Part shown: positions 1-64,000 of the stretch, in pieces
Layout of the letters: each line of letters starts with the position of its first letter
Numbering within the stretch: the first letter of the stretch is position 1
Source: Actinotalea subterranea
GTDB taxonomy: Bacteria; Actinomycetota; Actinomycetes; Actinomycetales; Cellulomonadaceae
Length of the DNA: 64,000 nucleotides
NCBI RefSeq assembly: GCF_008364845.1
Contig: NZ_VTTP01000005.1
Location: 62,001-126,000 of the forward strand
Reading direction: 5' to 3'
Notes under the pieces: generated by a model
Told to the model about the DNA's origin: nothing
The model's database searches: none
What the model saw: only the letters and a program-made list of their open reading frames with translations
Program-made: the position numbers and the translations under genes

Positions 1-17
1 GCGGTCGGGCGACCCGC
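1..17 (-). terminator. possible terminator hairpin after the first gene
   Basis: A GC-rich imperfect inverted repeat (core GGTCG-GG-CGACC) lies just past the stop codon of the leftward small membrane protein gene. It has no U-tract and is cut by the window edge, so the call is weak. Confidence 0.3.
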
Positions 18-20
18 CGG

Positions 21-251
21 TCACGGCGCGCTGAGGAACCAGACGCCGAAGTCGATCAGGTCACGGAGCATGAGGACGCCGCCGAGGGCAACGGCGGCGA
101 GGAGGCCGACGGCCACGAGGGCCGGCAGGACGGAGCGCAGCCGCTCGCGGCGGGACTCGTCCTTCTCCTGCGGGGTGCGCAGGTCGGTGTGCGCCCGGTG
201 GTGGACGACGTCGTTCTCGAGGTGGTCGTGGTGGATGGTGAGCTGGGCCAT
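21..251 (-). CDS. small single-pass membrane protein, function unknown
   Basis: This 76-residue protein has a polar, His-rich N-terminus, a basic stretch near residues 33-40 and one hydrophobic segment at about residues 42-62, so it should be an inner-membrane protein with its N-terminus probably in the cytoplasm. I do not recognise a family. A CAGGCT hexamer lies 6 nt before the ATG, which resembles the leaderless promoter arrangement used elsewhere in the window; there is no clear Shine-Dalgarno sequence. It is separated from the DUF3048 gene upstream by about 190 bp containing a strong terminator, so it is probably its own transcription unit. Confidence 0.6.
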   Translation of the reverse strand: MAQLTIHHDHLENDVVHHRAHTDLRTPQEKDESRRERLRSVLPALVAVGLLAAVALGGVLMLRDLIDFGVWFLSAP

Positions 252-341
252 GGCTCAAGCCTGCTCGTTGCGCCTCGGCGGCGGATCGGCCCAGCGGATG
301 GACGTCGCGACGCCGGGGTCCACCGCAGGTGGGTCCACGCG

Positions 342-375
342 GCGTCGCCCTCATCCCCGGGGATGAGGGCGACGC
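342..375 (-). terminator. 34-bp perfect palindrome, terminator of the DUF3048 gene
   Basis: Left arm GCGTCGCCCTCATCCCC (342-358) is followed with no spacer by its exact complement (359-375). Folded as RNA it gives about 15 bp closed by a small loop. It lies 70 bp past the stop of the leftward DUF3048 gene and before the next leftward gene, the expected place for an intrinsic terminator, although there is no U-run. Confidence 0.7.
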
Positions 376-444
376 GCGGAGGGCGGGTCCAGGGGCGGCG
401 CCGTGCTCGGCGCGCTCCCCGTGCCGACCGGTGCGAGGACGGGC

Positions 445-1593
445 TCAGCTGACGGCGAGCGACCCCGAGCCGGCCGGGATCATCTCCACCCAGGTGTTGC
501 CGGGCGCGAGCAGCAGGGGCTGCCCGTCCGTGGTGAAGAGCTGCATCGGGGCGTCGTCCGCCGTCTTGGACCAGCGGCCCGCGATGGTCTTGCCGCCGGT
601 CGCGACGACCGCGTCGCCCTCACCGACGAGGTTGTACGTCGGGACCGCTGCCCCGTTCTGCGCCCCGAAGCCGCTGTTGGGGTGCTCGGCCGTGATCGAG
701 ACGACGTTGACGGCCGAGATCTGGGCGCCGCTCGCGACGGTCGCGGGCGTGCTGCCCTCCGCCCGCAGCCACGTGCCGCTCGCCGCGTCCCACGTCCACG
801 TCGGGTGCGCGGCACCCGAGAGCGTGAAGGCGAGCGTGCCGGCGGGCGTGCCCGAGAGCGTCGGGGTCGCCTGCTCCGCCCGGAGCGCGAAGGCGAACTG
901 CTGGCCGGGTGCGGCGCTGTGCTCGGCGTCGGCCGCGGTGAGGAACGTCTCGATCGACCCGTAGACGTTGTGCGGGGCCGAGCGGTGCTTGACGCGGTAC
1001 AGGCCCGCCGCGCCGGCGTCGTGGCTGATCGACTGCACGGTGCTGCCCTTGACCATGGCGAGGATGCCCGGCTGACCACCCGAGTACACGAGGAGGCCAC
1101 GCAGCGGGGCGACGATCGCCGGGTCCATCGGCCGGACCGAGCGCACGGGGCCGATCTCGGCGGGCACCTGCGAGTGGAACACCGCGACGAACCGCGACAC
1201 CTCGAACTCGACGATGGTCTCCCACACGACGTCCGCCTGCTCGAGCCCGGACTGCGGGCGCGCGCTGGACGTGTTCTCGATCTTGACCGCGACGGCGGGA
1301 CGCGCGGCGACCTCGGCGGTCTCGACGCCGGTGAGCGGCCAGACGATCGGGACGACCGGCTCGGGCGGCGTGCCGCGCGAGGGCTCGATCGTGGGCGTCA
1401 CCGTCGACGGGTCAGGGGTCTGCGGCGCCTCGGCGGAGCAGCCGGCGACGCCGGCGAGGGCGAGCGCGACGGAGGCCACGAGGGCCGCACGGACGCCGCG
1501 CCGTCGGGACCGGCTGCCCGGGGTCGGTGCGCCGGCTGCGCGGGCGCTGGTCACAACGGGCGTGGTCGAACGGCCCACGGGGCGACTCCTCAT
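445..1593 (-). CDS. DUF3048 domain-containing lipoprotein (YerB-like)
   Basis: The 382-residue product has a basic N-terminus, a hydrophobic stretch ending in a lipobox (LAGVAGC, Cys about 52), then a Thr/Pro-rich linker and a DUF3048 domain from about residue 85 to the end. The VGPVRSVRPMD and SAPHNVYGS segments are typical of the family. It should be exported and anchored by lipid on the outside of the membrane. The biochemical role of DUF3048 proteins is unknown. The n-region before the lipobox is unusually long; an in-frame GTG at 1554 would give a more ordinary signal peptide, and neither start has a clear ribosome-binding site. It diverges from menE across about 100 bp. Confidence 0.8.
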   Translation of the reverse strand: MRSRPVGRSTTPVVTSARAAGAPTPGSRSRRRGVRAALVASVALALAGVAGCSAEAPQTPDPSTVTPTIEPSRGTPPEPVVPIVWPLTGVETAEVAARPAVAVKIENTSSARPQSGLEQADVVWETIVEFEVSRFVAVFHSQVPAEIGPVRSVRPMDPAIVAPLRGLLVYSGGQPGILAMVKGSTVQSISHDAGAAGLYRVKHRSAPHNVYGSIETFLTAADAEHSAAPGQQFAFALRAEQATPTLSGTPAGTLAFTLSGAAHPTWTWDAASGTWLRAEGSTPATVASGAQISAVNVVSITAEHPNSGFGAQNGAAVPTYNLVGEGDAVVATGGKTIAGRWSKTADDAPMQLFTTDGQPLLLAPGNTWVEMIPAGSGSLAVS

Positions 1594-1691
1594 CGCGCCG
1601 CCGGGTGCGGCGCACGACTGTTTGCTGAGCGGTGTCCTACGACCCGGCTCTTCCGGGCACGGCCCTCACTGTACGGCGCACCTAGGCTGGG

Positions 1692-2984
1692 ATGGTGGAC
1701 CGCGCGCTGACGTATGTGCCCGTCGGCCTGACGTCGGCCGACGAGGTCGCGATGCTCGTCGGGCACCTGCGGGCGGCCCTCGACGGCTCCGGCCCGGCGG
1801 TCGCGCCGGTCGCGGCGCAGGGCCCGTCGGCCACCACGCAGACCACGCGCACCGGACCCGCGGGCCGGGTCGAGGCCGTCGGGCCCGCGGAGGGCACGAC
1901 CGTGCCGGCCGGGGTCGCGCTCGTCGTGCGCACGTCCGGCTCGACCGGCCGGCCCCGGGGCGTGCTGCTGGAGCGGTCCGCGCTCATGGCCTCGGCTCAG
2001 GCCACCCACGCGCGTCTGCGCGGGCCCGGTCGCTGGCTCGTCGCCCTCCCGCTCGCGCACGTCGCGGGCCTCCAGGTGCTGGTCCGCGGCATCGTGGCGG
2101 GCACCGCGCCCCTGGTCCTCGACGCGGGCGGCCCGTTCGACCCGCACGGCCTCGCCGACGCGGTGCGCACCGCCCCTGACGACCTCCCGCTCTACACGTC
2201 ACTCGTCCCCACCCAGCTGCACCGCGTGGTCGAGGCGGCCGGCCCCGGTCGGCTGCCCCGCGCGCTCGACCCCCTCACGCGGCTCGACGCGATCCTCGTC
2301 GGCGGCGCGGCGGCGTCCGGGCCGCTCCTCGAGCGCGCGCGGGACCTCGGGCTGAGGGTCGTGACGACGTACGGGATGACGGAGACCAGCGGCGGCTGCG
2401 TGTACGACGGCGTGCCGCTCGACGGCGTGGAGCTGCACCTGGACGACGCCGGGGTGATCAGCGTCGCGGGCCCGGTACTCGCGCACGGGTACCTGGGCTA
2501 CCTGGGCGATCCCGCGGCCCAAAGCGGCGCGTTCACGACCCGCGACGGCGTGCGCTGGTTCCGCACGAGCGACGTCGGCGAGCTCGTGGACGGGGTCCTG
2601 CACGTGCGGGGCCGGGCCGACGACGTCCTCGTGACCGGCGGGGTCAAGGTCGCGCCCGCGGCCGTCGAGCAGGTCCTGGCCGCGGCGCCCGGCGTCGGGC
2701 AGGTGTGCGTCGTCGGCGTGCCCGACGAGGCCTGGGGGCAGGCTGTCACCGCGGTCGTGGTCGCCGCGGCGCACCCCGCCGCGCCTCCGTCGCTCGAGCG
2801 CCTGCGCGCCGACGTGAGCCGTACGCTGGGGAACGCTGCCGCCCCCCGGCACCTGCTGCTCGTGGACGCGCTCCCCGAGCGCGGACCGGGCAAGATCGAC
2901 CGCGCCGAGGTCACGCGGCGGGCAGCCGCGACCCTGGCCCCCACGGCCCCCGTCCGGACGGAGCACGATGGCAACACCCGCTGA
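1692..2984 (+). CDS. menE: o-succinylbenzoate-CoA ligase (MenE)
   Basis: This acyl-adenylate-forming enzyme activates o-succinylbenzoate to its CoA thioester in menaquinone synthesis. Visible motifs are the P-loop TSGSTGRPRG (about 81-90), the adenylate motif TTYGMTETSGG (225-235), the hinge motif GRADDVLVTGGVKV (307-320) and the catalytic lysine in GPGKID near the C-terminus. At 430 residues it is a little short, as is usual for actinobacterial MenE. The ATG at 1692 is followed directly by GTG at 1695; a TAGGCT hexamer lies 6 nt before that GTG, so the transcript may be leaderless and start at 1695. The 3' end overlaps menA by 17 bp, and the two are surely co-expressed. Confidence 0.88.
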   Translation: MVDRALTYVPVGLTSADEVAMLVGHLRAALDGSGPAVAPVAAQGPSATTQTTRTGPAGRVEAVGPAEGTTVPAGVALVVRTSGSTGRPRGVLLERSALMASAQATHARLRGPGRWLVALPLAHVAGLQVLVRGIVAGTAPLVLDAGGPFDPHGLADAVRTAPDDLPLYTSLVPTQLHRVVEAAGPGRLPRALDPLTRLDAILVGGAAASGPLLERARDLGLRVVTTYGMTETSGGCVYDGVPLDGVELHLDDAGVISVAGPVLAHGYLGYLGDPAAQSGAFTTRDGVRWFRTSDVGELVDGVLHVRGRADDVLVTGGVKVAPAAVEQVLAAAPGVGQVCVVGVPDEAWGQAVTAVVVAAAHPAAPPSLERLRADVSRTLGNAAAPRHLLLVDALPERGPGKIDRAEVTRRAAATLAPTAPVRTEHDGNTR

Positions 2985-3837
2985 ATGGCTCGAGGGCGCG
3001 CGGCCGCGCACCCTGCCCGCCGCCGTCGCCCCCGTGCTCGTCGGGACCGGAGCGGCCGCGCAGCTCGGCTCGGCGTCCGTGCCGCGCGCGCTCCTCGCCG
3101 CGGGCGTGGCGCTCGCGCTGCAGGTCGGGGTCAACTACGCCAACGACTACTCGGACGGCGTGCGCGGTACCGACCTCGACCGCGTCGGGCCCCTGCGCCT
3201 CACCGGCTCCGGTGCGGCGCGGCCGAGCCAGGTGCGCCTCGCGGCCTTCGCCGCGCTCGGCGTCGGTGCCCTGCTCGGCCTCTGGCTCGTCGCCCTGAGC
3301 GGCCACTGGTGGCTCGTCGCCGTGGGTGCCGCGGCGATCGGCGCGGCCTGGTACTACACCGGCGGCTCGCGGCCCTACGGCTACCGCGGCCTCGGCGAGG
3401 TGGGCGTGTTCGTCTTCTTCGGCCTCGTCGCCGTGCTCGGCACCACCTACACGCAGGCGGACCGGGTCTCGTGGCCCGCCGTCGCCGGGGCCGTCGGCGT
3501 CGGGTCGCTCGCATGCGCGCTGCTCATGGTCAACAACGTGCGTGACGTGCCCACGGACGCCCTCGCGGGCAAGCGGACGCTCGCCGTGCGCATCGGGGAG
3601 CACCGCGCACGCCGCCTGTACGTCGTGTTCCTCGGGCTCGCGCTGCTCCTGGGCCTCGCGTGCGCCCTCGCGGCGCCGTGGTCCGCCCTCGTGCTGCTCC
3701 TGGTCCTGCCCGCGGGCATCCTCGCGACGACCGTCCGCCTCGGCGCGCGTGGCATCCTGCTGCGCCCCGTCCTCGCGGGCACTGGTGCGCTCGAGCTCGG
3801 CTACGGGGTGCTGCTGGGCCTCGGGCTCGCGCTCTGA
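2968..3837 (+). CDS. menA: 1,4-dihydroxy-2-naphthoate polyprenyltransferase (MenA)
   Basis: MenA attaches the polyprenyl tail to 1,4-dihydroxy-2-naphthoate, giving demethylmenaquinone at the inner membrane. The 289-residue UbiA-family protein has the N-terminal WLEGARPRTLPAAVAP signature and the prenyl-diphosphate/Mg-binding motif NYANDYSDGVRGTD (about 56-69). A second Asp-containing loop (VNNVRDVPTD) lies near 190, and there are about eight hydrophobic helices. The start lies inside the end of menE, indicating translational coupling. Its last 37 bp overlap the convergent DUF4229 gene. Confidence 0.92.
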   Translation: MATPAEWLEGARPRTLPAAVAPVLVGTGAAAQLGSASVPRALLAAGVALALQVGVNYANDYSDGVRGTDLDRVGPLRLTGSGAARPSQVRLAAFAALGVGALLGLWLVALSGHWWLVAVGAAAIGAAWYYTGGSRPYGYRGLGEVGVFVFFGLVAVLGTTYTQADRVSWPAVAGAVGVGSLACALLMVNNVRDVPTDALAGKRTLAVRIGEHRARRLYVVFLGLALLLGLACALAAPWSALVLLLVLPAGILATTVRLGARGILLRPVLAGTGALELGYGVLLGLGLAL

Positions 3838-4280
3838 GGACCCGCGCCGTCGCCGTCCGCGTCGGCGGGGCTCTCGCCGTCGGCGGGACCATCGGCTCCG
3901 GTACGACCGTCACCGCCGTCGGCAACGTCACCGCCGTCGACACGGTCGCCTCCTGCACCACTGACCTGCGGGTCAGGGCCCTCGACGACCCGCGCCTGCA
4001 CGACCCGCGCCTCCACGACGCTCGCCTCGGCGTCCTCCGCCGCGGCGTCGGACTCGACCTGCGCGCTGAACCGCCGCCCGGCCGCACGCCGCTCCGCCCG
4101 CCCGGCGAGCCAGAGCGCGGCCGCGTCACGCGGGCCGGCGAGGAGCACGTAGGAGAGGGCCCAGGCCACGACGGCTGCGACGACGACGAGCAGCCACCCG
4201 CCGAGGCCGACCCACCAGAGCGCCCCGAGCGCCGCGGCGAAGAGCCCGAGACGGAGCGCTGAGTAGACGACCAACGGCAT
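3801..4280 (-). CDS. DUF4229 membrane protein
   Basis: This 159-residue protein has two N-terminal hydrophobic helices (about 5-22 and 25-48), an R/A-rich stretch (GRAERRAAGRRF) and a long acidic Val/Glu/Asp/Gly-rich tail with repeated VVEARVVQARVV-like units. This is the DUF4229 layout found next to menA in actinomycetes; the function is unknown. A TAGGCT hexamer (4292-4287 on this strand) sits 6 nt before the ATG with no Shine-Dalgarno sequence, so the message is probably leaderless. The low-complexity tail overlaps the end of menA tail-to-tail. Confidence 0.75.
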   Translation of the reverse strand: MPLVVYSALRLGLFAAALGALWWVGLGGWLLVVVAAVVAWALSYVLLAGPRDAAALWLAGRAERRAAGRRFSAQVESDAAAEDAEASVVEARVVQARVVEGPDPQVSGAGGDRVDGGDVADGGDGRTGADGPADGESPADADGDGAGPQSASPRPSSTP

Positions 4281-4286
4281 CGGGCC

Positions 4287-4316
4287 AGCCTAGGCCCGCC
4301 GACCTAGGGTGGGGGG
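4287..4316. promoter_or_regulatory. back-to-back leaderless promoters for DUF4229 and PLDc_N genes
   Basis: On the minus strand TAGGCT (4292-4287) lies 6 nt before the DUF4229 ATG. On the plus strand TAGGGT (4305-4310) lies 6 nt before the ATG at 4317. Both fit a -10 element placed so that transcription begins at or within a base of the start codon. No good -35 is visible for either. Confidence 0.55.
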
Positions 4317-4871
4317 ATGGTCCGCGCCCTGCCGTACATCGTCCCGATCGCCCTGGCCCTGTTCGCGCTGATCGACTTCTCCCGCAGCACGCCGGCCGAG
4401 CGCGCGGACCTCCCCGGGCTCGCGTGGGTCGCGATCATCGTGCTGCTGCCCGTCGTCGGTCCGATCGTGTGGATCGTCATCAGCCGCAGCCGGCGCTCGT
4501 CGACCGGCCCGCGGCCCGCGGCCGGCCCCGGCGGGACGCGCCCCGGACGACCGGGCGGCGCCACCGGGCCCTCGCGCCCCGGTCGGCCCGCTCGGCCCGG
4601 CGCGCCGTCACGCAGGCCCGGACCCGTCGCACCCGACGACGACCCGGACTTCCTGTGGCGCCTCGACCAACAGGCACGCCGGAGCCGGAAGGCCGGTCCG
4701 GACGGCGCGGGGACCCCGAGCACCGGTACGCAGGCACCGGGCACTCAGAAGCCCGGCACTCCGAAGCCCGGCACGCAGGAGCCCGGCACGCAGGCACCCG
4801 GCACGGAGACGCCCCGCACGCAGGAGCCCGGAGCCACCGGACCGTCGGGGGACGCGCCCACCGACGACTAG
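4317..4871 (+). CDS. PLDc N-terminal-type membrane protein with repetitive Gly/Thr/Pro tail
   Basis: The first 65 residues form two membrane helices and match the small PLDc_N (phospholipase D N-terminal) module: ALIDFSRS, then LPGLAWVAIIVLLPVVGPIVW. There is no phospholipase catalytic HKD motif. The rest is a disordered, Arg/Pro/Gly-rich region ending in seven 5-residue repeats of the form GT(Q/P)xPG. It should be a membrane protein with a cytosolic tail; the role is unknown. A TAGGGT -10 lies 6 nt before the ATG. Its stop overlaps the stop of the convergent arginase-family gene by 4 nt. Confidence 0.7.
   Translation: MVRALPYIVPIALALFALIDFSRSTPAERADLPGLAWVAIIVLLPVVGPIVWIVISRSRRSSTGPRPAAGPGGTRPGRPGGATGPSRPGRPARPGAPSRRPGPVAPDDDPDFLWRLDQQARRSRKAGPDGAGTPSTGTQAPGTQKPGTPKPGTQEPGTQAPGTETPRTQEPGATGPSGDAPTDD
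4725..4829 (+). repeat. seven 15-bp tandem repeats inside the PLDc_N gene
   Basis: Seven in-frame 15-bp units with consensus GGCACGCAGGAGCCC encode GTQxPG-type pentapeptides. Because 15 is a multiple of 3, copy-number change would lengthen or shorten the tail without a frameshift. Confidence 0.85.
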
Positions 4872-5794
4872 GACGCCGAGCCGGGCCGTCCCGGCGACGG
4901 GCGCGCCTGACTGCGTGGTGCGGCAGCCGCGTCCAGCACGGGCGCCAGGGCTCGCAGCAGGGCCTGCACGTGGAGGCCGACGGTCGCCCGGTCCGCGTCG
5001 GCCTCGAGCTCGGCGACCTCCACGCCCACGACCTCGGACTCGGCGAGCACGGCCGCGCAGGCGCGCAGGTCGTCGAGCGTCATGCCGCCGGGGACCTCGT
5101 AGTCGGTCGCGACGGTTCCCGGCTCGAGGACGTCGCAGTCGAGGTGCAGGTAGACGGGGCGGCCCGCGACCACCGTCCGCAGCTCGGCGTCCATGCCGGG
5201 GCCGGTCCGGACGAGCGTGATGAGGCCCTGGTCGAGGACGTCCGCCTCGGCGGGGTCGATGTCGCGGGCGCCGACCAGCACCGCGTTGCCGGGCGCGAGC
5301 CCGCCGCCGAGCCCGGAGTCCCACATGCCCAGGGGCCCGCTGTACGCGAGTCCGCCGAGGAAGTCGGTCGTCGTGCTGTCGGGCGTGTTCAGGTCGGCGT
5401 GCGCGTCGAACCAGACGACCACCGCGTCCGGCCGGGCGGCTGCGACGACGGGCAGGGTCGCGAGCGCGACCGCGCACCGGCTCGACGCGGTGACGGGCAC
5501 CCGGCCGGCACCGAGGACGACCTCGAGGTGCTGCGCCATCGCCCTCAGCGTCGGCATGGCCGCGGACAGCTCCTCGGCCCATCCGGTCGAGAGCGCCGGC
5601 TCCGGCGCGCCCACCACCGTCGGCGTCGTCCCGTAGCGCTGCGCGAGCGCCGACGCCAGGTGTCCGGAGGCGACCATCGCCCGGTCGTTGTGGTCGCCGG
5701 CGCGGCCCGCGAAGTGCGTGAGCACGACGCCAGGAGGCGTCGGCTGCTCCCCCGTCGCGACGAGGGGGGCGTCGGTGGCGGCGGCGTCTGTCAT
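4868..5794 (-). CDS. arginase/agmatinase-family protein (ureohydrolase fold)
   Basis: The central DAHADLNTP and later LHLDCDVLEP motifs are the two Asp-rich manganese sites of the arginase superfamily, followed by the usual C-terminal VGVEVAE segment. Arginase, agmatinase and formimidoylglutamase all share this fold, so the substrate cannot be named. The first metal motif, normally GGDH or GGDC, reads SSRC here, so one ligand position is Cys and the preceding Gly-Gly-Asp is lost. I chose the ATG at 5794 (308 residues) because TAGCGT lies 7 nt upstream of it; an upstream in-frame ATG at 5830 is also possible. It sits alone between convergent PLDc_N and ccsB. Confidence 0.72.
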   Translation of the reverse strand: MTDAAATDAPLVATGEQPTPPGVVLTHFAGRAGDHNDRAMVASGHLASALAQRYGTTPTVVGAPEPALSTGWAEELSAAMPTLRAMAQHLEVVLGAGRVPVTASSRCAVALATLPVVAAARPDAVVVWFDAHADLNTPDSTTTDFLGGLAYSGPLGMWDSGLGGGLAPGNAVLVGARDIDPAEADVLDQGLITLVRTGPGMDAELRTVVAGRPVYLHLDCDVLEPGTVATDYEVPGGMTLDDLRACAAVLAESEVVGVEVAELEADADRATVGLHVQALLRALAPVLDAAAAPRSQARPSPGRPGSAS

Positions 5795-5876
5795 GCGGAG
5801 AACGCTAGGAGCGCCGGTGTGGTCGCACAACCGAGGAGGCGCACGTCACCACCGACGCGGGGACGGCTCCGCCCGC

Positions 5877-6848
5877 TCAGCCCTCGGGGATGCCGTCGTA
5901 CGAGTGCTTGCCGTTCAGCAGCAGGTTCACGCCCGTGAAGTTGAAGAGCACCGTGGCGTAGCCCACGAGCACGAACCACGCGGCGCGGCGCCCGGACCAG
6001 CCGCGCGTCGTGCGGGCGTGCAGGTAGGCCGCGTAGACGACCCACACGACGAAGCTCCAGACCTCCTTGGGGTCCCAGCCCCAGTACCGGCCCCAGGCGT
6101 GCTCCGCCCAGATCGCCCCCGCCATGACGGTGAACGTCCACAGGACGAAGCCCACGGCGTTGATCCGGAACGAGATCGCCTCGAGGTCGCGTGTGCTCGG
6201 CAGCGACCCGAGGACCTGCCAGCGCGGGTGGTGCAGCCGCGGCGAGGCCTGCTCCCACGAGTCCTTGAGCAGCTGGAGCGAGCTCAGCGCGAACGAGACG
6301 GTGAACAGACCGGTCGCGATGGTCGCGATCGACACGTGGATGACGAGCCAGTAGCTCTGCAGCGCGGGCTCGACGGCGTCGGCCGGCACGTAGAACGCGG
6401 CGAGCGCGAGCCCGAGGGCCAGGACGCTCAGGCCGAGCACGATGGTCCCGAGGAAGCGCAGGTCGCGCCACCGGCACAGCGCGAGGAAGGTCGCGACGGC
6501 GACGAGCGTCCCGACGAGCGTGAACTCGTACATGTTGGCCCACGGGACCCGGCCCGCGGCGAGGCCCCGCAGCACGGTGCCGACCACGTGCAGCAGCAGT
6601 CCGAGGGTCGCCGTCGACATCGCGATGCCCACCGCACGGCGGCGCTCGGGGGCGACGGCCGCGTCGGTGCGCTCGAGCACGGCGGTCGAGCCGCCGGCCG
6701 TGCTCGCGAGCTCCGCGCCCCGCTGCCGCGCGGACGCGGCGGCATGGTCCGCGAGCCGTGCGAGGTCGGTCGCGAACGCGACGAGCGCGACGGCGTACGC
6801 GGTCGTCGCTCCCCACACCAGGATCGTGCTGAGCTCACCCAGGCTCAT
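5877..6848 (-). CDS. ccsB: cytochrome c biogenesis protein CcsB (ResC), heme handling
   Basis: CcsB works with ResB to move heme across the membrane and attach it to apocytochrome c (system II). The diagnostic tryptophan-rich signature WGRYWGWDPKEVWSF lies near residue 255, among about eight membrane helices. The start is the ATG at 6848, preceded by GGAAGG, giving 323 residues; a longer open frame upstream lacks family similarity. It overlaps the end of resB by 14 nt and is last in the leftward cytochrome c maturation operon. Confidence 0.93.
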   Translation of the reverse strand: MSLGELSTILVWGATTAYAVALVAFATDLARLADHAAASARQRGAELASTAGGSTAVLERTDAAVAPERRRAVGIAMSTATLGLLLHVVGTVLRGLAAGRVPWANMYEFTLVGTLVAVATFLALCRWRDLRFLGTIVLGLSVLALGLALAAFYVPADAVEPALQSYWLVIHVSIATIATGLFTVSFALSSLQLLKDSWEQASPRLHHPRWQVLGSLPSTRDLEAISFRINAVGFVLWTFTVMAGAIWAEHAWGRYWGWDPKEVWSFVVWVVYAAYLHARTTRGWSGRRAAWFVLVGYATVLFNFTGVNLLLNGKHSYDGIPEG

Positions 6849-8553
6849 CGTCCCGCCTTCCGTCCAGGGCCCTGATGGCGTCCATGACACGCGCGAGCTC
6901 CCCGTCGAGCCCCATGTCGTCGCCGCGCGCGAGTGCCGCGCCGGCGACCACTGTACGTGCGCGCGCCGTGTCCCCGTCCCCCGGGGCGTCGTCGCCCGGG
7001 GCCCCGTGCGCACCGGCCGGTGCGACGCCCACCCTGACCCACAGGCGGCGGCGGGGGGTGAACAGGGAGATCGCGAGGCCGACGAGCGCGGCGACGGCGA
7101 ACACGAGGATCCACGTCAGTGCCGGGTCGTGGCGCAGGTCGAGCGCGACGAACCGCGGCAGGCCGTCCCACGTGAGGGACCCGAGCCCGTCGGGCAGCTC
7201 GACCGTCTGGCCGGCCTCGACGAAGAACGTCGTGGCCGTCCCGTCGTCCTCGACGGCCTGCGTCATGCGCGCCGTGTCGAGCTCGTACACGTTCTGCGGC
7301 ACGCCTTCGTCGAGGCCCAGGTCGCCGGACCAGACGGTGAGCACGAGGAGCGGGTTGTCCGGCTGCGGGTACACGGACCGCGCGCCGTCGGCGGTCACGA
7401 GCGCCGTCGGGAGCAGGTAGCCGACGATGCCGATCTGCTCGCCCGTGGAGACGTCGGGGACCTTGATGACGCCGCGGGAGCGGTACTGCGGGTCCTCGGG
7501 CAGGAACGGCACGGCGCCCGCGAACGCGATCTCGCCGGCCGCGTCGCGGACCACGACGTCGGGCGCGTAGCCGTTGCCCTGGAGATAGATCTTGGACCCG
7601 TCGACGGACAGCGGGTGGTTGACCTTGATCGTGGCGTCGCGCGGCTCGCGACCCGGCTCGGCCACTGTCACGTCGGCCGCGAAGTCGCGCGGCTTGGCGT
7701 CGGCGTCGGCCGTGAACTCGGCCGTGAACTCGTCGAGGGTGAGCGTGAACGGCGTCAGCGAGGACGCGTCGAACGCCGTGCCGGCCTCGAACGTGTCGTA
7801 GTCGGTGACGGTGTTCGCGAACGTGCGGCCCTCGACGAGGATCACCTGGCCGCGGTGGTGCAGCAGCTGTCCGGTCGCGACCGAGACGAGGATCCCGACG
7901 AGCGCGAGGTGGAAGAGGATGTTCCCGCTCTCGCGCAGGTAGCCCCGCTCCGCGGCGACGGTGAGCGCCCCGCTGGGCTCGGTCCCGGCGTGGGTGCGGA
8001 ACCGGGGCAGCGCCCGGACCGGCCCGACGAGCGTCCGCCGGACGGCGGCGGCGACCTCGGCGGGCGTCGCGGTCGTCACGAGCTCGTCGTGCACCGGGAA
8101 CCGGTCGAGCCGTCGCGGTGTGCGCGGGGGCCGGGCGCGCAGCGCACGGACGTGGACGCGCAGGCGGGGCAGGATGCAGCCGACGAGGGACACGAACAGC
8201 AGCAGGTACACGGCGGAGAACCAGGCCGACGCGTACACGTCGAAGAAGCCGAGGCGGTCGAGCCACGTGCCGAGCGTGGGGCTCTCGGCGATGTACCGCG
8301 CGACGCCTGCCGGGTCCTGCGGGCGCTGCGGGAGCACGGAGCCGGGCACGGCGACGACGGCGAGGAGCATGAGGAGCATGAGCGCGACGCGCATGCTCGT
8401 GAGCTGTCGCCACACCCAGCGCAGGGTGCCCCGGGCGCCGAGCCGCGGCAGCGTCGGCTGCTCGGCCGTGGTGGGCCCGCCGTAGGGGTCGTCGACGAGC
8501 CCCTCGGGCCGGTACGTGGCCGACGACGCCGGCCCTGCCTCGCGGCCCGCCAT
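6835..8553 (-). CDS. resB: cytochrome c biogenesis protein ResB
   Basis: ResB is the large partner of CcsB in system II heme ligation. The 572-residue protein has an N-terminal cytoplasmic stretch, a helix near residues 45-65 (TSMRVALMLLMLLAVVAVPG), a PQRPQDP loop, further helices near 95 and 185, a large extracytoplasmic domain and a last helix near 505. The ATG at 8553-8551 shares one base with the ccdA stop (TGATG), so translation is coupled. Confidence 0.93.
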   Translation of the reverse strand: MAGREAGPASSATYRPEGLVDDPYGGPTTAEQPTLPRLGARGTLRWVWRQLTSMRVALMLLMLLAVVAVPGSVLPQRPQDPAGVARYIAESPTLGTWLDRLGFFDVYASAWFSAVYLLLFVSLVGCILPRLRVHVRALRARPPRTPRRLDRFPVHDELVTTATPAEVAAAVRRTLVGPVRALPRFRTHAGTEPSGALTVAAERGYLRESGNILFHLALVGILVSVATGQLLHHRGQVILVEGRTFANTVTDYDTFEAGTAFDASSLTPFTLTLDEFTAEFTADADAKPRDFAADVTVAEPGREPRDATIKVNHPLSVDGSKIYLQGNGYAPDVVVRDAAGEIAFAGAVPFLPEDPQYRSRGVIKVPDVSTGEQIGIVGYLLPTALVTADGARSVYPQPDNPLLVLTVWSGDLGLDEGVPQNVYELDTARMTQAVEDDGTATTFFVEAGQTVELPDGLGSLTWDGLPRFVALDLRHDPALTWILVFAVAALVGLAISLFTPRRRLWVRVGVAPAGAHGAPGDDAPGDGDTARARTVVAGAALARGDDMGLDGELARVMDAIRALDGRRDDEPG

Positions 8554-9359
8554 CACACGACCGTCTCGAAGCCGCCGATGAGGCCCTGGAGCGAGGCCGT
8601 CCACGCGCCCCACAGCCCCGTGACGAGCGCGAGCCCGACGAGGACGAGGACGACACCGCCCGTGCGCATGATCAGCACCCGGTGGTCGCGCAGGACGCGC
8701 AGCGCGCGCGTGGACCGTTCGAAGCCGAGCGCGATGAGCAGGAAGGGCAGGCCCAGGCCCACGCAGTAGGCGACGGACAGGAGCGCCCCGCGCCCGGCGG
8801 ACGCCTCGTCGAGCGCGAGCGTGTAGACGGCCACGAGGGTCGGCCCGATGCACGGGGCCCAGCCGAGGCCGAAGACGACGCCGAGCAGCGGCGCCCCCCA
8901 CAGGCCGGCGGACGGCGCGAGGTGCAGCCTGCGCTCGCGCTGGGCGAACGGGACCCAGCCCGTGAAGACGAGGCCCATGAGCACCACGACGACGCCGAGC
9001 AGCCGCGTGAGCACGTCGCTCCACTGCGCGAGGGCGACGCCGAGCGAGCCCGCGGCGACGCCGAAGAGCACGAAGACGAGCGTGAACCCGGCGACGAACA
9101 GGCCGACGCCCGCGAGCATGCGACCACGCCCGACCTCGCCGAGCGTGCGGGCCCGCGTGCCGCCCGACGCCGCCGAGCCGCCCGACGCCCCGCCGCCCGC
9201 CATGCCCGTCACGTAGCCCAGGTACCCGGGCACGAGCGGCAGGACGCAGGGCGACGCGAAGGAGACGAGGCCCGCGAGGACCGCGACGGGCACGGCGAGC
9301 AGCATCGACCCGCTCAGGACGGTGGTGCTGAAGGTGTCGCCCAGGCCCGCTGCGATCAC
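8553..9359 (-). CDS. ccdA: thiol-disulfide transporter CcdA
   Basis: CcdA passes electrons from cytoplasmic thioredoxin across the membrane to keep apocytochrome c thiols reduced. The 268-residue protein has six hydrophobic helices and the two conserved cysteines, Cys38 in FASPCVLPLVPG and Cys170 in GWAPCIGPTL, each in its family motif. A short Gly/Ser-rich loop near residues 55-68 is lineage-specific. The start overlaps the tlpA stop by 4 nt, and the stop overlaps the resB start. Confidence 0.94.
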   Translation of the reverse strand: MIAAGLGDTFSTTVLSGSMLLAVPVAVLAGLVSFASPCVLPLVPGYLGYVTGMAGGGASGGSAASGGTRARTLGEVGRGRMLAGVGLFVAGFTLVFVLFGVAAGSLGVALAQWSDVLTRLLGVVVVLMGLVFTGWVPFAQRERRLHLAPSAGLWGAPLLGVVFGLGWAPCIGPTLVAVYTLALDEASAGRGALLSVAYCVGLGLPFLLIALGFERSTRALRVLRDHRVLIMRTGGVVLVLVGLALVTGLWGAWTASLQGLIGGFETVV

Positions 9360-9985
9360 GCGTCCTCCGCCAGGAGGTCGTCGAGGAGCGTGCGCAGGGT
9401 CGACGGGTCGACGCGTCCCAGGATGCGTGCGGCGACACCGCCCTCGCGGTCGAGCAGCACCGTGGTGGGCACGGCCTGGACGGGCACGATCCCGGACAGC
9501 GCCGCGATCGCCGTCTTGTCGGTGTCGTGCAGCGAGGGGTAGGGCACCTCGAAGGTGCGCTCGAACGCCTGCGCGGCCTCGGGCTCGTCGGTCGAGTTGA
9601 TGCCGAGGACGTGCACGCCGTCGTCGGCGTACTCATCGGCCGCGGCGACCAGGTCGGGGGCCTCGGCTCGGCAGGGCGGGCACGCGGCGTACCAGGTGTT
9701 GAGCACGACGACGTCGCCCTGCCACGCGGTGACGTCGACGGCTGAGCCCGCGAAGTCGGTGCCGGTGATCTCGACGGGGCCGCTGCGGTCGCCCGCCTCC
9801 CAGAGCGTCACCGACTGGTCGCCCGAGATGTAGCCGGCCTCGCCGCCGTCCTCGGTGCGCCCGTCGTCGACGCCGGGCGCGCACGCCGCCGTGGCCGCGA
9901 GCGCGGCGACGACGACCGCGCCCCAGGTGCTGCGCGCCGCGCGTCGGCGGCCAGCGGCTCGGCCGCGTCCGTCCACGCGCGTCAC
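9356..9985 (-). CDS. TlpA/ResA-type thioredoxin lipoprotein
   Basis: This extracytoplasmic thioredoxin probably reduces the CXXCH cysteines of apocytochrome c with electrons from CcdA. An N-terminal signal segment ends at about Cys35 (ATAAC, an imperfect lipobox), and the active site is WYAACPPCR with Cys102 and Cys105. The start is the GTG at 9985, whose TGA-containing overlap with the phosphatase stop (GTGA) indicates coupling; this gives 209 residues. Longer frames upstream encode only antisense-like Arg/Pro sequence. Confidence 0.87.
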   Translation of the reverse strand: MTRVDGRGRAAGRRRAARSTWGAVVVAALAATAACAPGVDDGRTEDGGEAGYISGDQSVTLWEAGDRSGPVEITGTDFAGSAVDVTAWQGDVVVLNTWYAACPPCRAEAPDLVAAADEYADDGVHVLGINSTDEPEAAQAFERTFEVPYPSLHDTDKTAIAALSGIVPVQAVPTTVLLDREGGVAARILGRVDPSTLRTLLDDLLAEDA

Positions 9986-10641
9986 GCCCCGGGGACGATC
10001 GGGGCGTCGGGCAGGAGGTCGGCCGCGGGCTCGAGGTACGTGATGCCCGTGAGCCGGTCGTCCTCCCAGTGCAGGGACGTCAGCGAGGCGACCGAGCACT
10101 CGCGGCGGCGCGGGTCGTGCCACAGCCGCTTGCCCTCGAGGGCCTGGCGGGTGACCCAGATGGGCAGCTGGTGGCTGACGACGACGGCCTCGTGCCCGGC
10201 GGCCGCGTCGCGTGCGGCGGCGACACCGGCGAGCATGCGGGCGACCTGGACGCGGTAGGGCTCGCCCCAGGACGGCCGGAAGGGGTTCCACAGGTGCCGC
10301 CAGTGCGCGGGCCGGCGCAGCGAGCCGTCGCCGACGCCGAAGGTCATGCCCTCGAAGTGGTTCTCGGCCTCGATGAGACGGGGATCCGCGGCGACCTCGA
10401 GGCCGAACGCGGCGGCGATGGGCGCGGCGGTCTCCTGCGCGCGCTGCAGGGGGGAGGCCACGACGTGCACGACGTCACGCCGGGGCCCGAGGGGGCCTTC
10501 GCCCGCGAGGTGCGCGGCGACGCGGTCGGCCATGGCCTGCCCGCGCTCGGACAGCCGGAACCCGGTGAGGCGGCCGTACAGGACGCCGTCGGGGTTGTGG
10601 ACCTCGCCGTGTCGCATGAGGTGGACGGTCGTGGACACCAT
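9982..10641 (-). CDS. histidine phosphatase family protein (phosphoglycerate mutase-like)
   Basis: The 219-residue protein carries the catalytic RHGE motif at residues 10-13 and the second His in VVVSHQLP near 165, as in the branch-1 histidine phosphatases. It uses a phospho-histidine intermediate, but the substrate cannot be read from sequence. It is the first gene of the leftward phosphatase-tlpA-ccdA-resB-ccsB chain, a neighbourhood common in actinomycetes. No Shine-Dalgarno sequence is obvious; GAGACT 6 nt before the ATG could be a weak leaderless -10. Confidence 0.85.
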   Translation of the reverse strand: MVSTTVHLMRHGEVHNPDGVLYGRLTGFRLSERGQAMADRVAAHLAGEGPLGPRRDVVHVVASPLQRAQETAAPIAAAFGLEVAADPRLIEAENHFEGMTFGVGDGSLRRPAHWRHLWNPFRPSWGEPYRVQVARMLAGVAAARDAAAGHEAVVVSHQLPIWVTRQALEGKRLWHDPRRRECSVASLTSLHWEDDRLTGITYLEPAADLLPDAPIVPGA

Positions 10642-10696
10642 GGCACCAGTCTCGCCTACGCCGCCGTGTGCTGCGGTCAGGCCGACCGCCGTCGTC

Positions 10697-11203
10697 TCAG
10701 GCGGAGCCCGAGCCCGAGGGCGGCAGGGCGATGCGGTCCATCGCGCGGCCCAGCACCTCGAGCTCGGTGTCCGTGAGGACGTCGACGAGGTTCGCGCGTA
10801 CGGCGCGCACGTGGCCGGGGGCGGCGTCGCGCAGGAGCGCGAAGCCCTCGTCGGTCATGACGCAGTCGACGCCGCGGCCGTCCTCGGGGTTGGCCTGGCG
10901 GCTCACGAGCCCCCGCGCCTGGAGGCGGTTGATGGTGTGCGTGAGGCGGCTGCGTGAGTGGACGAGCGACGACGCGAGCTCGGACATCCGCAGGATCCGG
11001 CCGGGCGTCTCGGAGAGGCGGACGAGGATCTCGTACTCGCTGAGCGAGAGCTGGGCCTCCTGGTCGAGCTGCCGGGTCAGCGCCTCCGTCAGGCGGGCGC
11101 TGCCGTTGAGGTAGGCGCGCCAGGACCTCTGCTGGCTCTCCGTGAGCCAGCGGACGTCCTCGTCCGCGTGCGTCGTCGGCCCCGCGGCCTTGCTGCTCGG
11201 CAT
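10697..11203 (-). CDS. MarR-family transcriptional regulator
   Basis: The 168-residue protein has the MarR winged-helix layout: LSLSEYEILVRLSETPGRILRMSELA, a recognition helix SRSRLTHTINRLQ, and the wing SRQANPEDGRGVDCVMTDEG. The ATG at 11203 was chosen because GAGGGGAGAG precedes it; the frame extends further upstream without a site. It diverges from yceI, and a palindrome in the shared upstream region is the probable operator. The inducing ligand is unknown. Confidence 0.88.
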   Translation of the reverse strand: MPSSKAAGPTTHADEDVRWLTESQQRSWRAYLNGSARLTEALTRQLDQEAQLSLSEYEILVRLSETPGRILRMSELASSLVHSRSRLTHTINRLQARGLVSRQANPEDGRGVDCVMTDEGFALLRDAAPGHVRAVRANLVDVLTDTELEVLGRAMDRIALPPSGSGSA

Positions 11204-11296
11204 GCGCTCTCCCCTCGTCGGGACCAAGGTTCCCACGTCGGCGGCGCCCGGAGCCGGGTCCGGGCGGGTGAGGCGCGGCGCCCCGCGGCACAGGGG

Positions 11297-11353
11297 TTGC
11301 GCTTCCTCGTGAACCGTAGTAGAAATGTCAATCAGTTGGTTGATGCTTCAACC
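11297..11353 (+). promoter_or_regulatory. yceI promoter with MarR-type palindromic operator
   Basis: TTGCGC (11297-11302), a 17-nt spacer and TAGAAA (11320-11325) make a plausible promoter for yceI. Immediately downstream, over the expected start of transcription, lies the perfect inverted repeat GGTTGA-TGCT-TCAACC (11338-11353). A TCAA at 11329-11332 paired with the TTGA of the repeat may form a second overlapping site. MarR proteins typically bind such 16-20 bp palindromes. Confidence 0.6.
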
Positions 11354-11422
11354 TTCGACATCGTCAGCAGGGGACCGCTGCCAGACCGCAGCACCGCAGC
11401 ACCACAACCACGAGGAGACACC

Positions 11423-11977
11423 ATGTCCGTCACCACCCTCCCCGCCGGGCTCACCACCGGCACCTGGACCGTCGAGACGTCGCACAGCGCCGCGACCTTC
11501 ACCGTCCGCCACGCCGGCATCTCCAAGGTCCGCGGCTCGGTCGCGATCACCGAGGGCGTCATCACGATCGGCGAGGACCTCGCCTCCTCCAGCGTCACCG
11601 CGACGCTCGACCCGGCCACGATCGACACGCGCGACGCCAACCGCGACGGCCACCTGCGCAGCGCCGACTTCTTCGACACGGAGACGCACCCCACCTGGAC
11701 CTTCGCCTCGACGTCCATCACGGCCGCCGGCGACGAGTACGTCATCACGGGCGACCTGACCATCCACGGCGTCACGCGCGAGGTCGCGCTCACGACCGAG
11801 TTCAACGGTGCCGCCACCGACCCGTTCGGCGCCTCGCGCATCGGCTTCTCCGCGCACACGCAGATCTCGCGCAAGGACTTCGGCCTCACGTGGAACGCGG
11901 CCCTCGAGACCGGCGGCGTGCTCGTCGGCGACAAGGTCACGATCGACCTCGAGATCGAGGCCGTCGCCCAGGCCTGA
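11423..11977 (+). CDS. YceI family protein (lipocalin-like, isoprenoid-binding fold)
   Basis: The 184-residue protein begins TGTWTVETSHSAATFTVRHAGISKVRG and contains DANRDGHLRSADFFD, TFASTSI and LTIHGVTREVAL, the regular YceI strands. The family forms a lipocalin-like barrel that holds polyprenyl chains. There is no signal peptide, so it is probably cytoplasmic, as in most actinobacterial members. GAGGAGA (11412-11418) sets the ATG at 11423. Its pairing with a divergent MarR gene suggests control by that regulator. Confidence 0.88.
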   Translation: MSVTTLPAGLTTGTWTVETSHSAATFTVRHAGISKVRGSVAITEGVITIGEDLASSSVTATLDPATIDTRDANRDGHLRSADFFDTETHPTWTFASTSITAAGDEYVITGDLTIHGVTREVALTTEFNGAATDPFGASRIGFSAHTQISRKDFGLTWNAALETGGVLVGDKVTIDLEIEAVAQA

Positions 11978-12095
11978 CGGCCGCGCCCCGGCGGTGCCCC
12001 GCGTCCCCCGCGGGGCAGCACCGGCTCCCCACCCGCCCCGTCCCGACGGGGCCCTGATCCAGCGCCCTGCACCTCCCCCTGCGCGGGGCGCGGAC

Positions 12096-12132
12096 GCGAC
12101 GCCGCCGGTACCTCGTGTGCCGGCGGCGTCGC
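12096..12132. terminator. strong terminator between convergent yceI and rex
   Basis: GCGACGCCGCCGG (12096-12108) pairs exactly with 12120-12132, and three more pairs (one wobble) can form in the loop, giving up to 16 bp around a CTCGT loop. The position between convergent genes suggests it serves both strands. Confidence 0.75.
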
Positions 12133-12168
12133 CGTACCCAGGCGGGCGCGAGCCCCGGCAGCGCCCGC

Positions 12169-12810
12169 TCAGCCGCGGGACGCAGCCTTGCGACGCTCGT
12201 GGAACGCGAGGATCTGCAGCTCCGTGGCGAGGTCGACCGAGCGCAGGTCGACGCCGTCGGGCACCTGGAGCACGCGCGGCACGAACGTGAGGATCCCGGT
12301 GACGCCCGCCGCGACGAGCCTGTCGCACAGCTCCTGGGACACCCCCGCGGGCGTCGCGAGGACCGCGACGGTCGCCCCCTCCCGACGCACCACGTCCTCG
12401 AGCCCGTCGACGTGCTCGACCGTCAGGCCCGCGACCCGCGTGCCCACGACGTCGGGCAGCGCGTCGACGAGCGCCGCGACCCGGAACCCGGTGCCGGCCC
12501 CCGCGACGTAGTTCGCGAGCGCGTGGCCCAGGTTGCCGATGCCGACGATGACGACCGCGAGGTCCCCCGTCACGCCGAGCGCCGAGGCGACGTGCGCGTG
12601 CAGGTGCTCCACGTCGTAGCCGACGCCGCGCACGCCGTGCGACCCCAGGAAGGACAGGTCGCGCCGCAGCTGGGCGGGCCCCACGCCGGAGAGCTCGGCG
12701 AGCCGGCCCGAGTCGGTCGTCGCGACACCGGCGTCAGCGAGCTCCTCGAGGACGCGCAGGTAGATGGGGAGCCTCGCGACGGTCGAGGCCGGGACGGGGC
12801 GTGGGCTCAT
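12169..12810 (-). CDS. rex: redox-sensing transcriptional repressor Rex
   Basis: Rex senses the NADH/NAD+ ratio and represses respiratory and fermentative genes. The 213-residue protein has the N-terminal winged helix with the characteristic AQLRRDLSFLGSHGVRGVGYDVEHL (about 46-70). The Rossmann fold follows with GIGNLGHAL (about 90-98) and ends in the usual domain-swap helix. The ATG overlaps the glutaredoxin stop by 4 nt (ATGA). In many actinomycetes rex is followed by hemA; here a terminator and the convergent yceI follow instead. Confidence 0.93.
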   Translation of the reverse strand: MSPRPVPASTVARLPIYLRVLEELADAGVATTDSGRLAELSGVGPAQLRRDLSFLGSHGVRGVGYDVEHLHAHVASALGVTGDLAVVIVGIGNLGHALANYVAGAGTGFRVAALVDALPDVVGTRVAGLTVEHVDGLEDVVRREGATVAVLATPAGVSQELCDRLVAAGVTGILTFVPRVLQVPDGVDLRSVDLATELQILAFHERRKAASRG

Positions 12811-13067
12811 GCCCGCCCGCCGGCGAGCGCCCGGCGCAGACGCGCGGCGTCGAACCGCCAGAAGCCCTGCTGGACGCCGTCGACGGTGACGACGGGCACG
12901 AGCTCGCCGTACTTCGCGACGAGCTCCGGCGACGTGTCGATGTCGACCTCCGCGACCCCCGCGCCGGCCTCGGCGGCGACCTCGTCCACGAGCCCGCGGG
13001 CCTCCTCGCAGAGGTGGCAGCCGGAGCGGACGTACAGGACCACGCGCTCGGTCCCCTGTGCGCTCAT
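12807..13067 (-). CDS. glutaredoxin-family protein (thioredoxin fold, CxxC)
   Basis: The 86-residue protein has the redox motif SGCHLCEEA with Cys16 and Cys19, the cis-Pro strand VPVVTVDG, and a C-terminal LRRAL helix, matching the small DUF836/glutaredoxin-like proteins found before rex in actinomycetes. It should be a cytoplasmic disulfide reductase of unknown substrate. TAGGGT lies 7 nt before the ATG with no Shine-Dalgarno site, suggesting a leaderless message shared with rex. Confidence 0.85.
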   Translation of the reverse strand: MSAQGTERVVLYVRSGCHLCEEARGLVDEVAAEAGAGVAEVDIDTSPELVAKYGELVPVVTVDGVQQGFWRFDAARLRRALAGGRA

Positions 13068-13074
13068 GAGTCCA

Positions 13075-13103
13075 ACCCTAGGGGAGTCGATACAGTGGCC
13101 GGG
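13075..13103. promoter_or_regulatory. divergent leaderless promoters, glutaredoxin-rex and HAD hydrolase
   Basis: On the minus strand TAGGGT (13080-13075) is 7 nt before the glutaredoxin ATG. On the plus strand TACAGT (13091-13096) is 6 nt before the HAD GTG at 13103. Only 35 bp separate the two coding regions, leaving no room for ordinary leaders. Confidence 0.6.
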
Positions 13104-13918
13104 TGGCCCCGACGACCCCTGCCGCCGTCGGCGGAACGCATGTCGCCTCGCGGACGGCCGCCTTCTTCGACCTCGACAACACGATCATCCGTGGTGCGAG
13201 CGCGTTCCACCTCGCCGTCGGCCTGCGACGGCGGGGCTTCTTCGGCACCCGCGACCTCGTCCGGTTCGCGTTCCACCAGGCCCGCTACCTCGCGTTCGGC
13301 GAAGACGTGCAGCAGATCGACCAGGTCCGCTCGCGCGCGCTGTCGATCGTCGCGGGGCGCTCCGTCGCCGAGATCGCGGCGATCGGCGAGGAGATCTGGG
13401 ACGAGGTGCTGTCCCTGCGCATCTTCCCCGGCACGCAGGCCCTCCTGACCCAGCACCTCGAGGCGGGCCACGAGGTGTGGATCATCACCGCGAGCCCGGT
13501 CGAGATCGGCGAGCTCATCGGCCGGCGCCTCGGCGTCACCGGCGCGCTCGGCACGGTCGCCGAGCACGTCGACGGCTTCTACACGGGCCGGCTCGTCGGC
13601 GACCTCCTGCACGGCCGCGCGAAGGAGACGGCGGTGGCCGAGCTCGCGCGGACGCAGGGCCTGGACCTGTCGCGGTGCTACGCCTACGGCGACTCGACCA
13701 ACGACGTGCCGATCCTGTCCTCGGTCGGCCACCCCGTCGCGATCAACCCGGACGCGCGGCTGCGGCGGCACGCGCGCGCGGTCGGCTGGCCGGTCCGGGA
13801 GTTCCGTGGCCGACGCCGCACCGCCGCCCGCCGGAGCATGTACACCGCGAGCTGGGCCGGCCTGGCCTGGGCCGTGAGCCTCGCCCTGCGCGCTGCGCGT
13901 CGGGCCCTGCGCGGCTGA
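13103..13918 (+). CDS. HAD-IB family hydrolase (SerB-like phosphatase)
   Basis: The 271-residue protein has HAD motif I FFDLDNTII (Asp23, Asp25), motif II IITASP near residue 130, the Lys of motif III in GRAKETAV, and motif IV GDSTNDVP near 195. This is the HAD-IB/phosphoserine-phosphatase-like subfamily. A C-terminal basic and hydrophobic extension (about 240-271) may touch the membrane, as in PlsC-associated homologues. The start is GTG, placed 6 nt after a TACAGT -10. Substrate is not evident. Confidence 0.87.
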   Translation: MAPTTPAAVGGTHVASRTAAFFDLDNTIIRGASAFHLAVGLRRRGFFGTRDLVRFAFHQARYLAFGEDVQQIDQVRSRALSIVAGRSVAEIAAIGEEIWDEVLSLRIFPGTQALLTQHLEAGHEVWIITASPVEIGELIGRRLGVTGALGTVAEHVDGFYTGRLVGDLLHGRAKETAVAELARTQGLDLSRCYAYGDSTNDVPILSSVGHPVAINPDARLRRHARAVGWPVREFRGRRRTAARRSMYTASWAGLAWAVSLALRAARRALRG

Positions 13919-13934
13919 CGCCTCGTCAGCCAGC

Positions 13935-13974
13935 CAGTCCGTCAGTCCGTCAGTCTGTCAGTCCGTCAGTCTGT
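13935..13974. repeat. five 8-bp tandem repeats at the GH43 3' end
   Basis: CAGTCCGT or CAGTCTGT occurs five times in a row (13935-13974). The last two copies and the third's end lie within the final codons and stop of the leftward GH43 gene. Copy-number change would alter the last few residues of that enzyme. Confidence 0.85.
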
Positions 13975-15004
13975 CGACGGTCGCGACCGGCCAGCCCTCG
14001 TCGTCCCACGCGAGCTCGCGGATCGCGAGCTGGAACGCACCGCCCAGGTCCTCGTCGTAGTAGTGGAACGCCAGGTGGCCGTCCGACACCGACTGGCCGC
14101 CGGGCCCGATCATCGACCCGTCGGTCGCGAGCACCGGGGTCCCGCCGTCCTCGAGCATCGGCACGCCCTGGGCGTCGACGTAGGGGCCCGTGACCTCACG
14201 CGAGCGGCCCACGACGACGTTGTAGGTGCTGCGGACACCCTGGCAGCAGCTGTCCTTGGACACGAACAGGTAGTACCAGCCGTCGCGCTCGACGACGTAG
14301 GGCGCCTCGATCGCGTTCGGCGGCGCACCCCTGGACGCGATGGTCACCGGGTCGGCCGAGGGGTCGGCCGGCTTGCCGCTGGGCCACTCGAGCTCGACCA
14401 GCTGGATGCCGCCCCAGAACGAGCCGAACGCCATCCAGGGCGTCCCGTCCGCGTCCTCGACGATGCCCGCGTCGATCGCGTTCCAGTCCGTGTGGCCGGG
14501 CACCGAGCGGATGACCTCACCCCGGTCGGTCCAGCCGTAGTCGGGGTCCCCCGGGTCGAGCGTCGGGCTCGTGTGCAGGCCGATCACCGACCGGTTGCTG
14601 CCGAACGTCGAGGCCGACCAGTAGAGGTAGTACGTGCCGTCGTGCTCGTAGACCTCGGGGGCCCAGTAGCTGCGCACCCCCGGCACCACGTCCGCGACCC
14701 ACGCGGGCTCGTCGCGTGGCTTCCACACGAGGCCCGCGTAGGCCCACTCGCGCCCGTCCTGGGACGTGCGGACCTGGATCGGTCCCGCCGGGTCGCCCTC
14801 GATGCCCGTGGCGAAGACCGTCCACGGTGCGCCGTCGTGCCCGACGGCGAGGGCCGGGTCGTGCGCCGCGAGGTCGCCCGAGAGCTCGAGCGCGACCGGC
14901 TCGTCGGGCGTCCCGTCCGCGCGGCCGACGGTCGCCCACGCCACCCCCGCGCCCGCGGCGAGCACGAGGCCCGCCGCGAGCACCACCTGTGCCCGACGGC
15001 GCAC
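13958..15004 (-). CDS. secreted GH43 arabinan endo-1,5-alpha-L-arabinosidase
   Basis: The 348-residue protein has a basic start and hydrophobic core (about 4-26) typical of a Sec signal or membrane anchor, then a five-bladed GH43 domain. The catalytic triad is visible as Asp49 (AHDPALAV), Asp178 (NAIDAGIVED) and Glu233 (NAIEAPYVV), and SKDSCCQG near 250 is characteristic of arabinanases. It should cut the 1,5-linked arabinan backbone outside the cell. It begins 3 nt after the GH51 stop, so the two share a transcript downstream of the importer genes. Exo-activity or arabinofuranosidase activity cannot be excluded. Confidence 0.85.
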   Translation of the reverse strand: MRRRAQVVLAAGLVLAAGAGVAWATVGRADGTPDEPVALELSGDLAAHDPALAVGHDGAPWTVFATGIEGDPAGPIQVRTSQDGREWAYAGLVWKPRDEPAWVADVVPGVRSYWAPEVYEHDGTYYLYWSASTFGSNRSVIGLHTSPTLDPGDPDYGWTDRGEVIRSVPGHTDWNAIDAGIVEDADGTPWMAFGSFWGGIQLVELEWPSGKPADPSADPVTIASRGAPPNAIEAPYVVERDGWYYLFVSKDSCCQGVRSTYNVVVGRSREVTGPYVDAQGVPMLEDGGTPVLATDGSMIGPGGQSVSDGHLAFHYYDEDLGGAFQLAIRELAWDDEGWPVATVDRLTD

Positions 15005-15007
15005 GGT

Positions 15008-16546
15008 TCAGCCCGCGGTCGGCGGGACGGCGAGCCGAACCATGGTCCAGGAGACGGGCGGCAGCTCGACGCGCACCGTGTGCCCGCCGGCGGCGTGCTC
15101 GACCGACGCGTTCGGCACCGGGACGAGCGAGGTGTCGTCGTCGACCGTCGCCCGGGCGTACGGGTCGGGGTTGGCGAGCGTGAGCACCTCGACGACCTCG
15201 ACGCCCTCGCCCTGGGCGCCGAAGGCCCGCACGTCGAGCTCCACGACGGTCGGCTCCGCCAGGGAGCGGTTGACGGCGAACACGGCGACGGCGCCCGTGG
15301 CGGCGTCGTGCGTCGCGACGGCGTCGACGACGGGCGTCTGCCCGTACCTGGTCGTCTCGTACGTGGGCGTGGCCAGCTCGACCCGGAGCACCTCGCCGAC
15401 CGCGTACCGCGACGTCAGGGCGAACGGGTGGAACGTCGTCTGCCGCCAGATCCGGCCACCGGGCTCGGTCATGATCGGCGCGATCACGTTGACGAGCTGC
15501 GCGAGGCTCGCGGCCTGCACGCGGTCGCTGTGCCGCAGGAGCGAGATGAGCAGGTTCCCGACGACGACGGCGTCGGCCACGTTGTAGTGGTCCTCGAGCA
15601 GCACGGGGGCGACGGGCCAGGTGTCCTTGGGCGGGACGGACGGCGTCGCCTCCTGGTACCAGACGTTCCACTCGTCGAACGAGATGTTGATCCGCTTGGT
15701 GTGCCCCTGCGCGGCGCGCACGGCGTCCGCGGTGGCGACGACGTCCTCGATGAACCGGTCCATGTTGACGGCCGAGGCCAGGAAGCTCGCGAGGTCGCCG
15801 TCGGTCTCGTAGTAGTAGGCGTGCGCGGAGATGAGGTCGACGTGCTCGTACGTCTCGGCGAGCACCGTCGCCTCCCACGAGCCGAACGTGGGCATCGCCG
15901 AGCTCGAGCTGCCGCACGCGACGAGCTCGAGGCCAGGGTCGATCATGCGCATCGCGCGCGCCGTCTCGGCCGCCAGGCGCCCGTACTCCTGTGCCGTCTT
16001 GTGGCCGATCTGCCAGGGGCCGTCCATCTCGTTGCCGAGGCACCACATGCGCACGGCGTGCGGCTTCTCGGTGCCGTGGGCACGACGCAGGTCGGACCAG
16101 TACGTCCCGCTCTCGACGTTGCAGTACTCGAGCAGGTCGAGCGCCTCCTGGACGCCGCGCGTGCCGAGGTTGACGGCCATCATCGGCTCGACGCCCGCCT
16201 TCGCGGCCCAGCGCATGAACTCGTCGACGCCCACGGTGTTCGGCTCGGTGCTGTGCCACGCGAGGTCGAGGCGCGCGGGCCGCTGGTCGACGGGCCCGAT
16301 CGCGTCCTCCCACCGGTACCCGGAGACGAAGTTGCCGCCCGGGTAGCGCACGGTGCTGATGCCCAGCTCCCGGGTCAGCTCGACGACGTCGCCGCGGAAG
16401 CCGTCCGCGTCGGCGGTCGGGTGACCCGGGTCGTGGATCCCCGTGTACACGCAGCGGCCGAGGTGCTCGACGAACGAGCCGAACGTGCGTCGGCGGACGG
16501 GCGAGACCGAAAAGGCCGGGTCGATGACGATGGTGGCGGTGTTCAT
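15008..16546 (-). CDS. intracellular GH51 alpha-L-arabinofuranosidase
   Basis: The 512-residue enzyme removes terminal L-arabinofuranose from imported arabino-oligosaccharides. The acid/base is Glu173 in WCLGNEMDGPWQIG and the nucleophile Glu292 in SFDEWNVWY, both in the TIM barrel; a C-terminal beta-sandwich follows from about residue 390. No signal peptide is present. The ATG at 16546 is set by AGGAG just upstream; the frame runs 33 nt further without a better site. It lies between the importer and GH43, matching a cytoplasmic step after uptake. Confidence 0.93.
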   Translation of the reverse strand: MNTATIVIDPAFSVSPVRRRTFGSFVEHLGRCVYTGIHDPGHPTADADGFRGDVVELTRELGISTVRYPGGNFVSGYRWEDAIGPVDQRPARLDLAWHSTEPNTVGVDEFMRWAAKAGVEPMMAVNLGTRGVQEALDLLEYCNVESGTYWSDLRRAHGTEKPHAVRMWCLGNEMDGPWQIGHKTAQEYGRLAAETARAMRMIDPGLELVACGSSSSAMPTFGSWEATVLAETYEHVDLISAHAYYYETDGDLASFLASAVNMDRFIEDVVATADAVRAAQGHTKRINISFDEWNVWYQEATPSVPPKDTWPVAPVLLEDHYNVADAVVVGNLLISLLRHSDRVQAASLAQLVNVIAPIMTEPGGRIWRQTTFHPFALTSRYAVGEVLRVELATPTYETTRYGQTPVVDAVATHDAATGAVAVFAVNRSLAEPTVVELDVRAFGAQGEGVEVVEVLTLANPDPYARATVDDDTSLVPVPNASVEHAAGGHTVRVELPPVSWTMVRLAVPPTAG

Positions 16547-16572
16547 GCGAGCTCCTGTGGGGTGGGTGCCGT

Positions 16573-16613
16573 GCCCCACGCCGGCCCGTCGGGCGGGACG
16601 GACGGCGTGGGGC
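16573..16613 (-). terminator. intercistronic hairpin between importer and GH51
   Basis: GCCCCACGCCG (16573-16583) pairs with CGGCGTGGGGC (16603-16613) around a 19-nt loop that can itself fold (GCCCG-T-CGGGC). It lies 27 bp before the GH51 start in a 222-bp gap. It may partly end transcription from the importer genes or protect their 3' end. Confidence 0.55.
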
Positions 16614-16685
16614 GCGCCGGCGGGTGGCCGCGCGCAGGCGCCGACGAGCCCGTGGACGGGCAGGGCCGGACGCGGCCTGGTCTTG

Positions 16686-16723
16686 TGCGGGGTGCGGGGT
16701 GCGGGTGCGGGTGCGGGTACGGG
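16686..16723. repeat. imperfect hexa/heptamer G-rich repeats
   Basis: Five or more imperfect copies of TGCGGG(G) lie in the gap between the importer permease and GH51. The plus strand is almost free of C and could form a G-quadruplex-like structure; on the transcript strand it is C-rich. Confidence 0.6.
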
Positions 16724-16768
16724 CCGCGGTGCCTGTGCGGGGCGCGGTCCGCGCGGACGGTCAGCGCG

Positions 16769-17692
16769 TCACTTGATGCTTCCGAGCGACAGGCCGCCCT
16801 GCCAGTAACGCTGCAGGGTCAGGAAGGAGAGGATCAGCGGGAGGATCGAGACGGCCGCGCCCGTGACGATGAGGTTCCACACCTGCTCGCCGCCGGCACC
16901 GGCATTCGACAGCGCCTGCCAGTTGTTGATCCCGACGGTGACCGGCAGCAGCTCGGGGCTCTGGAGCATCGCGAGCGGCAGGAAGAAGTTGTTCCAGGTC
17001 GCGACGACGGAGAGCAGCAGGACGGTCACGACCGCGGGCCGCAGGAGCGGGAGCGCGATCTGGAAGAACAGGCGCAGCTCGCCGGCTCCGTCCACGCGGC
17101 CCGCGTCGAGCAGCTCGTCCGGCACCACGTCCTGCGTGTAGACGCGGATGAGGTAGACGCCGATCGGGCTGAGCAGCGAGGGCAGGATCACACCCCAGCG
17201 CGTGTTCACGAGGCCGAGCTGGCTCAGGAGCACGAACGTGGGGATGACGAGCGCGGTGAGCGGCACCATGACGGAGCCGAGCAGGAGCGAGAACGCGAAG
17301 CCCCGTCCCCGGAACCGGTACTTGGCGAACCCGTACCCCGCCAGGACGGCGAGGACCGTGGCCCCGACGCCGCCGCTGAGCGCGTAGATGAACGAGTTGG
17401 CGAACCAGTCCCAGTAGATGCCGCCCTGGTGGGTGCCGAGGCCCGCGAGGTTGTCGAGGAGGCTCAGCTCGTCGTCGAACCACAGGGGGCCGCCGGAGCC
17501 GGTGAAGAGCCCGGAGTTGCTCTTGGTGCTCGCGACGAGGAGCCACCACAGCGGCACCAGGAAGTAGATCGCGAGGATCACGAGGAAGACGTGGGACCAG
17601 ACGCGTGGCCTGCGCGGTCCGCGCCCGGCGCTCGCGTTCTCGTGGCGGCGGCGTGTCCGGGTGGGCTGGTCGGTCGTGAGCGTGGCAACCAT
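16769..17692 (-). CDS. carbohydrate ABC permease, MalG type
   Basis: This 307-residue inner-membrane protein has six predicted helices and the EAA-type cytoplasmic loop DELLDAGRVDGAGELRLF near residue 200, followed by IALPLLRP, as in CUT1 MalG subunits. The start at 17692 shares a base with the preceding permease stop (TGATG). With its MalF partner and the upstream binding protein it should import arabino-oligosaccharides. No ATPase gene accompanies the cluster. Confidence 0.9.
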   Translation of the reverse strand: MVATLTTDQPTRTRRRHENASAGRGPRRPRVWSHVFLVILAIYFLVPLWWLLVASTKSNSGLFTGSGGPLWFDDELSLLDNLAGLGTHQGGIYWDWFANSFIYALSGGVGATVLAVLAGYGFAKYRFRGRGFAFSLLLGSVMVPLTALVIPTFVLLSQLGLVNTRWGVILPSLLSPIGVYLIRVYTQDVVPDELLDAGRVDGAGELRLFFQIALPLLRPAVVTVLLLSVVATWNNFFLPLAMLQSPELLPVTVGINNWQALSNAGAGGEQVWNLIVTGAAVSILPLILSFLTLQRYWQGGLSLGSIK

Positions 17693-18639
17693 CACTTGAG
17701 TCCGCTCTGCTTGCGCGTCAGGAACAGGAACACGTACGAGCCGAGGAACACGACGATCCCGAGCGCGAACGAGATCGTGGACGCGTAGTTGAACTGGCTG
17801 TAGGAGAACGCGAGCGAGTACGCGTACATGTTGGGCGTGTACGACGTCGGGATCGCGCCCTGGGCGACGCTGCGCAGCACCTGCGGCTCCGTGAAGAACT
17901 GCAGCGTGCCGATGAGCGAGAAGATCACGACCATGACCATCGACGAGGAGATCATCGGGACCTTGATGCGCGTGGCGATCTGGAGGCCCGAGGCGCCGTC
18001 GATGCGCGCCGCCTCGTACACGGACGGGTCCACGCCGCGCAGGGCCGCGTAGATGATGATCATGTAGTAGCCCGACCACTGCCACGTCACGATGTTGACG
18101 AGGCTCGCGAAGATCATGTCCTCGCCGAGGAAGCTCGGTGCCGTGGCCCCGAACATCGAGAACAAGTCGGTCGCGGGGCCGAACCGGGGGCTGTAGAGGA
18201 AGCCCCACATGAGCGCCCCGATGACCCCGGGGATCGCGTACGGCACGAAGATCGCGAGCCGCGACCCCTTGGACAGCCGGGTCGCGAGCGTGTCGAGCAC
18301 GAGCGCCGCGACGAGCGCGACGGCGATCTGGATCGGCACCATGACCGCGACGTACACGAGCACGCGGACCAGGCCCTCGAGGAAGATCGGGTCGGTGAAC
18401 GCCTTCTCGTAGTTCGCGAGCCCGCTGAACGCCTCGCCCTGGGCGAGCGTCTTGGTGTGCAGGCTCATCCAGAACGCGTACCCGAGCGGTGCGACGAGGA
18501 AGGTCAGGAACACGACCGCGAACGGTGCGACGTACAGCCAGCCCCAGCGCTGCCGGTGCGTGTCCATCGCGCTCACCTTCTGGCGAGCGGCGCGCCCCGG
18601 ACGCGCGACGACGGTGACCGGGGATGTGGTGGTGACCAT
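17692..18639 (-). CDS. carbohydrate ABC permease, MalF type
   Basis: The 315-residue protein has an N-terminal cytoplasmic tail, helix 1 at about 34-55 (WLYVAPFAVVFLTFLVAP) and five further helices, with the EAA loop VYEAARIDGASGLQIATRI near 210. It matches CUT1 MalF/UgpA subunits. It lies between the solute-binding protein gene (44 bp upstream) and the MalG subunit, so it belongs to the same leftward operon. Confidence 0.9.
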   Translation of the reverse strand: MVTTTSPVTVVARPGRAARQKVSAMDTHRQRWGWLYVAPFAVVFLTFLVAPLGYAFWMSLHTKTLAQGEAFSGLANYEKAFTDPIFLEGLVRVLVYVAVMVPIQIAVALVAALVLDTLATRLSKGSRLAIFVPYAIPGVIGALMWGFLYSPRFGPATDLFSMFGATAPSFLGEDMIFASLVNIVTWQWSGYYMIIIYAALRGVDPSVYEAARIDGASGLQIATRIKVPMISSSMVMVVIFSLIGTLQFFTEPQVLRSVAQGAIPTSYTPNMYAYSLAFSYSQFNYASTISFALGIVVFLGSYVFLFLTRKQSGLK

Positions 18640-18683
18640 GGCAGGCCCTCCAGGTCTCGACGGGGAGCTCAGCTCACGACCAC

Positions 18684-20084
18684 CTACTCGGTGACGGTGA
18701 AGCCCTGCTCCTGGGCGTACTGGACGAGGGAGGTGTGCAGGTCCTCGATCGTCGTGGCGGCGTCACGCTCACCCTGGACCATCGAGTAGATCAGCTCGGT
18801 CTGCTGGTCGTACGCGTAGTTCTGGAACGGGCTGAACGTGAAGCCCGCGTAGCCCGCCGCGGCCCCCAGGAAGACGTCCTTGTTGATCTGCTGCCCGCCG
18901 AAGAACGGGTACTCGAGGTCGGCGAAGTAGTCCGACTCGAGGATCGGCTTCCACAGCGGGAAGAGCGCGCCCTCCTCGATGCCGATCTTCCAGGCCTCCT
19001 CGGTGCCGAAGATCTCCTTGGCCACGAGAGCCGCGGCCTCGGGGTTCTTCGCCTGCGACGTCACGGAGAACGCCGAGCCGCCCCAGTTGATCTGCGTCGG
19101 GTCGGCCGCGTCCCACTGCGGGATCGGCGCGGCACGCCACACGGCGTCGGCGTCCGCGTCGGCGAGGCCGCCGAGGTAGCCGGGTCCCCACGCGGCGGCG
19201 ATGTAGACGGCGTAGCTGCCGTCGACGAGCTTGGTGTTGTAGTCCGTGGTGAACGCGTCGTCGGTCGCGACCAGGCCGCGCTCGACGAGGTCCTGCCAGT
19301 AGGCCAGGACGTCCTTGGCACTGTCGTCGTCGACGGTGATGCCGACCTCGGTCGGGGCGGCGTTGTCGTACGTGAACGGCTCCCAGCCGGCCTGGGCGAA
19401 CAGCGCGGTGTTGAGCGCGCGGCCGTTGGTCGGGAAGTCGGTGATGACGCCCTCGTAGCCGCCGTCCTTGAGCTGCTGCGCCGCCGTGGCGAACTCCTCC
19501 CACGTGGTCGGCACCGCGACGCCGTACTGGTCGAAGATGTCCTGGCGGTAGAGCATGCCCATGGGGCCGCCGTCGACCGGGATGGCGTAGACGGCGTCGC
19601 CGCTCGTCACGTCCTTCCAGGCGCCCTCGGTGTAGTCGCCCTGCACGTCGGCCGCGCCGTAGGGGGCGAGGTCGACGAGCGCCTCGCGGATGCTGAAGCT
19701 CGAGATGACCTCGGCCTCGAGCATGATCACGTCGGGTGCGCCGCTGCCCGCCTCGATGGCGGTCGAGAACTTGGTGTACTCGTCGTTGCCCTGCCCGGCG
19801 TTCGTCCAGCAGATCTGGACGTCCTCGTGGGTGTCGTTGAACAGGTCGACGACCTGCTCGAACGCGGGGTACCAGGCCCAGACGCTGACCTGCTCGGCGT
19901 CGGGGTTCTTGATCTCGTTGGTGCACGTGGCGTCGCCGCCCGATGCGCCCTCGGCCGCCTCGCCGCCGCCCTCACCGTCGCCGGTGTCGCCGCCCGAGCA
20001 GGCCGTCAGGCCCGCGACGGCGACCGTTGCGCCGATGCCGAGGGCGAGCCAACGGCCGCGTCCCGACCTACGAATGCCTCGCAT
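18684..20084 (-). CDS. extracellular solute-binding lipoprotein (CUT1 family)
   Basis: The 466-residue protein has a basic signal peptide and lipobox LTAC (Cys29), a Gly/Glu-rich linker, then a family 1 solute-binding domain (VSVWAWYPAFEQVVDLFNDTH, PDVIMLEAE, IPVDGGPMGMLYRQDIFDQYG). It should deliver arabino-oligosaccharides to the MalFG-type permeases; the ligand is inferred from the adjacent GH43 and GH51 genes. It is the first gene of the operon, and two LacI-type palindromes lie upstream. Confidence 0.88.
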   Translation of the reverse strand: MRGIRRSGRGRWLALGIGATVAVAGLTACSGGDTGDGEGGGEAAEGASGGDATCTNEIKNPDAEQVSVWAWYPAFEQVVDLFNDTHEDVQICWTNAGQGNDEYTKFSTAIEAGSGAPDVIMLEAEVISSFSIREALVDLAPYGAADVQGDYTEGAWKDVTSGDAVYAIPVDGGPMGMLYRQDIFDQYGVAVPTTWEEFATAAQQLKDGGYEGVITDFPTNGRALNTALFAQAGWEPFTYDNAAPTEVGITVDDDSAKDVLAYWQDLVERGLVATDDAFTTDYNTKLVDGSYAVYIAAAWGPGYLGGLADADADAVWRAAPIPQWDAADPTQINWGGSAFSVTSQAKNPEAAALVAKEIFGTEEAWKIGIEEGALFPLWKPILESDYFADLEYPFFGGQQINKDVFLGAAAGYAGFTFSPFQNYAYDQQTELIYSMVQGERDAATTIEDLHTSLVQYAQEQGFTVTE

Positions 20085-20237
20085 GCGAATCCTCCTTGAT
20101 CCGGTCCCGGGCGCACGACGCGCCCGGGGTCCCTACGACTGCGCGGTTGCCGACCGGCCGGCCCGCCTGTGCGGCGGGCCGCCCGGAGGCCCCCTGGGGT
20201 CCTCCCGCTTCGATGCGGTGGCTGCCGCATCGGCAAC

Positions 20238-20253
20238 TCTACATCGTTGTAGA
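20238..20253. promoter_or_regulatory. LacI-type operator, proximal site of the arabinan operon
   Basis: TCTACATCGTTGTAGA is a 16-bp inverted repeat with one mismatched pair next to a central CG, the usual form of LacI/GalR-family operators. It lies about 155 bp before the binding-protein ATG, close to where the promoter should be. Confidence 0.6.
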
Positions 20254-20310
20254 ACACACCTTCCACCCGTCCCGCACGGCCGGTCAAGCAGCGTCGCATC
20301 ACGGAATGGT

Positions 20311-20334
20311 CACGATGTGAGCGATCACATCGTG
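20311..20334. promoter_or_regulatory. LacI-type operator, distal site (10-bp arms)
   Basis: CACGATGTGA (20311-20320), GCGA and TCACATCGTG (20325-20334) form a perfect inverted repeat, again centred on CG. The inner TGTGAGCGATCACA differs by one base from the symmetric lac operator core. Its centre is 77 bp from the proximal site, so two bound dimers could loop the DNA. The rest of the 20085-20418 gap shows no gene. Confidence 0.6.
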
Positions 20335-20418
20335 GATCGTTCCGACGTCCTCGCAGTGGTCGCGTGCGCCACCGCCACGACGCCCGCGCGACGTCCAGAG
20401 CGCGGGAGCAGTATCCCG

Positions 20419-21480
20419 TCAGGCGGTCCGCACGCCCTCCGCCAGGCCCGGCCGACCGTGCGCCGCCGCGTCGGCCTGGGTCGATCCGCGGACGACGATC
20501 GAGAAGTCGGCGTACACCCGGCGCGCCTCGTGCGGCGCCCCCTTCCCGGCGACACGCTCCGCGAGCATCTCGACCGCCGTGCGCGCGATCTGCTCCCGGC
20601 CGGGGTCGACCGTCGTCAGGGACGGGTTGGAGTAGCTGCCCTCGTCCACGGCGTCGAACCCGATGACCGCGACCTCCTCGGGGATGCGCACGCCGCGCAC
20701 CTGGAGCTCGTGCAGCACGCCGAGCGCCATCGCGTCGTTGAGCGCGAACACGGCGTCGGGCCGCACACCAGCGTCCAGGAGCCGGGCCATCGACTGCGCG
20801 CCGGTCGCCCGGTGCCACAGGCCCGCCTCGCCGAGGAGCGACTCGTCGACCTCGAGGCCGGCGTCCGCCATCGCCTGCCGGTACCCCTTGAGCCGGAGCC
20901 CCGCCGAGCCGACGACCTCACCGGGGTGCACGCCCACGACGGCGATGCGCCGACGGCCGAGCTCGAGCAGGTACCGCGTCGCGGCGCGCGCCGCCTCGAC
21001 GTTGTGCATCGTCACGTGGTCGACCGAGCTGTGGAAGATCCGCTCGCCGAGGATGACCATGGGGAAGTCGACCTCGAGCAGGTCCTCGTCGCCGGGCCCC
21101 AGGGCGAGCGGGCTGAAGATGAGGCCGTCGGTGAGGTGGCGTCGGGCGCCCGAGAGGACCTCGAGCTCGCGCTCGCGCTGGCCCCCGGTCTGCTCGATGA
21201 GCACCGTCAGGCCCTGGGCGTCGGCCGCCTGGATCACGGAGTCCGCGAGCTCGGCGAAGTACGGCAGGCTCAGCTCCGGCACCGCGAGCGCGATGATCCC
21301 TGTTCGGCCGGTCCGCAGGTTCCGGGCCGCGACGTTGACCTGGTAGTCGAGCTCCTCGATCGCGGCGAGCACCCGCGCGCGCGTCGACTCTCGGATGTAC
21401 GGGTAGCCGTTGACGACGTTCGACACGGTCTTGATCGACACGCCGGCCAGCTTCGCCACGTCGTGCATGGTCGCGGCCAT
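20419..21480 (-). CDS. LacI-family repressor of the arabinan operon
   Basis: The 353-residue protein starts with the helix-turn-helix MHDVAKLAGVSIKTVSNVVNGYPYIRESTR and hinge YQVNVAARNLRTGRTG, then a periplasmic-binding-like sensor domain. GAGGAGG precedes the ATG at 21480. It lies just upstream of the binding-protein gene in the same direction, so it is the likely user of the two operators at 20238 and 20311. Effector is probably an arabino-oligosaccharide or arabinose, by context. Confidence 0.9.
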   Translation of the reverse strand: MAATMHDVAKLAGVSIKTVSNVVNGYPYIRESTRARVLAAIEELDYQVNVAARNLRTGRTGIIALAVPELSLPYFAELADSVIQAADAQGLTVLIEQTGGQRERELEVLSGARRHLTDGLIFSPLALGPGDEDLLEVDFPMVILGERIFHSSVDHVTMHNVEAARAATRYLLELGRRRIAVVGVHPGEVVGSAGLRLKGYRQAMADAGLEVDESLLGEAGLWHRATGAQSMARLLDAGVRPDAVFALNDAMALGVLHELQVRGVRIPEEVAVIGFDAVDEGSYSNPSLTTVDPGREQIARTAVEMLAERVAGKGAPHEARRVYADFSIVVRGSTQADAAAHGRPGLAEGVRTA

Positions 21481-21620
21481 CGACCGGACCTCCTCGGCTC
21501 TCGTCCTGCCCCCGGGGCGGACCCCCGGTCGCCGGCACGCGGCCCGGCGTCGGCACCACTGTGCCAGAACGGTCCGGCCGGGCCGACCACCACCGCGACG
21601 GCCCTCCGGGCCCGGACGCA

Positions 21621-21651
21621 CCGCAGGCCCGGCACATGGCCGGGCCTGCGG
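21621..21651 (-). terminator. terminator after the bS22 gene
   Basis: A perfect 13-bp stem (CCGCAGGCCCGGC at 21621-21633 with 21639-21651) encloses the loop ACATG, 31 bp past the bS22 stop on the minus strand and before the LacI gene. Confidence 0.75.
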
Positions 21652-21682
21652 GTACGACGTCAGCGCACGAGGTGCGCGGGGC

Positions 21683-21781
21683 TCACTTCTTGTTGCGGCG
21701 CTGGTGGCGCGTCTTGCGAAGCAGCTTGCGGTGCTTCTTCTTGGCCATACGCTTGCGGCGCTTCTTGATGACGGAGCCCAC
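21683..21781 (-). CDS. small ribosomal protein bS22 (AURKAIP1/COX24-domain protein), 32 residues
   Basis: The frame reads V/M-GSVIKKRRKRMAKKKHRK followed by LLRKTRHQRRNKK, the near-invariant actinobacterial bS22 sequence. In mycobacteria this basic peptide binds the small ribosomal subunit near the decoding centre. It starts with GTG preceded by GAGGA, and is too short for ordinary gene finders. About 45% of residues are Lys or Arg. It has its own promoter-like element upstream and terminator downstream. Confidence 0.93.
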   Translation of the reverse strand: MGSVIKKRRKRMAKKKHRKLLRKTRHQRRNKK

Positions 21782-21872
21782 GTGTGTCCTCACAATGCGA
21801 ATCGGGTTCTGCACGTGGTCTGCGAGCCGACTGGCTCGGCACAGCCCCGCGCTCGGGAAAGTCCGGCCCTCA

Positions 21873-21878
21873 CTCTAC
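21873..21878 (-). promoter_or_regulatory. probable -10 of the bS22 gene
   Basis: TAGAGT on the minus strand (21878-21873) would give a leader of about 85 nt. The leader contains a 6-bp hairpin, CGAGCC-GACT-GGCTCG (21823-21838), about 40 nt before the GTG. Confidence 0.4.
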
Positions 21879-21929
21879 CCGCTCCGGCGCCCGGCTGCGT
21901 CGCCGCCGCCTGCGGGCAGGCGCGAGGGG

Positions 21930-22142
21930 TCAGGACGTCATGCGGTCACGGTCGACGGACGACGCCGCGAGGTAGGCGTCCAGCGCGTCCTGCGGCACCC
22001 GGAAGGACCGGCCGACGCGGACCGCCGGGAGCTCGCCGTTGTGCACGAGCCGGTACACGGTCATCTTCGAGACGCGCATCGTCTCGGCCACCTCGGCGAC
22101 GGTGAGGTAACGCAGTCGCGGCCGCTCAGGACCACCGGTCAT
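21930..22142 (-). CDS. BldC-like MerR/excisionase-type DNA-binding protein
   Basis: This 70-residue protein is a single winged helix: YLTVAEVAETMRVSKMTVYRLVHNGELPAVRVGRSFRVPQDALDAYL. It matches BldC and related small regulators of actinomycetes, which bind direct repeats cooperatively. The ATG at 22142 follows GAGGAAGC. Two direct GAGTGAAA repeats lie upstream of its promoter-like TAGGGT. It has no phage genes nearby, so an excisionase role is unlikely. Confidence 0.85.
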   Translation of the reverse strand: MTGGPERPRLRYLTVAEVAETMRVSKMTVYRLVHNGELPAVRVGRSFRVPQDALDAYLAASSVDRDRMTS

Positions 22143-22275
22143 GCTTCCTCGTTCCTCACCGCGTCGCGACGAGCTCTCGCCGCACGCTGCCACCAGCCGC
22201 GGCACGACGCCGCAGCACGCCAAACCCTAGGGCCTGCTGGGGCTGGAGTGAAAGGGGTGATCAGAGTGAAATCCG

Positions 22276-23457
22276 TCAGTCGTACAGGGGGTCCAGGTCG
22301 TACCAGTGGAAGACCGCCTGGCGGGTCGCAAGGATCACCCGGTCCACGTCGTCCGCGGGGTCGTAGCCCGCGCTCCACGGACGCGGCGGAGCGGCGTCCC
22401 CGCCGTCGCCCATGAGGACCGGCAGGGGGAACCCGAACACCTCGGCCGCGTGCTCGCGCCACGCCTGGGGCACCTCCGCGTCGACCGGGACCGGGGCGTG
22501 GATCGCCACGCCGAGCAGGTGCGCCCAGACGCGCGGGACGACCTGCGCGACCGCGTAGCCCCCTCCCCCGACGGCGACCCACCGGCCGTCGGCCACCTCG
22601 TGAGCCAGGTCGTGCACGAGGTCCATGGCCTCGCGCTGCGCGTCGACCGAGACGGACAGGTTCGTCAGCGGGTCCAGGCCGTGCGCGTCGCAGCCGTGCT
22701 GGCTCACCACGAGCTGGGGCCGGAAGGCCCGCACCATGGGCACCGCGATCGCACCGAGCGCCCGCAACCAGGCCGTGTCACGCGTGCCCGCGGGCAGCGC
22801 CACGTTGACCGTGCGGCCGCGTGCGTGCGGACCACCGACGTCGGTCGTGTGCCCCGTCCCGGGGAAGAGCGTGCGACCGCTCTCGTGGATCGAGATCGTC
22901 AGCACCCGCGGGTCGTCCCAGAAGGCCCGCTCGACCCCGTCGCCGTGGTGCGCATCGACGTCGACGTACGCGACGCGCTCGGCACCCTCCGCGAGCGCCG
23001 CCCGGATGCCGGCGACCACGTCGTTGTACACGCAGAAGCCGGACGCGTGGTCGGGCATCGCGTGGTGCATCCCGCCCGCGAGGTTGACGGCGTGCTGCGC
23101 GTCGCCGCGCCAGACGGCCCGCACCGAGTCGACGGTCCCGGCGACGATGCGTGCCGCGGCGTCGTGCATGCCGGGGAACACCGGGTCGTCGTCGGTGCCC
23201 AGGCCGTGGTCGAGGTCCGGCTCGCCGAGGGTCGACGCGCGGCGCACGGCGGCGACGTACTCGGGCGTGTGGGCCGTCTCGAGCAGGGCGTCGGGGGGGA
23301 CCTCCGCACCGACGACCTCGACCCCGTCCGCGTCGAGGAGGCCGAGCTCCCCGGCGAGCCGGAACGTGAGCTCGAGCCGCAGCGGCGCCATCGGGTGCGT
23401 GGGCCCGAAGTCGTAGCCGAGCATCGCGGTGGACCACACGACTCGGGTCTGGGCCAT
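22276..23457 (-). CDS. acuC: acetoin utilization protein AcuC (histone deacetylase family)
   Basis: The 393-residue enzyme belongs to class I-like zinc deacetylases; AcuC removes acetyl groups from acetyl-CoA synthetase in Bacillus. Visible active-site segments are GGMHHAMPDHASGFCVYND, DVDAHHGDGVERAFWDD, GTGHTTDVGG and VGGGGYAV. TACGGT lies 5 nt before the ATG, suggesting a nearly leaderless message. It diverges from ktrB and reads toward the BldC-like gene. No acetyl-CoA synthetase gene is in the window. Confidence 0.9.
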   Translation of the reverse strand: MAQTRVVWSTAMLGYDFGPTHPMAPLRLELTFRLAGELGLLDADGVEVVGAEVPPDALLETAHTPEYVAAVRRASTLGEPDLDHGLGTDDDPVFPGMHDAAARIVAGTVDSVRAVWRGDAQHAVNLAGGMHHAMPDHASGFCVYNDVVAGIRAALAEGAERVAYVDVDAHHGDGVERAFWDDPRVLTISIHESGRTLFPGTGHTTDVGGPHARGRTVNVALPAGTRDTAWLRALGAIAVPMVRAFRPQLVVSQHGCDAHGLDPLTNLSVSVDAQREAMDLVHDLAHEVADGRWVAVGGGGYAVAQVVPRVWAHLLGVAIHAPVPVDAEVPQAWREHAAEVFGFPLPVLMGDGGDAAPPRPWSAGYDPADDVDRVILATRQAVFHWYDLDPLYD

Positions 23458-23693
23458 GCCTCACCGTAACCGCAACCCCCCGGCGGCAGGCAGGTGCCGT
23501 CCACGCACCGGCGTCCGCACGCGGCCCGCCCGCCTCCCGTGGCGTGCCACGCAGTACGGTGCCCGACGGCGTGCCAGAGTTGTGCGGTCGGTCGGCGGGC
23601 AGCAGCGGGTCGCGCGGAGCGGCAGGTCAGGAAGTTCGGGCAGGTCCGGCGAGCAGGGTTCTCGCCGGCCGGGGTGACAGGAGCGCGGTGCAC

Positions 23694-25064
23694 ATGGCCC
23701 TCCCCAGCCCCATGCTGCGCGCGCGCGAGCTGGTCGACCAGGTCGCCCGTCAGTCGCCCGCCCGGCTCGCGCTCGGGGTCTTCGCGAGCGTCATCGCCGT
23801 CTTCACGGCGCTCCTGAGCACGCCCCAGGCGCGCGCGGGCGAGGGACAGGCCCCGTTCGTCGACGCGCTGTTCACGGCCGCCTCCGCGGTGTGCGTCACT
23901 GGCCTGACCACCGTCGACACCGGGACCTACTGGTCCACGTTCGGCCAGGTCGTCATCCTCGTCGCGATCAAGGTCGGCGGGCTCGGCGTGATGACGCTCG
24001 CCTCGCTGCTGGGCATCGCCGTGTCGCGACGCATCGGGCTCACGCAGAAGATGCTGACGGCCAGCGAGACGCGCTCGGCCGGGCTGGGCGAGGTCGGCTC
24101 GCTGCTCCGCGTGGTCATCATCACGGCGACGAGCCTCGAGGTGGTCATCGCGCTCGCGCTCATCCCCCGTTTCGCCATGGTCGGCGAGGACTTCGGCGAG
24201 GCGGTGTGGCACGGCGTCTTCTACGCGGTATCGGCGTTCAACAACGCGGGGTTCGTGCCGACCGCGGAGGGTCTCGCGCCCTACACGGGCGACTGGTGGA
24301 TCAGCATGCCGATCCTCATCGGCGTGTTCATCGGCTCCCTCGGCTTCCCCGTCATCCTCAACATCGCGCAGCGCCGCACCAACGCCCGGCGGTGGAGCCT
24401 GCACACCAAGCTGACGCTCACGACGTCGGTGGGGCTCGTGCTCGTCGGCTCCCTCCTCATCGGCCTGTTCGAGGCACGCAACCCGGCGACCATGGGCCCG
24501 CTCGACGTGCCGACCAAGATCCTCGCGTCCCTCTTCGCGGGCGTCATGCCGCGGTCGGGCGGGTTCTCGACCGTGGACATCTCGCAGATGCACGAGGCGA
24601 CGTGGCTGCTCACGGACGCGCTCATGTTCGTCGGCGGCGGCAGCGCCTCGACCGCTGGCGGCATCAAGGTCACGACGCTCGCGGTCATGCTGCTCGCGAT
24701 CCTCTCGGAGGCGCGCGGCGACCGGGATGTCGAGGCGTTCGGCCGGCGCATCCCCCGCGAGAGCCTGCGCCTGGCCGTCGCCGTCGTGTTCATCGGCGCG
24801 ACCGCGGTGCTCGTCTCGACCCTCTTGCTCCTCGAGATCACCGGCGAGAGCCTGGACGTCGTCCTGTTCGAGACGTTGTCCGCGTTCGCGACCGTAGGCC
24901 TGAGCACCGGCATCACGCCGAGGCTGCCCGACGAGGCGAAGTACGTGCTGACCGTCCTGATGTTCGTCGGACGGACCGGCACGATGACCGTCGCAGCCGC
25001 CTTGGCGCTGCGTGACCGGCGCCGGGTCATCCGGTACCCCGAGGAGAGGCCGATCATTGGCTGA
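23694..25064 (+). CDS. ktrB: TrkH/KtrB-type potassium channel subunit
   Basis: The 456-residue integral membrane protein has four M1-P-M2 repeats. Selectivity-filter segments are visible as AVCVTGLTT, SAFNNAGFV, MPRSGGFSTVD and FATVGLSTG; the gate loop GGGSASTAGGIKVTT follows the third. The length matches KtrB rather than longer TrkH. ATG 23694 is preceded by AGGAG at 10 nt; GTG 23688 is an alternative. It overlaps ktrA by 8 nt. Confidence 0.92.
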   Translation: MALPSPMLRARELVDQVARQSPARLALGVFASVIAVFTALLSTPQARAGEGQAPFVDALFTAASAVCVTGLTTVDTGTYWSTFGQVVILVAIKVGGLGVMTLASLLGIAVSRRIGLTQKMLTASETRSAGLGEVGSLLRVVIITATSLEVVIALALIPRFAMVGEDFGEAVWHGVFYAVSAFNNAGFVPTAEGLAPYTGDWWISMPILIGVFIGSLGFPVILNIAQRRTNARRWSLHTKLTLTTSVGLVLVGSLLIGLFEARNPATMGPLDVPTKILASLFAGVMPRSGGFSTVDISQMHEATWLLTDALMFVGGGSASTAGGIKVTTLAVMLLAILSEARGDRDVEAFGRRIPRESLRLAVAVVFIGATAVLVSTLLLLEITGESLDVVLFETLSAFATVGLSTGITPRLPDEAKYVLTVLMFVGRTGTMTVAAALALRDRRRVIRYPEERPIIG

Positions 25065-25878
25065 CACACCCACCCAGGACGGCTACGAGCACCACCCGCC
25101 GTCGTCCCCGCCCGCGACGCACCGCCCCCTCGGTGGGGACGTGACGTCGACGGGCCTCGAGGGCCGCCCCGGCGACGCGCACCCGCCCCGCATCCCCACG
25201 CGCAGCCGCAAGGACGCGGAGCGGGAGGTGCGCGACGCGGGCGTCCTCGTCGTCGGCCTGGGCCGCTTCGGGTCCTCGATCGCCCTGACCCTCGACCGGC
25301 TGGGGCACGACGTCCTCGCCGTCGAGCGGTCGCCCGCGCTCATCCAGCACTACACGGGCCGGTTCCCCCTCGTCGAGGCGGACGCGACCAACCCCGAGGC
25401 CCTCGTGCAGGTCGGCGCCAAGGACTTCTCGGTCGCGGTCGTCGGCGTGGGGACCTCGCTCGAGGCGAGCGTCCTGATCACGGGCAACCTCGTGGACATC
25501 GGCACGCCGCAGATCTGGGCCAAGGCCATCTCCGCCGAGCACGCGCGCATCCTGCAGCGCATCGGCGCGCACCACGTGGTGCTCCCCGAGGCCGACGCCG
25601 GCAACCGGGTCGCGCACCTCGTCTCGGGCAAGCTCCTCGACTACATCGAGGTCGAGGACGGGTTCACGATCGTCAAGATGCGGCCGCCGCGCGAGACCCA
25701 GGGGTTCACGGTCGGCCAGTCGCAGATCCGCAAGCGCTACGGCGTCACGGTCATCGGCGTGAAGCCGCCCGGCGAGGAGTTCGTGTACGCGACCGAGGAC
25801 ACGCGCATCTCGGCCAACGACCTGCTCATCGTCTCGGGCCACGCGGACCTGCTCGAGCGCTTCGCGGCGCGCCCGTAG
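25057..25878 (+). CDS. ktrA: KtrA/TrkA-type potassium channel regulatory subunit
   Basis: The 273-residue cytoplasmic protein has an unusual Pro/His-rich N-terminal extension of about 60 residues, then an RCK_N Rossmann domain (VLVVGLGRFGSSIALTLDRLGHDVLAVE) and an RCK_C domain (KRYGVTVIGVKPPG). The start is TTG at 25057, chosen because GAGGAGAGG lies just upstream and because the frame before it is ktrB coding. It opens and closes the KtrB pore in response to nucleotides; the RCK_C domain of such proteins can bind c-di-AMP, relevant to disA in this window. Confidence 0.9.
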   Translation: MADTPTQDGYEHHPPSSPPATHRPLGGDVTSTGLEGRPGDAHPPRIPTRSRKDAEREVRDAGVLVVGLGRFGSSIALTLDRLGHDVLAVERSPALIQHYTGRFPLVEADATNPEALVQVGAKDFSVAVVGVGTSLEASVLITGNLVDIGTPQIWAKAISAEHARILQRIGAHHVVLPEADAGNRVAHLVSGKLLDYIEVEDGFTIVKMRPPRETQGFTVGQSQIRKRYGVTVIGVKPPGEEFVYATEDTRISANDLLIVSGHADLLERFAARP

Positions 25879-25894
25879 GCCGCTCGCGCGCGGG

Positions 25895-26920
25895 TCATCG
25901 TCGGCGGACGGCGATGACCCGCTGGAGCACGACGAACACGAGCAGCAGGACCCCGATCACGATCTTGGTCCACCACGAGCTCAGCGTGCCCTCGAACGTG
26001 ATGATCGTCTGGATGAGGCCGAGCACGAGCACGCCGAGCAGCGAGCCGAGCACGAACCCGCTGCCGCCCGTGAGGAGCGTGCCGCCGATGACGACGGCGG
26101 CGATCGCGTCGAGCTCCATGCCGACGCCGGTCAGCGAGTACCCGGACCGGGAGAACACCGAGAACAGGAACCCGCCGATGCCCGCGCACGTGCCGCTGAT
26201 CACGTAGACGAGCACCTTGGTCCGGGCGACCGGGAGCCCCATGAGCGTCGCCGACTGGTCGCCCCCGCCGATCGCGTAGACCGTGCGGCCGAACTGCGTG
26301 TGGTGCAGCAGGTAGAAGGCGATCGCGACGACGCTCAGCGCGATGATGCCGCTGGGCGTGATGGTCCAGGTCTCGCCGACGGGGATCCGGTACGCGGACA
26401 GCCAGACGATCGTCGGGTCCGTGATCGGGATCGAGGACAGGCTGATGACGTAGGAGAGCCCGCGCGCGAGGAACATCGCGGCGAGGGTCGCGATGAACGG
26501 TTGGATCTCGAACACGTGCACCATGACGCCGACGACGAGCCCGATGAGCGAGCCGACGAGGACCATCGCGGGGATGACGACGGCGGCGGGCCAGCCGGAC
26601 TGGAAGAGCGACGCGGCGAGGATGCCGGACAGCGCGACGACGGCCCCGACGGACAGGTCGATGCCGCCCGTGATGATGACGAACGTGAGGCCGACGGCGA
26701 GCACGATGAGGAACGAGTTGTTGATGAAGAGGTTCGACAGGACGCGGCCCGAGAGGAAGTTGCCGTAGCGCGCCTGGCCGACGGCGAGCATGAGCACGAG
26801 CACCGCGAGCGCGCCCAGGACGGGCAGGTAGCGCCGGTCGAGCCGCAGGCCGCGGCCCAGGCGGGCGACGACGCCCGGCGTACCCCCGGCCGTCCGGCTG
26901 CTGATCTGGTCGGTCGACAT
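25895..26920 (-). CDS. sugar ABC permease, YjfF type (CUT2)
   Basis: The 341-residue permease has about ten hydrophobic helices and the CUT2 signature GLTFVIITGGIDLSVGAVVAL, with YAIGGGDQSATLMGLPV and ELDAIAAVVIGGTLLTGGSG. It resembles E. coli YjfF, the second permease of the galactofuranose importer. The start overlaps the first permease stop (TGATG). It is last in the leftward operon and ends 16 bp from the convergent ktrA. Confidence 0.88.
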   Translation of the reverse strand: MSTDQISSRTAGGTPGVVARLGRGLRLDRRYLPVLGALAVLVLMLAVGQARYGNFLSGRVLSNLFINNSFLIVLAVGLTFVIITGGIDLSVGAVVALSGILAASLFQSGWPAAVVIPAMVLVGSLIGLVVGVMVHVFEIQPFIATLAAMFLARGLSYVISLSSIPITDPTIVWLSAYRIPVGETWTITPSGIIALSVVAIAFYLLHHTQFGRTVYAIGGGDQSATLMGLPVARTKVLVYVISGTCAGIGGFLFSVFSRSGYSLTGVGMELDAIAAVVIGGTLLTGGSGFVLGSLLGVLVLGLIQTIITFEGTLSSWWTKIVIGVLLLVFVVLQRVIAVRRR

Positions 26921-27984
26921 CAGACGGTCACCTCCGCACTGCTCGGCTCGGCCGGTTGGACGCCGTGCACCCCGCGCGGGTCGCCCGGTTCCCCGCGCCG
27001 CCGGGCGGCGAGACGGTTGCGCACGATCGGGGACTGCATGACGACGACGGCGATGACGACGATCGCCTTGAACAGCGGGGTCACGGCGGGTGGGATGCCG
27101 AGGATCGTCACGGTCAGGTCGAGCGTCTCGAGCACGATCGCGCCGACCATCGTGCCCGCGAGGGAGAACTTCCCGCCCGCGAGGGAGGTCCCGCCGATGA
27201 CGACGGCGAGGATCGCGTCGAGCTCGATGAGCATGCCCGCGTTGTTCGCGTCGGCGGCCATCACACCCGAGCTGATCATGAGCCCGGCGATGCCCGCGAA
27301 CAGGGCCGACATCGCGTAGACCGTCCAGATGATGCTGCGCGAGCGCACGCCCGCGAGGCGGCTCGCCTCGGGGTTGATGCCGACGGACTCGATGAGCATC
27401 CCGAGCGCGGTGCGGCGCGTCAGGAGCGCGACGACGAGGAAGATCGTCCCGGCGACGATGACCGAGACGGGCAGGGCCGCCCAGTAGCCCGAGCCGATGA
27501 CCTTGTACGGGGGGCTCGTGATCGTCGTGATCATGCCGCCCGTGATGAGCATCGCGATGCCGCGCCCGGCGGTCATGAGCACGAGGGTCGCGATGATGGG
27601 TTGGATGCCGATGACGGAGACCAGGAACCCGTTCCAGGTGCCGAGCACCAGGGACAGGACGAGCGCGATGCCGATGCCGGTGATCACGGTGCCGACCGAC
27701 GAGGGGTCGGGCGCGGAGCCGATGTAGGTGAGCGCGACGGCCCCCGCGATCGCGACGACGGCGCCCACCGACAGGTCGATGCCGCGCGTCGCGATGACGA
27801 GCGTCATGCCGACGGCGACGAGCAGCAGCGGCGAGCTGTTGCGCAGGATGTCGATGAGCGCGCCGTAGAGGTGCCCGTCGCGGACGCGGATCCGCAGGAA
27901 CGTGGGCGTGTTGATCGTGTTGACGACGATGAGCAGCGCGAGCGCCGCGACGGGCCAGAAGAGCCGGTGCCGGACGATGCCCAT
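26920..27984 (-). CDS. sugar ABC permease, YtfT type (CUT2)
   Basis: The permease has the CUT2 signature GMTLVIATRGIDLSVGAVVAIAG and ELDAILAVVIGGTSLAGGKFS, and a long Pro/Glu-rich C-terminal tail. It corresponds to E. coli YtfT. The start is ATG 27984 (TGATG with the ATPase stop); a GTG one codon upstream at 27987 is equally possible. It pairs with YjfF to form a heteromeric pore. Confidence 0.88.
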   Translation of the reverse strand: MGIVRHRLFWPVAALALLIVVNTINTPTFLRIRVRDGHLYGALIDILRNSSPLLLVAVGMTLVIATRGIDLSVGAVVAIAGAVALTYIGSAPDPSSVGTVITGIGIALVLSLVLGTWNGFLVSVIGIQPIIATLVLMTAGRGIAMLITGGMITTITSPPYKVIGSGYWAALPVSVIVAGTIFLVVALLTRRTALGMLIESVGINPEASRLAGVRSRSIIWTVYAMSALFAGIAGLMISSGVMAADANNAGMLIELDAILAVVIGGTSLAGGKFSLAGTMVGAIVLETLDLTVTILGIPPAVTPLFKAIVVIAVVVMQSPIVRNRLAARRRGEPGDPRGVHGVQPAEPSSAEVTV

Positions 27985-29510
27985 CACGACGCCCTCCCGC
28001 TCGCGATGAGCCCGACGACGTCGTCGAGCCCCACGTCGTCGCCGTTGACGAGGTCCGCGACCTTGGCGCGGTCGCGCATGACGGCGATGCGGTGGCTCAG
28101 CCGGAGGACCTCCTCGAGCTCGGCGGAGATGAACACGACCGCCATGCCGTCCTTCGCGAGCTCGGCGATGAGCCGCTGGATCTCGGCCTTGGCGCCGACG
28201 TCGATGCCGCGCGTCGGCTCGTCGAGGATGAGCACCTTGGGTGCTGTGGCGAGCCAGCGCGCGAGGAGCACCTTCTGCTGGTTGCCGCCCGAGAGGTTCC
28301 GCACGAGGGCCTCGGGGTCGGCGGGGCGGATGCCCAGGAGCTCGATGTACCGCTCGACGACCTCGTCGGCGCGCCTGCGCGGGATGCGCCTGGCCCAGCC
28401 GCGCTCCGCCTGGAGGCCGAGCATGATGTTCTCGCGCACCGTGAGGTCCCCGACCAGGCCCTCGGCCTTGCGGTGCTCGGAGGAGAACGCGATGCCGTGG
28501 TCCATCGCGGTCCGCGGGTTGCGCAGCCGTGTCGGCGTGCCGGCCACGACCGTCTGGCCGGCGTCGGGCCGGTCGGCCCCGTAGAGCAGGCGCGCGATCT
28601 CGGTGCGCCCCGACCCGAGCAGCCCGGCGAGGCCGACGACCTCGCCCGCGTACAGGTCCAGGTCGATCGGCTGGACGGACCCGCGTCGCCCGAGACCGAC
28701 GGCCTGGAGCGCGGGTGTGGCTCCCTCGTCGTGCACCGCGGAGCGTTTGGGCGCCTCCTCGAGCTGCTCGAGGACGGCCAGGGACTTGCCGATCATCTTC
28801 GAGACGAGCTCGAGCCGCGGGAGGTCCCGGGTCAGGTACTCGCCCACGAGGACGCCGTTGCGCAGGATCGTCATGCGGTCGGAGATCTCGTAGATCTGGT
28901 CGATGAAGTGGGACACGAAGAGGATCGCGACGCCGTCGTCACGCAGGCCGCGGATGACCCTGAAGAGCCGTGCGACCTCGTCGGCGTCGAGGCTCGAGGT
29001 GGGCTCGTCGAGGATGAGGACGCGCGCGTCGACGACCATGGCTCGGCAGATCGCGACGAGCTGCTGGACGGCGAGCGAGTGCGCGGACAGCGACGACGCG
29101 GGGTCGATGTCGAGCCCGAGGCGGTCGAGGTAGGTCGCGGCCCGGTGGCGCAGCGTGCGCCAGTCGATGCCGCCGAACCTGCGGGGCTCGTGACCCAGCA
29201 TGATGTTCTCGCCGACCGAGAGGTTCTCGCAGAGGTTGACCTCCTGGTAGACGGTGCTGATGCCCGCCTGCTGGGCCCGTGCGGGCCCAGCGAACACGCG
29301 TTCCTCCCCACCCACGAGGATGGTCCCCGAGTCGATGCCGTAGACGCCTGTGAGCGCCTTGATGAGGGTGGACTTGCCGGCGCCGTTCTCGCCGATCAGG
29401 GCGTGCACCTCGCCGGGCAGGAGCCGGAAGTCGACGCCTTGGAGCGCCTTGACGCCGGGGAACTCGATCGAGATGCCTGTCATCTGCACGACGGGCTGCG
29501 GGCTTGTCAT
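27984..29510 (-). CDS. sugar ABC ATPase, YtfR type (two ABC domains)
   Basis: The 508-residue protein has two fused nucleotide-binding domains. The first has Walker [10 protein letters not shown] (about 38-46) and Walker [14 protein letters not shown]. The second has a degenerate Walker A (GLLGSGRTE), signature LSGGNQQK and Walker [14 protein letters not shown]. This asymmetry is normal in CUT2 importers. It drives the YtfT/YjfF pore. Confidence 0.92.
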   Translation of the reverse strand: MTSPQPVVQMTGISIEFPGVKALQGVDFRLLPGEVHALIGENGAGKSTLIKALTGVYGIDSGTILVGGEERVFAGPARAQQAGISTVYQEVNLCENLSVGENIMLGHEPRRFGGIDWRTLRHRAATYLDRLGLDIDPASSLSAHSLAVQQLVAICRAMVVDARVLILDEPTSSLDADEVARLFRVIRGLRDDGVAILFVSHFIDQIYEISDRMTILRNGVLVGEYLTRDLPRLELVSKMIGKSLAVLEQLEEAPKRSAVHDEGATPALQAVGLGRRGSVQPIDLDLYAGEVVGLAGLLGSGRTEIARLLYGADRPDAGQTVVAGTPTRLRNPRTAMDHGIAFSSEHRKAEGLVGDLTVRENIMLGLQAERGWARRIPRRRADEVVERYIELLGIRPADPEALVRNLSGGNQQKVLLARWLATAPKVLILDEPTRGIDVGAKAEIQRLIAELAKDGMAVVFISAELEEVLRLSHRIAVMRDRAKVADLVNGDDVGLDDVVGLIASGRAS

Positions 29511-29534
29511 CGGGACCTCCGTACGACGCGGGCA

Positions 29535-29580
29535 CGGCCCCGGGGGCGACCTGGTGGTGGCAGGCGCGCTCCCGGGGCCG
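29535..29580 (-). terminator. intercistronic hairpin after the ytfQ-type gene
   Basis: CGGCCCCGGG (29535-29544) pairs exactly with CCCGGGGCCG (29571-29580) across a 26-nt loop, in the 102-bp gap between the binding-protein stop and the ATPase start. Such hairpins often let binding-protein mRNA exceed that of the permease genes. Confidence 0.6.
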
Positions 29581-29612
29581 GAGCCCTCGGGCTCTACCGG
29601 TGGGACGTGGGG

Positions 29613-30617
29613 TCAGTACTGCCGGTCCGGCAGGGCCTCGATCGCGGCCTCCTGGTCGAACGCCAGGTCCTTGACGACGATGCGCTTCTCGACCTCGTCG
29701 CCCGCCATGACCTTGTTGATGATGTCGACGAGGTCCGGGCCGAGCAGGGGGTTGCACTCGACGATGTAGTTGATCTTGCCGTCGGCGAGCGCCTGCATGC
29801 CGTCCTTGACCGCGTCGATCGTCACGATCTTGATGTCCTCGCCGGGCACGAGACCGGCGGCCTCGATGGCCTCGATGGCGCCGAGCCCCATGTCGTCGTT
29901 GTGGGCGAAGACGAGGTCGATGTCGTCGTGGGCCTGGAGGAAGCCCTCCATGACGGTCTTGCCCTCGGAGCGCGTGAAGTTGCCCGTCTGGGACGCGATG
30001 ATCTCGACGTTCGGGTTGTCGGCCGTGGCGGACTCGAAGCCCTCTTTGCGGTCGATCGCGGGGGCCGAGCCCGTGGTGCCCTGGAGCTCGACGACCTTGA
30101 TGGGCTCGGTCGCGAGGTTCTCCGAGACCCACTCGCCGGCCATCTCGCCCTCGAGGACGAAGTCGGAGCCGATGAAGGTCTCGTAGAGCGTGTCGTCCTG
30201 CGAGTCGACGGCACGGTCCGTCAGGACGACGGGGATACCCGCGGCCTTGGCCTCCTCGAGGACGGCGTCCCAGCCGGACTCGACGACGGGTGAGAACGCG
30301 ATGACGTCGACGCCCTGCGCGATGTAGGAGCGGATCGCCTGGATCTGGTTCTCCTGCTTCTGCTGCGCGTCGGAGAACTTGAGGTCGAACCCGTTCTCCT
30401 TGGTCAGGTTGTCCTGGATGGACTTGGTGTTGGCGGCGCGCCAGCCGCTCTCGGCGCCGACCTGGGAGAACCCGACGACGACGAGGTCGCCCTCCATGGC
30501 GTCGCCACCCTCGGCGACGTCCTCGGTGGCGGGCTCCTCGGGCTCGGTGGTCCCACCGCACGCGGCCAGGGTGAGCACTGCCATGGCCGCGGCCGCAACC
30601 GCAAGCTTGCGTCTCAT
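29613..30617 (-). CDS. sugar-binding lipoprotein, YtfQ type
   Basis: The 334-residue protein has a short signal peptide with lipobox LAAC (Cys20) and an acidic linker, then a type I periplasmic-binding domain. VVVGFSQVGAESGWRAANT, FSDAQQKQENQIQAIRSYIAQGVD, VVELQGTTGSAPAIDRK and FAHNDDMGLGAI follow E. coli YtfQ closely, which binds galactofuranose. Given the arabinan context, L-arabinofuranose or arabinose is an equally good guess. The ATG at 30617 is set by AGAGGA. A LacI-type operator lies in its promoter. Confidence 0.88.
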   Translation of the reverse strand: MRRKLAVAAAAMAVLTLAACGGTTEPEEPATEDVAEGGDAMEGDLVVVGFSQVGAESGWRAANTKSIQDNLTKENGFDLKFSDAQQKQENQIQAIRSYIAQGVDVIAFSPVVESGWDAVLEEAKAAGIPVVLTDRAVDSQDDTLYETFIGSDFVLEGEMAGEWVSENLATEPIKVVELQGTTGSAPAIDRKEGFESATADNPNVEIIASQTGNFTRSEGKTVMEGFLQAHDDIDLVFAHNDDMGLGAIEAIEAAGLVPGEDIKIVTIDAVKDGMQALADGKINYIVECNPLLGPDLVDIINKVMAGDEVEKRIVVKDLAFDQEAAIEALPDRQY

Positions 30618-30854
30618 GTGTTCGTCCTCTTCCTCGCACGTCCCCACGGCGGGAAGGACCGGGCGACCGGGGTCGACGACGTCCGACGGGGTGCTCCGCA
30701 CGACCGGCTCGTCGCAGCACGACGGGGCCTGACGCGTCACGCCGTCCGGGTGGGCGACCGACGCGGGTGTGGGGGCCGTCAGCGCATCGTCGCTCCCCTG
30801 CCGTCGCAGTCCCGCAGCATTGCGGGGGCAGATCGCCATCGATCCGCTGAGGCA

Positions 30855-30883
30855 AGTGTTAGCGCTCACAAGCCGGGCATCAA
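30855..30883 (-). promoter_or_regulatory. ytfQ-type operon promoter with LacI-type operator
   Basis: On the minus strand TTGATG (30883-30878), 17 nt and AACACT (30860-30855) form a promoter. The palindromic core TGTTAGCGCTCACA (30857-30870, plus strand) lies between and over the -10, where a repressor would block RNA polymerase. The same 14 bp occurs before araB. The remaining 30618-30999 gap holds an approximately 240-nt leader, a terminator and no gene. Confidence 0.7.
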
Positions 30884-30925
30884 GAGCAAACCATCACATC
30901 TTGGTAACGCTCTGGTCACGGCACG

Positions 30926-30965
30926 CGACTGGGCCCGGCCTGCCGAGGCAGACCGGGCCCAGTCG
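30926..30965 (-). terminator. terminator of the ChvE-GguAB operon
   Basis: CGACTGGGCCCGG (30926-30938) pairs exactly with CCGGGCCCAGTCG (30953-30965). The 14-nt loop can add a further CTGCC/GGCAG stem. It lies 35 bp past the gguB-type stop on the minus strand. Confidence 0.8.
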
Positions 30966-30999
30966 GTACGTCGTCGGTCCGGGGTCCGGACCGCGTGGA

Positions 31000-32181
31000 T
31001 CAGCCGGCGGTGACCGCGCGACGCTTGTTGTAGATGTCGAACGCGACGGCGAGCAGGAGCACGAGGCCCTTGACGACCTGCTGGATCGACTGGTCCAGGC
31101 CGAGGATCTGCATGCCGTTGCTCATGACGGCCATGATCAGACCACCGACCATGGCGCCGGTGACCTTGCCGACGCCACCGGTGGTCGACGCGCCACCGAT
31201 GAAGCACGCGGCGATCGCGTCGAGCTCGAACATGTTGCCCGCGCTCGGCTGGGCGCCGTTGGACCGCGAGGAGAAGACCACGCCGGCGACGCCCGCGAGG
31301 ATTCCCATGTTGGTCATGACCCAGAAGTTCACGCGCCGGACCTTCACACCCGAGAGCTGCGCGGCGGACAGGTTGCCACCGATCGCGTACACGTGGCGGC
31401 CGAACACCGTGCGGCTCGTGATGAGGCTGTAGGCCATGATCAGGAACGCGAGGATGATGAGCACGTTCGGCAGGCCGCGGCTGTTGGCGAGCTGCCAGGC
31501 GAACCACATCACGACCGCAGCGACCGCGACGATCTTCAGCGCGAAGAGCGGCAGCGCCTCGACGGCCTGCTGGTACGCGACGCGGGCCGAGCGGCTGCGC
31601 CACTGGCTGACCGCGAAGCCGACCACGGCCAGGGCGAAGATGAGCAGGGTGAACACGTCGTACCCGGGCCCGCCGAGGAGCCCGTTCTGGAAGCCGGCCG
31701 CGATGTCCGAGTACGGCGCACCGAACGGGGACAGCGAGATGTTGCCGAGCACGAGGTACGTGCCACCGCGGAAGAGGAGCATGCCGGCCAGCGTCACGAT
31801 GAACGCCGGGATGCCGACGTACGCGACCCAGAAGCCCTGCCACGCCCCGGCGAGGAAGCCGACGACGAGCGCGACGAGCACACCCATCCACCACGGCAGG
31901 CCGCCCTTGATGACGAGGGTCGCCGAGATGGCACCCGTGAACGCCACGATCGAGCCGACCGAGAGGTCGATGTGCCCGGCGATGATGACGATCACCATGC
32001 CGATGGCCAGGATCAGGATGTACGAGTACTGCAGCACGAGGTTCGAGATGTTGTTCGGGCTGAGGCTCAGACCGTCGGTGAGGATGGCGAACAGCCCCAC
32101 GATCAGCACGAACGCGATGTAGATACCGCTCTGCCGCATGTTCCGGGTCAGCAGCTCCCGGATGTTTGCGATGCCAGTCAT
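31000..32181 (-). CDS. gguB: multiple-sugar ABC permease, GguB/MmsB type
   Basis: The 393-residue CUT2 permease has about ten helices, [25 protein letters not shown] near residue 60 and [22 protein letters not shown] near 300. The length and the internal loop near 200-230 are typical of GguB/MmsB rather than RbsC. The start overlaps the ATPase stop (ATGA). It forms the pore for the ChvE-type binding protein upstream. Confidence 0.9.
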
Positions 32182-33719
32182 TGCACCTGTTCCTTTTCCT
32201 GGGTCATGAGCTCCATGAGCCGTTCCTGGCTGGCCTGGGCCACGGGGACCTCGCCGGTGATCCGGCCGAAGGCGAGTGTGTAGATGCGGTCGCAGATGCC
32301 GAGGAGCTCGGGCAGCTCGGAGGAGATGACCACGACGGCCTTCCCCGCGGCGACCAGCCGGTTGATGATCGTGTAGATCTCGTACTTCGCGCCGACGTCG
32401 ATGCCGCGGGTGGGCTCGTCCAGGATGAGGACGTCGGCGTCGGTGTAGATCCACTTCGCCAGCACGACCTTCTGCTGGTTCCCGCCCGAGAGCTTGCCGG
32501 TCAGGGCCATGACCGTCGGGGCCTTGATGTTCAGCGAGGCCCGGTACTCCTCGGCGACCTTGAGCTCCTCGTTCTGGTTGACCCAGCCGCGCGAAGACAG
32601 AGCGTCGAGGTTGGCCGCGGAGATGTTGCGGCGGATGTCCTCGATGAGGTTCAGGCCGTACTTCTTGCGGTCCTCGGTCGCGTACGCCAGGCCGTGGGCG
32701 ATGGCCTCGGAGACCGTGCGGGTCTTGATCTCCTTGCCGTCCTTGAAGACCCGGCCGGTGATGTTGCGCCCGTAGGAGTGGCCGAACAGGCTCATCGCGA
32801 GCTCGGTGCGCCCGGCGCCCATCAGGCCCGCGATCCCCACGACCTCGCCGCGCCGCACGTTGAAGCTCGCGCGGTCGACCACGGTGCGGTCCATCTGGGT
32901 CGGGTGGTGGACCGTCCAGTCCTCCACGCGCAGCACCTCGGTGCCGACCTGGGGGGTCCGCTCGGGGTAGCGGTGCTCGAGGTCGCGCCCGACCATGCCC
33001 TTGATGATCCGGTCCTGCGTCGAGGTGGGCAGCGACATGTCGATGGTCTCGATCGTGCGCCCGTCACGGATGATCGTGGTGCGGTCGGCGATCTCAGCGA
33101 TCTCGTTGAGCTTGTGCGAGATCATGATCGAGGTGATGCCCTGGCCCTTGAGGTGGCGCAGCAGGTCCAGCAGGTGCTCGGAGTCCGAGTCGTTGAGCGC
33201 CGCGGTCGGCTCGTCCAGGATCAGCAGCTTGACCTGCTTGGACAGTGCCTTCGCGATCTCGATCAGCTGCTGCTTGCCGACGCCGAGCGTCCCGACCGGG
33301 GTCGTCGGGTTCTCGTTCAGACCGACGCGGGCCAGCAGCTTGGCGGCCTCCGCGTTGGTCGCGTTCCAGTCGATCAGGCCACCGCGGCCACGCTGCTCGT
33401 TGCCCAAGAAGATGTTCTCGGCCACCGACAGGTAGGGCACCAGCGCGAGCTCCTGGTGGATGATCACGACGCCCACGTGCTCGGAGTCGTTGATCGACCC
33501 GAACTGCGCGTGCTTGCCCTCGTAGACGATGTCGCCCTCGTACGTGCCATGCGGGTAGACACCGGACAGCACCTTCATCAGCGTCGACTTGCCCGCGCCG
33601 TTCTCACCGCAGATCGCGTGGATCTCCCCACGGGCGACCTCCAGCGTCACGTCCTGCAGCGCCTTCACGCCGGGGAAAGTCTTGGTGATGGAGCGCATCT
33701 CCAAGATGTTGTTGCTCAT
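32178..33719 (-). CDS. gguA: multiple-sugar ABC ATPase, GguA/MmsA type (two ABC domains)
   Basis: The 513-residue ATPase has an intact first Walker [10 protein letters not shown] (about 38-46) and Walker [13 protein letters not shown]. The second half has LMGAGRTE in place of a P-loop, LSGGNQQK and [34 protein letters not shown] and [11 protein letters not shown] are characteristic of MmsA/GguA. It powers uptake of monosaccharides such as xylose, arabinose or glucose with the ChvE-type protein. Confidence 0.92.
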
Positions 33720-33815
33720 GCGGCCTCTACCTCACTCTTGTCGTGGCCACGGATGGTCGTGCCGGTGCCGGCCCGGCGGGTCGCCCCGCCGGACCGGCTC
33801 CTGCGTCAGGTCAGA

Positions 33816-34973
33816 TCACTCGGAGACGCCGCTGGCGACCTCTTCGGCCGTCCAGTAGCCCGAGTCGACCAGGAGGGAGTTGATGTTGTCGGCGTAGACG
33901 ATGTCCGACTCCAGCAGGTAGGACGGGACGACCTTGACACCGTTGTCGTACGTCTCGGTGTCGTTGGCCTCCGGCTCGTCGCCCGCGAGGTACGCCTTGG
34001 CGGCCACGACGGACTGCTCGGCGAGCTTGCGGGTGTCCTTGAAGATCGTCGAGTACTGCACGCCGTCGGCGATGAGCTTGACCGACGCGATCTCGGCGTC
34101 CTGGCCGGTGATGATCGGCATGGCCTTGTCGCCCGAGCCGTAGCCGGCGTTCTGCAGCGCGGTGATGATGCCGCGGGAGATGCCGTCGTACGGGGCGAGG
34201 ACACCCTGGACCACGCTGCCGTCGTTGTACGCGGACGTCAGGAGGTCTTCCATGCGCTTCTGCGCGGTCTCCTGCTGCCAGCGCAGGATGGCTGCCTGCT
34301 CGATGTCCGTCTGACCGGACTTGACGACGATCGTGCCCTCGTCCATGAACGGCTGGAGCGTGTCGATCGCGCCCTGCCAGAAGAAGTGGGCGTTGTTGTC
34401 GTCGAGCGAGCCGGCGAAGAGCTCGACGTTGAACGGACCGGTGGCGGTGCCCTCGGAGCCGTCAGCGTTGAGCAGGCCGAGGCCCACGAGCAGCGAGGTG
34501 GCCTGCTGGACGCCGACCTCGTAGTTGTCGAACGTCACGTAGAAGTCGACGTTGTCGCTGTCACGGATCAGGCGGTCGTAGGAGATGACCGGGATGCCCG
34601 CGTCGGCGGCAGCCTGGAGCTGGCCGGAGAGCGCGGTGCCGTCGATGGCGGCGATGATCAGGAGCTCGGCGCCCTTGGTGATCATCTGGTCGATCTGCTG
34701 CGACTGGGTCGGGATGTCGTCGCCCGCGAACTGCAGGTCGACCTCGTACCCGGCCTCCTCGAGACCGGACTTGACGGCCTCGCCGTCCGCGATCCAGCGC
34801 TCGGAGGTCTGCGTGGGCATCGCCACACCGATGAGACCGCCTTCGGTCTCCTCGGTGCCGCCGCCTGCCGCGCCGTCGTCCTCGGTCTCGCCCGCGCCGC
34901 CACCGCTGCACGCAGCGAGCGACAGAGCGAGGGTCATGCCCACCGCGACTGCGGCGAACTTCCTGGTGCTCAT
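33816..34973 (-). CDS. chvE: ChvE-type sugar-binding lipoprotein
   Basis: The 385-residue protein has a lipobox LAAC (Cys22), a Gly/Glu-rich linker and a type I binding fold: GVAMPTQTSERWIADGEAVKSGLEEAGYEVDLQFAGDDIPTQ is typical of ChvE/MmsE proteins, which bind xylose, arabinose, glucose or galactose. GAGGAGGAG sits 3-4 nt before the ATG at 34973. It precedes gguA by 96 bp, and this gap may hold an uncoupling signal. The exact sugar is not decided by sequence. Confidence 0.88.
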   Translation of the reverse strand: MSTRKFAAVAVGMTLALSLAACSGGGAGETEDDGAAGGGTEETEGGLIGVAMPTQTSERWIADGEAVKSGLEEAGYEVDLQFAGDDIPTQSQQIDQMITKGAELLIIAAIDGTALSGQLQAAADAGIPVISYDRLIRDSDNVDFYVTFDNYEVGVQQATSLLVGLGLLNADGSEGTATGPFNVELFAGSLDDNNAHFFWQGAIDTLQPFMDEGTIVVKSGQTDIEQAAILRWQQETAQKRMEDLLTSAYNDGSVVQGVLAPYDGISRGIITALQNAGYGSGDKAMPIITGQDAEIASVKLIADGVQYSTIFKDTRKLAEQSVVAAKAYLAGDEPEANDTETYDNGVKVVPSYLLESDIVYADNINSLLVDSGYWTAEEVASGVSE

Positions 34974-35043
34974 TTCTCCTCCTCGAGAACTTGCATCTTC
35001 CTGATGTTGGGCGACCTGGGACTTCCAGGGCCGGCCCGGGCGA

Positions 35044-35072
35044 CCTGACCGTGATTGCTCGGACCGGTCAGG
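35044..35072 (-). terminator. weak hairpin after the DeoR gene
   Basis: CCTGACCG (35044-35051) pairs with CGGTCAGG (35065-35072) around 13 nt, 12 bp past the DeoR stop. It could be a terminator or an operator of the chvE promoter; nearby CCTGG-GACTT-CCAGG (35015-35029) and the palindrome GGGCCGGCCC (35028-35037) add structure. Confidence 0.45.
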
Positions 35073-35083
35073 AAGTCTGTGCG

Positions 35084-35887
35084 CTACTCCACCTGCACGA
35101 CCTCGGCCCCCGCGGCCCGCAGGTGCCGCAGCTCGTCCGCCGGGGCGCTGGGCCCCGTGACGATGCGGTGGACCTGGTCGAGGCGCGCGATGCGGCCGAG
35201 GTGGACCTGGCCGATCTTCGAGCCGTCGGCGACGACCACGGAGTGCTCCGCGGCGGTGAGGATCCGCTGCTTGACCTCGGCCTCGGGCAGGTTGACGTTC
35301 GTCACCCCGTGCTCGACGTCGATGCCGTTGCAGCCGATGAACGCGAGGTCCGCGTGGACCCGCTCCAGCAGGAGCGTGGCCATCGGGTTCACGAGCGAGT
35401 GCTGGAGCGGGCGCAGCGTCCCGCCGGTCACGACGACGGAGAGCCGGCCGATGGCCCGCTCGAGGTCGAGCGCGATGTTGAGGCCGTTGGTGATGACGAC
35501 GACCTGCTCGAGGTCGGTGCGCGCGGCGAGCGCACGGGCGATCGCCGTCGTCGTCGTGCCGACGTCGATGATCACGCTCATCCCGGACGAGACCATCGCC
35601 GCGGCGTGCTCGCCGATGCGCTGCTTCTCGCGGGCGAACTCGACGGCGGCCTGCTCGAACGTGGGCTCCGTCCGGTTGCCGCCGACGGGGGCGATGACGC
35701 CGCCGCGGACGCGACGGACCGCGTGCGAGAGCTCGAGGGCCGCGAGGTCCGTGCGGACCGTGACGTCGGAGATGCTGAAGGCGTCGGCAAGGTCGGCGAC
35801 GCGCACGAACTGTCGTTCGGCGATCAGCTGGAGCATGCGTTCGCGACGGAGCGTCACGGGCAGCTGCTCGACCTCTTCCTTGAGCAC
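35084..35887 (-). CDS. DeoR/GlpR-family transcriptional regulator
   Basis: The 267-residue protein has the N-terminal winged helix LRRERMLQLIAERQFVRVADLADAFSISDVTVRTDL and a DeoR sensor domain with VIIDVGTTTTAIA and VVVADGSKIG. These regulators answer to phosphorylated sugars, here perhaps ribulose 5-phosphate or a related metabolite. The GTG at 35887 was chosen: TTGACT (35923-35918) and GACAGT lie 18 nt apart, and the -10 is 6 nt before that GTG, making a leaderless start. A palindrome GTTGAGTCAAC (35914-35924) overlaps the -35 and may be autoregulatory. Confidence 0.82.
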   Translation of the reverse strand: MLKEEVEQLPVTLRRERMLQLIAERQFVRVADLADAFSISDVTVRTDLAALELSHAVRRVRGGVIAPVGGNRTEPTFEQAAVEFAREKQRIGEHAAAMVSSGMSVIIDVGTTTTAIARALAARTDLEQVVVITNGLNIALDLERAIGRLSVVVTGGTLRPLQHSLVNPMATLLLERVHADLAFIGCNGIDVEHGVTNVNLPEAEVKQRILTAAEHSVVVADGSKIGQVHLGRIARLDQVHRIVTGPSAPADELRHLRAAGAEVVQVE

Positions 35888-36037
35888 GCACCTACTGTCC
35901 GGGGCGAGCCAGGGTTGAGTCAACTTCTTGAAGCCAACTTTTGATTGCGAAACAGTAACGACGCGTCACGGGCCGCGCGAGTGGGCCCTTGGTCCCGGCT
36001 TCGAGCCGCTGACCTGCGCCTCTACCGTCCGGGCACG

Positions 36038-36067
36038 CCAAAGACCTCCGGATGCGGAGGTCTTTGG
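36038..36067. terminator. 13-bp hairpin terminator upstream of deoR
   Basis: CCAAAGACCTCCG (36038-36050), loop GATG, and the exact complement (36055-36067) form one of the strongest stems in the window. It lies past araA on the minus strand, after the araA-proximal hairpin. The rest of 35888-36183 shows no gene. Confidence 0.8.
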
Positions 36068-36135
36068 TTAGGCCAGATGGGGGATATCGAAAGCGCGCGA
36101 AAGGTGCACTCGGCTCAGCCGGGCGGGGCGGGCGT

Positions 36136-36173
36136 TGGCCCTGCCGACCCGGGGGGCCAGGCCGGCAGGGCCA
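36136..36173 (-). terminator. terminator directly after araA
   Basis: TGGCCCTGCCG (36136-36146) pairs with CGGCAGGGCCA (36163-36173) around a 16-nt G/C loop, 11 bp past the araA stop. It is the first of two tandem terminators ending the araBDA operon. Confidence 0.75.
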
Positions 36174-36183
36174 CGCCGAGGCT

Positions 36184-37692
36184 TCAGAAGCCTTGCGCGA
36201 GGCGGTAGTACGCGTGGTTCCAGCGGATCTCCTGCGCGAACCCGCGGGCCGTCGTGCCGTCGTCGATCGACAGGAGCTCGGTCCGGGCGATGTCGGAGAA
36301 GTCCTCGAACGCCTCCATGCCGACCTGGGTCGTCAGGACCGTGTGGTGCGCCGCGCCGGCCATGAGCCACGCCTCCGCGGAGGTCGCGAAGTCCGGCTTC
36401 GGCTTCCACACGGCGCGCGCCACGGGCAGGTTGGGCAGCGCGGCGTCGGGCGCCACGATGTCGACGGCGTTGGCGGTGAGGCGGAAGCGGTCGCGCATGT
36501 CCGACAGCGCGACGACGACGCCCGGGCCCGGGTCGGTGTCGAAGACCAGGCGGACCGGGTCCTCCTTGCCGCCGATGCCGAGGGGGTGGATCTCGAGCGA
36601 GGGCTTCGACGTCGTGAGCGACGGGCAGATCTCGAGCATGTGGGCGCCGAGGATCTTCTCGTCGCCCGGCACCAGGTTGTAGGTGTAGTCCTCCATGAGC
36701 GAGGCGCCACCGGGCAGCCCCTCACCCATGACCTTCGCGGCGCGGACGAGCAGGGCGGTCTTCCAGTCGCCCTCGGCACCGAACCCGAAGCCCTTCGCCA
36801 TGAGGCGCTGGACGGCGAGCCCCGGGAGCTGGCGAAGGTCGCCGAGGTCCTCGAACGTCGTCGTGAACGCGGTCGCACCGATCTCGCCGAGGAGCGAGAG
36901 GAGCGCGACCTCCTGGCGTGCGCCGTAGCGCAGGGAGTCGTGGCGCTCGCCACCCGCCCGCAGCTCGGGGGCCACGTCGTAGAGGTCCTCGTACTCCGCC
37001 ACGACGGCGTCGACGGCGGACTCGTCCACGGCCGCGACGGCGGCGACGAGGTCGTTGACGCCCCACGTGTTGACCGAGACGCCGAAGCGCAGCTCGGCCT
37101 CGGTCTTGTCGCCCTCGGTCACGGCCACGTTGCGCATGTTGTCGCCGAAGCGCGCGAGCTTGAGCTCGTGCGTCGCGGCCCAGCCGGCCGCCGCGCGCGC
37201 CCACGTGCCGACGCGCGCCTGCACGGTCGGGTTCGACACGTGGCCGACGACCGTCTTGCGCGCGACGCCGAGCCGCGACTGGATGTAGCCGAACTCGCGG
37301 TCGCCGTGCGCGGCCTGGTTGAGGTTCATGAAGTCGAAGTCGATCGTCGACCACGGCAGCTCGACGTTCGCCTGCGTGTGCAGGTGCAGCAGCGGCGTGC
37401 GCAGGGCGTCGAGGCCCGCGATCCACATCTTCGCCGGGGAGAACGTGTGCATCCACGCGATGACACCGATGCACCGGTCGGCGGCGTTCGCCTCGAGCGC
37501 CATGCGGCGGATCGCGTCGGAGTCCTTGAGCACCGGCTTCCACACGATGCGGACGGGCACTGCCTCGGCTGCCTCGAGCTCCCGGGCGATGGCCTGGGAC
37601 TGCTCGGCGACCTGGCGCAGGGTCTCCTCGCCGTAGAGGTCCTGGCTCCCGGTGAGGAACCAGACCTCGCGGTCGGCGTAGGGCTTGGTCAT
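36184..37692 (-). CDS. araA: L-arabinose isomerase
   Basis: AraA converts L-arabinose to L-ribulose. The 502-residue protein begins [17 protein letters not shown] and contains [44 protein letters not shown] and the metal-binding region [14 protein letters not shown] and [19 protein letters not shown]-like and WNHAYYRL segments complete the family pattern. It is third in the leftward araB-araD-araA operon, 55 bp after araD. Confidence 0.97.
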
Positions 37693-37731
37693 GAGGACTC
37701 CTTCGTCACGTGCGGGGTTGCGTAGCTGGTC

Positions 37732-37760
37732 CTACGGCCGTCGGGGGTCACCGGCCGTAG
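37732..37760 (-). other. hairpin spanning the araD stop codon
   Basis: CTACGGCCG (37732-37740) pairs with CGGCCGTAG (37752-37760) across 11 nt, and the araD stop (37748-37750) sits in the loop. It lies between araD and araA and may set their relative expression. Confidence 0.55.
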
Positions 37761-38440
37761 ACGTTCTGGTAGCGGTCGTACAGGCGGTCGACGTCGGACT
37801 GCGCGATCGGCAGCGGCTCGCCGAGCTGGCGCGAGATGTGCACCGTGCGGGCGACCTCCTCGACCATGACGGCGGCCTTGACGGCGGACTTCGCGTCCTT
37901 GCCGATGGTGAACGGGCCGTGGTTGCGCATGAGCACCGCGGGCGACCGCGAGTCGCGGAGCGTCTCGACGATCCCCCGGCCGATGGAGTCGTCGCCGATG
38001 AGCGCGAACGGACCGATCGGGACGGGCCCGCCGAACTCGTCGGCCATCATCGTCAGGACGCACGGGACGGGCTCGGCGCGCGCGGCCCACGCGGTCGCGT
38101 AGGTCGAGTGCGTGTGCACGACGCCGTAGACCTCGGGCATGTGGCGGTACACGTAGGCGTGCGCGGCCGTGTCCGACGACGGCGAGCGGTCGCCGTCGAC
38201 GAGGTTCCCGTCGAGGTCGCAGACGACCATCGCCTCCGGGCTGAGCTGGTCGTACGTGACGCCGCTCGGCTTGATGACGAGCAGGTCCGCGGAGCGCAGG
38301 CGCTGCGAGACGTTGCCGGCGGTCCACACGACCAGGCCCCAGCGGGGCAGCTCGGCGTGCAGGTCGGAGACGAGCGCGCGGACGTGCTCGACCTCCTCGC
38401 GCACCTCGCTCGAGTAGGCCTCAAGGCCGTGGGCAGTCAT
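37748..38440 (-). CDS. araD: L-ribulose-5-phosphate 4-epimerase
   Basis: The 230-residue class II aldolase-fold enzyme turns L-ribulose 5-phosphate into D-xylulose 5-phosphate. Zinc ligands are visible in GVVHTHSTYATAWA and LMRNHGPFTIG; GNVSQRL and KPSGVTYDQLSPEAMVV bind the phosphate and substrate. GGGAG precedes the ATG at 38440. It starts 8 bp after the araB stop. Confidence 0.95.
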   Translation of the reverse strand: MTAHGLEAYSSEVREEVEHVRALVSDLHAELPRWGLVVWTAGNVSQRLRSADLLVIKPSGVTYDQLSPEAMVVCDLDGNLVDGDRSPSSDTAAHAYVYRHMPEVYGVVHTHSTYATAWAARAEPVPCVLTMMADEFGGPVPIGPFALIGDDSIGRGIVETLRDSRSPAVLMRNHGPFTIGKDAKSAVKAAVMVEEVARTVHISRQLGEPLPIAQSDVDRLYDRYQNVYGR

Positions 38441-38448
38441 GTCGCTCC

Positions 38449-40053
38449 CTAGATCGCTTCCGTGGCGGCCCGCTCGACCGCAAGCCCTGCGCTGTACCGC
38501 TCGAGGAAGGCCGCGTACCCCGCGACGTCGTCGGCGAGCGGTCGCACGACGTCGACCTCCGAGCCTGCGAAGACCCGGGTGCTGAGGAAGTCGCCGAGGC
38601 TCTGCTCGGACGCCGCGTGCAGGTAGGCGGCGAGCACCGCGATGCCCCACGGGCCGCCCTCGCTCGCGGTGCGGGCGACGGCGACCGGTGCGTCGACGGC
38701 CGCGGCGAGCAGCCGCTGGGCCACGCCGGCCGTCCGGAACATGCCGCCGTGCGCGGCCAGGACGTCGAGCTCCACGCCCTCGGCCGCCAGCACGCGCATG
38801 CCGAGGCTCAGCGTCGCGAACGCGCCGTAGACCTGCGTGCGCATGAAGTTCGCGAGCGTGAGCCGGCTGTCCGGCGTGCGGACGAAGAGCGGTCGGCCCT
38901 CGGCGAGGCCCGTGATCGGCTCGCCCGAGAGGTAGTTGTAGGCGATCAGGCCGCCGCCGTCGGCGTCGCCCTCGAGGGCCTCGCGCAGCAGCGCGCCGAA
39001 GACGGCGTCGGGCGCTTCCGGGTGGCCCAGCGCCGTCGCGAACCGGCCGAAGACCTCGGCCCACGCGCCCAGCTCGCTCGCACCGTTGTTGCAGTGCACC
39101 ATCGCGACGAGGTCGCCGGCGGGTGTGGTCACGAGGTCGAGCTCCTCGTGGACGCCCTCGAGCGGCCGCTCCAGGACGACCATCGCGAAGATCGACGTGC
39201 CGACGCTCACGTTCCCGGTGCGGGGCGCGACCGCGTTCGTCGCGACCATGCCCGTCCCGGCGTCGCCCTCGGGCGGGCACATGGGCGCACCCGGGCGCAG
39301 CGTCCCGGTGGGGTCAAGCAGCGCGGCGCCCTCGGCGGTGAGCCGGCCGGCCTCCTGGCCCGCGACGAGGACCCGGGGCAGCAGGTCCGCCACGCGCAGG
39401 CCCGGGCGGCGCGCCGCGACCAGCTCGTCGAGCTGCGCGAGCATCCGGGCGTCGTAGTCCTTGGTCACGGTGTCGACCGGGAAGACGCCGGAGGCGTCGC
39501 CGACGCCGAGCACCCGGCGCCCGGTCAGGCGCCAGTGCACGTAGCCCGCGAGGGTCGTGATCGTGGCGACCTCGGGGACGTGCGGCTCGTCGTCGAGGAC
39601 GGCCTGGTACAGGTGCGCGACGGACCAGCGCAGGGGGATGTTGTGGCCGAGGAGCGCGCTCAGCTCGGCCGCCGCGGGGCCCGTGCTCGTGTTGCGCCAC
39701 GTGCGGAACGGCACGAGGAGCTCGTCGCGGGCGTCGAACGCGAGGTAGCCGTGCATCATCGCGGAGACCCCGAGCGCGCCGACCTCGGTCAGGCGGACGC
39801 CGTAGCGGCGCTCGACGTCCGCGTGCAGCGCGGCGACGCAGGCCTGCAGGCCGGACCAGACGGCGTCGAGCGAGTAGGTCCACACGCGGTCGACGAACTG
39901 GTTCTCCCACTCGTGGCTGCCGTCCGCGAGGGGCGTGCCGTCCGAGTCGACGAGGCAGGCCTTGATCCGGGTCGATCCCAGCTCGATGCCGAGGGAGGTG
40001 CGCCCCGCGGTGATCTGCGTGCGTGCGCGCGCGGCGCCGTCGTCGTTGGTCAT
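38449..40053 (-). CDS. araB: FGGY-family ribulokinase
   Basis: The 534-residue sugar kinase should phosphorylate L-ribulose. It has SLGIELGSTRIKACLVD (phosphate 1), MHGYLAFD, the GNVSVGTSIFAMVV segment and LAAHGGMFRTAGVAQRLLAAA (adenosine site). The sequence is of the actinobacterial FGGY type rather than the E. coli AraB type, so the assignment rests partly on the araD and araA neighbours. It is first in the operon; a LacI-type operator covers its promoter. Confidence 0.9.
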   Translation of the reverse strand: MTNDDGAARARTQITAGRTSLGIELGSTRIKACLVDSDGTPLADGSHEWENQFVDRVWTYSLDAVWSGLQACVAALHADVERRYGVRLTEVGALGVSAMMHGYLAFDARDELLVPFRTWRNTSTGPAAAELSALLGHNIPLRWSVAHLYQAVLDDEPHVPEVATITTLAGYVHWRLTGRRVLGVGDASGVFPVDTVTKDYDARMLAQLDELVAARRPGLRVADLLPRVLVAGQEAGRLTAEGAALLDPTGTLRPGAPMCPPEGDAGTGMVATNAVAPRTGNVSVGTSIFAMVVLERPLEGVHEELDLVTTPAGDLVAMVHCNNGASELGAWAEVFGRFATALGHPEAPDAVFGALLREALEGDADGGGLIAYNYLSGEPITGLAEGRPLFVRTPDSRLTLANFMRTQVYGAFATLSLGMRVLAAEGVELDVLAAHGGMFRTAGVAQRLLAAAVDAPVAVARTASEGGPWGIAVLAAYLHAASEQSLGDFLSTRVFAGSEVDVVRPLADDVAGYAAFLERYSAGLAVERAATEAI

Positions 40054-40092
40054 CGTTGCTCCCGTTGCCTCGCAGCGGTCTGCCGCGTGAAG

Positions 40093-40123
40093 ATGTTAGC
40101 GCTCACAATGCCGGGACTGTCAA
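40093..40123 (-). promoter_or_regulatory. araBDA promoter with LacI-type operator
   Basis: On the minus strand TTGACA (40123-40118) and TAACAT (40098-40093) are 19 nt apart. TGTTAGCGCTCACA (40094-40107) covers the -10, with the same 14 bp as upstream of the ytfQ-type gene. The -35 overlaps the tetR stop codon. Confidence 0.7.
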
Positions 40124-40749
40124 GCCTGCGCCTCGGGCGCGGTCACGATGTCGAGGCCCTCCTCGAAGATCGCGAAGAGCCGCTCGGCGACGTCCTGGAG
40201 CGGCTCGGCGTACCCCGTGCCGTGCCAGTGGTGGAACATCCCCAGGAGGCCACCGGTGAGGGCGTGCGCGAACACCTGGACCTCGAGGTCGACGGCCGGC
40301 CGGCCGAGGCGCGCCGCGAGCGCGGACCCGACCACCTCGGCGAACGCGTACGTGCGCGCCGAGGCCGCCTGCTCGAGCTCGGGCGTGCTCATCATCAGGG
40401 CCACGCGGCGCCGGACCTGCCGCTCGCCGTCGGCGGAGAGCGCCCCGAGCGTCCCGACGACCACGCGACGCACGCCGTCGAGCGGCACGCGCTCGGCCAG
40501 CGCCGGCAGGAGCACGCGGTCGAGGTCGTGGTCGTACTCGTCCCAGAGGACGATCTCCTCCTTGGTCCCGAAGTAGCGGTAGACGCTGCTCGGCGACACG
40601 TCCGACGCGTCGGCGACCTCCTCGACGGTCACGGCGTCGAAGCCGCGCTCCTCGAACATGTCCAGCGCGACCGCCTGGATCCGCAGCATCGCGGCGAGCC
40701 GCTTGCGCACCCGGAGGCTGCCGCCACCACCGCTCTCGTCATCCGCCAT
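40120..40749 (-). CDS. TetR-family regulator of the adjacent ABC exporter
   Basis: The 209-residue protein has a TetR helix-turn-helix (MLRIQAVALDMFEERGFDAVTVEEVADASDVSPSSVYRYFGTKEEIV) and a helical ligand-binding C-terminus. It diverges from an ABC exporter operon, and two GACAG-containing palindromes lie at the exporter promoter. TAGCAT 6 nt before its ATG indicates a leaderless start. The stop overlaps the araB -35, so its transcript runs into the araB promoter. Confidence 0.88.
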   Translation of the reverse strand: MADDESGGGGSLRVRKRLAAMLRIQAVALDMFEERGFDAVTVEEVADASDVSPSSVYRYFGTKEEIVLWDEYDHDLDRVLLPALAERVPLDGVRRVVVGTLGALSADGERQVRRRVALMMSTPELEQAASARTYAFAEVVGSALAARLGRPAVDLEVQVFAHALTGGLLGMFHHWHGTGYAEPLQDVAERLFAIFEEGLDIVTAPEAQA

Positions 40750-40795
40750 CCGGCCATGCTAGCGGCGCGGTGACGGAGACTCTCGATTGACATCG

Positions 40796-40852
40796 ACTGT
40801 CTGTTGACAGTGACTTTCACGCGGCCTACCGTCAACTGACAGCCGCTGTCAG
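40796..40852 (+). promoter_or_regulatory. exporter promoter with two TetR-type operators
   Basis: TTGACA (40804-40809), 17 nt and TACCGT (40827-40832) form a strong promoter. ACTGTC-TGTT-GACAGT (40796-40811) overlaps the -35, and CTGACAG-CCG-CTGTCAG (40836-40852) covers the expected start of transcription. Both share the GACAG half-site and are the likely binding sites of the divergent TetR protein. Confidence 0.7.
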
Positions 40853-40871
40853 ATCGATCGAGGAGATCGCC

Positions 40872-41807
40872 ATGGCTCACGTCATCCACGCCGAGGGGCT
40901 CACCAAGTCGTTCGGGAGCACCCGCGCCCTGGACGGCCTCGACCTCACCGTCGAGCCCGGCCAGGTGCACGGCTTCCTCGGTCCGAACGGCGCCGGCAAG
41001 TCCACGACCATCCGCGTGCTGCTCGGCCTCCTGCGCAAGGACGGCGGCCGGGTCGACGTGCTCGGCGGCCACCCGTGGCGCGACGCCGTCGCCCTGCACC
41101 GCCGCCTGGCGTACGTCCCGGGCGACGTCCACCTGTGGCCGAACCTCTCGGGTGGTGAGGCGATCGACGTCCTGGGCCGCCTCCGTGGCGGCCTCGACAC
41201 CGCGCGCCGCGACGAGCTCGTCGAGCGCTTCCAGCTCGACCCGACCAAGCGGTGCTCGGCGTACTCGAAGGGGAACCGGCAGAAGGTGGCCCTCGTCGCG
41301 GGGCTGGCCGCCGACGTCGAGCTCTACCTCCTGGACGAGCCGACCAGCGGGCTCGACCCCCTCATGGAGACGGTGTTCCAGGAGGTCGTGCGCGAGCTGC
41401 GCGCCGCGGGCGGCACCGTGCTCCTGTCGAGCCACATCCTGGCCGAGGCGGAGGCGCTCTGCGACGCCGTGTCAATCATCCGCGACGGTCGCGTCGTCGA
41501 GACCGGCACGCTCGCCCAGCTCCGCCACCTCACACGGACCAGGCTCGAGGTCACCACCCGGGAGCCCCTCGACGACCTCGGCTCCGTCGCCGGGATCCAC
41601 GGGCTCAAGATCTCCGACGGCGGCCGGACCGCGCGCATCGAGGTCGAGGCCGAGGGCCTCGGCGCCGTCGTGCACCTCCTCGGGACGCGGGACGTGATCA
41701 GTCTCACGAGCACGCCGCCGTCCCTCGAGGAGCTGTTCCTGCGCCACTACGGCGAGGAGCTCGGCACGCTCGCCGTCGCCGCGTCGGGGAACGGGAGCTC
41801 CCGATGA
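40872..41807 (+). CDS. ABC exporter ATPase
   Basis: The 311-residue protein has Walker [10 protein letters not shown] (about 38-46), a signature region [16 protein letters not shown] in which the usual LSGGQ reads YSKGN, and Walker [14 protein letters not shown]; a C-terminal extension of about 90 residues follows. This matches ATPases paired with large permeases of the TnrB3-like polyketide-exporter group. AGGAG lies 6 nt before the ATG. It is the first gene under the TetR-controlled promoter. Confidence 0.88.
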
Positions 41808-43438
41808 GCACGCTCACGGGGACCTGGCACCTCGTCCGGCTCGCGCTGCGCCGGGACCGGGTCGTGCTGCCGGTGTGGGTCGCGGCCGTCGCCGGGCTCG
41901 CCTGGGGCGTCGTCGCCAGCTACCAGGGGACGCTCCTGACCGAGGCCGACCGTGTCGCGACCGCGACGTTCAGCGCGGGCAGCCCCCTGGCCCGGGTCTT
42001 CGACGGGCCCGCGTCGGGGACGTCGCTGGGGGCGATGGCCCTCGTCGAGGGCTGGAAGATCCTCGCGATCCTCACCGCGCTCATGGCCGCGCAGACCGTC
42101 GTCCGGCACACCCGGCAGGACGAGGAGACCGGCCGCGCCGAGCTGCTCGGGTCCGCCGCCGTCGGCCGGCACGCCCGGCTCGTCGCCGCACTCGTCGTGG
42201 CGCTCGGCGCGAGCCTGGCGGTCGGGGCCGTCAGCGCCGTGGCGATCGCGGCACCGAGCGGCCTCGGGTGGGCGGGCGCGTGGGCCGTCGGCATGGCCGC
42301 CGCAGGCATGGGCGGGGTGTTCGCGGCGGCCGCCGCCGTCGCCGCACAGGTGTTCAGCACCGCGCGCGCCGCGAACGCCGCCGCCGCCGCGTGCCTGGGC
42401 GGCGCGTTCCTGCTGCGTGCGATCGGTGACGTCACGGGCGAGGTGACCGACGGGGGCGTCGTCGTGCGGAGCGCCTGGCCCTCCTGGCTCTCGCCCTACG
42501 GCTGGGGGCAGCAGGTGCGGCCGTACGCCGAGGACAACTGGTGGATCGCGTGGCTGTTCGTCGCCCTGACCGTGGCCCTGGTGGTCATCGCGTTCGTGCT
42601 CGCCGACCGCCGCGACATCGGGCCCGGGATGGTCCCCGCGCCCGCGGGGCCGGCGCGCGCCGCCGCGTCGCTGGGCTCACCGTTCGGGCTCGCCTGGCGG
42701 CTCCAGCGCGGGGTGCTGCTCGTGTGGCTCGCCGGGCTCGCCGTGTTCGGCGCGGTCTTCGGCTCGCTCGGGGACAGCGTCGAGACGTACCTCGCCGACA
42801 ACGAGCCGATGCGCGCGATGCTCCAGTCGCTCGCGCCCGGCGGTGACCCCGTCGACGTGTACTACGTGCTCACGATGGCGATCATCGGCGTCGCAGCGGG
42901 CGGGTACGTCGTCCAGGGGCTCCTGCGGATGCGCGCCGAGGAGGTGGCCGGCCGGGTCGAGCCGGTGCTGGCGGCCGCGGTCGACCGTCGTCGGTGGCTC
43001 GCGAGCCACGTGGCGATCGTCGCGGGCGGCACCGCGCTGGTGCTGCTCACGGCCGGTCTGGCCGCAGGGCTCTCCTACGGTGCCGCGAGCGGCCGGTGGG
43101 CCGAGGGGGTCGGGGACCTTCTCGCCGCCGCGGCGGTGCAGGTCCCGGCCGCGCTCGCGCTCGGCGGGTTCGTGGTCGCGGTGTTCGGGGTGCTCCCCAG
43201 GTGGGCGGGCCCGATCACGTGGTTCGCCCTCGCCGCGGCGCTCGTCATGGGCCAGCTGGGCAAGCTGTTCGAGCTGCCGCAGTGGCTGCTCGACGTCTCG
43301 CCCTTCACGCACGTGCCACTGGTCCCCGCGGAGCCGTTCGACGCGACGCCCGTGCTGTGGCTCTCGGCGGTCGCGATCGCTCTCGCCGCGGTGGGCTTCG
43401 CCGCGTTCAGGCACCGGGACCTCGCGATCGGCGCGTGA
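41804..43438 (+). CDS. ABC exporter permease, two-module type
   Basis: The 544-residue permease has about twelve hydrophobic helices in two halves joined near residue 285, resembling the COG3559 'exporter of polyketide antibiotics' permeases. [25 protein letters not shown] in the first half and [24 protein letters not shown] in the second are matching cytoplasmic loops, so the gene probably arose by duplication. The start overlaps the ATPase stop (ATGA). The substrate is unknown; a toxic small molecule sensed by the TetR protein is likely. Confidence 0.87.
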
Positions 43439-43480
43439 CGCGCGAACTCGCCGCAGGGCCGGCGGGCGGCGTCGAGCGGG

Positions 43481-43595
43481 CTGGTCAGCAGCGTCCGGGT
43501 CGGCGCGTGGTCAGCGTCCGGCGGGCTCGTCGGCACCGTCGGGCGGGCGCGTCGGCAGCGTCCGGGCGGAGTCTGGTCAGCGTCCCGGCGGTCCG
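43481..43595. repeat. degenerate repeats copying the lacI stop-codon end
   Basis: TGGTCAGCGTCC(G)GGCGG-like units occur at about 43481, 43508, 43551 and 43574. The last copy holds the stop codon and final codons of the leftward LacI gene; the others lie in the gap before the exporter permease stop. Confidence 0.65.
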
Positions 43596-44587
43596 CTGCT
43601 CGCGCGGACGACGAGCCGCGGCTCGATGAGCTCGGGCGCCGGGTGCTCGCCCTCGATCGCCGCGAGCAGGATGTCCATGCAGCGCCGGCCCAGCGCGGTG
43701 AAGTCTTGCCGCACGGTCGTCAGCGGCGGGTAGAAGTGGGCGGAGCCGTCGACGTCGTCGAACCCCACCACGGACACGTCGTCGGGCACCCGCACGCCGT
43801 GCTCCGCGAACGCCCGCAGGAGGCCGAGCGCGAGCTGGTCGTTGGCGGCGAACACCGCGGACGGGAGCCCGTCGCGCACCAGGTCGAGGCCGACCTCGTA
43901 CCCGCGCCCCGCGCTCCAGTCACCCTCGATGGGCTCGGGTGCGGTCAGCCCGGCCTCCTCCAGGGCGTCACGCCAGCCGCGCACGCGCGCGCGGGCGTCG
44001 AGCCAGTCGACGGGCCCCGCGAGGTGCACGACGTCGCGGTGCCCCAGGTCGAGCAGGTGCCGGGTCGCGAGCCGCGCGCCCTCGTACTGGTCGACGGCGA
44101 CGGTGTGCAGGCGGCCCCCGGGCAGCTCCTTCGGGCCGACCATGACCACGGGCACGGGCGCCGCGAAGACCTGCACCGCCTCGATCGCCTCGTCGTGCGC
44201 AGCGATGACGACGACGCCCTCGACGCCCTGGGACATGAAGTGCTCGAGCACCTCGTGCATGCCCGCCGCCTCCCAGCGGGGCACGGTCGCGACGCTCACG
44301 AAGAGCCCGGCGTCACGTGCGGCGACCTCGACAGCGATGAGCGTGCTGGTGGGCCCGAAGAGGGCGGAGCCGGAGGTGACCACGCCGATGGTCGCGGTCC
44401 GTCGCGTGACGAGCGCCCGCGCCGCGGTGTTGCGCCGGTACCCGAGCTGGGTGATCGCGTCGAGGACACGCTGCCGCGTCTCGGGGCGCACGCTCGGGTG
44501 GCCGTTGAGCACCCGCGAGACGGTCTGGTGCGAGACCCCGGCGACGGCGGCCACGTCGCTCATCGCCGGCGGGCGCGGCGTGTTCAC
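43577..44587 (-). CDS. LacI-family repressor, candidate regulator of ara genes
   Basis: The 336-residue protein has helix-turn-helix MSDVAAVAGVSHQTVSRVLNGHPSVRPETR and hinge YRRNTAARALVTRRTATIGVV. LacI proteins with the HQTVSRVLN recognition helix commonly bind TGTTAGCGCTMACA-like operators, and exactly such sites lie before araB and the ytfQ-type gene, making this the best local candidate; the LacI gene at 20419 is the alternative. It starts with GTG overlapping the proC stop (GTGA), so it is translated after proC. Confidence 0.85.
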   Translation of the reverse strand: MNTPRPPAMSDVAAVAGVSHQTVSRVLNGHPSVRPETRQRVLDAITQLGYRRNTAARALVTRRTATIGVVTSGSALFGPTSTLIAVEVAARDAGLFVSVATVPRWEAAGMHEVLEHFMSQGVEGVVVIAAHDEAIEAVQVFAAPVPVVMVGPKELPGGRLHTVAVDQYEGARLATRHLLDLGHRDVVHLAGPVDWLDARARVRGWRDALEEAGLTAPEPIEGDWSAGRGYEVGLDLVRDGLPSAVFAANDQLALGLLRAFAEHGVRVPDDVSVVGFDDVDGSAHFYPPLTTVRQDFTALGRRCMDILLAAIEGEHPAPELIEPRLVVRASSGPPGR

Positions 44588-45417
44588 CCGTCCAGCTCCG
44601 CGGCGAGCGCACGCGCCCTGTCGCGTGCGGCCTCCGCGGCGGCGAGGACCGCGGCACGGACGCCGTGCGCGTCGAGCTCGCGCAGGCCGGCGACCGTGGT
44701 GCCGCCGGGCGAGGAGACGCGCTCGCGCAGGATCACCGGGTGCTCGCCGGTCTCCTCGAGCAACGCGGCCGAGCCCCGGAACGTCGCGAGCGCGAGCCGG
44801 GAGGCCTGCTCGCGCGTCAGGCCGAGCAGCACGCCCGCCTCCGCGAGGGCGTCGACGAGGTAGAACACGTAGGCGGGGCCGGAGCCCGAGATCGCCGTGA
44901 CGGCGTCCAGGTCCTTCTCGGCGACCTCGAGCACGAGGCCCGTCCCGGCCAGGAGCCTGCCGACGGCCTCCATGTGGGCCGGGGTCGCGGAGGTCCCCGC
45001 GCTCATGGCACCGGCACCCTGCCCGACGACGGCCGGCGTGTTGGGCATGACGCGCACCACGGGCGTGCCCGCGGGCAGGCGCTTCTCGTAGAAGGCGATC
45101 GGAAGACCGGCGGCGACGCTCACGACGACCGTGCCGGGCCGCAGCGCGGGTCCGACCTCCTCGAGCACGCCCGCGACGTCCTTGGGCTTGAGGGCCACGA
45201 CCACGAGGTCGGCCCGGGACGCGACCTTGGCGTTGCCGTCGGCGGCGCGCACGCCGTAGCGCTCGGCGAGCTCGGTGGCACGCCTGGCCGACGGCTCGCT
45301 CACCGCGAGGTCCTCGACGTCGACGCCTGCACGCAGGGCCGCCGCGAGGATCGCCTCGCCCATGACACCGCCGCCCAGCAGGGCGACACGGCCGAGCGGA
45401 CGGGCTGCCTGGTCCAT
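44584..45417 (-). CDS. proC: pyrroline-5-carboxylate reductase
   Basis: The 277-residue enzyme carries out the last step of proline synthesis. It has the N-terminal NADPH-binding motif VALLGGGVMGEAIL, ALKPKDVAGVLEEV, VRVMPNTPAVVGQGAGAM and the C-terminal TAISGSGPAYVFYLVDALAEAG and RERVSSPGGTTVAGL active-site segments. GAGGAG precedes the ATG. The overlap with a LacI gene is unusual for a housekeeping amino-acid gene. Confidence 0.95.
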   Translation of the reverse strand: MDQAARPLGRVALLGGGVMGEAILAAALRAGVDVEDLAVSEPSARRATELAERYGVRAADGNAKVASRADLVVVALKPKDVAGVLEEVGPALRPGTVVVSVAAGLPIAFYEKRLPAGTPVVRVMPNTPAVVGQGAGAMSAGTSATPAHMEAVGRLLAGTGLVLEVAEKDLDAVTAISGSGPAYVFYLVDALAEAGVLLGLTREQASRLALATFRGSAALLEETGEHPVILRERVSSPGGTTVAGLRELDAHGVRAAVLAAAEAARDRARALAAELDG

Positions 45418-45458
45418 CGCTGTGCTCCTCGCTGGTGGTGCTGGGGTGGGCCGGCTGA

Positions 45459-45561
45459 CCTGCCCCCGTCAGGGGCCAGGCGTCCCGGCCGGCCTGCCCC
45501 CCGTCAGGGGCCAGGTGTCCCGGCCGGCCTGCCCCCGTCAGGGGCCGGGCGTCCCGGCCGG
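45459..45561. repeat. three 34-35 bp direct repeats upstream of proC
   Basis: Three near-identical units (45459-45492, 45493-45527, 45528-45561) each contain GCCCC-CGTCA-GGGGC, able to form a small hairpin. A degenerate fourth copy reaches the stop codon of the leftward gene at 45575. Confidence 0.85.
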
Positions 45562-45574
45562 GTGTGCCGGCACG

Positions 45575-46507
45575 TCAGAGGGTGTAGCCCGCGTGCACGT
45601 CGCGCAGGGCCTCGGCGGGTCCGTCGACCTGCACGAGGACCGACCCGTTGGTCCACACGACGGTGCCGGTCCCGTCGGCGCGCGGCACGAACGTGTAGCG
45701 CCCGACCTCGGTCCCGTCGACCGTGACGGCGCCCTCCTCGAGGGTGAGCGCGTCGTCGGCTGCCGCGTCGTCGGCCGCTGCGTCGTCGGCCGCCGCGTCG
45801 TCGGTGGCTGCGTCGTCGGTGGCTGCGTCGTCACCTGCGGCTGCGTCGTCGGCGGGGGCTCCCGCGGCGGCGGTGAGCTGCGTCACGGCGCGCTGGTAGG
45901 CGCCGGTCGCGGCCTCTGCGGTGGCCCACTGACCCGCGAGGGTCGTGAGGGTCGTCGTGCCGCCGTCGGAGTACACGAGGCGGTAGCTCTCGAGCGCGCC
46001 GGCGGCGAGCAGGTCGGGGGACGCCGCGGCCTCGGTGAGCGCGTACGAGAGCACGGTGGACGGGAGCGCGTCGAAGAACGCCGTGCCGGCGGCACGTTCG
46101 ACGGGCGCGATCGTCGGGGTGGGGGCCGGGAGCGTGACCGTCTCGGCCTCCGGCGTCTCGCCGCCACCACGGTTGTTCATGAGCAGGACGCCGGCGACGA
46201 CGGCACCGACCACGAGCACACCGGCCCCGGCGAGCAGCCAGACGGGGGGCCGGCGACGACCGGTGGGGCCGTCGTCGTCCGGTCCGACCGCTCCGGCGTG
46301 ACCCGCGCGCTCGGGCGGGACCGAGGCGGGCATGGCGCCGCGCCGGGCGTCGCTGCGCGAGACGGGCGTGCCCGGGGGCGTCGCCGAGGACTGGGCGTGG
46401 GCGCCTGCGCCGGTACCGCCCATCTGGTCGAAGGGCCACGAGCCCCGACCGTCGTCCCCGGAGCCGTTCCCGAGGGTGCCGCCGATCCTGCCGGTGCTGT
46501 CGCTCAT
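45575..46507 (-). CDS. single-pass membrane protein with acidic Asp/Ala repeats, function unknown
   Basis: The 310-residue protein has a disordered Gly/Ser/Pro-rich N-terminal region of about 95 residues, one membrane helix (VWLLAGAGVLVVGAVVAGVLLM, about 90-112), and an extracellular domain interrupted near residues 230-255 by repeats of (T/A)DDAA. GGGAGAGG precedes the ATG at 46507. I recognise no family. The C-terminal part (YTFVPRADGTGTVVWTNGSVLVQVDG) resembles small sensor-like extracellular domains only in a general way. Confidence 0.7.
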   Translation of the reverse strand: MSDSTGRIGGTLGNGSGDDGRGSWPFDQMGGTGAGAHAQSSATPPGTPVSRSDARRGAMPASVPPERAGHAGAVGPDDDGPTGRRRPPVWLLAGAGVLVVGAVVAGVLLMNNRGGGETPEAETVTLPAPTPTIAPVERAAGTAFFDALPSTVLSYALTEAAASPDLLAAGALESYRLVYSDGGTTTLTTLAGQWATAEAATGAYQRAVTQLTAAAGAPADDAAAGDDAATDDAATDDAAADDAAADDAAADDALTLEEGAVTVDGTEVGRYTFVPRADGTGTVVWTNGSVLVQVDGPAEALRDVHAGYTL

Positions 46508-46664
46508 TCGCCTCTCCCTGCCGGTGCTCTGCGCGGCCAGCCTATGGCCTGCACCCGCGGGCGCCCCGCACCCGGCCCCGCTCGCCTGTCGAGCGTCGTC
46601 GCCCGGGCCGGGTCGTCGCCGGCCGGTCCCGGGATCCGCCGACTGCGAGGCGCCTCCCGCGGTG

Positions 46665-46883
46665 CCGGGCGCCGTCGCCAGCGGCCGCGTCCTCTCCCCA
46701 CCGCACCGGGCGCCGTGGCCGGGGGCCGCGTCATCTCCTTGCCGCACCGCGCGCCGCTGTCAGGGACCGCGTCATCTGCTTGCCGCTCCTTGCCGCACCG
46801 CGCGCCGCCGTCAGGGACCGCGTCCCGTCCGCCGGGTCCCAGGATCCGCGCCGGACCCCCTCCCGCCGCGCCGGGCGCCGTCA
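46665..46883. repeat. five degenerate repeats spreading from the ABC-2 permease stop
   Basis: Copies of CCG(G/C)GCGCCG..GTC with a trailing CCGCGTC start at 46665, 46706, 46747, 46798 and 46871, spaced 41, 41, 51 and 73 bp. The last copy contains the stop codon of the leftward ABC-2 permease. The gap 46508-46880 holds no gene. Confidence 0.7.
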
Positions 46884-47612
46884 GGGTGTGCGGCGGCGCA
46901 GGGTCGTGGCGCCGAGGACGAGCGCGCCGACGATGAAGAGGACGACGACGCCGATCGCACCGCGGACCTCCGCGAACCCGGCGCCGGCGGCCAGGTCCTG
47001 CAGCGCCTCCATCCCGTACGTCAGCGGGAGGACGCGCGAGACGGCCTCGAGGGCGGCCGGCATGGCGTCGCGGGGCATGAGCAGCCCGCACGTGATCAGC
47101 TGGGGGAAGATGATGACGGGCATCAGCTGGACCGCCTGGAACTCGGTGCGTGCGACGGCGGACGCGGCGAGCCCCAGGGCCGTGCCCAGCACGGCGTCCA
47201 GCACCGCGACGAGCAGGACCACCCACAGCTCGCCGGCGACGTCCATGCCGCACACCCACACGGTGAAGGCCGCGAGCACGCACGCCTGGAGCACGGCGAT
47301 GGCCCCGAAGGCGAGGGCGTAGCCCACGACGACGTCGGCCTTGCCGACCGGTGTGGTCATGAGCCGCTCGAGCGTGCCTGACTGGCGCTCGCGCAACGTG
47401 GCGACGCTCGTCACCAGGAACATCACGATGAGCGGGAACAGGCCGACGAGGAGCGGGCCGAACTGGTCGAGCACCGGCGTCCCGTCGAACATCCACGCGA
47501 CGAGCCCCACGAGCACGCACGGGAGGGCGATGAGGATGCCGATCGTCCGCGGGTCGTTGCGGATCTGCCGCAGGACGCGACCTGCGGTGGCGAGGGTCGA
47601 GGTGGGGTTCAT
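46881..47612 (-). CDS. ABC-2 type permease
   Basis: The 243-residue permease has six hydrophobic helices and the ABC-2 pattern VTSVATLRERQSGTLERLMTTPVGKADVVVGY followed by QLMPVIIFPQLITCGLLMPRDAMPAAL. It pairs with the ATPase gene before it (ATGA overlap) as an exporter of unknown substrate. MNPTST is the start. Confidence 0.88.
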   Translation of the reverse strand: MNPTSTLATAGRVLRQIRNDPRTIGILIALPCVLVGLVAWMFDGTPVLDQFGPLLVGLFPLIVMFLVTSVATLRERQSGTLERLMTTPVGKADVVVGYALAFGAIAVLQACVLAAFTVWVCGMDVAGELWVVLLVAVLDAVLGTALGLAASAVARTEFQAVQLMPVIIFPQLITCGLLMPRDAMPAALEAVSRVLPLTYGMEALQDLAAGAGFAEVRGAIGVVVLFIVGALVLGATTLRRRTP

Positions 47613-48385
47613 CGTCCGGTCTCCTCGTCGTGGGGGTCGTCGCCCACCGGGGGGTGCTCGTCCTCGACGAGGGCGAGGAATGCGGCCTCGATGTCGGCGG
47701 TGCCGGTGCGGGCGAGCAGCTCGGCCAGCGTGCCGTCGGCGAGGAGGTGCCCGTCGCGCATCAGGAGCAGGCGGTCGCACCGCAGGGCCTCGTCCATGAC
47801 GTGGCTGCTGACCAGGAGAGAGGTGCCGCGGTCGGCGAGCCGGCGGAAGAGCGCCCACAGGTCGCGGCGGAGCACGGGGTCGAGCCCGACCGTCGGTTCG
47901 TCGAGGACGAGCAGCTCCGGGGATGCGAGCAGCGCGAGGGCGAGCGAGACGCGTGACCGTTCGCCGCCGGACAGGACGCCCACGCGTCGGTCCGCGAGCG
48001 GGGTCAGGTCGACGTCGGCGAGGCTGCGCACGACGTCGTCCTCGCTCGCGCCGAGGAGGCGGGCGAAGTAGCGGAGGTTCTCGACGACGGAGATGTCGGC
48101 GTACACGCTCGGCGCCTGGGTGACGTACCCGACGCGACGACGAAGGCTCGGGTGGCCGGCCGGTCGCCCGAGGACCTCGACGAGGCCGGTCACGTTGTCC
48201 TGGACCCCGACGACGGCGCGCATGAGCGTCGTCTTGCCGCTGCCGCTCGGCCCCAGGAGCCCGACGACCTCACCGGAGGGGACGACGACGTCGAGGCCAC
48301 GGATCACCTCGACGCGTCGCCTGCCGGACCCGCGCACGACGCCGAGGCCCGAGATCCGCACCGCGGTGCCGCTGGTTTTCCTCAT
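47609..48385 (-). CDS. ABC exporter ATPase
   Basis: The 258-residue protein has Walker A GPSGSGKTT (about 38-46), signature LSGGERSR and Walker B LLVLDEPTVGLD, of the DrrA/NatA export group. There is no Shine-Dalgarno site. TTGTGC (48421-48416), 17 nt and CAGTAT (48398-48393) end 7 nt before the ATG at 48385, giving a good leaderless promoter. A TetR gene lies upstream and may control it. Confidence 0.9.
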   Translation of the reverse strand: MRKTSGTAVRISGLGVVRGSGRRRVEVIRGLDVVVPSGEVVGLLGPSGSGKTTLMRAVVGVQDNVTGLVEVLGRPAGHPSLRRRVGYVTQAPSVYADISVVENLRYFARLLGASEDDVVRSLADVDLTPLADRRVGVLSGGERSRVSLALALLASPELLVLDEPTVGLDPVLRRDLWALFRRLADRGTSLLVSSHVMDEALRCDRLLLMRDGHLLADGTLAELLARTGTADIEAAFLALVEDEHPPVGDDPHDEETGR

Positions 48386-48705
48386 GTGAGGAATACTGCA
48401 CCTGGCGAACGCGGGGCACAAGGACGAAGGGCCCGGAGAGTCGAAGGTCCGGCGGTCCGGTCGATCCGCAACCCGGCGGTCCAGCCGATCCGCGGGCCGG
48501 CGCGGTCCGGTCCGGTCGATCGCGGCCCGGCAACTCGGCGGCCCGGTCGATCCGCAGCCCGCGTGAGTCGGCACCCAGCGGCTGGGGTACCCAGGAGCCC
48601 CGACGTCGCAGCGAGCCAGCAGCGTGGCAGCTCAGCCGCTGGGCGCAATTCGGACCGGCAGCTCAGCAGCTCGGCGACGCCGTGCGACGCCCTCGGTGCC
48701 AGTGC
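48386..48705. other. 320-bp gap with degenerate repeats and exporter promoter
   Basis: It holds the exporter promoter at the left end, a stretch of CGGTCGATCCGC-like degenerate repeats (about 48440-48565), and at the right end three GCAGCTCAGCmGCT-like units (48626-48644, 48657-48675, 48699-48719). The third unit includes the TetR stop codon. No gene is evident. Confidence 0.55.
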
Positions 48706-49314
48706 TCAGTTCGTCGGGGTCGACGGGTCGTCGAAGTAGGTCTGTACGGCGCGCCCGACCGTCTCGATGACCTGGGAGGCGGGGGCCGATGCGAGTGGTT
48801 CGAACTGCAGCACGTGCCGCGCGACGAGGAGACCGGCAACCTGAGACGCCGCGAGGTTGACGCGCAACGGGACGTCTGGGCCCGTCATGATGTGGGCGAC
48901 GTGGGACAGGACCTCTCGGCTGAGGAACTCGCGGATCGTCTGCCCCTGGTTGGTCGAGGCCGCTGCGGCGAAGATCATGCGGAATCGCTCTCGTCCGCCG
49001 GGGGCGTCCCAGATCTCGAGGACGGCAGCGACGAGCCGAGCTCCCAGCCCCTCGACCCCGCCGGTGACGATGCGGGCCGCGATGTCCGCAGGGTTGAGGC
49101 CGAGGTCGGCGATCGTCGCCGAGAACAGCTGAGCCTTGCCGTCCGGGAAGTAGTAGCGGACGAGAGCCGGGTCGACGGCCGCCCGTCGGGCGACCGCCCG
49201 GATGCTCGCAGCGTCGTAGCCACGCTCGCCGAACTCGGCTCGCGCCGCGCCGAGGATCTCGCCCCGAGCACCTTCGCCCCCCGCTCGTCGCCCGCGGCGC
49301 TGCTGGTCCGCCAT
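48706..49314 (-). CDS. TetR-family regulator
   Basis: The 202-residue protein has the TetR helix-turn-helix ILGAARAEFGERGYDAASIRAVARRAAVDPALVRYYFPDGKAQLF and a helical C-terminal domain of the TetR_C type (FRMIFAAAASTNQGQTIREFL). TACGCT lies 7 nt before the ATG at 49314, suggesting a leaderless start. Its position before the exporter operon makes that its likely target. Confidence 0.87.
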   Translation of the reverse strand: MADQQRRGRRAGGEGARGEILGAARAEFGERGYDAASIRAVARRAAVDPALVRYYFPDGKAQLFSATIADLGLNPADIAARIVTGGVEGLGARLVAAVLEIWDAPGGRERFRMIFAAAASTNQGQTIREFLSREVLSHVAHIMTGPDVPLRVNLAASQVAGLLVARHVLQFEPLASAPASQVIETVGRAVQTYFDDPSTPTN

Positions 49315-49398
49315 GCCCGCAAGCGTAGGTGGGGTCGCCTGCCGCACGGGCCAGCGGCTGTGCGGCACTGCGGCGCGGGCGCGAGGCGCAGGCCCGCA

Positions 49399-49575
49399 CT
49401 CGGCGCTGCGGGGGCTCCGCGCCGCGGGGGCTCCCACCGCACGGCGACGCGCTGCGGGGGCTCCGCGCCGCACGGTGACGCTCTGCCGGGGCTCGGCGCT
49501 GCGGGGGCTCCGGGCCGCGCGGTGACGCGATGCGGATACGTCTTCGCGCCGCACGGCGACGCGCTGCGGGCGCGA
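49399..49575. repeat. GC-rich direct repeats between TetR and HNH genes
   Basis: Units close to CGCTGCGGGGGCTCCGCGCCGC occur near 49403, 49449 and 49495 (46-bp spacing), with a shorter copy near 49561. They lie in the gap 49315-49600, before the stop of the leftward HNH gene. No coding sense is evident. Confidence 0.7.
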
Positions 49576-49600
49576 CCGAGGCGTCGTGCGGTCACGAGCG

Positions 49601-51208
49601 CTAGAAGGGTGGCCGGTCATCGCGCGGCCTCCTCCCGTCCCTTCTGCGCGGCCCCGCCTCTCCCCCGCGCTCCCGCCCCGCCTGAGATGGTCGAGCGCCG
49701 AGCGGGGCGTCAGCCGGGCGGGCCCGAAGACGAGTGCGCCGGTACGGGGGGTCTACCTCGAGCGTGGTGATCGGCTCCCTCGTGTACTGCGTTCCGTTGG
49801 GAGCGGTCCAGGTGAGCACGCCTGTCGCCGGATCGAGGTTCGAGCCCCACCGCGAGAACGTCTTGAGCCGGTGGTGGTGTCGGCACAGCGGCTGGAGGTT
49901 GTCGGCCCGCGTCTGACGGCGCGCTGCGGCCGGGCGGGGAGCGTCACGCCTCCCGACCCCAGCAGCGACACCGGCCTGCGCGCGTCCGCCCCGCCCCGGT
50001 TCAGCGGGGTGACCGGGTGGCGCCCGGTACGGGTCGATGTGGTCGACGTCGCACAGGGGGGCAGGCACCCGGCAGCCGGGGAACGTGCACGTCGGGTCGC
50101 GGTCGAGGATCGCCTCGACGAGAGCCGCGCTGGGGCGGTAGCCCGCCGATGCAGCCACCGGACGCCCGCCCTGAGCAAGGTCGGTGAGGACGCCCTGCCA
50201 CGTCGCGTCGGTCGCGACGAGGCGTGCGACGTCGGGCGGGATGGGCCCATAGCCGGCGAGCTCGGCGGGACGCGCGCTCAGACCGAGGAGCGTCTCGGCA
50301 CTCATCGTGATCCGCACGTGCGGCCGTCGTCGCTGCTGCTCCGGCAGGGGTTCGCCGTGCGGTGCGACGCCCGAGTCGAGCACGCTGCGCATGACATCCA
50401 CCAGCGCGTCCGCCCGCCTCGCGTCCATGGGTCTCGCATCGTCCGGGGCTGAGGTCGCGGCGATCGCGTCGACGGCAGTGAGCACCGTCGTCGCATCCAC
50501 GGCGGGGAGGTACGCGGTGAGCCAGGCCATCGAGTCGGGCGCAGGCGTCAGGCTGACGCATCTGCGCGCCGCGGCACGCTCGGAGCGCCGCGCCGCCGCG
50601 TCGGGATCGAGGACGAGCTCGGCCCGCCGCGCCGCCAGCCGCAGCTGCGGGGCCGTCCGCGCCGCGGCGTCGGGCAGCAGGGCCGCTCGGATCGCGACCT
50701 GCTGAGTGCGTGGCAGGTGTGACAGGTCCTCCGTGAGCACGCGCGCCTTCCGGACGTCCACGCGGCCCGCGGCGAGAGCGTCGTGGACCTCCGGGGCCTC
50801 ATCCAGGGCGACCGCCAGGGCTACCGTGTTCGCCGCGGACCGCCGGCTCGTGGCGAGGCGAGCGGCGAGCTCGTCGGCCACGAACTCGTCTCCGGCGCCC
50901 CCCGCAGCGCGCCGCACGAGCTCCGCCACGCCTGTCGCCTGTGCGGCCGCGACCCACGACGCGATCCGCTCCCACGCCGCGACGACCTCCACGAGAGCCA
51001 CGTCGTCGATCGCAGCCAGGTCGAGCGAGCTCAGACCCGCAGCGAGCGCGCCGCTCGGCACCGCCGCCTCGAGGGAAGCCGCCAGCGGGTGACGCTCGAC
51101 CCAGCCCTGGACCCGCGCGAGCGTGCCCGTGGGCACCGCGTCGGCGGCGTGGTGCGCGGCCGACGACCGACCGGCGAAGGCCGGTTCGGCAGGCGTCGAG
51201 GAGGACAT
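49601..51208 (-). CDS. DUF222 and HNH endonuclease-domain protein
   Basis: The 535-residue protein has the DUF222 (13E12-type) domain over about residues 40-350 and a C-terminal HNH nuclease motif: CTFPGCRVPAPLCDVDHIDPY near 380 and ADNLQPLCRHHHRLKT near 450. This family is multi-copy in actinomycete genomes and is linked to REP13E12-type elements; its cutting activity and target are unproven. A Gly/Arg/Ala-rich insertion separates the two halves of the HNH motif. No flanking repeats or transposase were found, so I call it a gene, not an element. Confidence 0.85.
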   Translation of the reverse strand: MSSSTPAEPAFAGRSSAAHHAADAVPTGTLARVQGWVERHPLAASLEAAVPSGALAAGLSSLDLAAIDDVALVEVVAAWERIASWVAAAQATGVAELVRRAAGGAGDEFVADELAARLATSRRSAANTVALAVALDEAPEVHDALAAGRVDVRKARVLTEDLSHLPRTQQVAIRAALLPDAAARTAPQLRLAARRAELVLDPDAAARRSERAAARRCVSLTPAPDSMAWLTAYLPAVDATTVLTAVDAIAATSAPDDARPMDARRADALVDVMRSVLDSGVAPHGEPLPEQQRRRPHVRITMSAETLLGLSARPAELAGYGPIPPDVARLVATDATWQGVLTDLAQGGRPVAASAGYRPSAALVEAILDRDPTCTFPGCRVPAPLCDVDHIDPYRAPPGHPAEPGRGGRAQAGVAAGVGRRDAPRPAAARRQTRADNLQPLCRHHHRLKTFSRWGSNLDPATGVLTWTAPNGTQYTREPITTLEVDPPYRRTRLRARPADAPLGARPSQAGRERGGEAGPRRRDGRRPRDDRPPF

Positions 51209-51548
51209 ACCGGCACATTACGGGCGGCCACTGACATCCCCGCTCGACGGTGAGTCCATCCGCGAGGACCGTCCGCTCGCTCGGCGCCGACCGCCAACCG
51301 ACCGCCCTTCGGCTCCCGCGAGAGGCAGCTTGGCGCCTGCCTCTCGCTTCGACTCCCAGCGGGACTCCCCAAGAACATCCGCGCGCGCGAGGCCTCGCGA
51401 TCGAGGCGTTCACCGACTCCCCCGAGCCGGCGAGCATGTCCGCGCGCGCGAGGCCTCACGCCCGTCGGCCGGTGGCGACCCCTGATGGCCCCACGCGTCT
51501 CCGCGCGCGAGGCCTCGCGTGTCAGACCCACCAGCTACGTTTCCCGGC
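51209..51548. promoter_or_regulatory. radA upstream region: three periodic palindromes, a hairpin and a leaderless promoter
   Basis: CGCGAGGCCTCGCG, a 14-bp palindrome within TCCGCGCGCGCGAGGCCTC, begins its unit at 51378, 51439 and 51500, exactly 61 bp apart; the middle copy has one changed base. GCGAGAGGCAG (51318-51328) pairs with 51337-51347. TACGTT (51536-51541) lies 7 nt before the radA GTG, and the third palindrome covers the -35 position. No gene is seen in this gap. Confidence 0.6.
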
Positions 51549-52955
51549 GTGGCATCCACCTCAGCGCGCACCGCGAAGACCCAACGCCCCGGCTACGCGT
51601 GCACCGAGTGCGGCTGGACCGCCGCCAAGTGGGCCGGTCGCTGCGGCGAGTGCCAGGCGTGGGGAACAGTCGTCGAGGACGCACCCACGTCCTCGGGGCC
51701 CCGCACGGTCGCGACGACGGCGGCGCGTGCGCCCGCCCGCCCCATCGGCGAGATCGACGTCGAGGCTGCGCGAGCACGGCCGACCGGCGTCGGAGAGCTG
51801 GATCGCGTGCTCGGCGGCGGGCTCGTGCCGGGCGCGGTGGTCCTCATGGCCGGCGAGCCGGGCGTGGGCAAGTCGACCCTCCTGCTCGACGTCGCCGCGC
51901 GGGTCGCCAGGGCCGACGGGCAGAGAGTCCTCTACATCACGGGAGAGGAGTCCGCGGGACAGGTGAGGCTGCGCGCCGAGCGGATCCACGCGCTCGCGCC
52001 CGACCTGCTCCTCGCCGCCGAGACGGACCTGGGGACCGTGCTCGGGCACATCGAGGCGAGCAGACCCACGATGATCGTCGTCGACTCCGTCCAGACCATC
52101 GGCTCCGCCCAGGTCGACGGGGCCCCGGGCGGCGTCAGCCAGGTTCGTGAGGTCGCCGCGGCGCTCATCGCGGTCGCCAAGGAACGTGACATCCCAGCGG
52201 TCCTCGTCGGCCACGTCACCAAGGACGGCAGCGTCGCGGGACCGCGCACTCTCGAGCACCTCGTCGACGTGGTGTGCCAGTTCGAGGGAGACCGGCACTC
52301 GCGGCTGCGGATGGTCCGGGCGACGAAGAACCGGTACGGCCCGACGGACGAGGTCGGGTGCTTCGACCTCTCGGAGCACGGCATCGTCGGGCTCGCGGAC
52401 CCGAGCGGGCTCTTCCTCTCACATGCCGTGCACCACGTCGCCGGGACGTGCGTCACGGTCACGCTCGAGGGCCGACGCCCGCTCGCCACCGAGGTCCAGG
52501 CGCTCGTCGTGCCATCGATGCTGAGCAACCCCCGGCGCACCACGAGCGGCGTCGACTCGAGCCGGCTCGCGATGATCCTCGCCGTGCTCCAGCGGCGAGC
52601 CGGTGTGCCGCTCGCCGACAAGGACGTCTACGTGTCGACCATCGGGGGCGCCCGTGTGGCGGAGCCTGCATCCGACCTCGCCGTTGCGCTCGCCACGGCG
52701 AGCGGCATGGAGAACGTCGCGCTCGCGGACGGACTCGTGGCGGTCGGTGAGGTCGGCCTCGCCGGGGAGATCCGGCCCGTCGTGGGTCTCACCCGACGCC
52801 TCGCGGAAGCACGACGGCTCGGGTTCCGGCGCGCCGTGGTCCCGGTGGGAGGCGTCGAGCCCGGTCAAGCCCTCGACGGACTGGAGCTCCTCGAGGCGAG
52901 CCATCTCGGCCATGCACTCGAGCTCTCCCGCGGCTCGCGCCTCCGGTCGGCGTAG
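51549..52955 (+). CDS. radA: DNA repair protein RadA
   Basis: RadA drives branch migration in recombination. The 468-residue protein has an N-terminal C4 zinc finger (Cys18, Cys21, Cys32, Cys35), a RecA-like ATPase with Walker A GEPGVGKST (102-110), the RadA-specific ATKNRYG motif, and a C-terminal Lon-like domain. The GTG at 51549 was chosen because TACGTT lies 7 nt upstream; a GTG at 51519 is in frame but not supported. disA follows 24 bp downstream. Confidence 0.93.
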   Translation: MASTSARTAKTQRPGYACTECGWTAAKWAGRCGECQAWGTVVEDAPTSSGPRTVATTAARAPARPIGEIDVEAARARPTGVGELDRVLGGGLVPGAVVLMAGEPGVGKSTLLLDVAARVARADGQRVLYITGEESAGQVRLRAERIHALAPDLLLAAETDLGTVLGHIEASRPTMIVVDSVQTIGSAQVDGAPGGVSQVREVAAALIAVAKERDIPAVLVGHVTKDGSVAGPRTLEHLVDVVCQFEGDRHSRLRMVRATKNRYGPTDEVGCFDLSEHGIVGLADPSGLFLSHAVHHVAGTCVTVTLEGRRPLATEVQALVVPSMLSNPRRTTSGVDSSRLAMILAVLQRRAGVPLADKDVYVSTIGGARVAEPASDLAVALATASGMENVALADGLVAVGEVGLAGEIRPVVGLTRRLAEARRLGFRRAVVPVGGVEPGQALDGLELLEASHLGHALELSRGSRLRSA

Positions 52956-52979
52956 CCGCCGCTCGCGTACGATTCGCAC

Positions 52980-54065
52980 GTGGTCACCACCGAGCGCTCC
53001 GCCGAGGACATGCTGCGCTCCACCCTCGCTGCCGTCGCCCCTGGCACCGAGCTGCGCGACGGCCTCGAACGCATCCTCCGGGGGCGCACCGGCGCGCTCA
53101 TCGTGCTGGGGCACGACAAGGTCGTCGAGTCGATGTGCTCGGGCGGCTTCGCCCTCGACGTCGAGTTCTCCGCCACCCGCCTGCGCGAGCTCGCGAAGAT
53201 GGATGGCGCGATCGTCGTCGACCGCGACTCGGCTCGCATCCTGCGCGCCGCCGTCCAGCTGTTGCCGGACTCGACCATCGAGACGACCGAGTCGGGCACC
53301 CGGCACCGAACGGCGGAGCGGGTCGCGAAGCAGTCCGGCTTCCCGGTCGTGTCGGTGAGCCAGTCGATGCGGATCATCGCGCTGTACGTGGGCGGTTCGC
53401 GGTACGTGCTCGAAGGCTCCGACGTGATCCAGTCGCGGGCCAACCAGGCGCTCGCCACCCTCGAGCGCTACAAGTCGCGTCTCGACGAGGTGAGCGGCAC
53501 GCTCTCGGCGCTCGAGATCGAGGACCTGGTCACCGTGCGGGACGTCGCCGCCGTCGTGCAACGCCTCGAGATGGTCCGGCGCATCTCCGAGGAGATCGCG
53601 GGCTACGTCGTGGAGCTCGGCACCGACGGTCGGCTCATGGCCCTGCAGCTCGACGAGCTCGTCGGCGGCATCGGCTCCGACCGCCAGCTCGTGATCCGCG
53701 ACTACATCGAGGCCAGCCGGTCCGCGAAGCACCTCGCTGAGGTGCAGACCTCCCTCGCCAACCTCGACGCGAACGAGCTGCTCGACCTCGCGCACATCGC
53801 GCGGATCCTCGGCCTCGCATCGGCCGACGACTCCCTCGACGGCGCCGTCGGCCCCCGCGGCTACCGGCTCCTGTCCAAGGTCCCCCGGCTGCCCGGCACG
53901 ATCGTCGACCGCCTCGTCGGCCACTTCGGCGGCCTCCAGAAGCTGCTCGCCGCAGGCATCGACGAGCTCATGGCCGTCGACGGCGTCGGCGAGCAGCGCG
54001 CCCGCGCCGTGCGCGAGGGCCTCTCACGTCTCGCCGAGTCGAGCATCCTCGAGCGCTACGTCTGA
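52980..54065 (+). CDS. disA: DNA integrity scanning diadenylate cyclase DisA
   Basis: DisA makes c-di-AMP and scans DNA for branched structures, and RadA regulates it in Bacillus. The 361-residue protein has the DAC domain with MDGAIVVD (DGA 75-77) and [10 protein letters not shown] (106-115), a helical spine and a C-terminal HhH domain ([15 protein letters not shown]). The start is GTG, 6 nt after TACGAT, so disA appears to have its own leaderless promoter despite following radA closely. c-di-AMP may act on the KtrA protein encoded at 25057. Confidence 0.95.
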
Positions 54066-54386
54066 CGTACGGGACCGAGCGCGACGGCGGGGGCACTGGC
54101 CTCGCGTCAGCCCGCCAGCCACTGCCTCACTCAGCATCGCCACCGCGGCGCCACGATCAGCCAACCCGACCTGTCCGGGAGAGCGAGCCAGGGCCCCTTG
54201 TCCACAGGAAAGAACACGCCTCGCCCCGACGACGACCAAGTCGTTGCTAGGGTCCACAGCATGAAGCAGGGGGCGATTTGGCAGGTTCTGTCACGTTCGG
54301 TGAGTCCGGACGGATCCTCCAGGGCGCGTGGCTCTGGGCGGTCTCGCCCTGTCATGGTCGGCGACCTCCGCGCGAGGACTGGCGCG
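54066..54386. promoter_or_regulatory. gap before the DUF6318 gene, with a TAGGGT promoter element
   Basis: TTGCTAGGGT has its -10-like TAGGGT at 54248-54253, 7 nt before an in-frame ATG at 54261. Either that ATG is a leaderless start, or the mRNA carries a 125-nt leader to the GAGGA-preceded ATG at 54387. Base composition is visibly more A/T-rich than elsewhere. Confidence 0.45.
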
Positions 54387-55028
54387 ATGGGGCTACGTCC
54401 GTGGTGCGCAAGACGCCAACCCGAATCCGGCGCGAGGCTGGTCGTCACCCTGATCATGGCGACAGTCCTAACGGCGACTGCCTGCACCTCGCGACAGCTA
54501 CCTCCTGAGCCGACGCCCCCGGCGACCAGCCCAACACCTACCCAACCGACGCCGATCGAAACGACCGCTGAAGAGCCGGCCGCTCTGCCCGAGACTCCCG
54601 TCGAGATGCAGCGGGATGACGACATCGGCGCAGCGGCCGCCGCTGGCTACTTCCTTGACCTCTTTCCCTACGTCATGGGTACCGGGGACACCGCACGCTG
54701 GGACGAGATCAGTGCTCAGGACTGCGGGTTCTGCTCGAGTGTCCGTGACGATGTCCAAGCCGTCTTCGCGAGCGGCGGCAGGTTCACGGGTGGTGCGCTC
54801 ACTCACGAGCCGGGAAATGTCCTGGGCCGAAACGACATGCTCGGTGGCTACACCGTGGAGATCTCGTACACGGTCGAGGAGGGGACAGAGCTCGACGCGG
54901 CAGGCACAGTGATCGACGCTCTTCCTGAGGAGAAGGCGACCGTCTACGTCGACACCGTCTACTCCTCAAACGGCTGGACGCTCGTCGAGGTCAGCCTCGA
55001 ACGAGGTGCCGCGGTGTATGTCCCGTGA
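54387..55028 (+). CDS. DUF6318 family lipoprotein
   Basis: The 213-residue protein has a basic n-region, a hydrophobic core and lipobox TATAC (Cys about 33), then a Pro/Thr-rich linker. The DUF6318 domain follows: AAAAAGYFLDLFPYVMGTGDTARWDEISAQDCGFCSSV with its paired cysteines. These actinobacterial surface lipoproteins have no known role. GAGGA 8 nt before the ATG at 54387 supports this start; ATG 54261 would add 42 residues before the signal. The next gene overlaps its stop (GTGA). Confidence 0.8.
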   Translation: MGLRPWCARRQPESGARLVVTLIMATVLTATACTSRQLPPEPTPPATSPTPTQPTPIETTAEEPAALPETPVEMQRDDDIGAAAAAGYFLDLFPYVMGTGDTARWDEISAQDCGFCSSVRDDVQAVFASGGRFTGGALTHEPGNVLGRNDMLGGYTVEISYTVEEGTELDAAGTVIDALPEEKATVYVDTVYSSNGWTLVEVSLERGAAVYVP

Positions 55029-55882
55029 TAGCAGTCGCGGTGATGACGGGCGCAGTTCTGAGCGTTTCGGCGTGGAGCTCCACGGCTGCGACCGATCGAG
55101 ACGGGTGGATCCGACCCCGGGTCGACGACGCCAGCATCACGATCTCAGCGCACCAAGAGGGCTCGGAGATTGGGGCCGCACCGGCCGGGCAAGGTGGTGT
55201 CCAGTATCAGCACGCCCGACTACCCCACGTCCGCTGCGGCTCCCTCGACTCGATGCCGCGCTTCACGTCCTGCATCGACGGGATCGACTCGATCCCCGTG
55301 GTGCGCACGTGCGCGGACGGCACGACGGCGCTCGACCCCCTGTTCCGCCGCGAGGTCGACCCCGCCACAGGCATGGGCCTGAGCCCGTGGGAGCAGGTCG
55401 ACAACGGCGGCTGCCCCGAAGACCCCGACACCACCGTCGTCTTCACGGTCGAAGACTTCCGCCGGCTCCCGCTGACACCCTCGCAGCCCGCGGTGCAGCC
55501 CGCCGACGGCCGCAACCTCGTCAACGTCGACCTCATCGCCCACACCGACCCCACCCCGCAGACCCTGACCACCGAGGTCCTCGGGACCCCCGTCACCGTG
55601 CGCGCCACCCCCAGCACCTACACCTGGGACTTCGGCGACGGCACACCACCGCTGACCACCACCGACCCCGGCCGACCCTGGCCCCACCAGAGCGTCACCC
55701 ACCCCTACACCAGCGCCGGCACCTACACCCTCACGCTCACCACCGCCTGGAGCGGCGAGTACCAGATCGCAGGCACCGGCCCCTGGCTGCCCATCCCAGG
55801 CACCGCAACCACAACCTCACCCGCCCTCACCACCACCGCCGAAGAAGCGACCACCCACCTCGTCGCAGAACCCACCACCTGA
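55025..55882 (+). CDS. exported PKD-domain protein
   Basis: The 285-residue protein has a signal peptide (about 1-22, ending SAWSSTAATD), a cysteine-containing middle region and a PKD-like fold near 180-250 (YTWDFGDGTPPLTT and HPYTSAGTYTLTLTTAWSGEY). PKD domains mediate surface binding. The GTG start overlaps the DUF6318 stop, so the two are co-translated, and DUF6318-PKD pairs occur together in other actinomycetes. Its 3' end is Thr/Pro-rich. Confidence 0.78.
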   Translation: MIAVAVMTGAVLSVSAWSSTAATDRDGWIRPRVDDASITISAHQEGSEIGAAPAGQGGVQYQHARLPHVRCGSLDSMPRFTSCIDGIDSIPVVRTCADGTTALDPLFRREVDPATGMGLSPWEQVDNGGCPEDPDTTVVFTVEDFRRLPLTPSQPAVQPADGRNLVNVDLIAHTDPTPQTLTTEVLGTPVTVRATPSTYTWDFGDGTPPLTTTDPGRPWPHQSVTHPYTSAGTYTLTLTTAWSGEYQIAGTGPWLPIPGTATTTSPALTTTAEEATTHLVAEPTT

Positions 55883-55932
55883 CCCCGCGATATCCAGATG
55901 TGGACGGGGCGATCGATGGCTACCGTGCAGCG

Positions 55933-56340
55933 ATGGGCATCCTCATCAGCCAGCTGTCCGTCGACGCCGCAGAGCCGCGCCGCCTCGCCGCGTGGTGGGC
56001 CGACGTCCTCGGCTGGCGCCTCGACCCCGAGGCCGACGACGACGAGGCCTGGATCGGCCCCCCTTCCGGAGCCTCCGGCGACGCCGGCACGGACGACCTC
56101 CACGGCATCCTCTTCGTCGCCGTGCCCGAGACCAAGACGATCAAGAACCGGCTGCACCTCGACGTCCGGCCCACCGACGGGTCGTCCCAGGCGACCGAGC
56201 TCGCGCGCCTCCTCGGGCTCGGTGCCACACCCGTCGACATCGGCCAGGGCGACGTCCCGTGGCGCGTCCTCGCCGACCCTGAGGGCAACGAGTTCTGCCT
56301 CCTGCGCAGCACACCGTCAGAGCTCACCGCGAAGAGCTGA
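55933..56340 (+). CDS. VOC-superfamily protein (glyoxalase-like)
   Basis: The 135-residue protein has the vicinal-oxygen-chelate pattern ISQLSVDAAEPRRLAAWWADVLGWRL, FVAVPETKTIKNRLHLDVRP and VLADPEGNEFCLL, with His at about 76 and Glu at about 125 as metal ligands. No specific reaction is suggested. TACCGT (55921-55926) lies 6 nt before the ATG, which supports this short start over the much longer open frame upstream. Confidence 0.82.
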   Translation: MGILISQLSVDAAEPRRLAAWWADVLGWRLDPEADDDEAWIGPPSGASGDAGTDDLHGILFVAVPETKTIKNRLHLDVRPTDGSSQATELARLLGLGATPVDIGQGDVPWRVLADPEGNEFCLLRSTPSELTAKS

Positions 56341-56404
56341 CGCACGGCCCCTGAGAGCGCCACCACCCGCCGTTCCCCGCTCAGCAACCGCCGCCCAGCA
56401 ACCG

Positions 56405-56450
56405 CCCAGCCCCGGCCGCCCAACACCCGCCACCCAGCCCCGGCCGCCCA
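56405..56450. repeat. direct repeat in the VOC-56470 intergenic gap
   Basis: CCCAGCCCCGGCCGCCCA occurs at 56405-56422 and 56433-56450, preceded by two CAGCAACCGCC units. The gap 56341-56469 separates convergent genes and may act as a bidirectional terminator region, but no clean stem is visible. Confidence 0.6.
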
Positions 56451-56469
56451 GGCACCCGCGGCCGAGCGA

Positions 56470-57102
56470 TCACTCACCCAGGTCGAACACCACGGGCTCG
56501 CTGGTCGCGCCGAGCATCGTGACGACCGCGCTGTACGTGCCGGGCCGCGGCTCGGGCAGGCCCTGCGTGCAACCCTCGGCGGAACGGCCCCGCCCCCAGG
56601 GGACGAACGCGTCGCTGCGCGCACCCGGCTCGAGCAGGAGCAGCTGCTCGGGCGCCTCGGCCAGGCAGTCGCGCGAGCTCCAGATCCGGTCGGTGCCCGA
56701 CGTGATGAGGACCTCACGCTGCGCCTCGCCCATGTCGACGGTGCAACTCGCGGCGCCCGTGTTCGTCACGGCGAACGCGAACACCGGCTGCACGCCGGCT
56801 GCGTAGCTCCGCGCGTCGGCGGTGAGCGTGAGCGTCAGGTCCGTGCCGGCGCAGACCGTGGGCCCGGTGGCGCCCTCCTCGGGCGCCGCGGCGGCATCGT
56901 CGTCGGGCACGGTCGCGCCCTCCTCGACGGTTCCCTCGCCCGGCCCGTCCTGCCCGGCGTCGGCGTCACCACCGCCCCGCAGCGCGGAGAACGCGAACCA
57001 GGCCACGAGGAGCACGACGACGAGCGCCGCCAGGACGACCGCGCGACGCACCCAGTAGACGCGGTCCGGCTGGGGACCGACGGGACGCAGGACCGTGCTC
57101 AT
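56470..57102 (-). CDS. membrane-anchored extracellular protein, function unknown
   Basis: The 210-residue protein has one N-terminal membrane helix (about 19-40), an acidic Gly/Ala/Glu-rich linker, and a C-terminal beta-rich domain (LTLTLTADARSYAAGVQPVFAFAVTNTGAASCTVDMG) of the type seen in DUF4232-like proteins, with four cysteines likely paired. GAGGAGG precedes the ATG. It diverges from mutY. Confidence 0.72.
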   Translation of the reverse strand: MSTVLRPVGPQPDRVYWVRRAVVLAALVVVLLVAWFAFSALRGGGDADAGQDGPGEGTVEEGATVPDDDAAAAPEEGATGPTVCAGTDLTLTLTADARSYAAGVQPVFAFAVTNTGAASCTVDMGEAQREVLITSGTDRIWSSRDCLAEAPEQLLLLEPGARSDAFVPWGRGRSAEGCTQGLPEPRPGTYSAVVTMLGATSEPVVFDLGE

Positions 57103-57200
57103 CAGCTGCCCTCCTCGAGGTCAAGGTAGGTCCTGACGGCACATTCCGGGCGGAGCCGCGCCGTGCGTCGCGAGGCACCTCGATCAGGCATGATCTGCGG

Positions 57201-58091
57201 GTGCAGCATCCGCTCGTCGCACCGGTCGTCACGTGGTTCGACGCGCACGCCCGCGACCTCCCGTGGCGTGCCCCCGACCGGACGCCCTGGGGTGTCCTCG
57301 TGAGCGAGGTCATGCTCCAGCAGACGCCCGTGCAGCGGGTCGAGCCCGCGTGGCGCGCCTGGATGGAGCGCTGGCCCACGCCCGCCGACCTCGCGGCCGC
57401 GACGCCCGCCGACGTGCTCCGAGCGTGGGACCGCCTCGGCTACCCCCGCCGGGCGCTGCGCCTCCAGGAGTGCGCACGGGCCGTCGTCGCGCTGCACGAC
57501 GGCGACCTGCCCACCGACACCGTGCAGCTCCTCGCCCTCCCCGGTGTGGGCACGTACACCGCCGCCGCCGTGACGGCCTTCGCGCACGGCCGCCGCGCCG
57601 TCGTGCTCGACACGAACGTGCGCCGCGTGCTGGCCCGCACCCTCGACGGCCAGGCCCTCCCGCCACCTCACCTGGGCGCCGCCGAGCTCCGCCGCGCCGA
57701 CGACGTCGTGCCGCCCGACGACGCCACCGCGACGCGGTGGAACGCTGCGGTCATGGAGCTCGGCGCACTCGTCTGCACCGCGCGCGCCCCACGATGCACG
57801 GACTGTCCCGTCGCCGGGCTCTGCGGCTGGCGCGCCGCGGGCCACCCCGCCGACGCGCATGCCGACCGACGCCGACGCCAGGCGTGGGCCGGGACCGACC
57901 GGCAGGCGCGCGGACGAGTCATGGCCGTGCTGCGCGCCACCGACGCACCGACCACCGAGACGGACCTCGCCCAGCACTGGCCCGACGACGCGCAACGCGC
58001 CCGGGCGCTCGCCTCGCTCGTCGCCGACGGGCTCGCCGAGGCCCACGAGCCCGTCCCCGGCGGGCCCCGCACCTACCGGCTGCCCCGATGA
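57201..58091 (+). CDS. mutY: A/G-specific adenine glycosylase MutY
   Basis: MutY removes adenine opposite 8-oxoguanine. The 296-residue protein has SEVMLQQTPVQRVEPAW with the catalytic Glu, the helix-hairpin-helix LPGVGTYTAAAV, the catalytic Asp in VVLDTNVRRV, and a 4Fe-4S site C-x6-C-x2-C-x5-C (CTARAPRCTDCPVAGLC). It is shorter than E. coli MutY and lacks a clear C-terminal NUDIX-like domain, as in several actinomycetes. GTG 57201 lies 6 nt after CATGAT, a possible leaderless start. Its stop begins the mini-ORF ladder. Confidence 0.92.
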   Translation: MQHPLVAPVVTWFDAHARDLPWRAPDRTPWGVLVSEVMLQQTPVQRVEPAWRAWMERWPTPADLAAATPADVLRAWDRLGYPRRALRLQECARAVVALHDGDLPTDTVQLLALPGVGTYTAAAVTAFAHGRRAVVLDTNVRRVLARTLDGQALPPPHLGAAELRRADDVVPPDDATATRWNAAVMELGALVCTARAPRCTDCPVAGLCGWRAAGHPADAHADRRRRQAWAGTDRQARGRVMAVLRATDAPTTETDLAQHWPDDAQRARALASLVADGLAEAHEPVPGGPRTYRLPR

Positions 58092-58178
58092 CACCGACCG
58101 ACCCGCGGCTGGCCCGATGACACCGACCGACCCGCGGCTGCCCCGATGACGCCACCCGACTCAGGCCCGGCCCGATGA
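58084..58178 (+). other. ladder of three overlapping 10-residue mini-ORFs in a 29-bp tandem repeat
   Basis: The unit CCCGATGACACCGACCGACC plus CGCGGCTG begins at 58084 and 58113 with a diverged third copy at 58142 (29-bp period). Each copy carries ATGA, so mini-ORFs 58088-58120 (MTPTDPRLAR), 58117-58149 (MTPTDPRLPR) and 58146-58178 (MTPPDSGPAR) each overlap the next by 4 nt. The first overlaps the mutY stop and the last overlaps the kinase start at 58175. The frames are read directly; translation is inferred. Confidence 0.8.
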
Positions 58179-59098
58179 CCGTCGAGATCCCGCCGACATT
58201 CCTCGCGCACGCCGCCCGCGGGGCCGCGTGGCAGGAGTGGCTGGACGCCCTCCCCCGCCTGCTCCGCGACGTCCTGACCGGGTGGGAGCTCACCCCGGAC
58301 GGGCAGGCCCGCCACGGCGAGTGCGCGATCGCCGTCCCGGTGCGCACACCTGAGGACCGGCCCGCGGTGCTCAAGCTCACCTGGCCGCACTGGGAGGCGC
58401 GCACGGAGCACGTCGCGCTGCAACGGTGGCACGGCGACGGCGCCGTCGAGCTGCTGCGCGCCGACCCCCACCACCTCGCGCTGCTCCTCGAGCGCGCCCA
58501 CCCGACCGACCTCACGGCGCTCGACGACGTCGAGGCGTGCGCGGTCGTCGCCGGCCTGTACCCGCGGCTCCACGTCCCCGCACCGCCCCAGCTGACGACC
58601 CTCTCGTCGTGCGTGGCACGGTGGACCGACGAGCTCGCCGCCCTGCCCCGCAGCGCACCCGTACCGAGACGCTACGTCGAGCAGGCCGTCAGCCTCGGCC
58701 GTGCGCTCGCCGCCGACCCCGCCACCGACGGCACCCTGGTCCACACCGACCTGCACTACACGAACGTCCTGGCGGCGGACCGCGAACCCTGGCTCGCGAT
58801 CGACCCCAAGCCGTTGTCCGGCGACCCGCACTACGAGGTCGCACCACTCCTGTGGAACCGGTGGGACGACGCCGCCGCGTCGGGCGACCCGCGCTGGGCT
58901 GTCCGCGCACGGCTCGACACGGTCGTGGGGACGGCTGGCCTCGACGCCGACCGGGCCCGGGACTGGGTCGTCGTGCGCTGCATGTGCTTCGCGCTGTGGA
59001 CGCTCGCCGACGCCGAGCACAGGCCCGGCGGGCTCACCTCGGACGACCGCCGCGCCCTGACCGTCGCGGTCGCCGTCGTCAAGGCCGTGCAGGACTGA
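58175..59098 (+). CDS. aminoglycoside/hydroxyurea phosphotransferase-family kinase (APH(6)-like)
   Basis: The 307-residue protein has the kinase-like Brenner motif HTDLHYTNVL (His190, Asp192, Asn197) and the metal-binding AIDPKPLSGDPHYEVAPLLWNR (Asp210), typical of the APH(6)/streptomycin kinase family (PF04655). Many chromosomal members have no proven resistance role, so the substrate is open. The start overlaps the last mini-ORF by 4 nt. It is transcribed with mutY. Confidence 0.85.
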   Translation: MTVEIPPTFLAHAARGAAWQEWLDALPRLLRDVLTGWELTPDGQARHGECAIAVPVRTPEDRPAVLKLTWPHWEARTEHVALQRWHGDGAVELLRADPHHLALLLERAHPTDLTALDDVEACAVVAGLYPRLHVPAPPQLTTLSSCVARWTDELAALPRSAPVPRRYVEQAVSLGRALAADPATDGTLVHTDLHYTNVLAADREPWLAIDPKPLSGDPHYEVAPLLWNRWDDAAASGDPRWAVRARLDTVVGTAGLDADRARDWVVVRCMCFALWTLADAEHRPGGLTSDDRRALTVAVAVVKAVQD

Positions 59099-59125
59099 CG
59101 GACGGCCCCCCGCGACGCGAGCCGG

Positions 59126-59710
59126 CTACAGCTCGAGGAGCATGCGCGTGTTGCCGAGGGTGTTCGGCTTGACCCGCGCGAGGTCGAGGAACTCCGCGAC
59201 CCCGTCGTCGTGCGAACGGAGCATCTCCGCGTAGACGTCGGCGTCGACGGGGGTCCCGGCGATCGGGTGGAAGCCGTGCGCCTCGAAGAACGCGACCTCG
59301 AACGTCAGGCAGAACAGGCGGCCCAGCCCGAGGGCGCGGGCACGCTCGACCAGCACGTCGAGCAGCGCGTGCCCGACGCCGCGGCCGCGCCACGCGGGAT
59401 GCACGGCGAGCGTGCGGACCTCGGCCAGGTCGGACCACAGGACGTGCAGCGCACCGCAGCCGATGACGGCCGTCGTCTCGTCCTGCGCGACCACGAACTC
59501 CTGGACGGCCTCGTAGTACCCGACGAGCTCCTTGGGCAGCAGGATCCGCTCGTCCGCGTAGGGCGTGACGAGGTCCCGGATCTCGCGGACGTCGCGCGGG
59601 AGGGCGGCGCGCACCGAGAACGGCTGCACAGGTGCGGACGCAGTCGCGGACGCAGGCGCAGGCGCGCCCGCCGGGTTCGTCCGGCCGCTCAGGCCGCTCG
59701 CTGGGCTCAC
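59126..59710 (-). CDS. argA: amino-acid N-acetyltransferase, mycobacterial ArgA type (GNAT)
   Basis: The 194-residue GNAT protein ends in VKPNTLGNTRMLLEL, the closing segment of short actinobacterial N-acetylglutamate synthases such as Rv2747. The acetyl-CoA site is VRTLAVHPAWRGRGVGHALLD and the core has PKELVGYYEAVQEFVV. It likely makes N-acetylglutamate at the start of arginine synthesis. The start is GTG 8 nt after TAGCGT. The first 30 residues are a low-complexity extension; no other arg gene is nearby. Confidence 0.83.
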   Translation of the reverse strand: MSPASGLSGRTNPAGAPAPASATASAPVQPFSVRAALPRDVREIRDLVTPYADERILLPKELVGYYEAVQEFVVAQDETTAVIGCGALHVLWSDLAEVRTLAVHPAWRGRGVGHALLDVLVERARALGLGRLFCLTFEVAFFEAHGFHPIAGTPVDADVYAEMLRSHDDGVAEFLDLARVKPNTLGNTRMLLEL

Positions 59711-59775
59711 AGTCGCTCACGCTAGAACACGCGCCGACGTCCGCGCCCGCCCGCCCACGTTCCGACGGGCACGGC

Positions 59776-59875
59776 GCCGCCAGGTGTCAGGGCGTCCGGG
59801 CGGGGGGCACCGCGGCGCGGGTCGGGCGCCAGGGCGTCGTCGGACGTCAGTACGCCGGGTGTCAGGCGCGCGGCG
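59776..59875. repeat. degenerate repeats copying the SorC stop-codon end
   Basis: GGTGTCAGGGCG-like units place GTCAG at 59786, 59846 and 59861. The last includes the stop codon of the leftward SorC gene. They fill the gap 59711-59861. Confidence 0.55.
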
Positions 59876-60818
59876 CGACGAGGGCCTCGGCCGTGAGCTC
59901 GTCGATCACGAGGTCGGTGACGACGCCAGCCGCGAGCGCGGCGCGCAGGGGGGCGACCTTGTTGTCCCCGGCGACTGCGCAGACGCGCCGCGGGATGCGT
60001 TGGAGCTCGGCGGGTGTGGGCCCGGTCGCGCGCGCGTTGAGCGCCACGTCGCGGTAGCTCCCGTCGGCGCGCAGGAACACGGTGCACACGTCGCCGACGA
60101 CCCCCTCGTCGTGCAGGAGGGTGATGTCCTCGGCGTCGAGGTAGCCGGCGGCGTACACGTGGCTCGGCAGCCCGCCGCCCACGGCGCCCACCCCGAAGAG
60201 CGCGATGTCTGCACGTCCTTGCACGTCGAGCACCCGGCGGACCGACCGTTCGCGCCACATCGCGGCCTTGGTCTCGGGGTAGTCGAAGAACGCCGGGACG
60301 GGGAAGTGGTGCACGGTCGCGTCGAACGCCGCGCCGAAGCCGGAGATGAGGTCGCTCGCGTACTCGATGCCGCTCGTGCGCGTGTTCGCGGCGCCGTTGA
60401 GCTGCACGACGGCGCTCCCCCGCGTCGTCTTGGGGCTGAGGTGCCGACCGACGGCCGCGAGCGTCGTCCCCCACGCGATGCCGAGGACCATGTCGGAGTC
60501 GAACCACGTGCCCACGAGCTTCGCAGTGGTGAGCGCGACCTGCTCGAGCCGGTCGACCTCGGTCGCCGAGTCGGCGACGGGCGCCACGTACGCCTCGACG
60601 CCGTACCGTCGGGCGATCGTGTGCCGCAGGCCGGGTGCGCGCGTGCGCGCGGGGCGGAGCGTGATCTCGACGATGCCCGTCTCGCGAGCCCGCTTGATGA
60701 GCCGTGACACGGTGGACCGGGACGTACCCAGGTGCCGCGCGATGACTTCCATCTTGAGGTCCTGCAGGTAGTACATGGAGGCCGCGCGCAGCACGTCCTC
60801 GCGCTCGGTGTCCGCCAT
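59862..60818 (-). CDS. SorC/DeoR-family sugar-responsive regulator of the glycerol genes
   Basis: The 318-residue protein has an N-terminal HTH (AASMYYLQDLKMEVIARHLGTSRSTVSRLIKRARETGIVEI) and a SorC effector domain (MVLGIAWGTTLAAVGRHL, GDVCTVFLRADGSY). It diverges from glpD and is probably its regulator, sensing glycerol 3-phosphate or dihydroxyacetone phosphate; the ligand is inferred from context. GGAAGGGGACG precedes the ATG at 60818. Confidence 0.87.
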   Translation of the reverse strand: MADTEREDVLRAASMYYLQDLKMEVIARHLGTSRSTVSRLIKRARETGIVEITLRPARTRAPGLRHTIARRYGVEAYVAPVADSATEVDRLEQVALTTAKLVGTWFDSDMVLGIAWGTTLAAVGRHLSPKTTRGSAVVQLNGAANTRTSGIEYASDLISGFGAAFDATVHHFPVPAFFDYPETKAAMWRERSVRRVLDVQGRADIALFGVGAVGGGLPSHVYAAGYLDAEDITLLHDEGVVGDVCTVFLRADGSYRDVALNARATGPTPAELQRIPRRVCAVAGDNKVAPLRAALAAGVVTDLVIDELTAEALVAPRA

Positions 60819-60889
60819 CGCGGCGTCCCCTTCCTGCGTGCAGCCGCCACGCCCGCGTCTCACGCGGGGCCGGGCCGCCGAACCCGTGC

Positions 60890-60939
60890 GTGCACGTTCG
60901 TGCACTGAGGTTGCGCGTTCGTTCGCGCCTGGTCAGCAT
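60890..60939 (+). promoter_or_regulatory. glpD promoter with two palindromic operator candidates
   Basis: GTGCACG-TT-CGTGCAC (60890-60905) and GCGCG-TTCGTT-CGCGC (60913-60928) are inverted repeats. TTGCGC (60911-60916), 17 nt and CAGCAT (60934-60939) form a promoter directed at glpD, with the second palindrome between -35 and -10. They are the likely binding sites for the divergent SorC protein. Confidence 0.6.
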
Positions 60940-61042
60940 AGGGCTGTCGCGCGACCGACACCCTGCTCTCCCGGGACGCCCCGTCCCCTCGGGGCGCCCG
61001 TGCTCCCGCGACACGGCGTACCGCCGATGCGAGGAGGCAGGC

Positions 61043-62857
61043 GTGAGGACAGCGGCACTGACACCCGAGGCACGTCAGAAGGCGCTCGACGCGCTCGAGC
61101 AGTCCGGCGAGGGCAACGAGCTCGACGTGCTCGTCGTCGGCGGCGGCGTCACCGGGGCGGGGATCGCGCTCGACGCCGTGACCCGCGGCCTGCGCGTGGG
61201 CATCGTCGAGGCCCAGGACTGGGGCAGCGGCACGTCGAGCCGGTCGAGCAAGCTCGTGCACGGCGGGCTGCGCTACCTCCAGATGCTCGACTTCCACCTC
61301 GTCCACGAGGCGCTCACCGAGCGCGACCTGCTGCTCAAGCGCATCGCGCCGCACCTCGTCCGGCCCGTGTCCTTCCTCTACCCCCTCGAGCACCACGTGT
61401 GGGAGCGCGCGTACGTCGGCGCCGGCGTCGCGCTCTACGACGTGCTCGCATCCGTCGTCCCCGGCAACCGCGCCATGCCGTGGCACCGCCACGTCACCCG
61501 CGCGGGCATGGACCGCCTCTTCCCCGACCTGCGGCACGACGCCGCCGTCGGCGCGGTGCGCTACTGGGACGCGAGCGTGGACGACGCCCGGCTCGTCGCG
61601 ACCCTCGTCCGCACCGCCGTGAGCTACGGCACCCACGCCGCGAGCCGCACCCAGGTGGTCGAGCTGACCCGGCGCGGCACAGGCGTCGTCAACGGGGCCG
61701 TCGTCGAGGACCTCGAGACCGGCCGCCGGATCACCGTCCGCGCCGACCAGGTCATCAACGCGACAGGCGTGTGGACCGAGGAGACCGAGGCGCTCGCCGG
61801 CGACGAGGGCGGCCTGCGCGTGCTCGCGTCCAAGGGCATCCACATCGTGGTGCCGCGCGAGCGCATCCGCGGCGACGTCGGGCTGATCCTGCAGACCGAG
61901 AAGAGCGTCCTCTTCGTCATCCCCTGGTCCCGCTACTGGGTGATCGGCACCACCGACACCCCGTGGGAGCAGGAGCTCACGCACCCCATCGCGACGGCCG
62001 CGGACATCGACTACGTCCTCGAGCACGCCAACGCGGTGCTCGCGCAGCCCCTGACGCGCGACGACATCATCGGCACCTGGGCCGGCCTGCGCCCGCTGCT
62101 CCAGCCCGGCACCAAGGCGGGCACGTCGTCGGCCAAGGTGTCCCGCGAGCACACGGTCGCGTCCCCCGTCCCCGGCCTGACCGTCATCGCGGGCGGCAAG
62201 CTCACGACGTACCGCGTCATGGCGGTCGACGCCGTGGACTTCGCGCTCGGCGAGCGCGCCCGGGCCCTGCCGTCCATCACGGACCGCATCCCGCTGGCCG
62301 GCGCCGAGGGGCACGCGGTGCTCCAGCGCCAGGCGCGCCGCCTCTCCTCGACCTACGGCTGGTCGCGCGCCATGATCGACCACCTGCTGCACCGGTACGG
62401 CTCGCTGCTGACCGAGATCATCGAGCTCGTCGACGCCGACCCGAGCCTGGGACGCCCGCTCGAGCACGCCCCGGCGTACCTGCGGGCCGAGGTCGCCTAC
62501 GCCGCGAGCCACGAGGGCGTCCTGCACCTCGAGGACGTGATGATCCACCGCACCCGCCTCGTCTACGAGCAGCGCGACCGCGGCCTCGGCGCCGTCGAGG
62601 AGATCGCGGACCTCGTCGGCGAGCGGCTCGGCTGGTCGGCCGACCAGCGCGCCGCCGAGATCGCGTCCTACACCGCGCGCTGCGAGGCCGAGGAGGCCGC
62701 CTCCCACGAGCCCGACGACGCCGCCGCGGAGGCCGCCCGGCTGGCCGTGCCGGACATCACACCGCTCGTGCCGCTCGGCAAGGGCACCGGCACGGGCGGC
62801 ACCAAGCCCGGCTCCCCGACCGACTCCCCCGCCGCTGCCGGCCCCGCCGGCACCTGA
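61043..62857 (+). CDS. glpD: glycerol-3-phosphate dehydrogenase GlpD (FAD-dependent)
   Basis: GlpD oxidises glycerol 3-phosphate to dihydroxyacetone phosphate and passes electrons to menaquinone, made by the menE-menA genes nearby. The 604-residue protein has the FAD motif DVLVVGGGVTGAGIALDA (about 28-45), SSRSSKLVHGGLRYL, ATGVWTEE, a GlpD cap and the C-terminal DAO_C domain; a low-complexity tail of about 30 residues is unusual. The start is GTG 61043 after GAGGAGG. It heads glpD-glpF-glpK. Confidence 0.95.
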   Translation: MRTAALTPEARQKALDALEQSGEGNELDVLVVGGGVTGAGIALDAVTRGLRVGIVEAQDWGSGTSSRSSKLVHGGLRYLQMLDFHLVHEALTERDLLLKRIAPHLVRPVSFLYPLEHHVWERAYVGAGVALYDVLASVVPGNRAMPWHRHVTRAGMDRLFPDLRHDAAVGAVRYWDASVDDARLVATLVRTAVSYGTHAASRTQVVELTRRGTGVVNGAVVEDLETGRRITVRADQVINATGVWTEETEALAGDEGGLRVLASKGIHIVVPRERIRGDVGLILQTEKSVLFVIPWSRYWVIGTTDTPWEQELTHPIATAADIDYVLEHANAVLAQPLTRDDIIGTWAGLRPLLQPGTKAGTSSAKVSREHTVASPVPGLTVIAGGKLTTYRVMAVDAVDFALGERARALPSITDRIPLAGAEGHAVLQRQARRLSSTYGWSRAMIDHLLHRYGSLLTEIIELVDADPSLGRPLEHAPAYLRAEVAYAASHEGVLHLEDVMIHRTRLVYEQRDRGLGAVEEIADLVGERLGWSADQRAAEIASYTARCEAEEAASHEPDDAAAEAARLAVPDITPLVPLGKGTGTGGTKPGSPTDSPAAAGPAGT

Positions 62858-62864
62858 CCCGCCC

Positions 62865-62893
62865 GCCGGGCGTGCGCGACGCGTGCGCCCGGC
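62865..62893 (+). other. intercistronic hairpin between glpD and glpF
   Basis: GCCGGGCG (62865-62872) pairs with CGCCCGGC (62886-62893) around 13 nt in the 132-bp gap. It may tune glpF relative to glpD or be a partial terminator. glpF has its own ribosome-binding site. Confidence 0.5.
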
Positions 62894-62989
62894 AGGCACC
62901 GGCGCTCACCCGCGCCCCCTCGACGCTCCGGGCGACCCCCGCCCGGAGAGCACGTGACAACGGAGTCCCGCGAGAAACGAGGAAACACA

Positions 62990-63724
62990 ATGGACGTCAC
63001 CCTCACCGAGGTGTTCATCTCGGAGGTGATCGGGACAGGCATCCTGCTCCTCCTGGGTGCAGGCGTCGTCGCCAACGTCATCCTGCCGGGGACCAAGGGC
63101 TTCAACGGCGGCTGGATCGTCATCACCTTCGGGTGGGGCCTCGGCGTGTTCGCCGGTGTGTACGCCGCGTGGCAGTCCGGTGCCCACCTCAACCCGGCCG
63201 TGACCTTCGGCCTCCTGGCCAACGGCGCTGAGGAGTACGCACCAGGCGTGGCCGTGAACCTGTCCTCGACGATGGTCTACCTCGCCGGTGAGCTCGTCGG
63301 CGCCTTCCTCGGCGCGGTGCTCGCGTACCTCGCCTACAAGAAGCACTTCGACGAGGACGCCGACGCCGCGACCAAGCTGGGCGTCTTCGCCACCGGCCCC
63401 GCGATCCGCTCGTACGGCTGGAACTTCATGACCGAGCTCCTCGGCACGTTCGTCCTGGTCTACGTCATCATCCAGTTCGGCAACACCCCGAGCGAGCTCG
63501 GGCCCCTCGCGGTCGCGATGCTCGTCGTCGGCATCGGCCTGAGCCTCGGCGGCCCCACCGGCTACGCGATCAACCCCGCGCGTGACCTCGGCCCCCGCAT
63601 CGCGCACGCCCTCCTGCCCATCAAGGGCAAGGGCTCGAGCGACTGGGGCTACTCCTGGGTCCCGGTCCTCGGCCCCATCGCCGGCGGTGTCCTCGCCGGC
63701 CTGCTCGCCGCGGCGATCGGCTGA
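62990..63724 (+). CDS. glpF: glycerol uptake facilitator GlpF
   Basis: The 244-residue aquaporin-family channel has six helices and two NPA motifs, HLNPAVTF (68-70) and YAINPARDLGPRIAHALLP (195-197). The Asp after the second NPA-Arg marks a glyceroporin rather than a water channel. GAGGAAA precedes the ATG at 62990. It sits between glpD and glpK. Confidence 0.95.
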   Translation: MDVTLTEVFISEVIGTGILLLLGAGVVANVILPGTKGFNGGWIVITFGWGLGVFAGVYAAWQSGAHLNPAVTFGLLANGAEEYAPGVAVNLSSTMVYLAGELVGAFLGAVLAYLAYKKHFDEDADAATKLGVFATGPAIRSYGWNFMTELLGTFVLVYVIIQFGNTPSELGPLAVAMLVVGIGLSLGGPTGYAINPARDLGPRIAHALLPIKGKGSSDWGYSWVPVLGPIAGGVLAGLLAAAIG

Positions 63725-63814
63725 CCCGCACCCGTCCCCCGACCACGGGCCGTGGAGCACCGCCGCTCCCGCGCCGCACCATCCGTGCACGACACGACGT
63801 GAAGGAACCACGAC

Positions 63815-64000
63815 ATGGCTGACTACATCCTCGCCATCGACCAGGGGACCACGAGCTCCCGGGCGATCGTCTTCGACCACGCAGGGACCATCGTGGCCAC
63901 GGGCCAGAAGGAGCACGAGCAGATCTTCCCGAAGCCGGGCTGGGTCGAGCACGACCCGAAGGAGATCTGGGTCAACGTCCGCGAGGTCGTCGGCCTCGCC
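63815..64000 (+). CDS. glpK: glycerol kinase, 5' end only
   Basis: The first 62 residues, [20 protein letters not shown] and [20 protein letters not shown], are unmistakable GlpK and include the phosphate 1 motif DQGTTS. GAAGGAAC precedes the ATG. The gene runs off the window, so the length and the rest of its active site cannot be checked. It completes the glpDFK cluster. Confidence 0.96.

Follow-up and report, generated by a model that had tools for sequence, protein, structure and literature searches.

In the window, the 64,000-nucleotide stretch of DNA analysed here (72.9% GC), a mutY-type gene, 83 nt of 29-bp units, and a gene for a PF04655 kinase follow one another on one strand. The first gene, encoding a mutY-type A/G-specific adenine glycosylase (57201..58091, forward strand), ends in a TGA stop at 58089-58091. 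Its product was recognized by the Pfam HhH-GPD model (5.3e-18) and by NCBIfam mutY (1.6e-57), the latter at 195 bits, under the cutoff of 286.5. The second gene (58175..59098, forward strand) encodes a kinase of 307 amino acids that matched PF04655 (APH_6_hur; 1.8e-37) at 129.5 bits, above the gathering cutoff of 27. Its best model in NCBIfam was APH_6 (APH(6)-I equivalog NF012171), which it matched at 145.4 bits, below the cutoff of 325. Judged by these profile scores, the predicted kinase is a distant member of PF04655 that falls under the NCBIfam APH(6) cutoffs. Its ORF is intact and conserved, with a coding-type GC of 0.79/0.53/0.95 by codon position. The ATG at 58175 is the only in-frame ATG, GTG, or TTG upstream of the conserved core of the kinase, and the frame is closed by a stop at 58118-58120.

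Four ATGA motifs, each 29 nt from the next (58088, 58117, 58146, and 58175), enclose three ORFs of 10 residues between the two genes, all on the forward strand. Mini-ORF 1 (58088..58120; MTPTDPRLAR) begins with an ATG that overlaps the mutY stop, and mini-ORF 2 (58117..58149; MTPTDPRLPR) begins in the same way at the stop of mini-ORF 1. Mini-ORF 3 (58146..58178; MTPPDSGPAR) lies in a diverged unit; its ATG overlaps the stop of mini-ORF 2 and its TGA overlaps the kinase ATG. All three frames are open and ATG-started, and each TGA sits within the next ATGA. The ladder leading from mutY to the kinase was thus found in the sequence and at the positions given by the original prediction.

The underlying repeat was detected by TRF as a tandem array of 2.6 near-identical copies (58077..58150, forward strand; period 29, 95% matches) that begins in the last codons of mutY. 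Units 1 and 2 are 28/29 identical, i.e., one base apart. Unit 3 is identical to unit 1 at 21/29 positions, a value reached by 0.3% of ungapped shuffles in which ATGAC was held fixed, and 1.1% of such shuffles reached its identity to unit 2. When the 25 nt after ATGA were compared by local alignment, unit 3 was not separable from shuffles (p 0.21). Unit 3 is therefore likely, though not certain, to be a diverged copy of units 1 and 2. Two near-identical copies and one diverged copy had been proposed; the near-identical pair is plain, and the kinship of the third is likely. Similarly, the proposed peptide pattern MTPTDPRLxR fits peptides 1 and 2, whereas peptide 3, with four and five of its ten residues different from theirs, falls outside it.

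Short tandem repeats are prone to mis-assembly and the locus is represented by one assembly only, which raises the question of whether the array length is wrong. We regard such an artefact as very improbable, as the whole array spans about 98 bp, its units differ by one and eight bases, and it sits in a contig of 256 kb.

Simulations were used to judge how much of the ladder chance could produce. In 200 Markov sequences, the mean number of chains of three NTGA-linked mini-ORFs with any spacing was 1.44 per 64 kb; the window has two, one of which is the ladder. Given that three-step chains with unequal spacing are common by chance, we rejected the ladder as an improbable pattern per se. Three equal steps, on the other hand, were absent from 300 simulated 64-kb sequences, and two equal steps were found 0.51 times per 64 kb in simulation versus 4 times in the window, two of these within the ladder. 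The other two equal-step, two-step NTGA chains of mini-ORFs lie at +40770 and -30897, have steps of 17 and 14 nt, and look intergenic by eye. Of the relays that connect a gene-like stop with a gene-like start, this ladder was the only one with equal steps (2.46 Mb including the window plus 0.4 Mb of sampled family DNA, genes called with a crude caller). A loose triple-ATGA pattern occurred at no fewer than 195 places in the same genome versus at least 20 for the reversed pattern, which is a poor control. The window also holds tandem arrays at 45451-45561, 46665-46777, and 49399-49528, with periods of 34, 41, and 47 bp.

The feature is real as a tandem duplication, and the ladder is a consequence of that duplication. 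If a start lies at i, the overlapping stop lies at i+1, and a tandem copy of length d places the copied stop at i+1+d, which is in frame with the start when d = 3n+2, provided that no stop falls inside the copied stretch. The 29-bp period is of this form. Any 3n+2 tandem copy across an NTGA junction thus yields mini-ORFs, unless an internal stop intervenes, and keeps the overlaps without design. The original prediction had stressed that the duplication preserves every stop/start overlap. All four ATGA motifs are indeed rebuilt, but this is no sign of design since the 3n+2 length suffices.

We then compared the mutY-kinase junction among relatives. A genus search covered 19 genomes including that of the window and returned a kinase match in 16, i.e., in 15 relatives, the match being absent in G005, G013, and G015. 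Two of these 15 junctions were unreadable (L017, with a distant 38% match and without a mutY match, and L011, whose contig begins within the kinase), leaving 13; the contig of L009, one of the 13, carries just part of mutY. At every one of these junctions, an ATGA or GTGA combines the mutY stop with an in-frame start of the kinase. A family search of 221 genomes gave matches in 58 outside the genus, and loci from 15 of the 58 were examined. In the two loci of a second, sister genus (L033 and L034), mutY adjoins the kinase with a direct ATGA overlap. No mutY match was present in the stretch examined around the kinase in L035-L047 (13 loci) or L018-L032 (15 loci from named genomes). As an arrangement, the pair is therefore adjacent with a -4 nt overlap in the 13 same-genus relatives and in the two loci of the second genus.

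No additional 29-bp unit or ladder was found at any of these 15 readable junctions. Ten of the 15 have a further in-frame GTG or ATG slightly downstream of the overlap; in these the kinase likely, though not provably, starts at the overlap itself. The ancestral junction was probably one direct NTGA overlap. Given that direct overlaps were found in 15/15 readable relatives, the ladder represents an 87-bp gain seen only in the window genome. A comparison of copy number among relatives had been proposed together with the ladder; it returned a direct NTGA overlap throughout and no other number of units.

This result bears on the proposal that the number of 29-bp units is a tunable setting under selection, in which each re-initiation loses ribosomes, unit number sets kinase output, and strains differ. 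The near-identity of units 1 and 2 may point to a recent change in the array or to ongoing homogenisation, as this proposal would have it. Nevertheless, zero units in 15/15 readable relatives, with one genome per species, speak against copy number as a setting, and we consider the proposal quite unlikely. It is also extremely unlikely that the 10-residue peptides are produced and act in their own right. Their frames are open and start with ATG, but none of the 15 readable junctions encodes them, copying of the junction accounts for peptides 1 and 2, and peptide 3 differs from these at four or five residues. Readthrough of the mutY stop, which would continue in frame for 29 codons (3 x 29 = 87) and terminate at the ATGA of the kinase, was rejected because several relatives' mutY share a YRLP-type tail; the mutY C-terminus in the window, YRLPR*, resembles YRLPG* or YRLPS* in these relatives.

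The source of the repeated DNA was also investigated. The array starts with the last bases of mutY itself (CGGCTGCCCCGATGAC). Beyond ATGAC, the unit has no likeness to the present kinase start (p 0.63), and derivation from that start is unsupported. The DNA encoding the longer kinase N-terminus of G017 (L005) matched the unit in 21/24 columns, a score equalled by 11 of 100000 shuffles and above all 649 control gene starts. G017 was compared after a weak match had been seen there and is the best of 15 junctions, which brings the corrected figure nearer to 0.002. The match of L006 was weaker (1113 of 100000 shuffles), and the other 13 junctions had none. One possible history is that a kinase N-terminal extension like that of G017 was frameshifted, that the kinase was kept via an inner ATG, and that the unit was then copied. 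The matches suggest, at lower strength than the duplication itself, that the unit DNA may descend from such an extension. The kinase tree groups G012 and G008 with the window (support 96/99), a grouping that the mutY tree does not resolve. Because the kinases of G012 and G008 have no N-terminal extension, and the unit is unlike the present kinase start, an origin from an extension is a tentative candidate.

Initiation signals around the ladder are weak. Anti-SD pairing at the ladder and kinase starts ranged from -1.1 to -2.8 kcal/mol (-2.8 at 58175) versus a median of -6.35 at 378 direct junctions, and neither the kinase start nor any ladder start has a strong Shine-Dalgarno match. The start of mutY itself (57201) also pairs weakly (-2.6 kcal/mol). 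Among relatives, 11 of 15 kinase starts have anti-SD pairing weaker than -4.1 kcal/mol; G012, the closest relative, pairs more strongly (-6.0). Coupling with little SD help therefore looks common for this gene pair. The predicted RNA fold of the region is no more stable than those of shuffles (z +1.17), and 57000-59300 had no Rfam match at gathering score.

The kinase could be uncoupled from mutY, relying on a promoter of its own or on de novo initiation, with the ladder as an inert spacer. The 83 nt leave room for a promoter, and a region of mycobacterial interspersed repetitive units (MIRUs) in senX3-regX3 is reported (PMC4213456) to drive regX3 independently of senX3. However, no sigma-70-like promoter was found in 57900-58250, where actinobacterial promoters may escape such a search, and the anti-SD pairing at 58175 is weak, although the equally weak start of mutY means that initiation there is possible. 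On this evidence we judge an uncoupled kinase unlikely.

If the kinase is coupled, the gap matters. According to PMC10666635, a gap of +38 nt reduced re-initiation by 80-90% or abolished it in three E. coli gene pairs, a gap of about 22 nt abolished it in Haloferax, and 15 nt of upstream gene were enough for two E. coli pairs. If a gap abolishes re-initiation here as published, the kinase would be coupled to mutY only via the relay. Some studies found coupling over long gaps (cited in PMC10666635), and in another, cited in PMC12548453, spacing up to +25 nt made no difference; such results would make the relay less necessary. The stop/start overlap typical of -4 nt coupling, NTGA, is present at all four junctions as ATGA, and coupling may occur at each of them. 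Stepwise re-initiation, as originally predicted, appears to be the most plausible route to the kinase, given the single kinase start, the weak SD pairing, and the intact kinase ORF.

The ladder is related to several known systems. MIRUs were reportedly first described in a 1997 paper. The literature reports a MIRU small ORF coupled at -4 nt (PMC12548453), a MIRU copy number that differs between strains (PMC3635867), and tandem MIRUs between senX3 and regX3, one strain having three 77-bp units and another two 77-bp units and a 53-bp one (PMC4213456). The difference between strains would be in keeping with a unit number that tunes kinase output. Like MIRUs, the units described here lie at a gene junction with a small ORF at -4 nt, and they are in tandem as in senX3-regX3; by our arithmetic, 77 and 53 are also 3n+2, as is 29. 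In contrast to MIRUs, which are interspersed and thought to be mobile, the unit is 29 bp rather than 53 or 77 bp long, occupies one locus, and starts with the last codons of its host gene.

A search with the 98-bp array against the 19 genus genomes (E up to 1) gave no credible dispersed copy among the matches listed. The array's own locus scored 1e-45, and the next match listed in the same genome 0.053. Among the matches listed, the best elsewhere (4.6e-6, G015) is a GC-rich repetitive tract by eye, and three further ones had E between 5e-4 and 8e-4 over 27-41 query bases. The exact unit pattern had 3 matches in the genome, all at the ladder locus. Because the matches listed include no credible interspersed copies, we do not call the array a MIRU, although it would work like a MIRU array. 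The plain -4 nt termination-reinitiation overlap (ATGA/GTGA) is the case of the relatives' junction; the ladder repeats the same motif four times and differs in the three additional mini-ORFs between mutY and the kinase. The proposed role, ribosome delivery only, also resembles a short upstream ORF that delivers a ribosome downstream, the general case in PMC12548453, except that the ladder follows a full gene and consists of three short ORFs in a row. No such ladder was described in the titles and abstract openings listed by literature searches on coupling, overlaps, tandem duplication, repeats, and short ORFs.

To see how the ladder compares with relays elsewhere, 2.46 Mb (the window plus 120 sampled stretches) was scanned with a crude GC-based gene caller. 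Of its 2192 gene-like stops, 378 overlapped a start directly and 42 led into relays with one to three mini-ORFs. Among 68 pairs within 130 nt, 40 relays were observed versus 33.6 expected from shuffled spacers; since this is near the shuffled expectation, a relay alone is no evidence of use. The final starts of these 40 relays have strong SD-like pairing (median -7.45), unlike the kinase start of the ladder. NTGA-to-NTGA spacers of 3n+2 outnumbered those of 3n+1 by 29:10 in the first sample (p 0.013 and 0.099 versus two controls) and by 9:3 in a 0.4-Mb replicate, where the excess was not significant (p 0.70 and 0.29). When pooled (L051-L190 plus the window), the ratio was 38:13, with p 0.011 versus NTGA to non-NTGA pairs and 0.050 versus other stops. 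The excess is a weak hint that relays might be kept by selection, as a tunable unit number would require, but it was found post hoc and serves as a lead only. General selection for relays was not supported, with a weak excess in the sample and a non-significant one in the replicate.

Repeats at NTGA sites gave a second weak hint in the same direction: of 13 rows in 1.26 Mb, 8 have a period of 3n+2, 5 of 3n, and none of 3n+1. However, the ladder itself supplies two of the 3n+2 rows, and at least two of the upstream frames look spurious; one 3n row lies in the window at 8369. At none of six inspected repeat places did equal steps lead on to the next gene. L090 holds what looks like a genuine gene pair, joined by a relay of two unequal steps. 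In G012 (L069, minus strand from 14926), a gene that looks MarR-type by eye has at its end three GTGA sites with a 17-bp spacing and two identical units. The start of the following gene appears to lie farther downstream, preceded by an SD-like run; this suggests that arrays of this kind can form without any part in coupling.

We favour, as the probable reading, that the ladder is a by-product of duplication that has been tolerated because ribosomes are able to step from overlap to overlap. A short tandem duplication across the coupled junction may have arisen by replication slippage, or by unequal crossing between CGGCTGCCCCG at the mutY end and its near copy 29 bp further along. Three units of 29 bp, of which the third has diverged, would have been gained in this way, and each rebuilds ATGA because 29 is 3n+2. 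A ribosome finishing mutY would re-initiate at the successive overlapping ATGs and reach the kinase, so that this termination-reinitiation relay bridges 83 nt that might otherwise weaken or break coupling. The array would be tolerated because the relay still delivers ribosomes to the kinase; the peptides would be incidental, and the kinase yield would probably be equal to or below that from a direct overlap. The array would thus be MIRU-like in its working, but home-grown and confined to a single locus.

A broader view is that 3n+2 duplications of local DNA at gene junctions, rather than mobile repeats, form copy-number-variable, MIRU-like relays that keep, and perhaps tune, operon coupling, and that these are quietly selected across GC-rich actinobacteria; we hold it to be speculative and doubtful. 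At the locus itself, a 3n+2 duplication can be coupling-neutral and may therefore be spared by selection, and a duplication of this length across an ATGA junction suggests a simple origin for MIRU-like elements. The ladder furthermore offers a natural test case for the disputed question of whether a ribosome depends on an overlapping start or is able to scan across a long gap, as the same 83-nt gap may be compared with the relay intact and with its frames broken.
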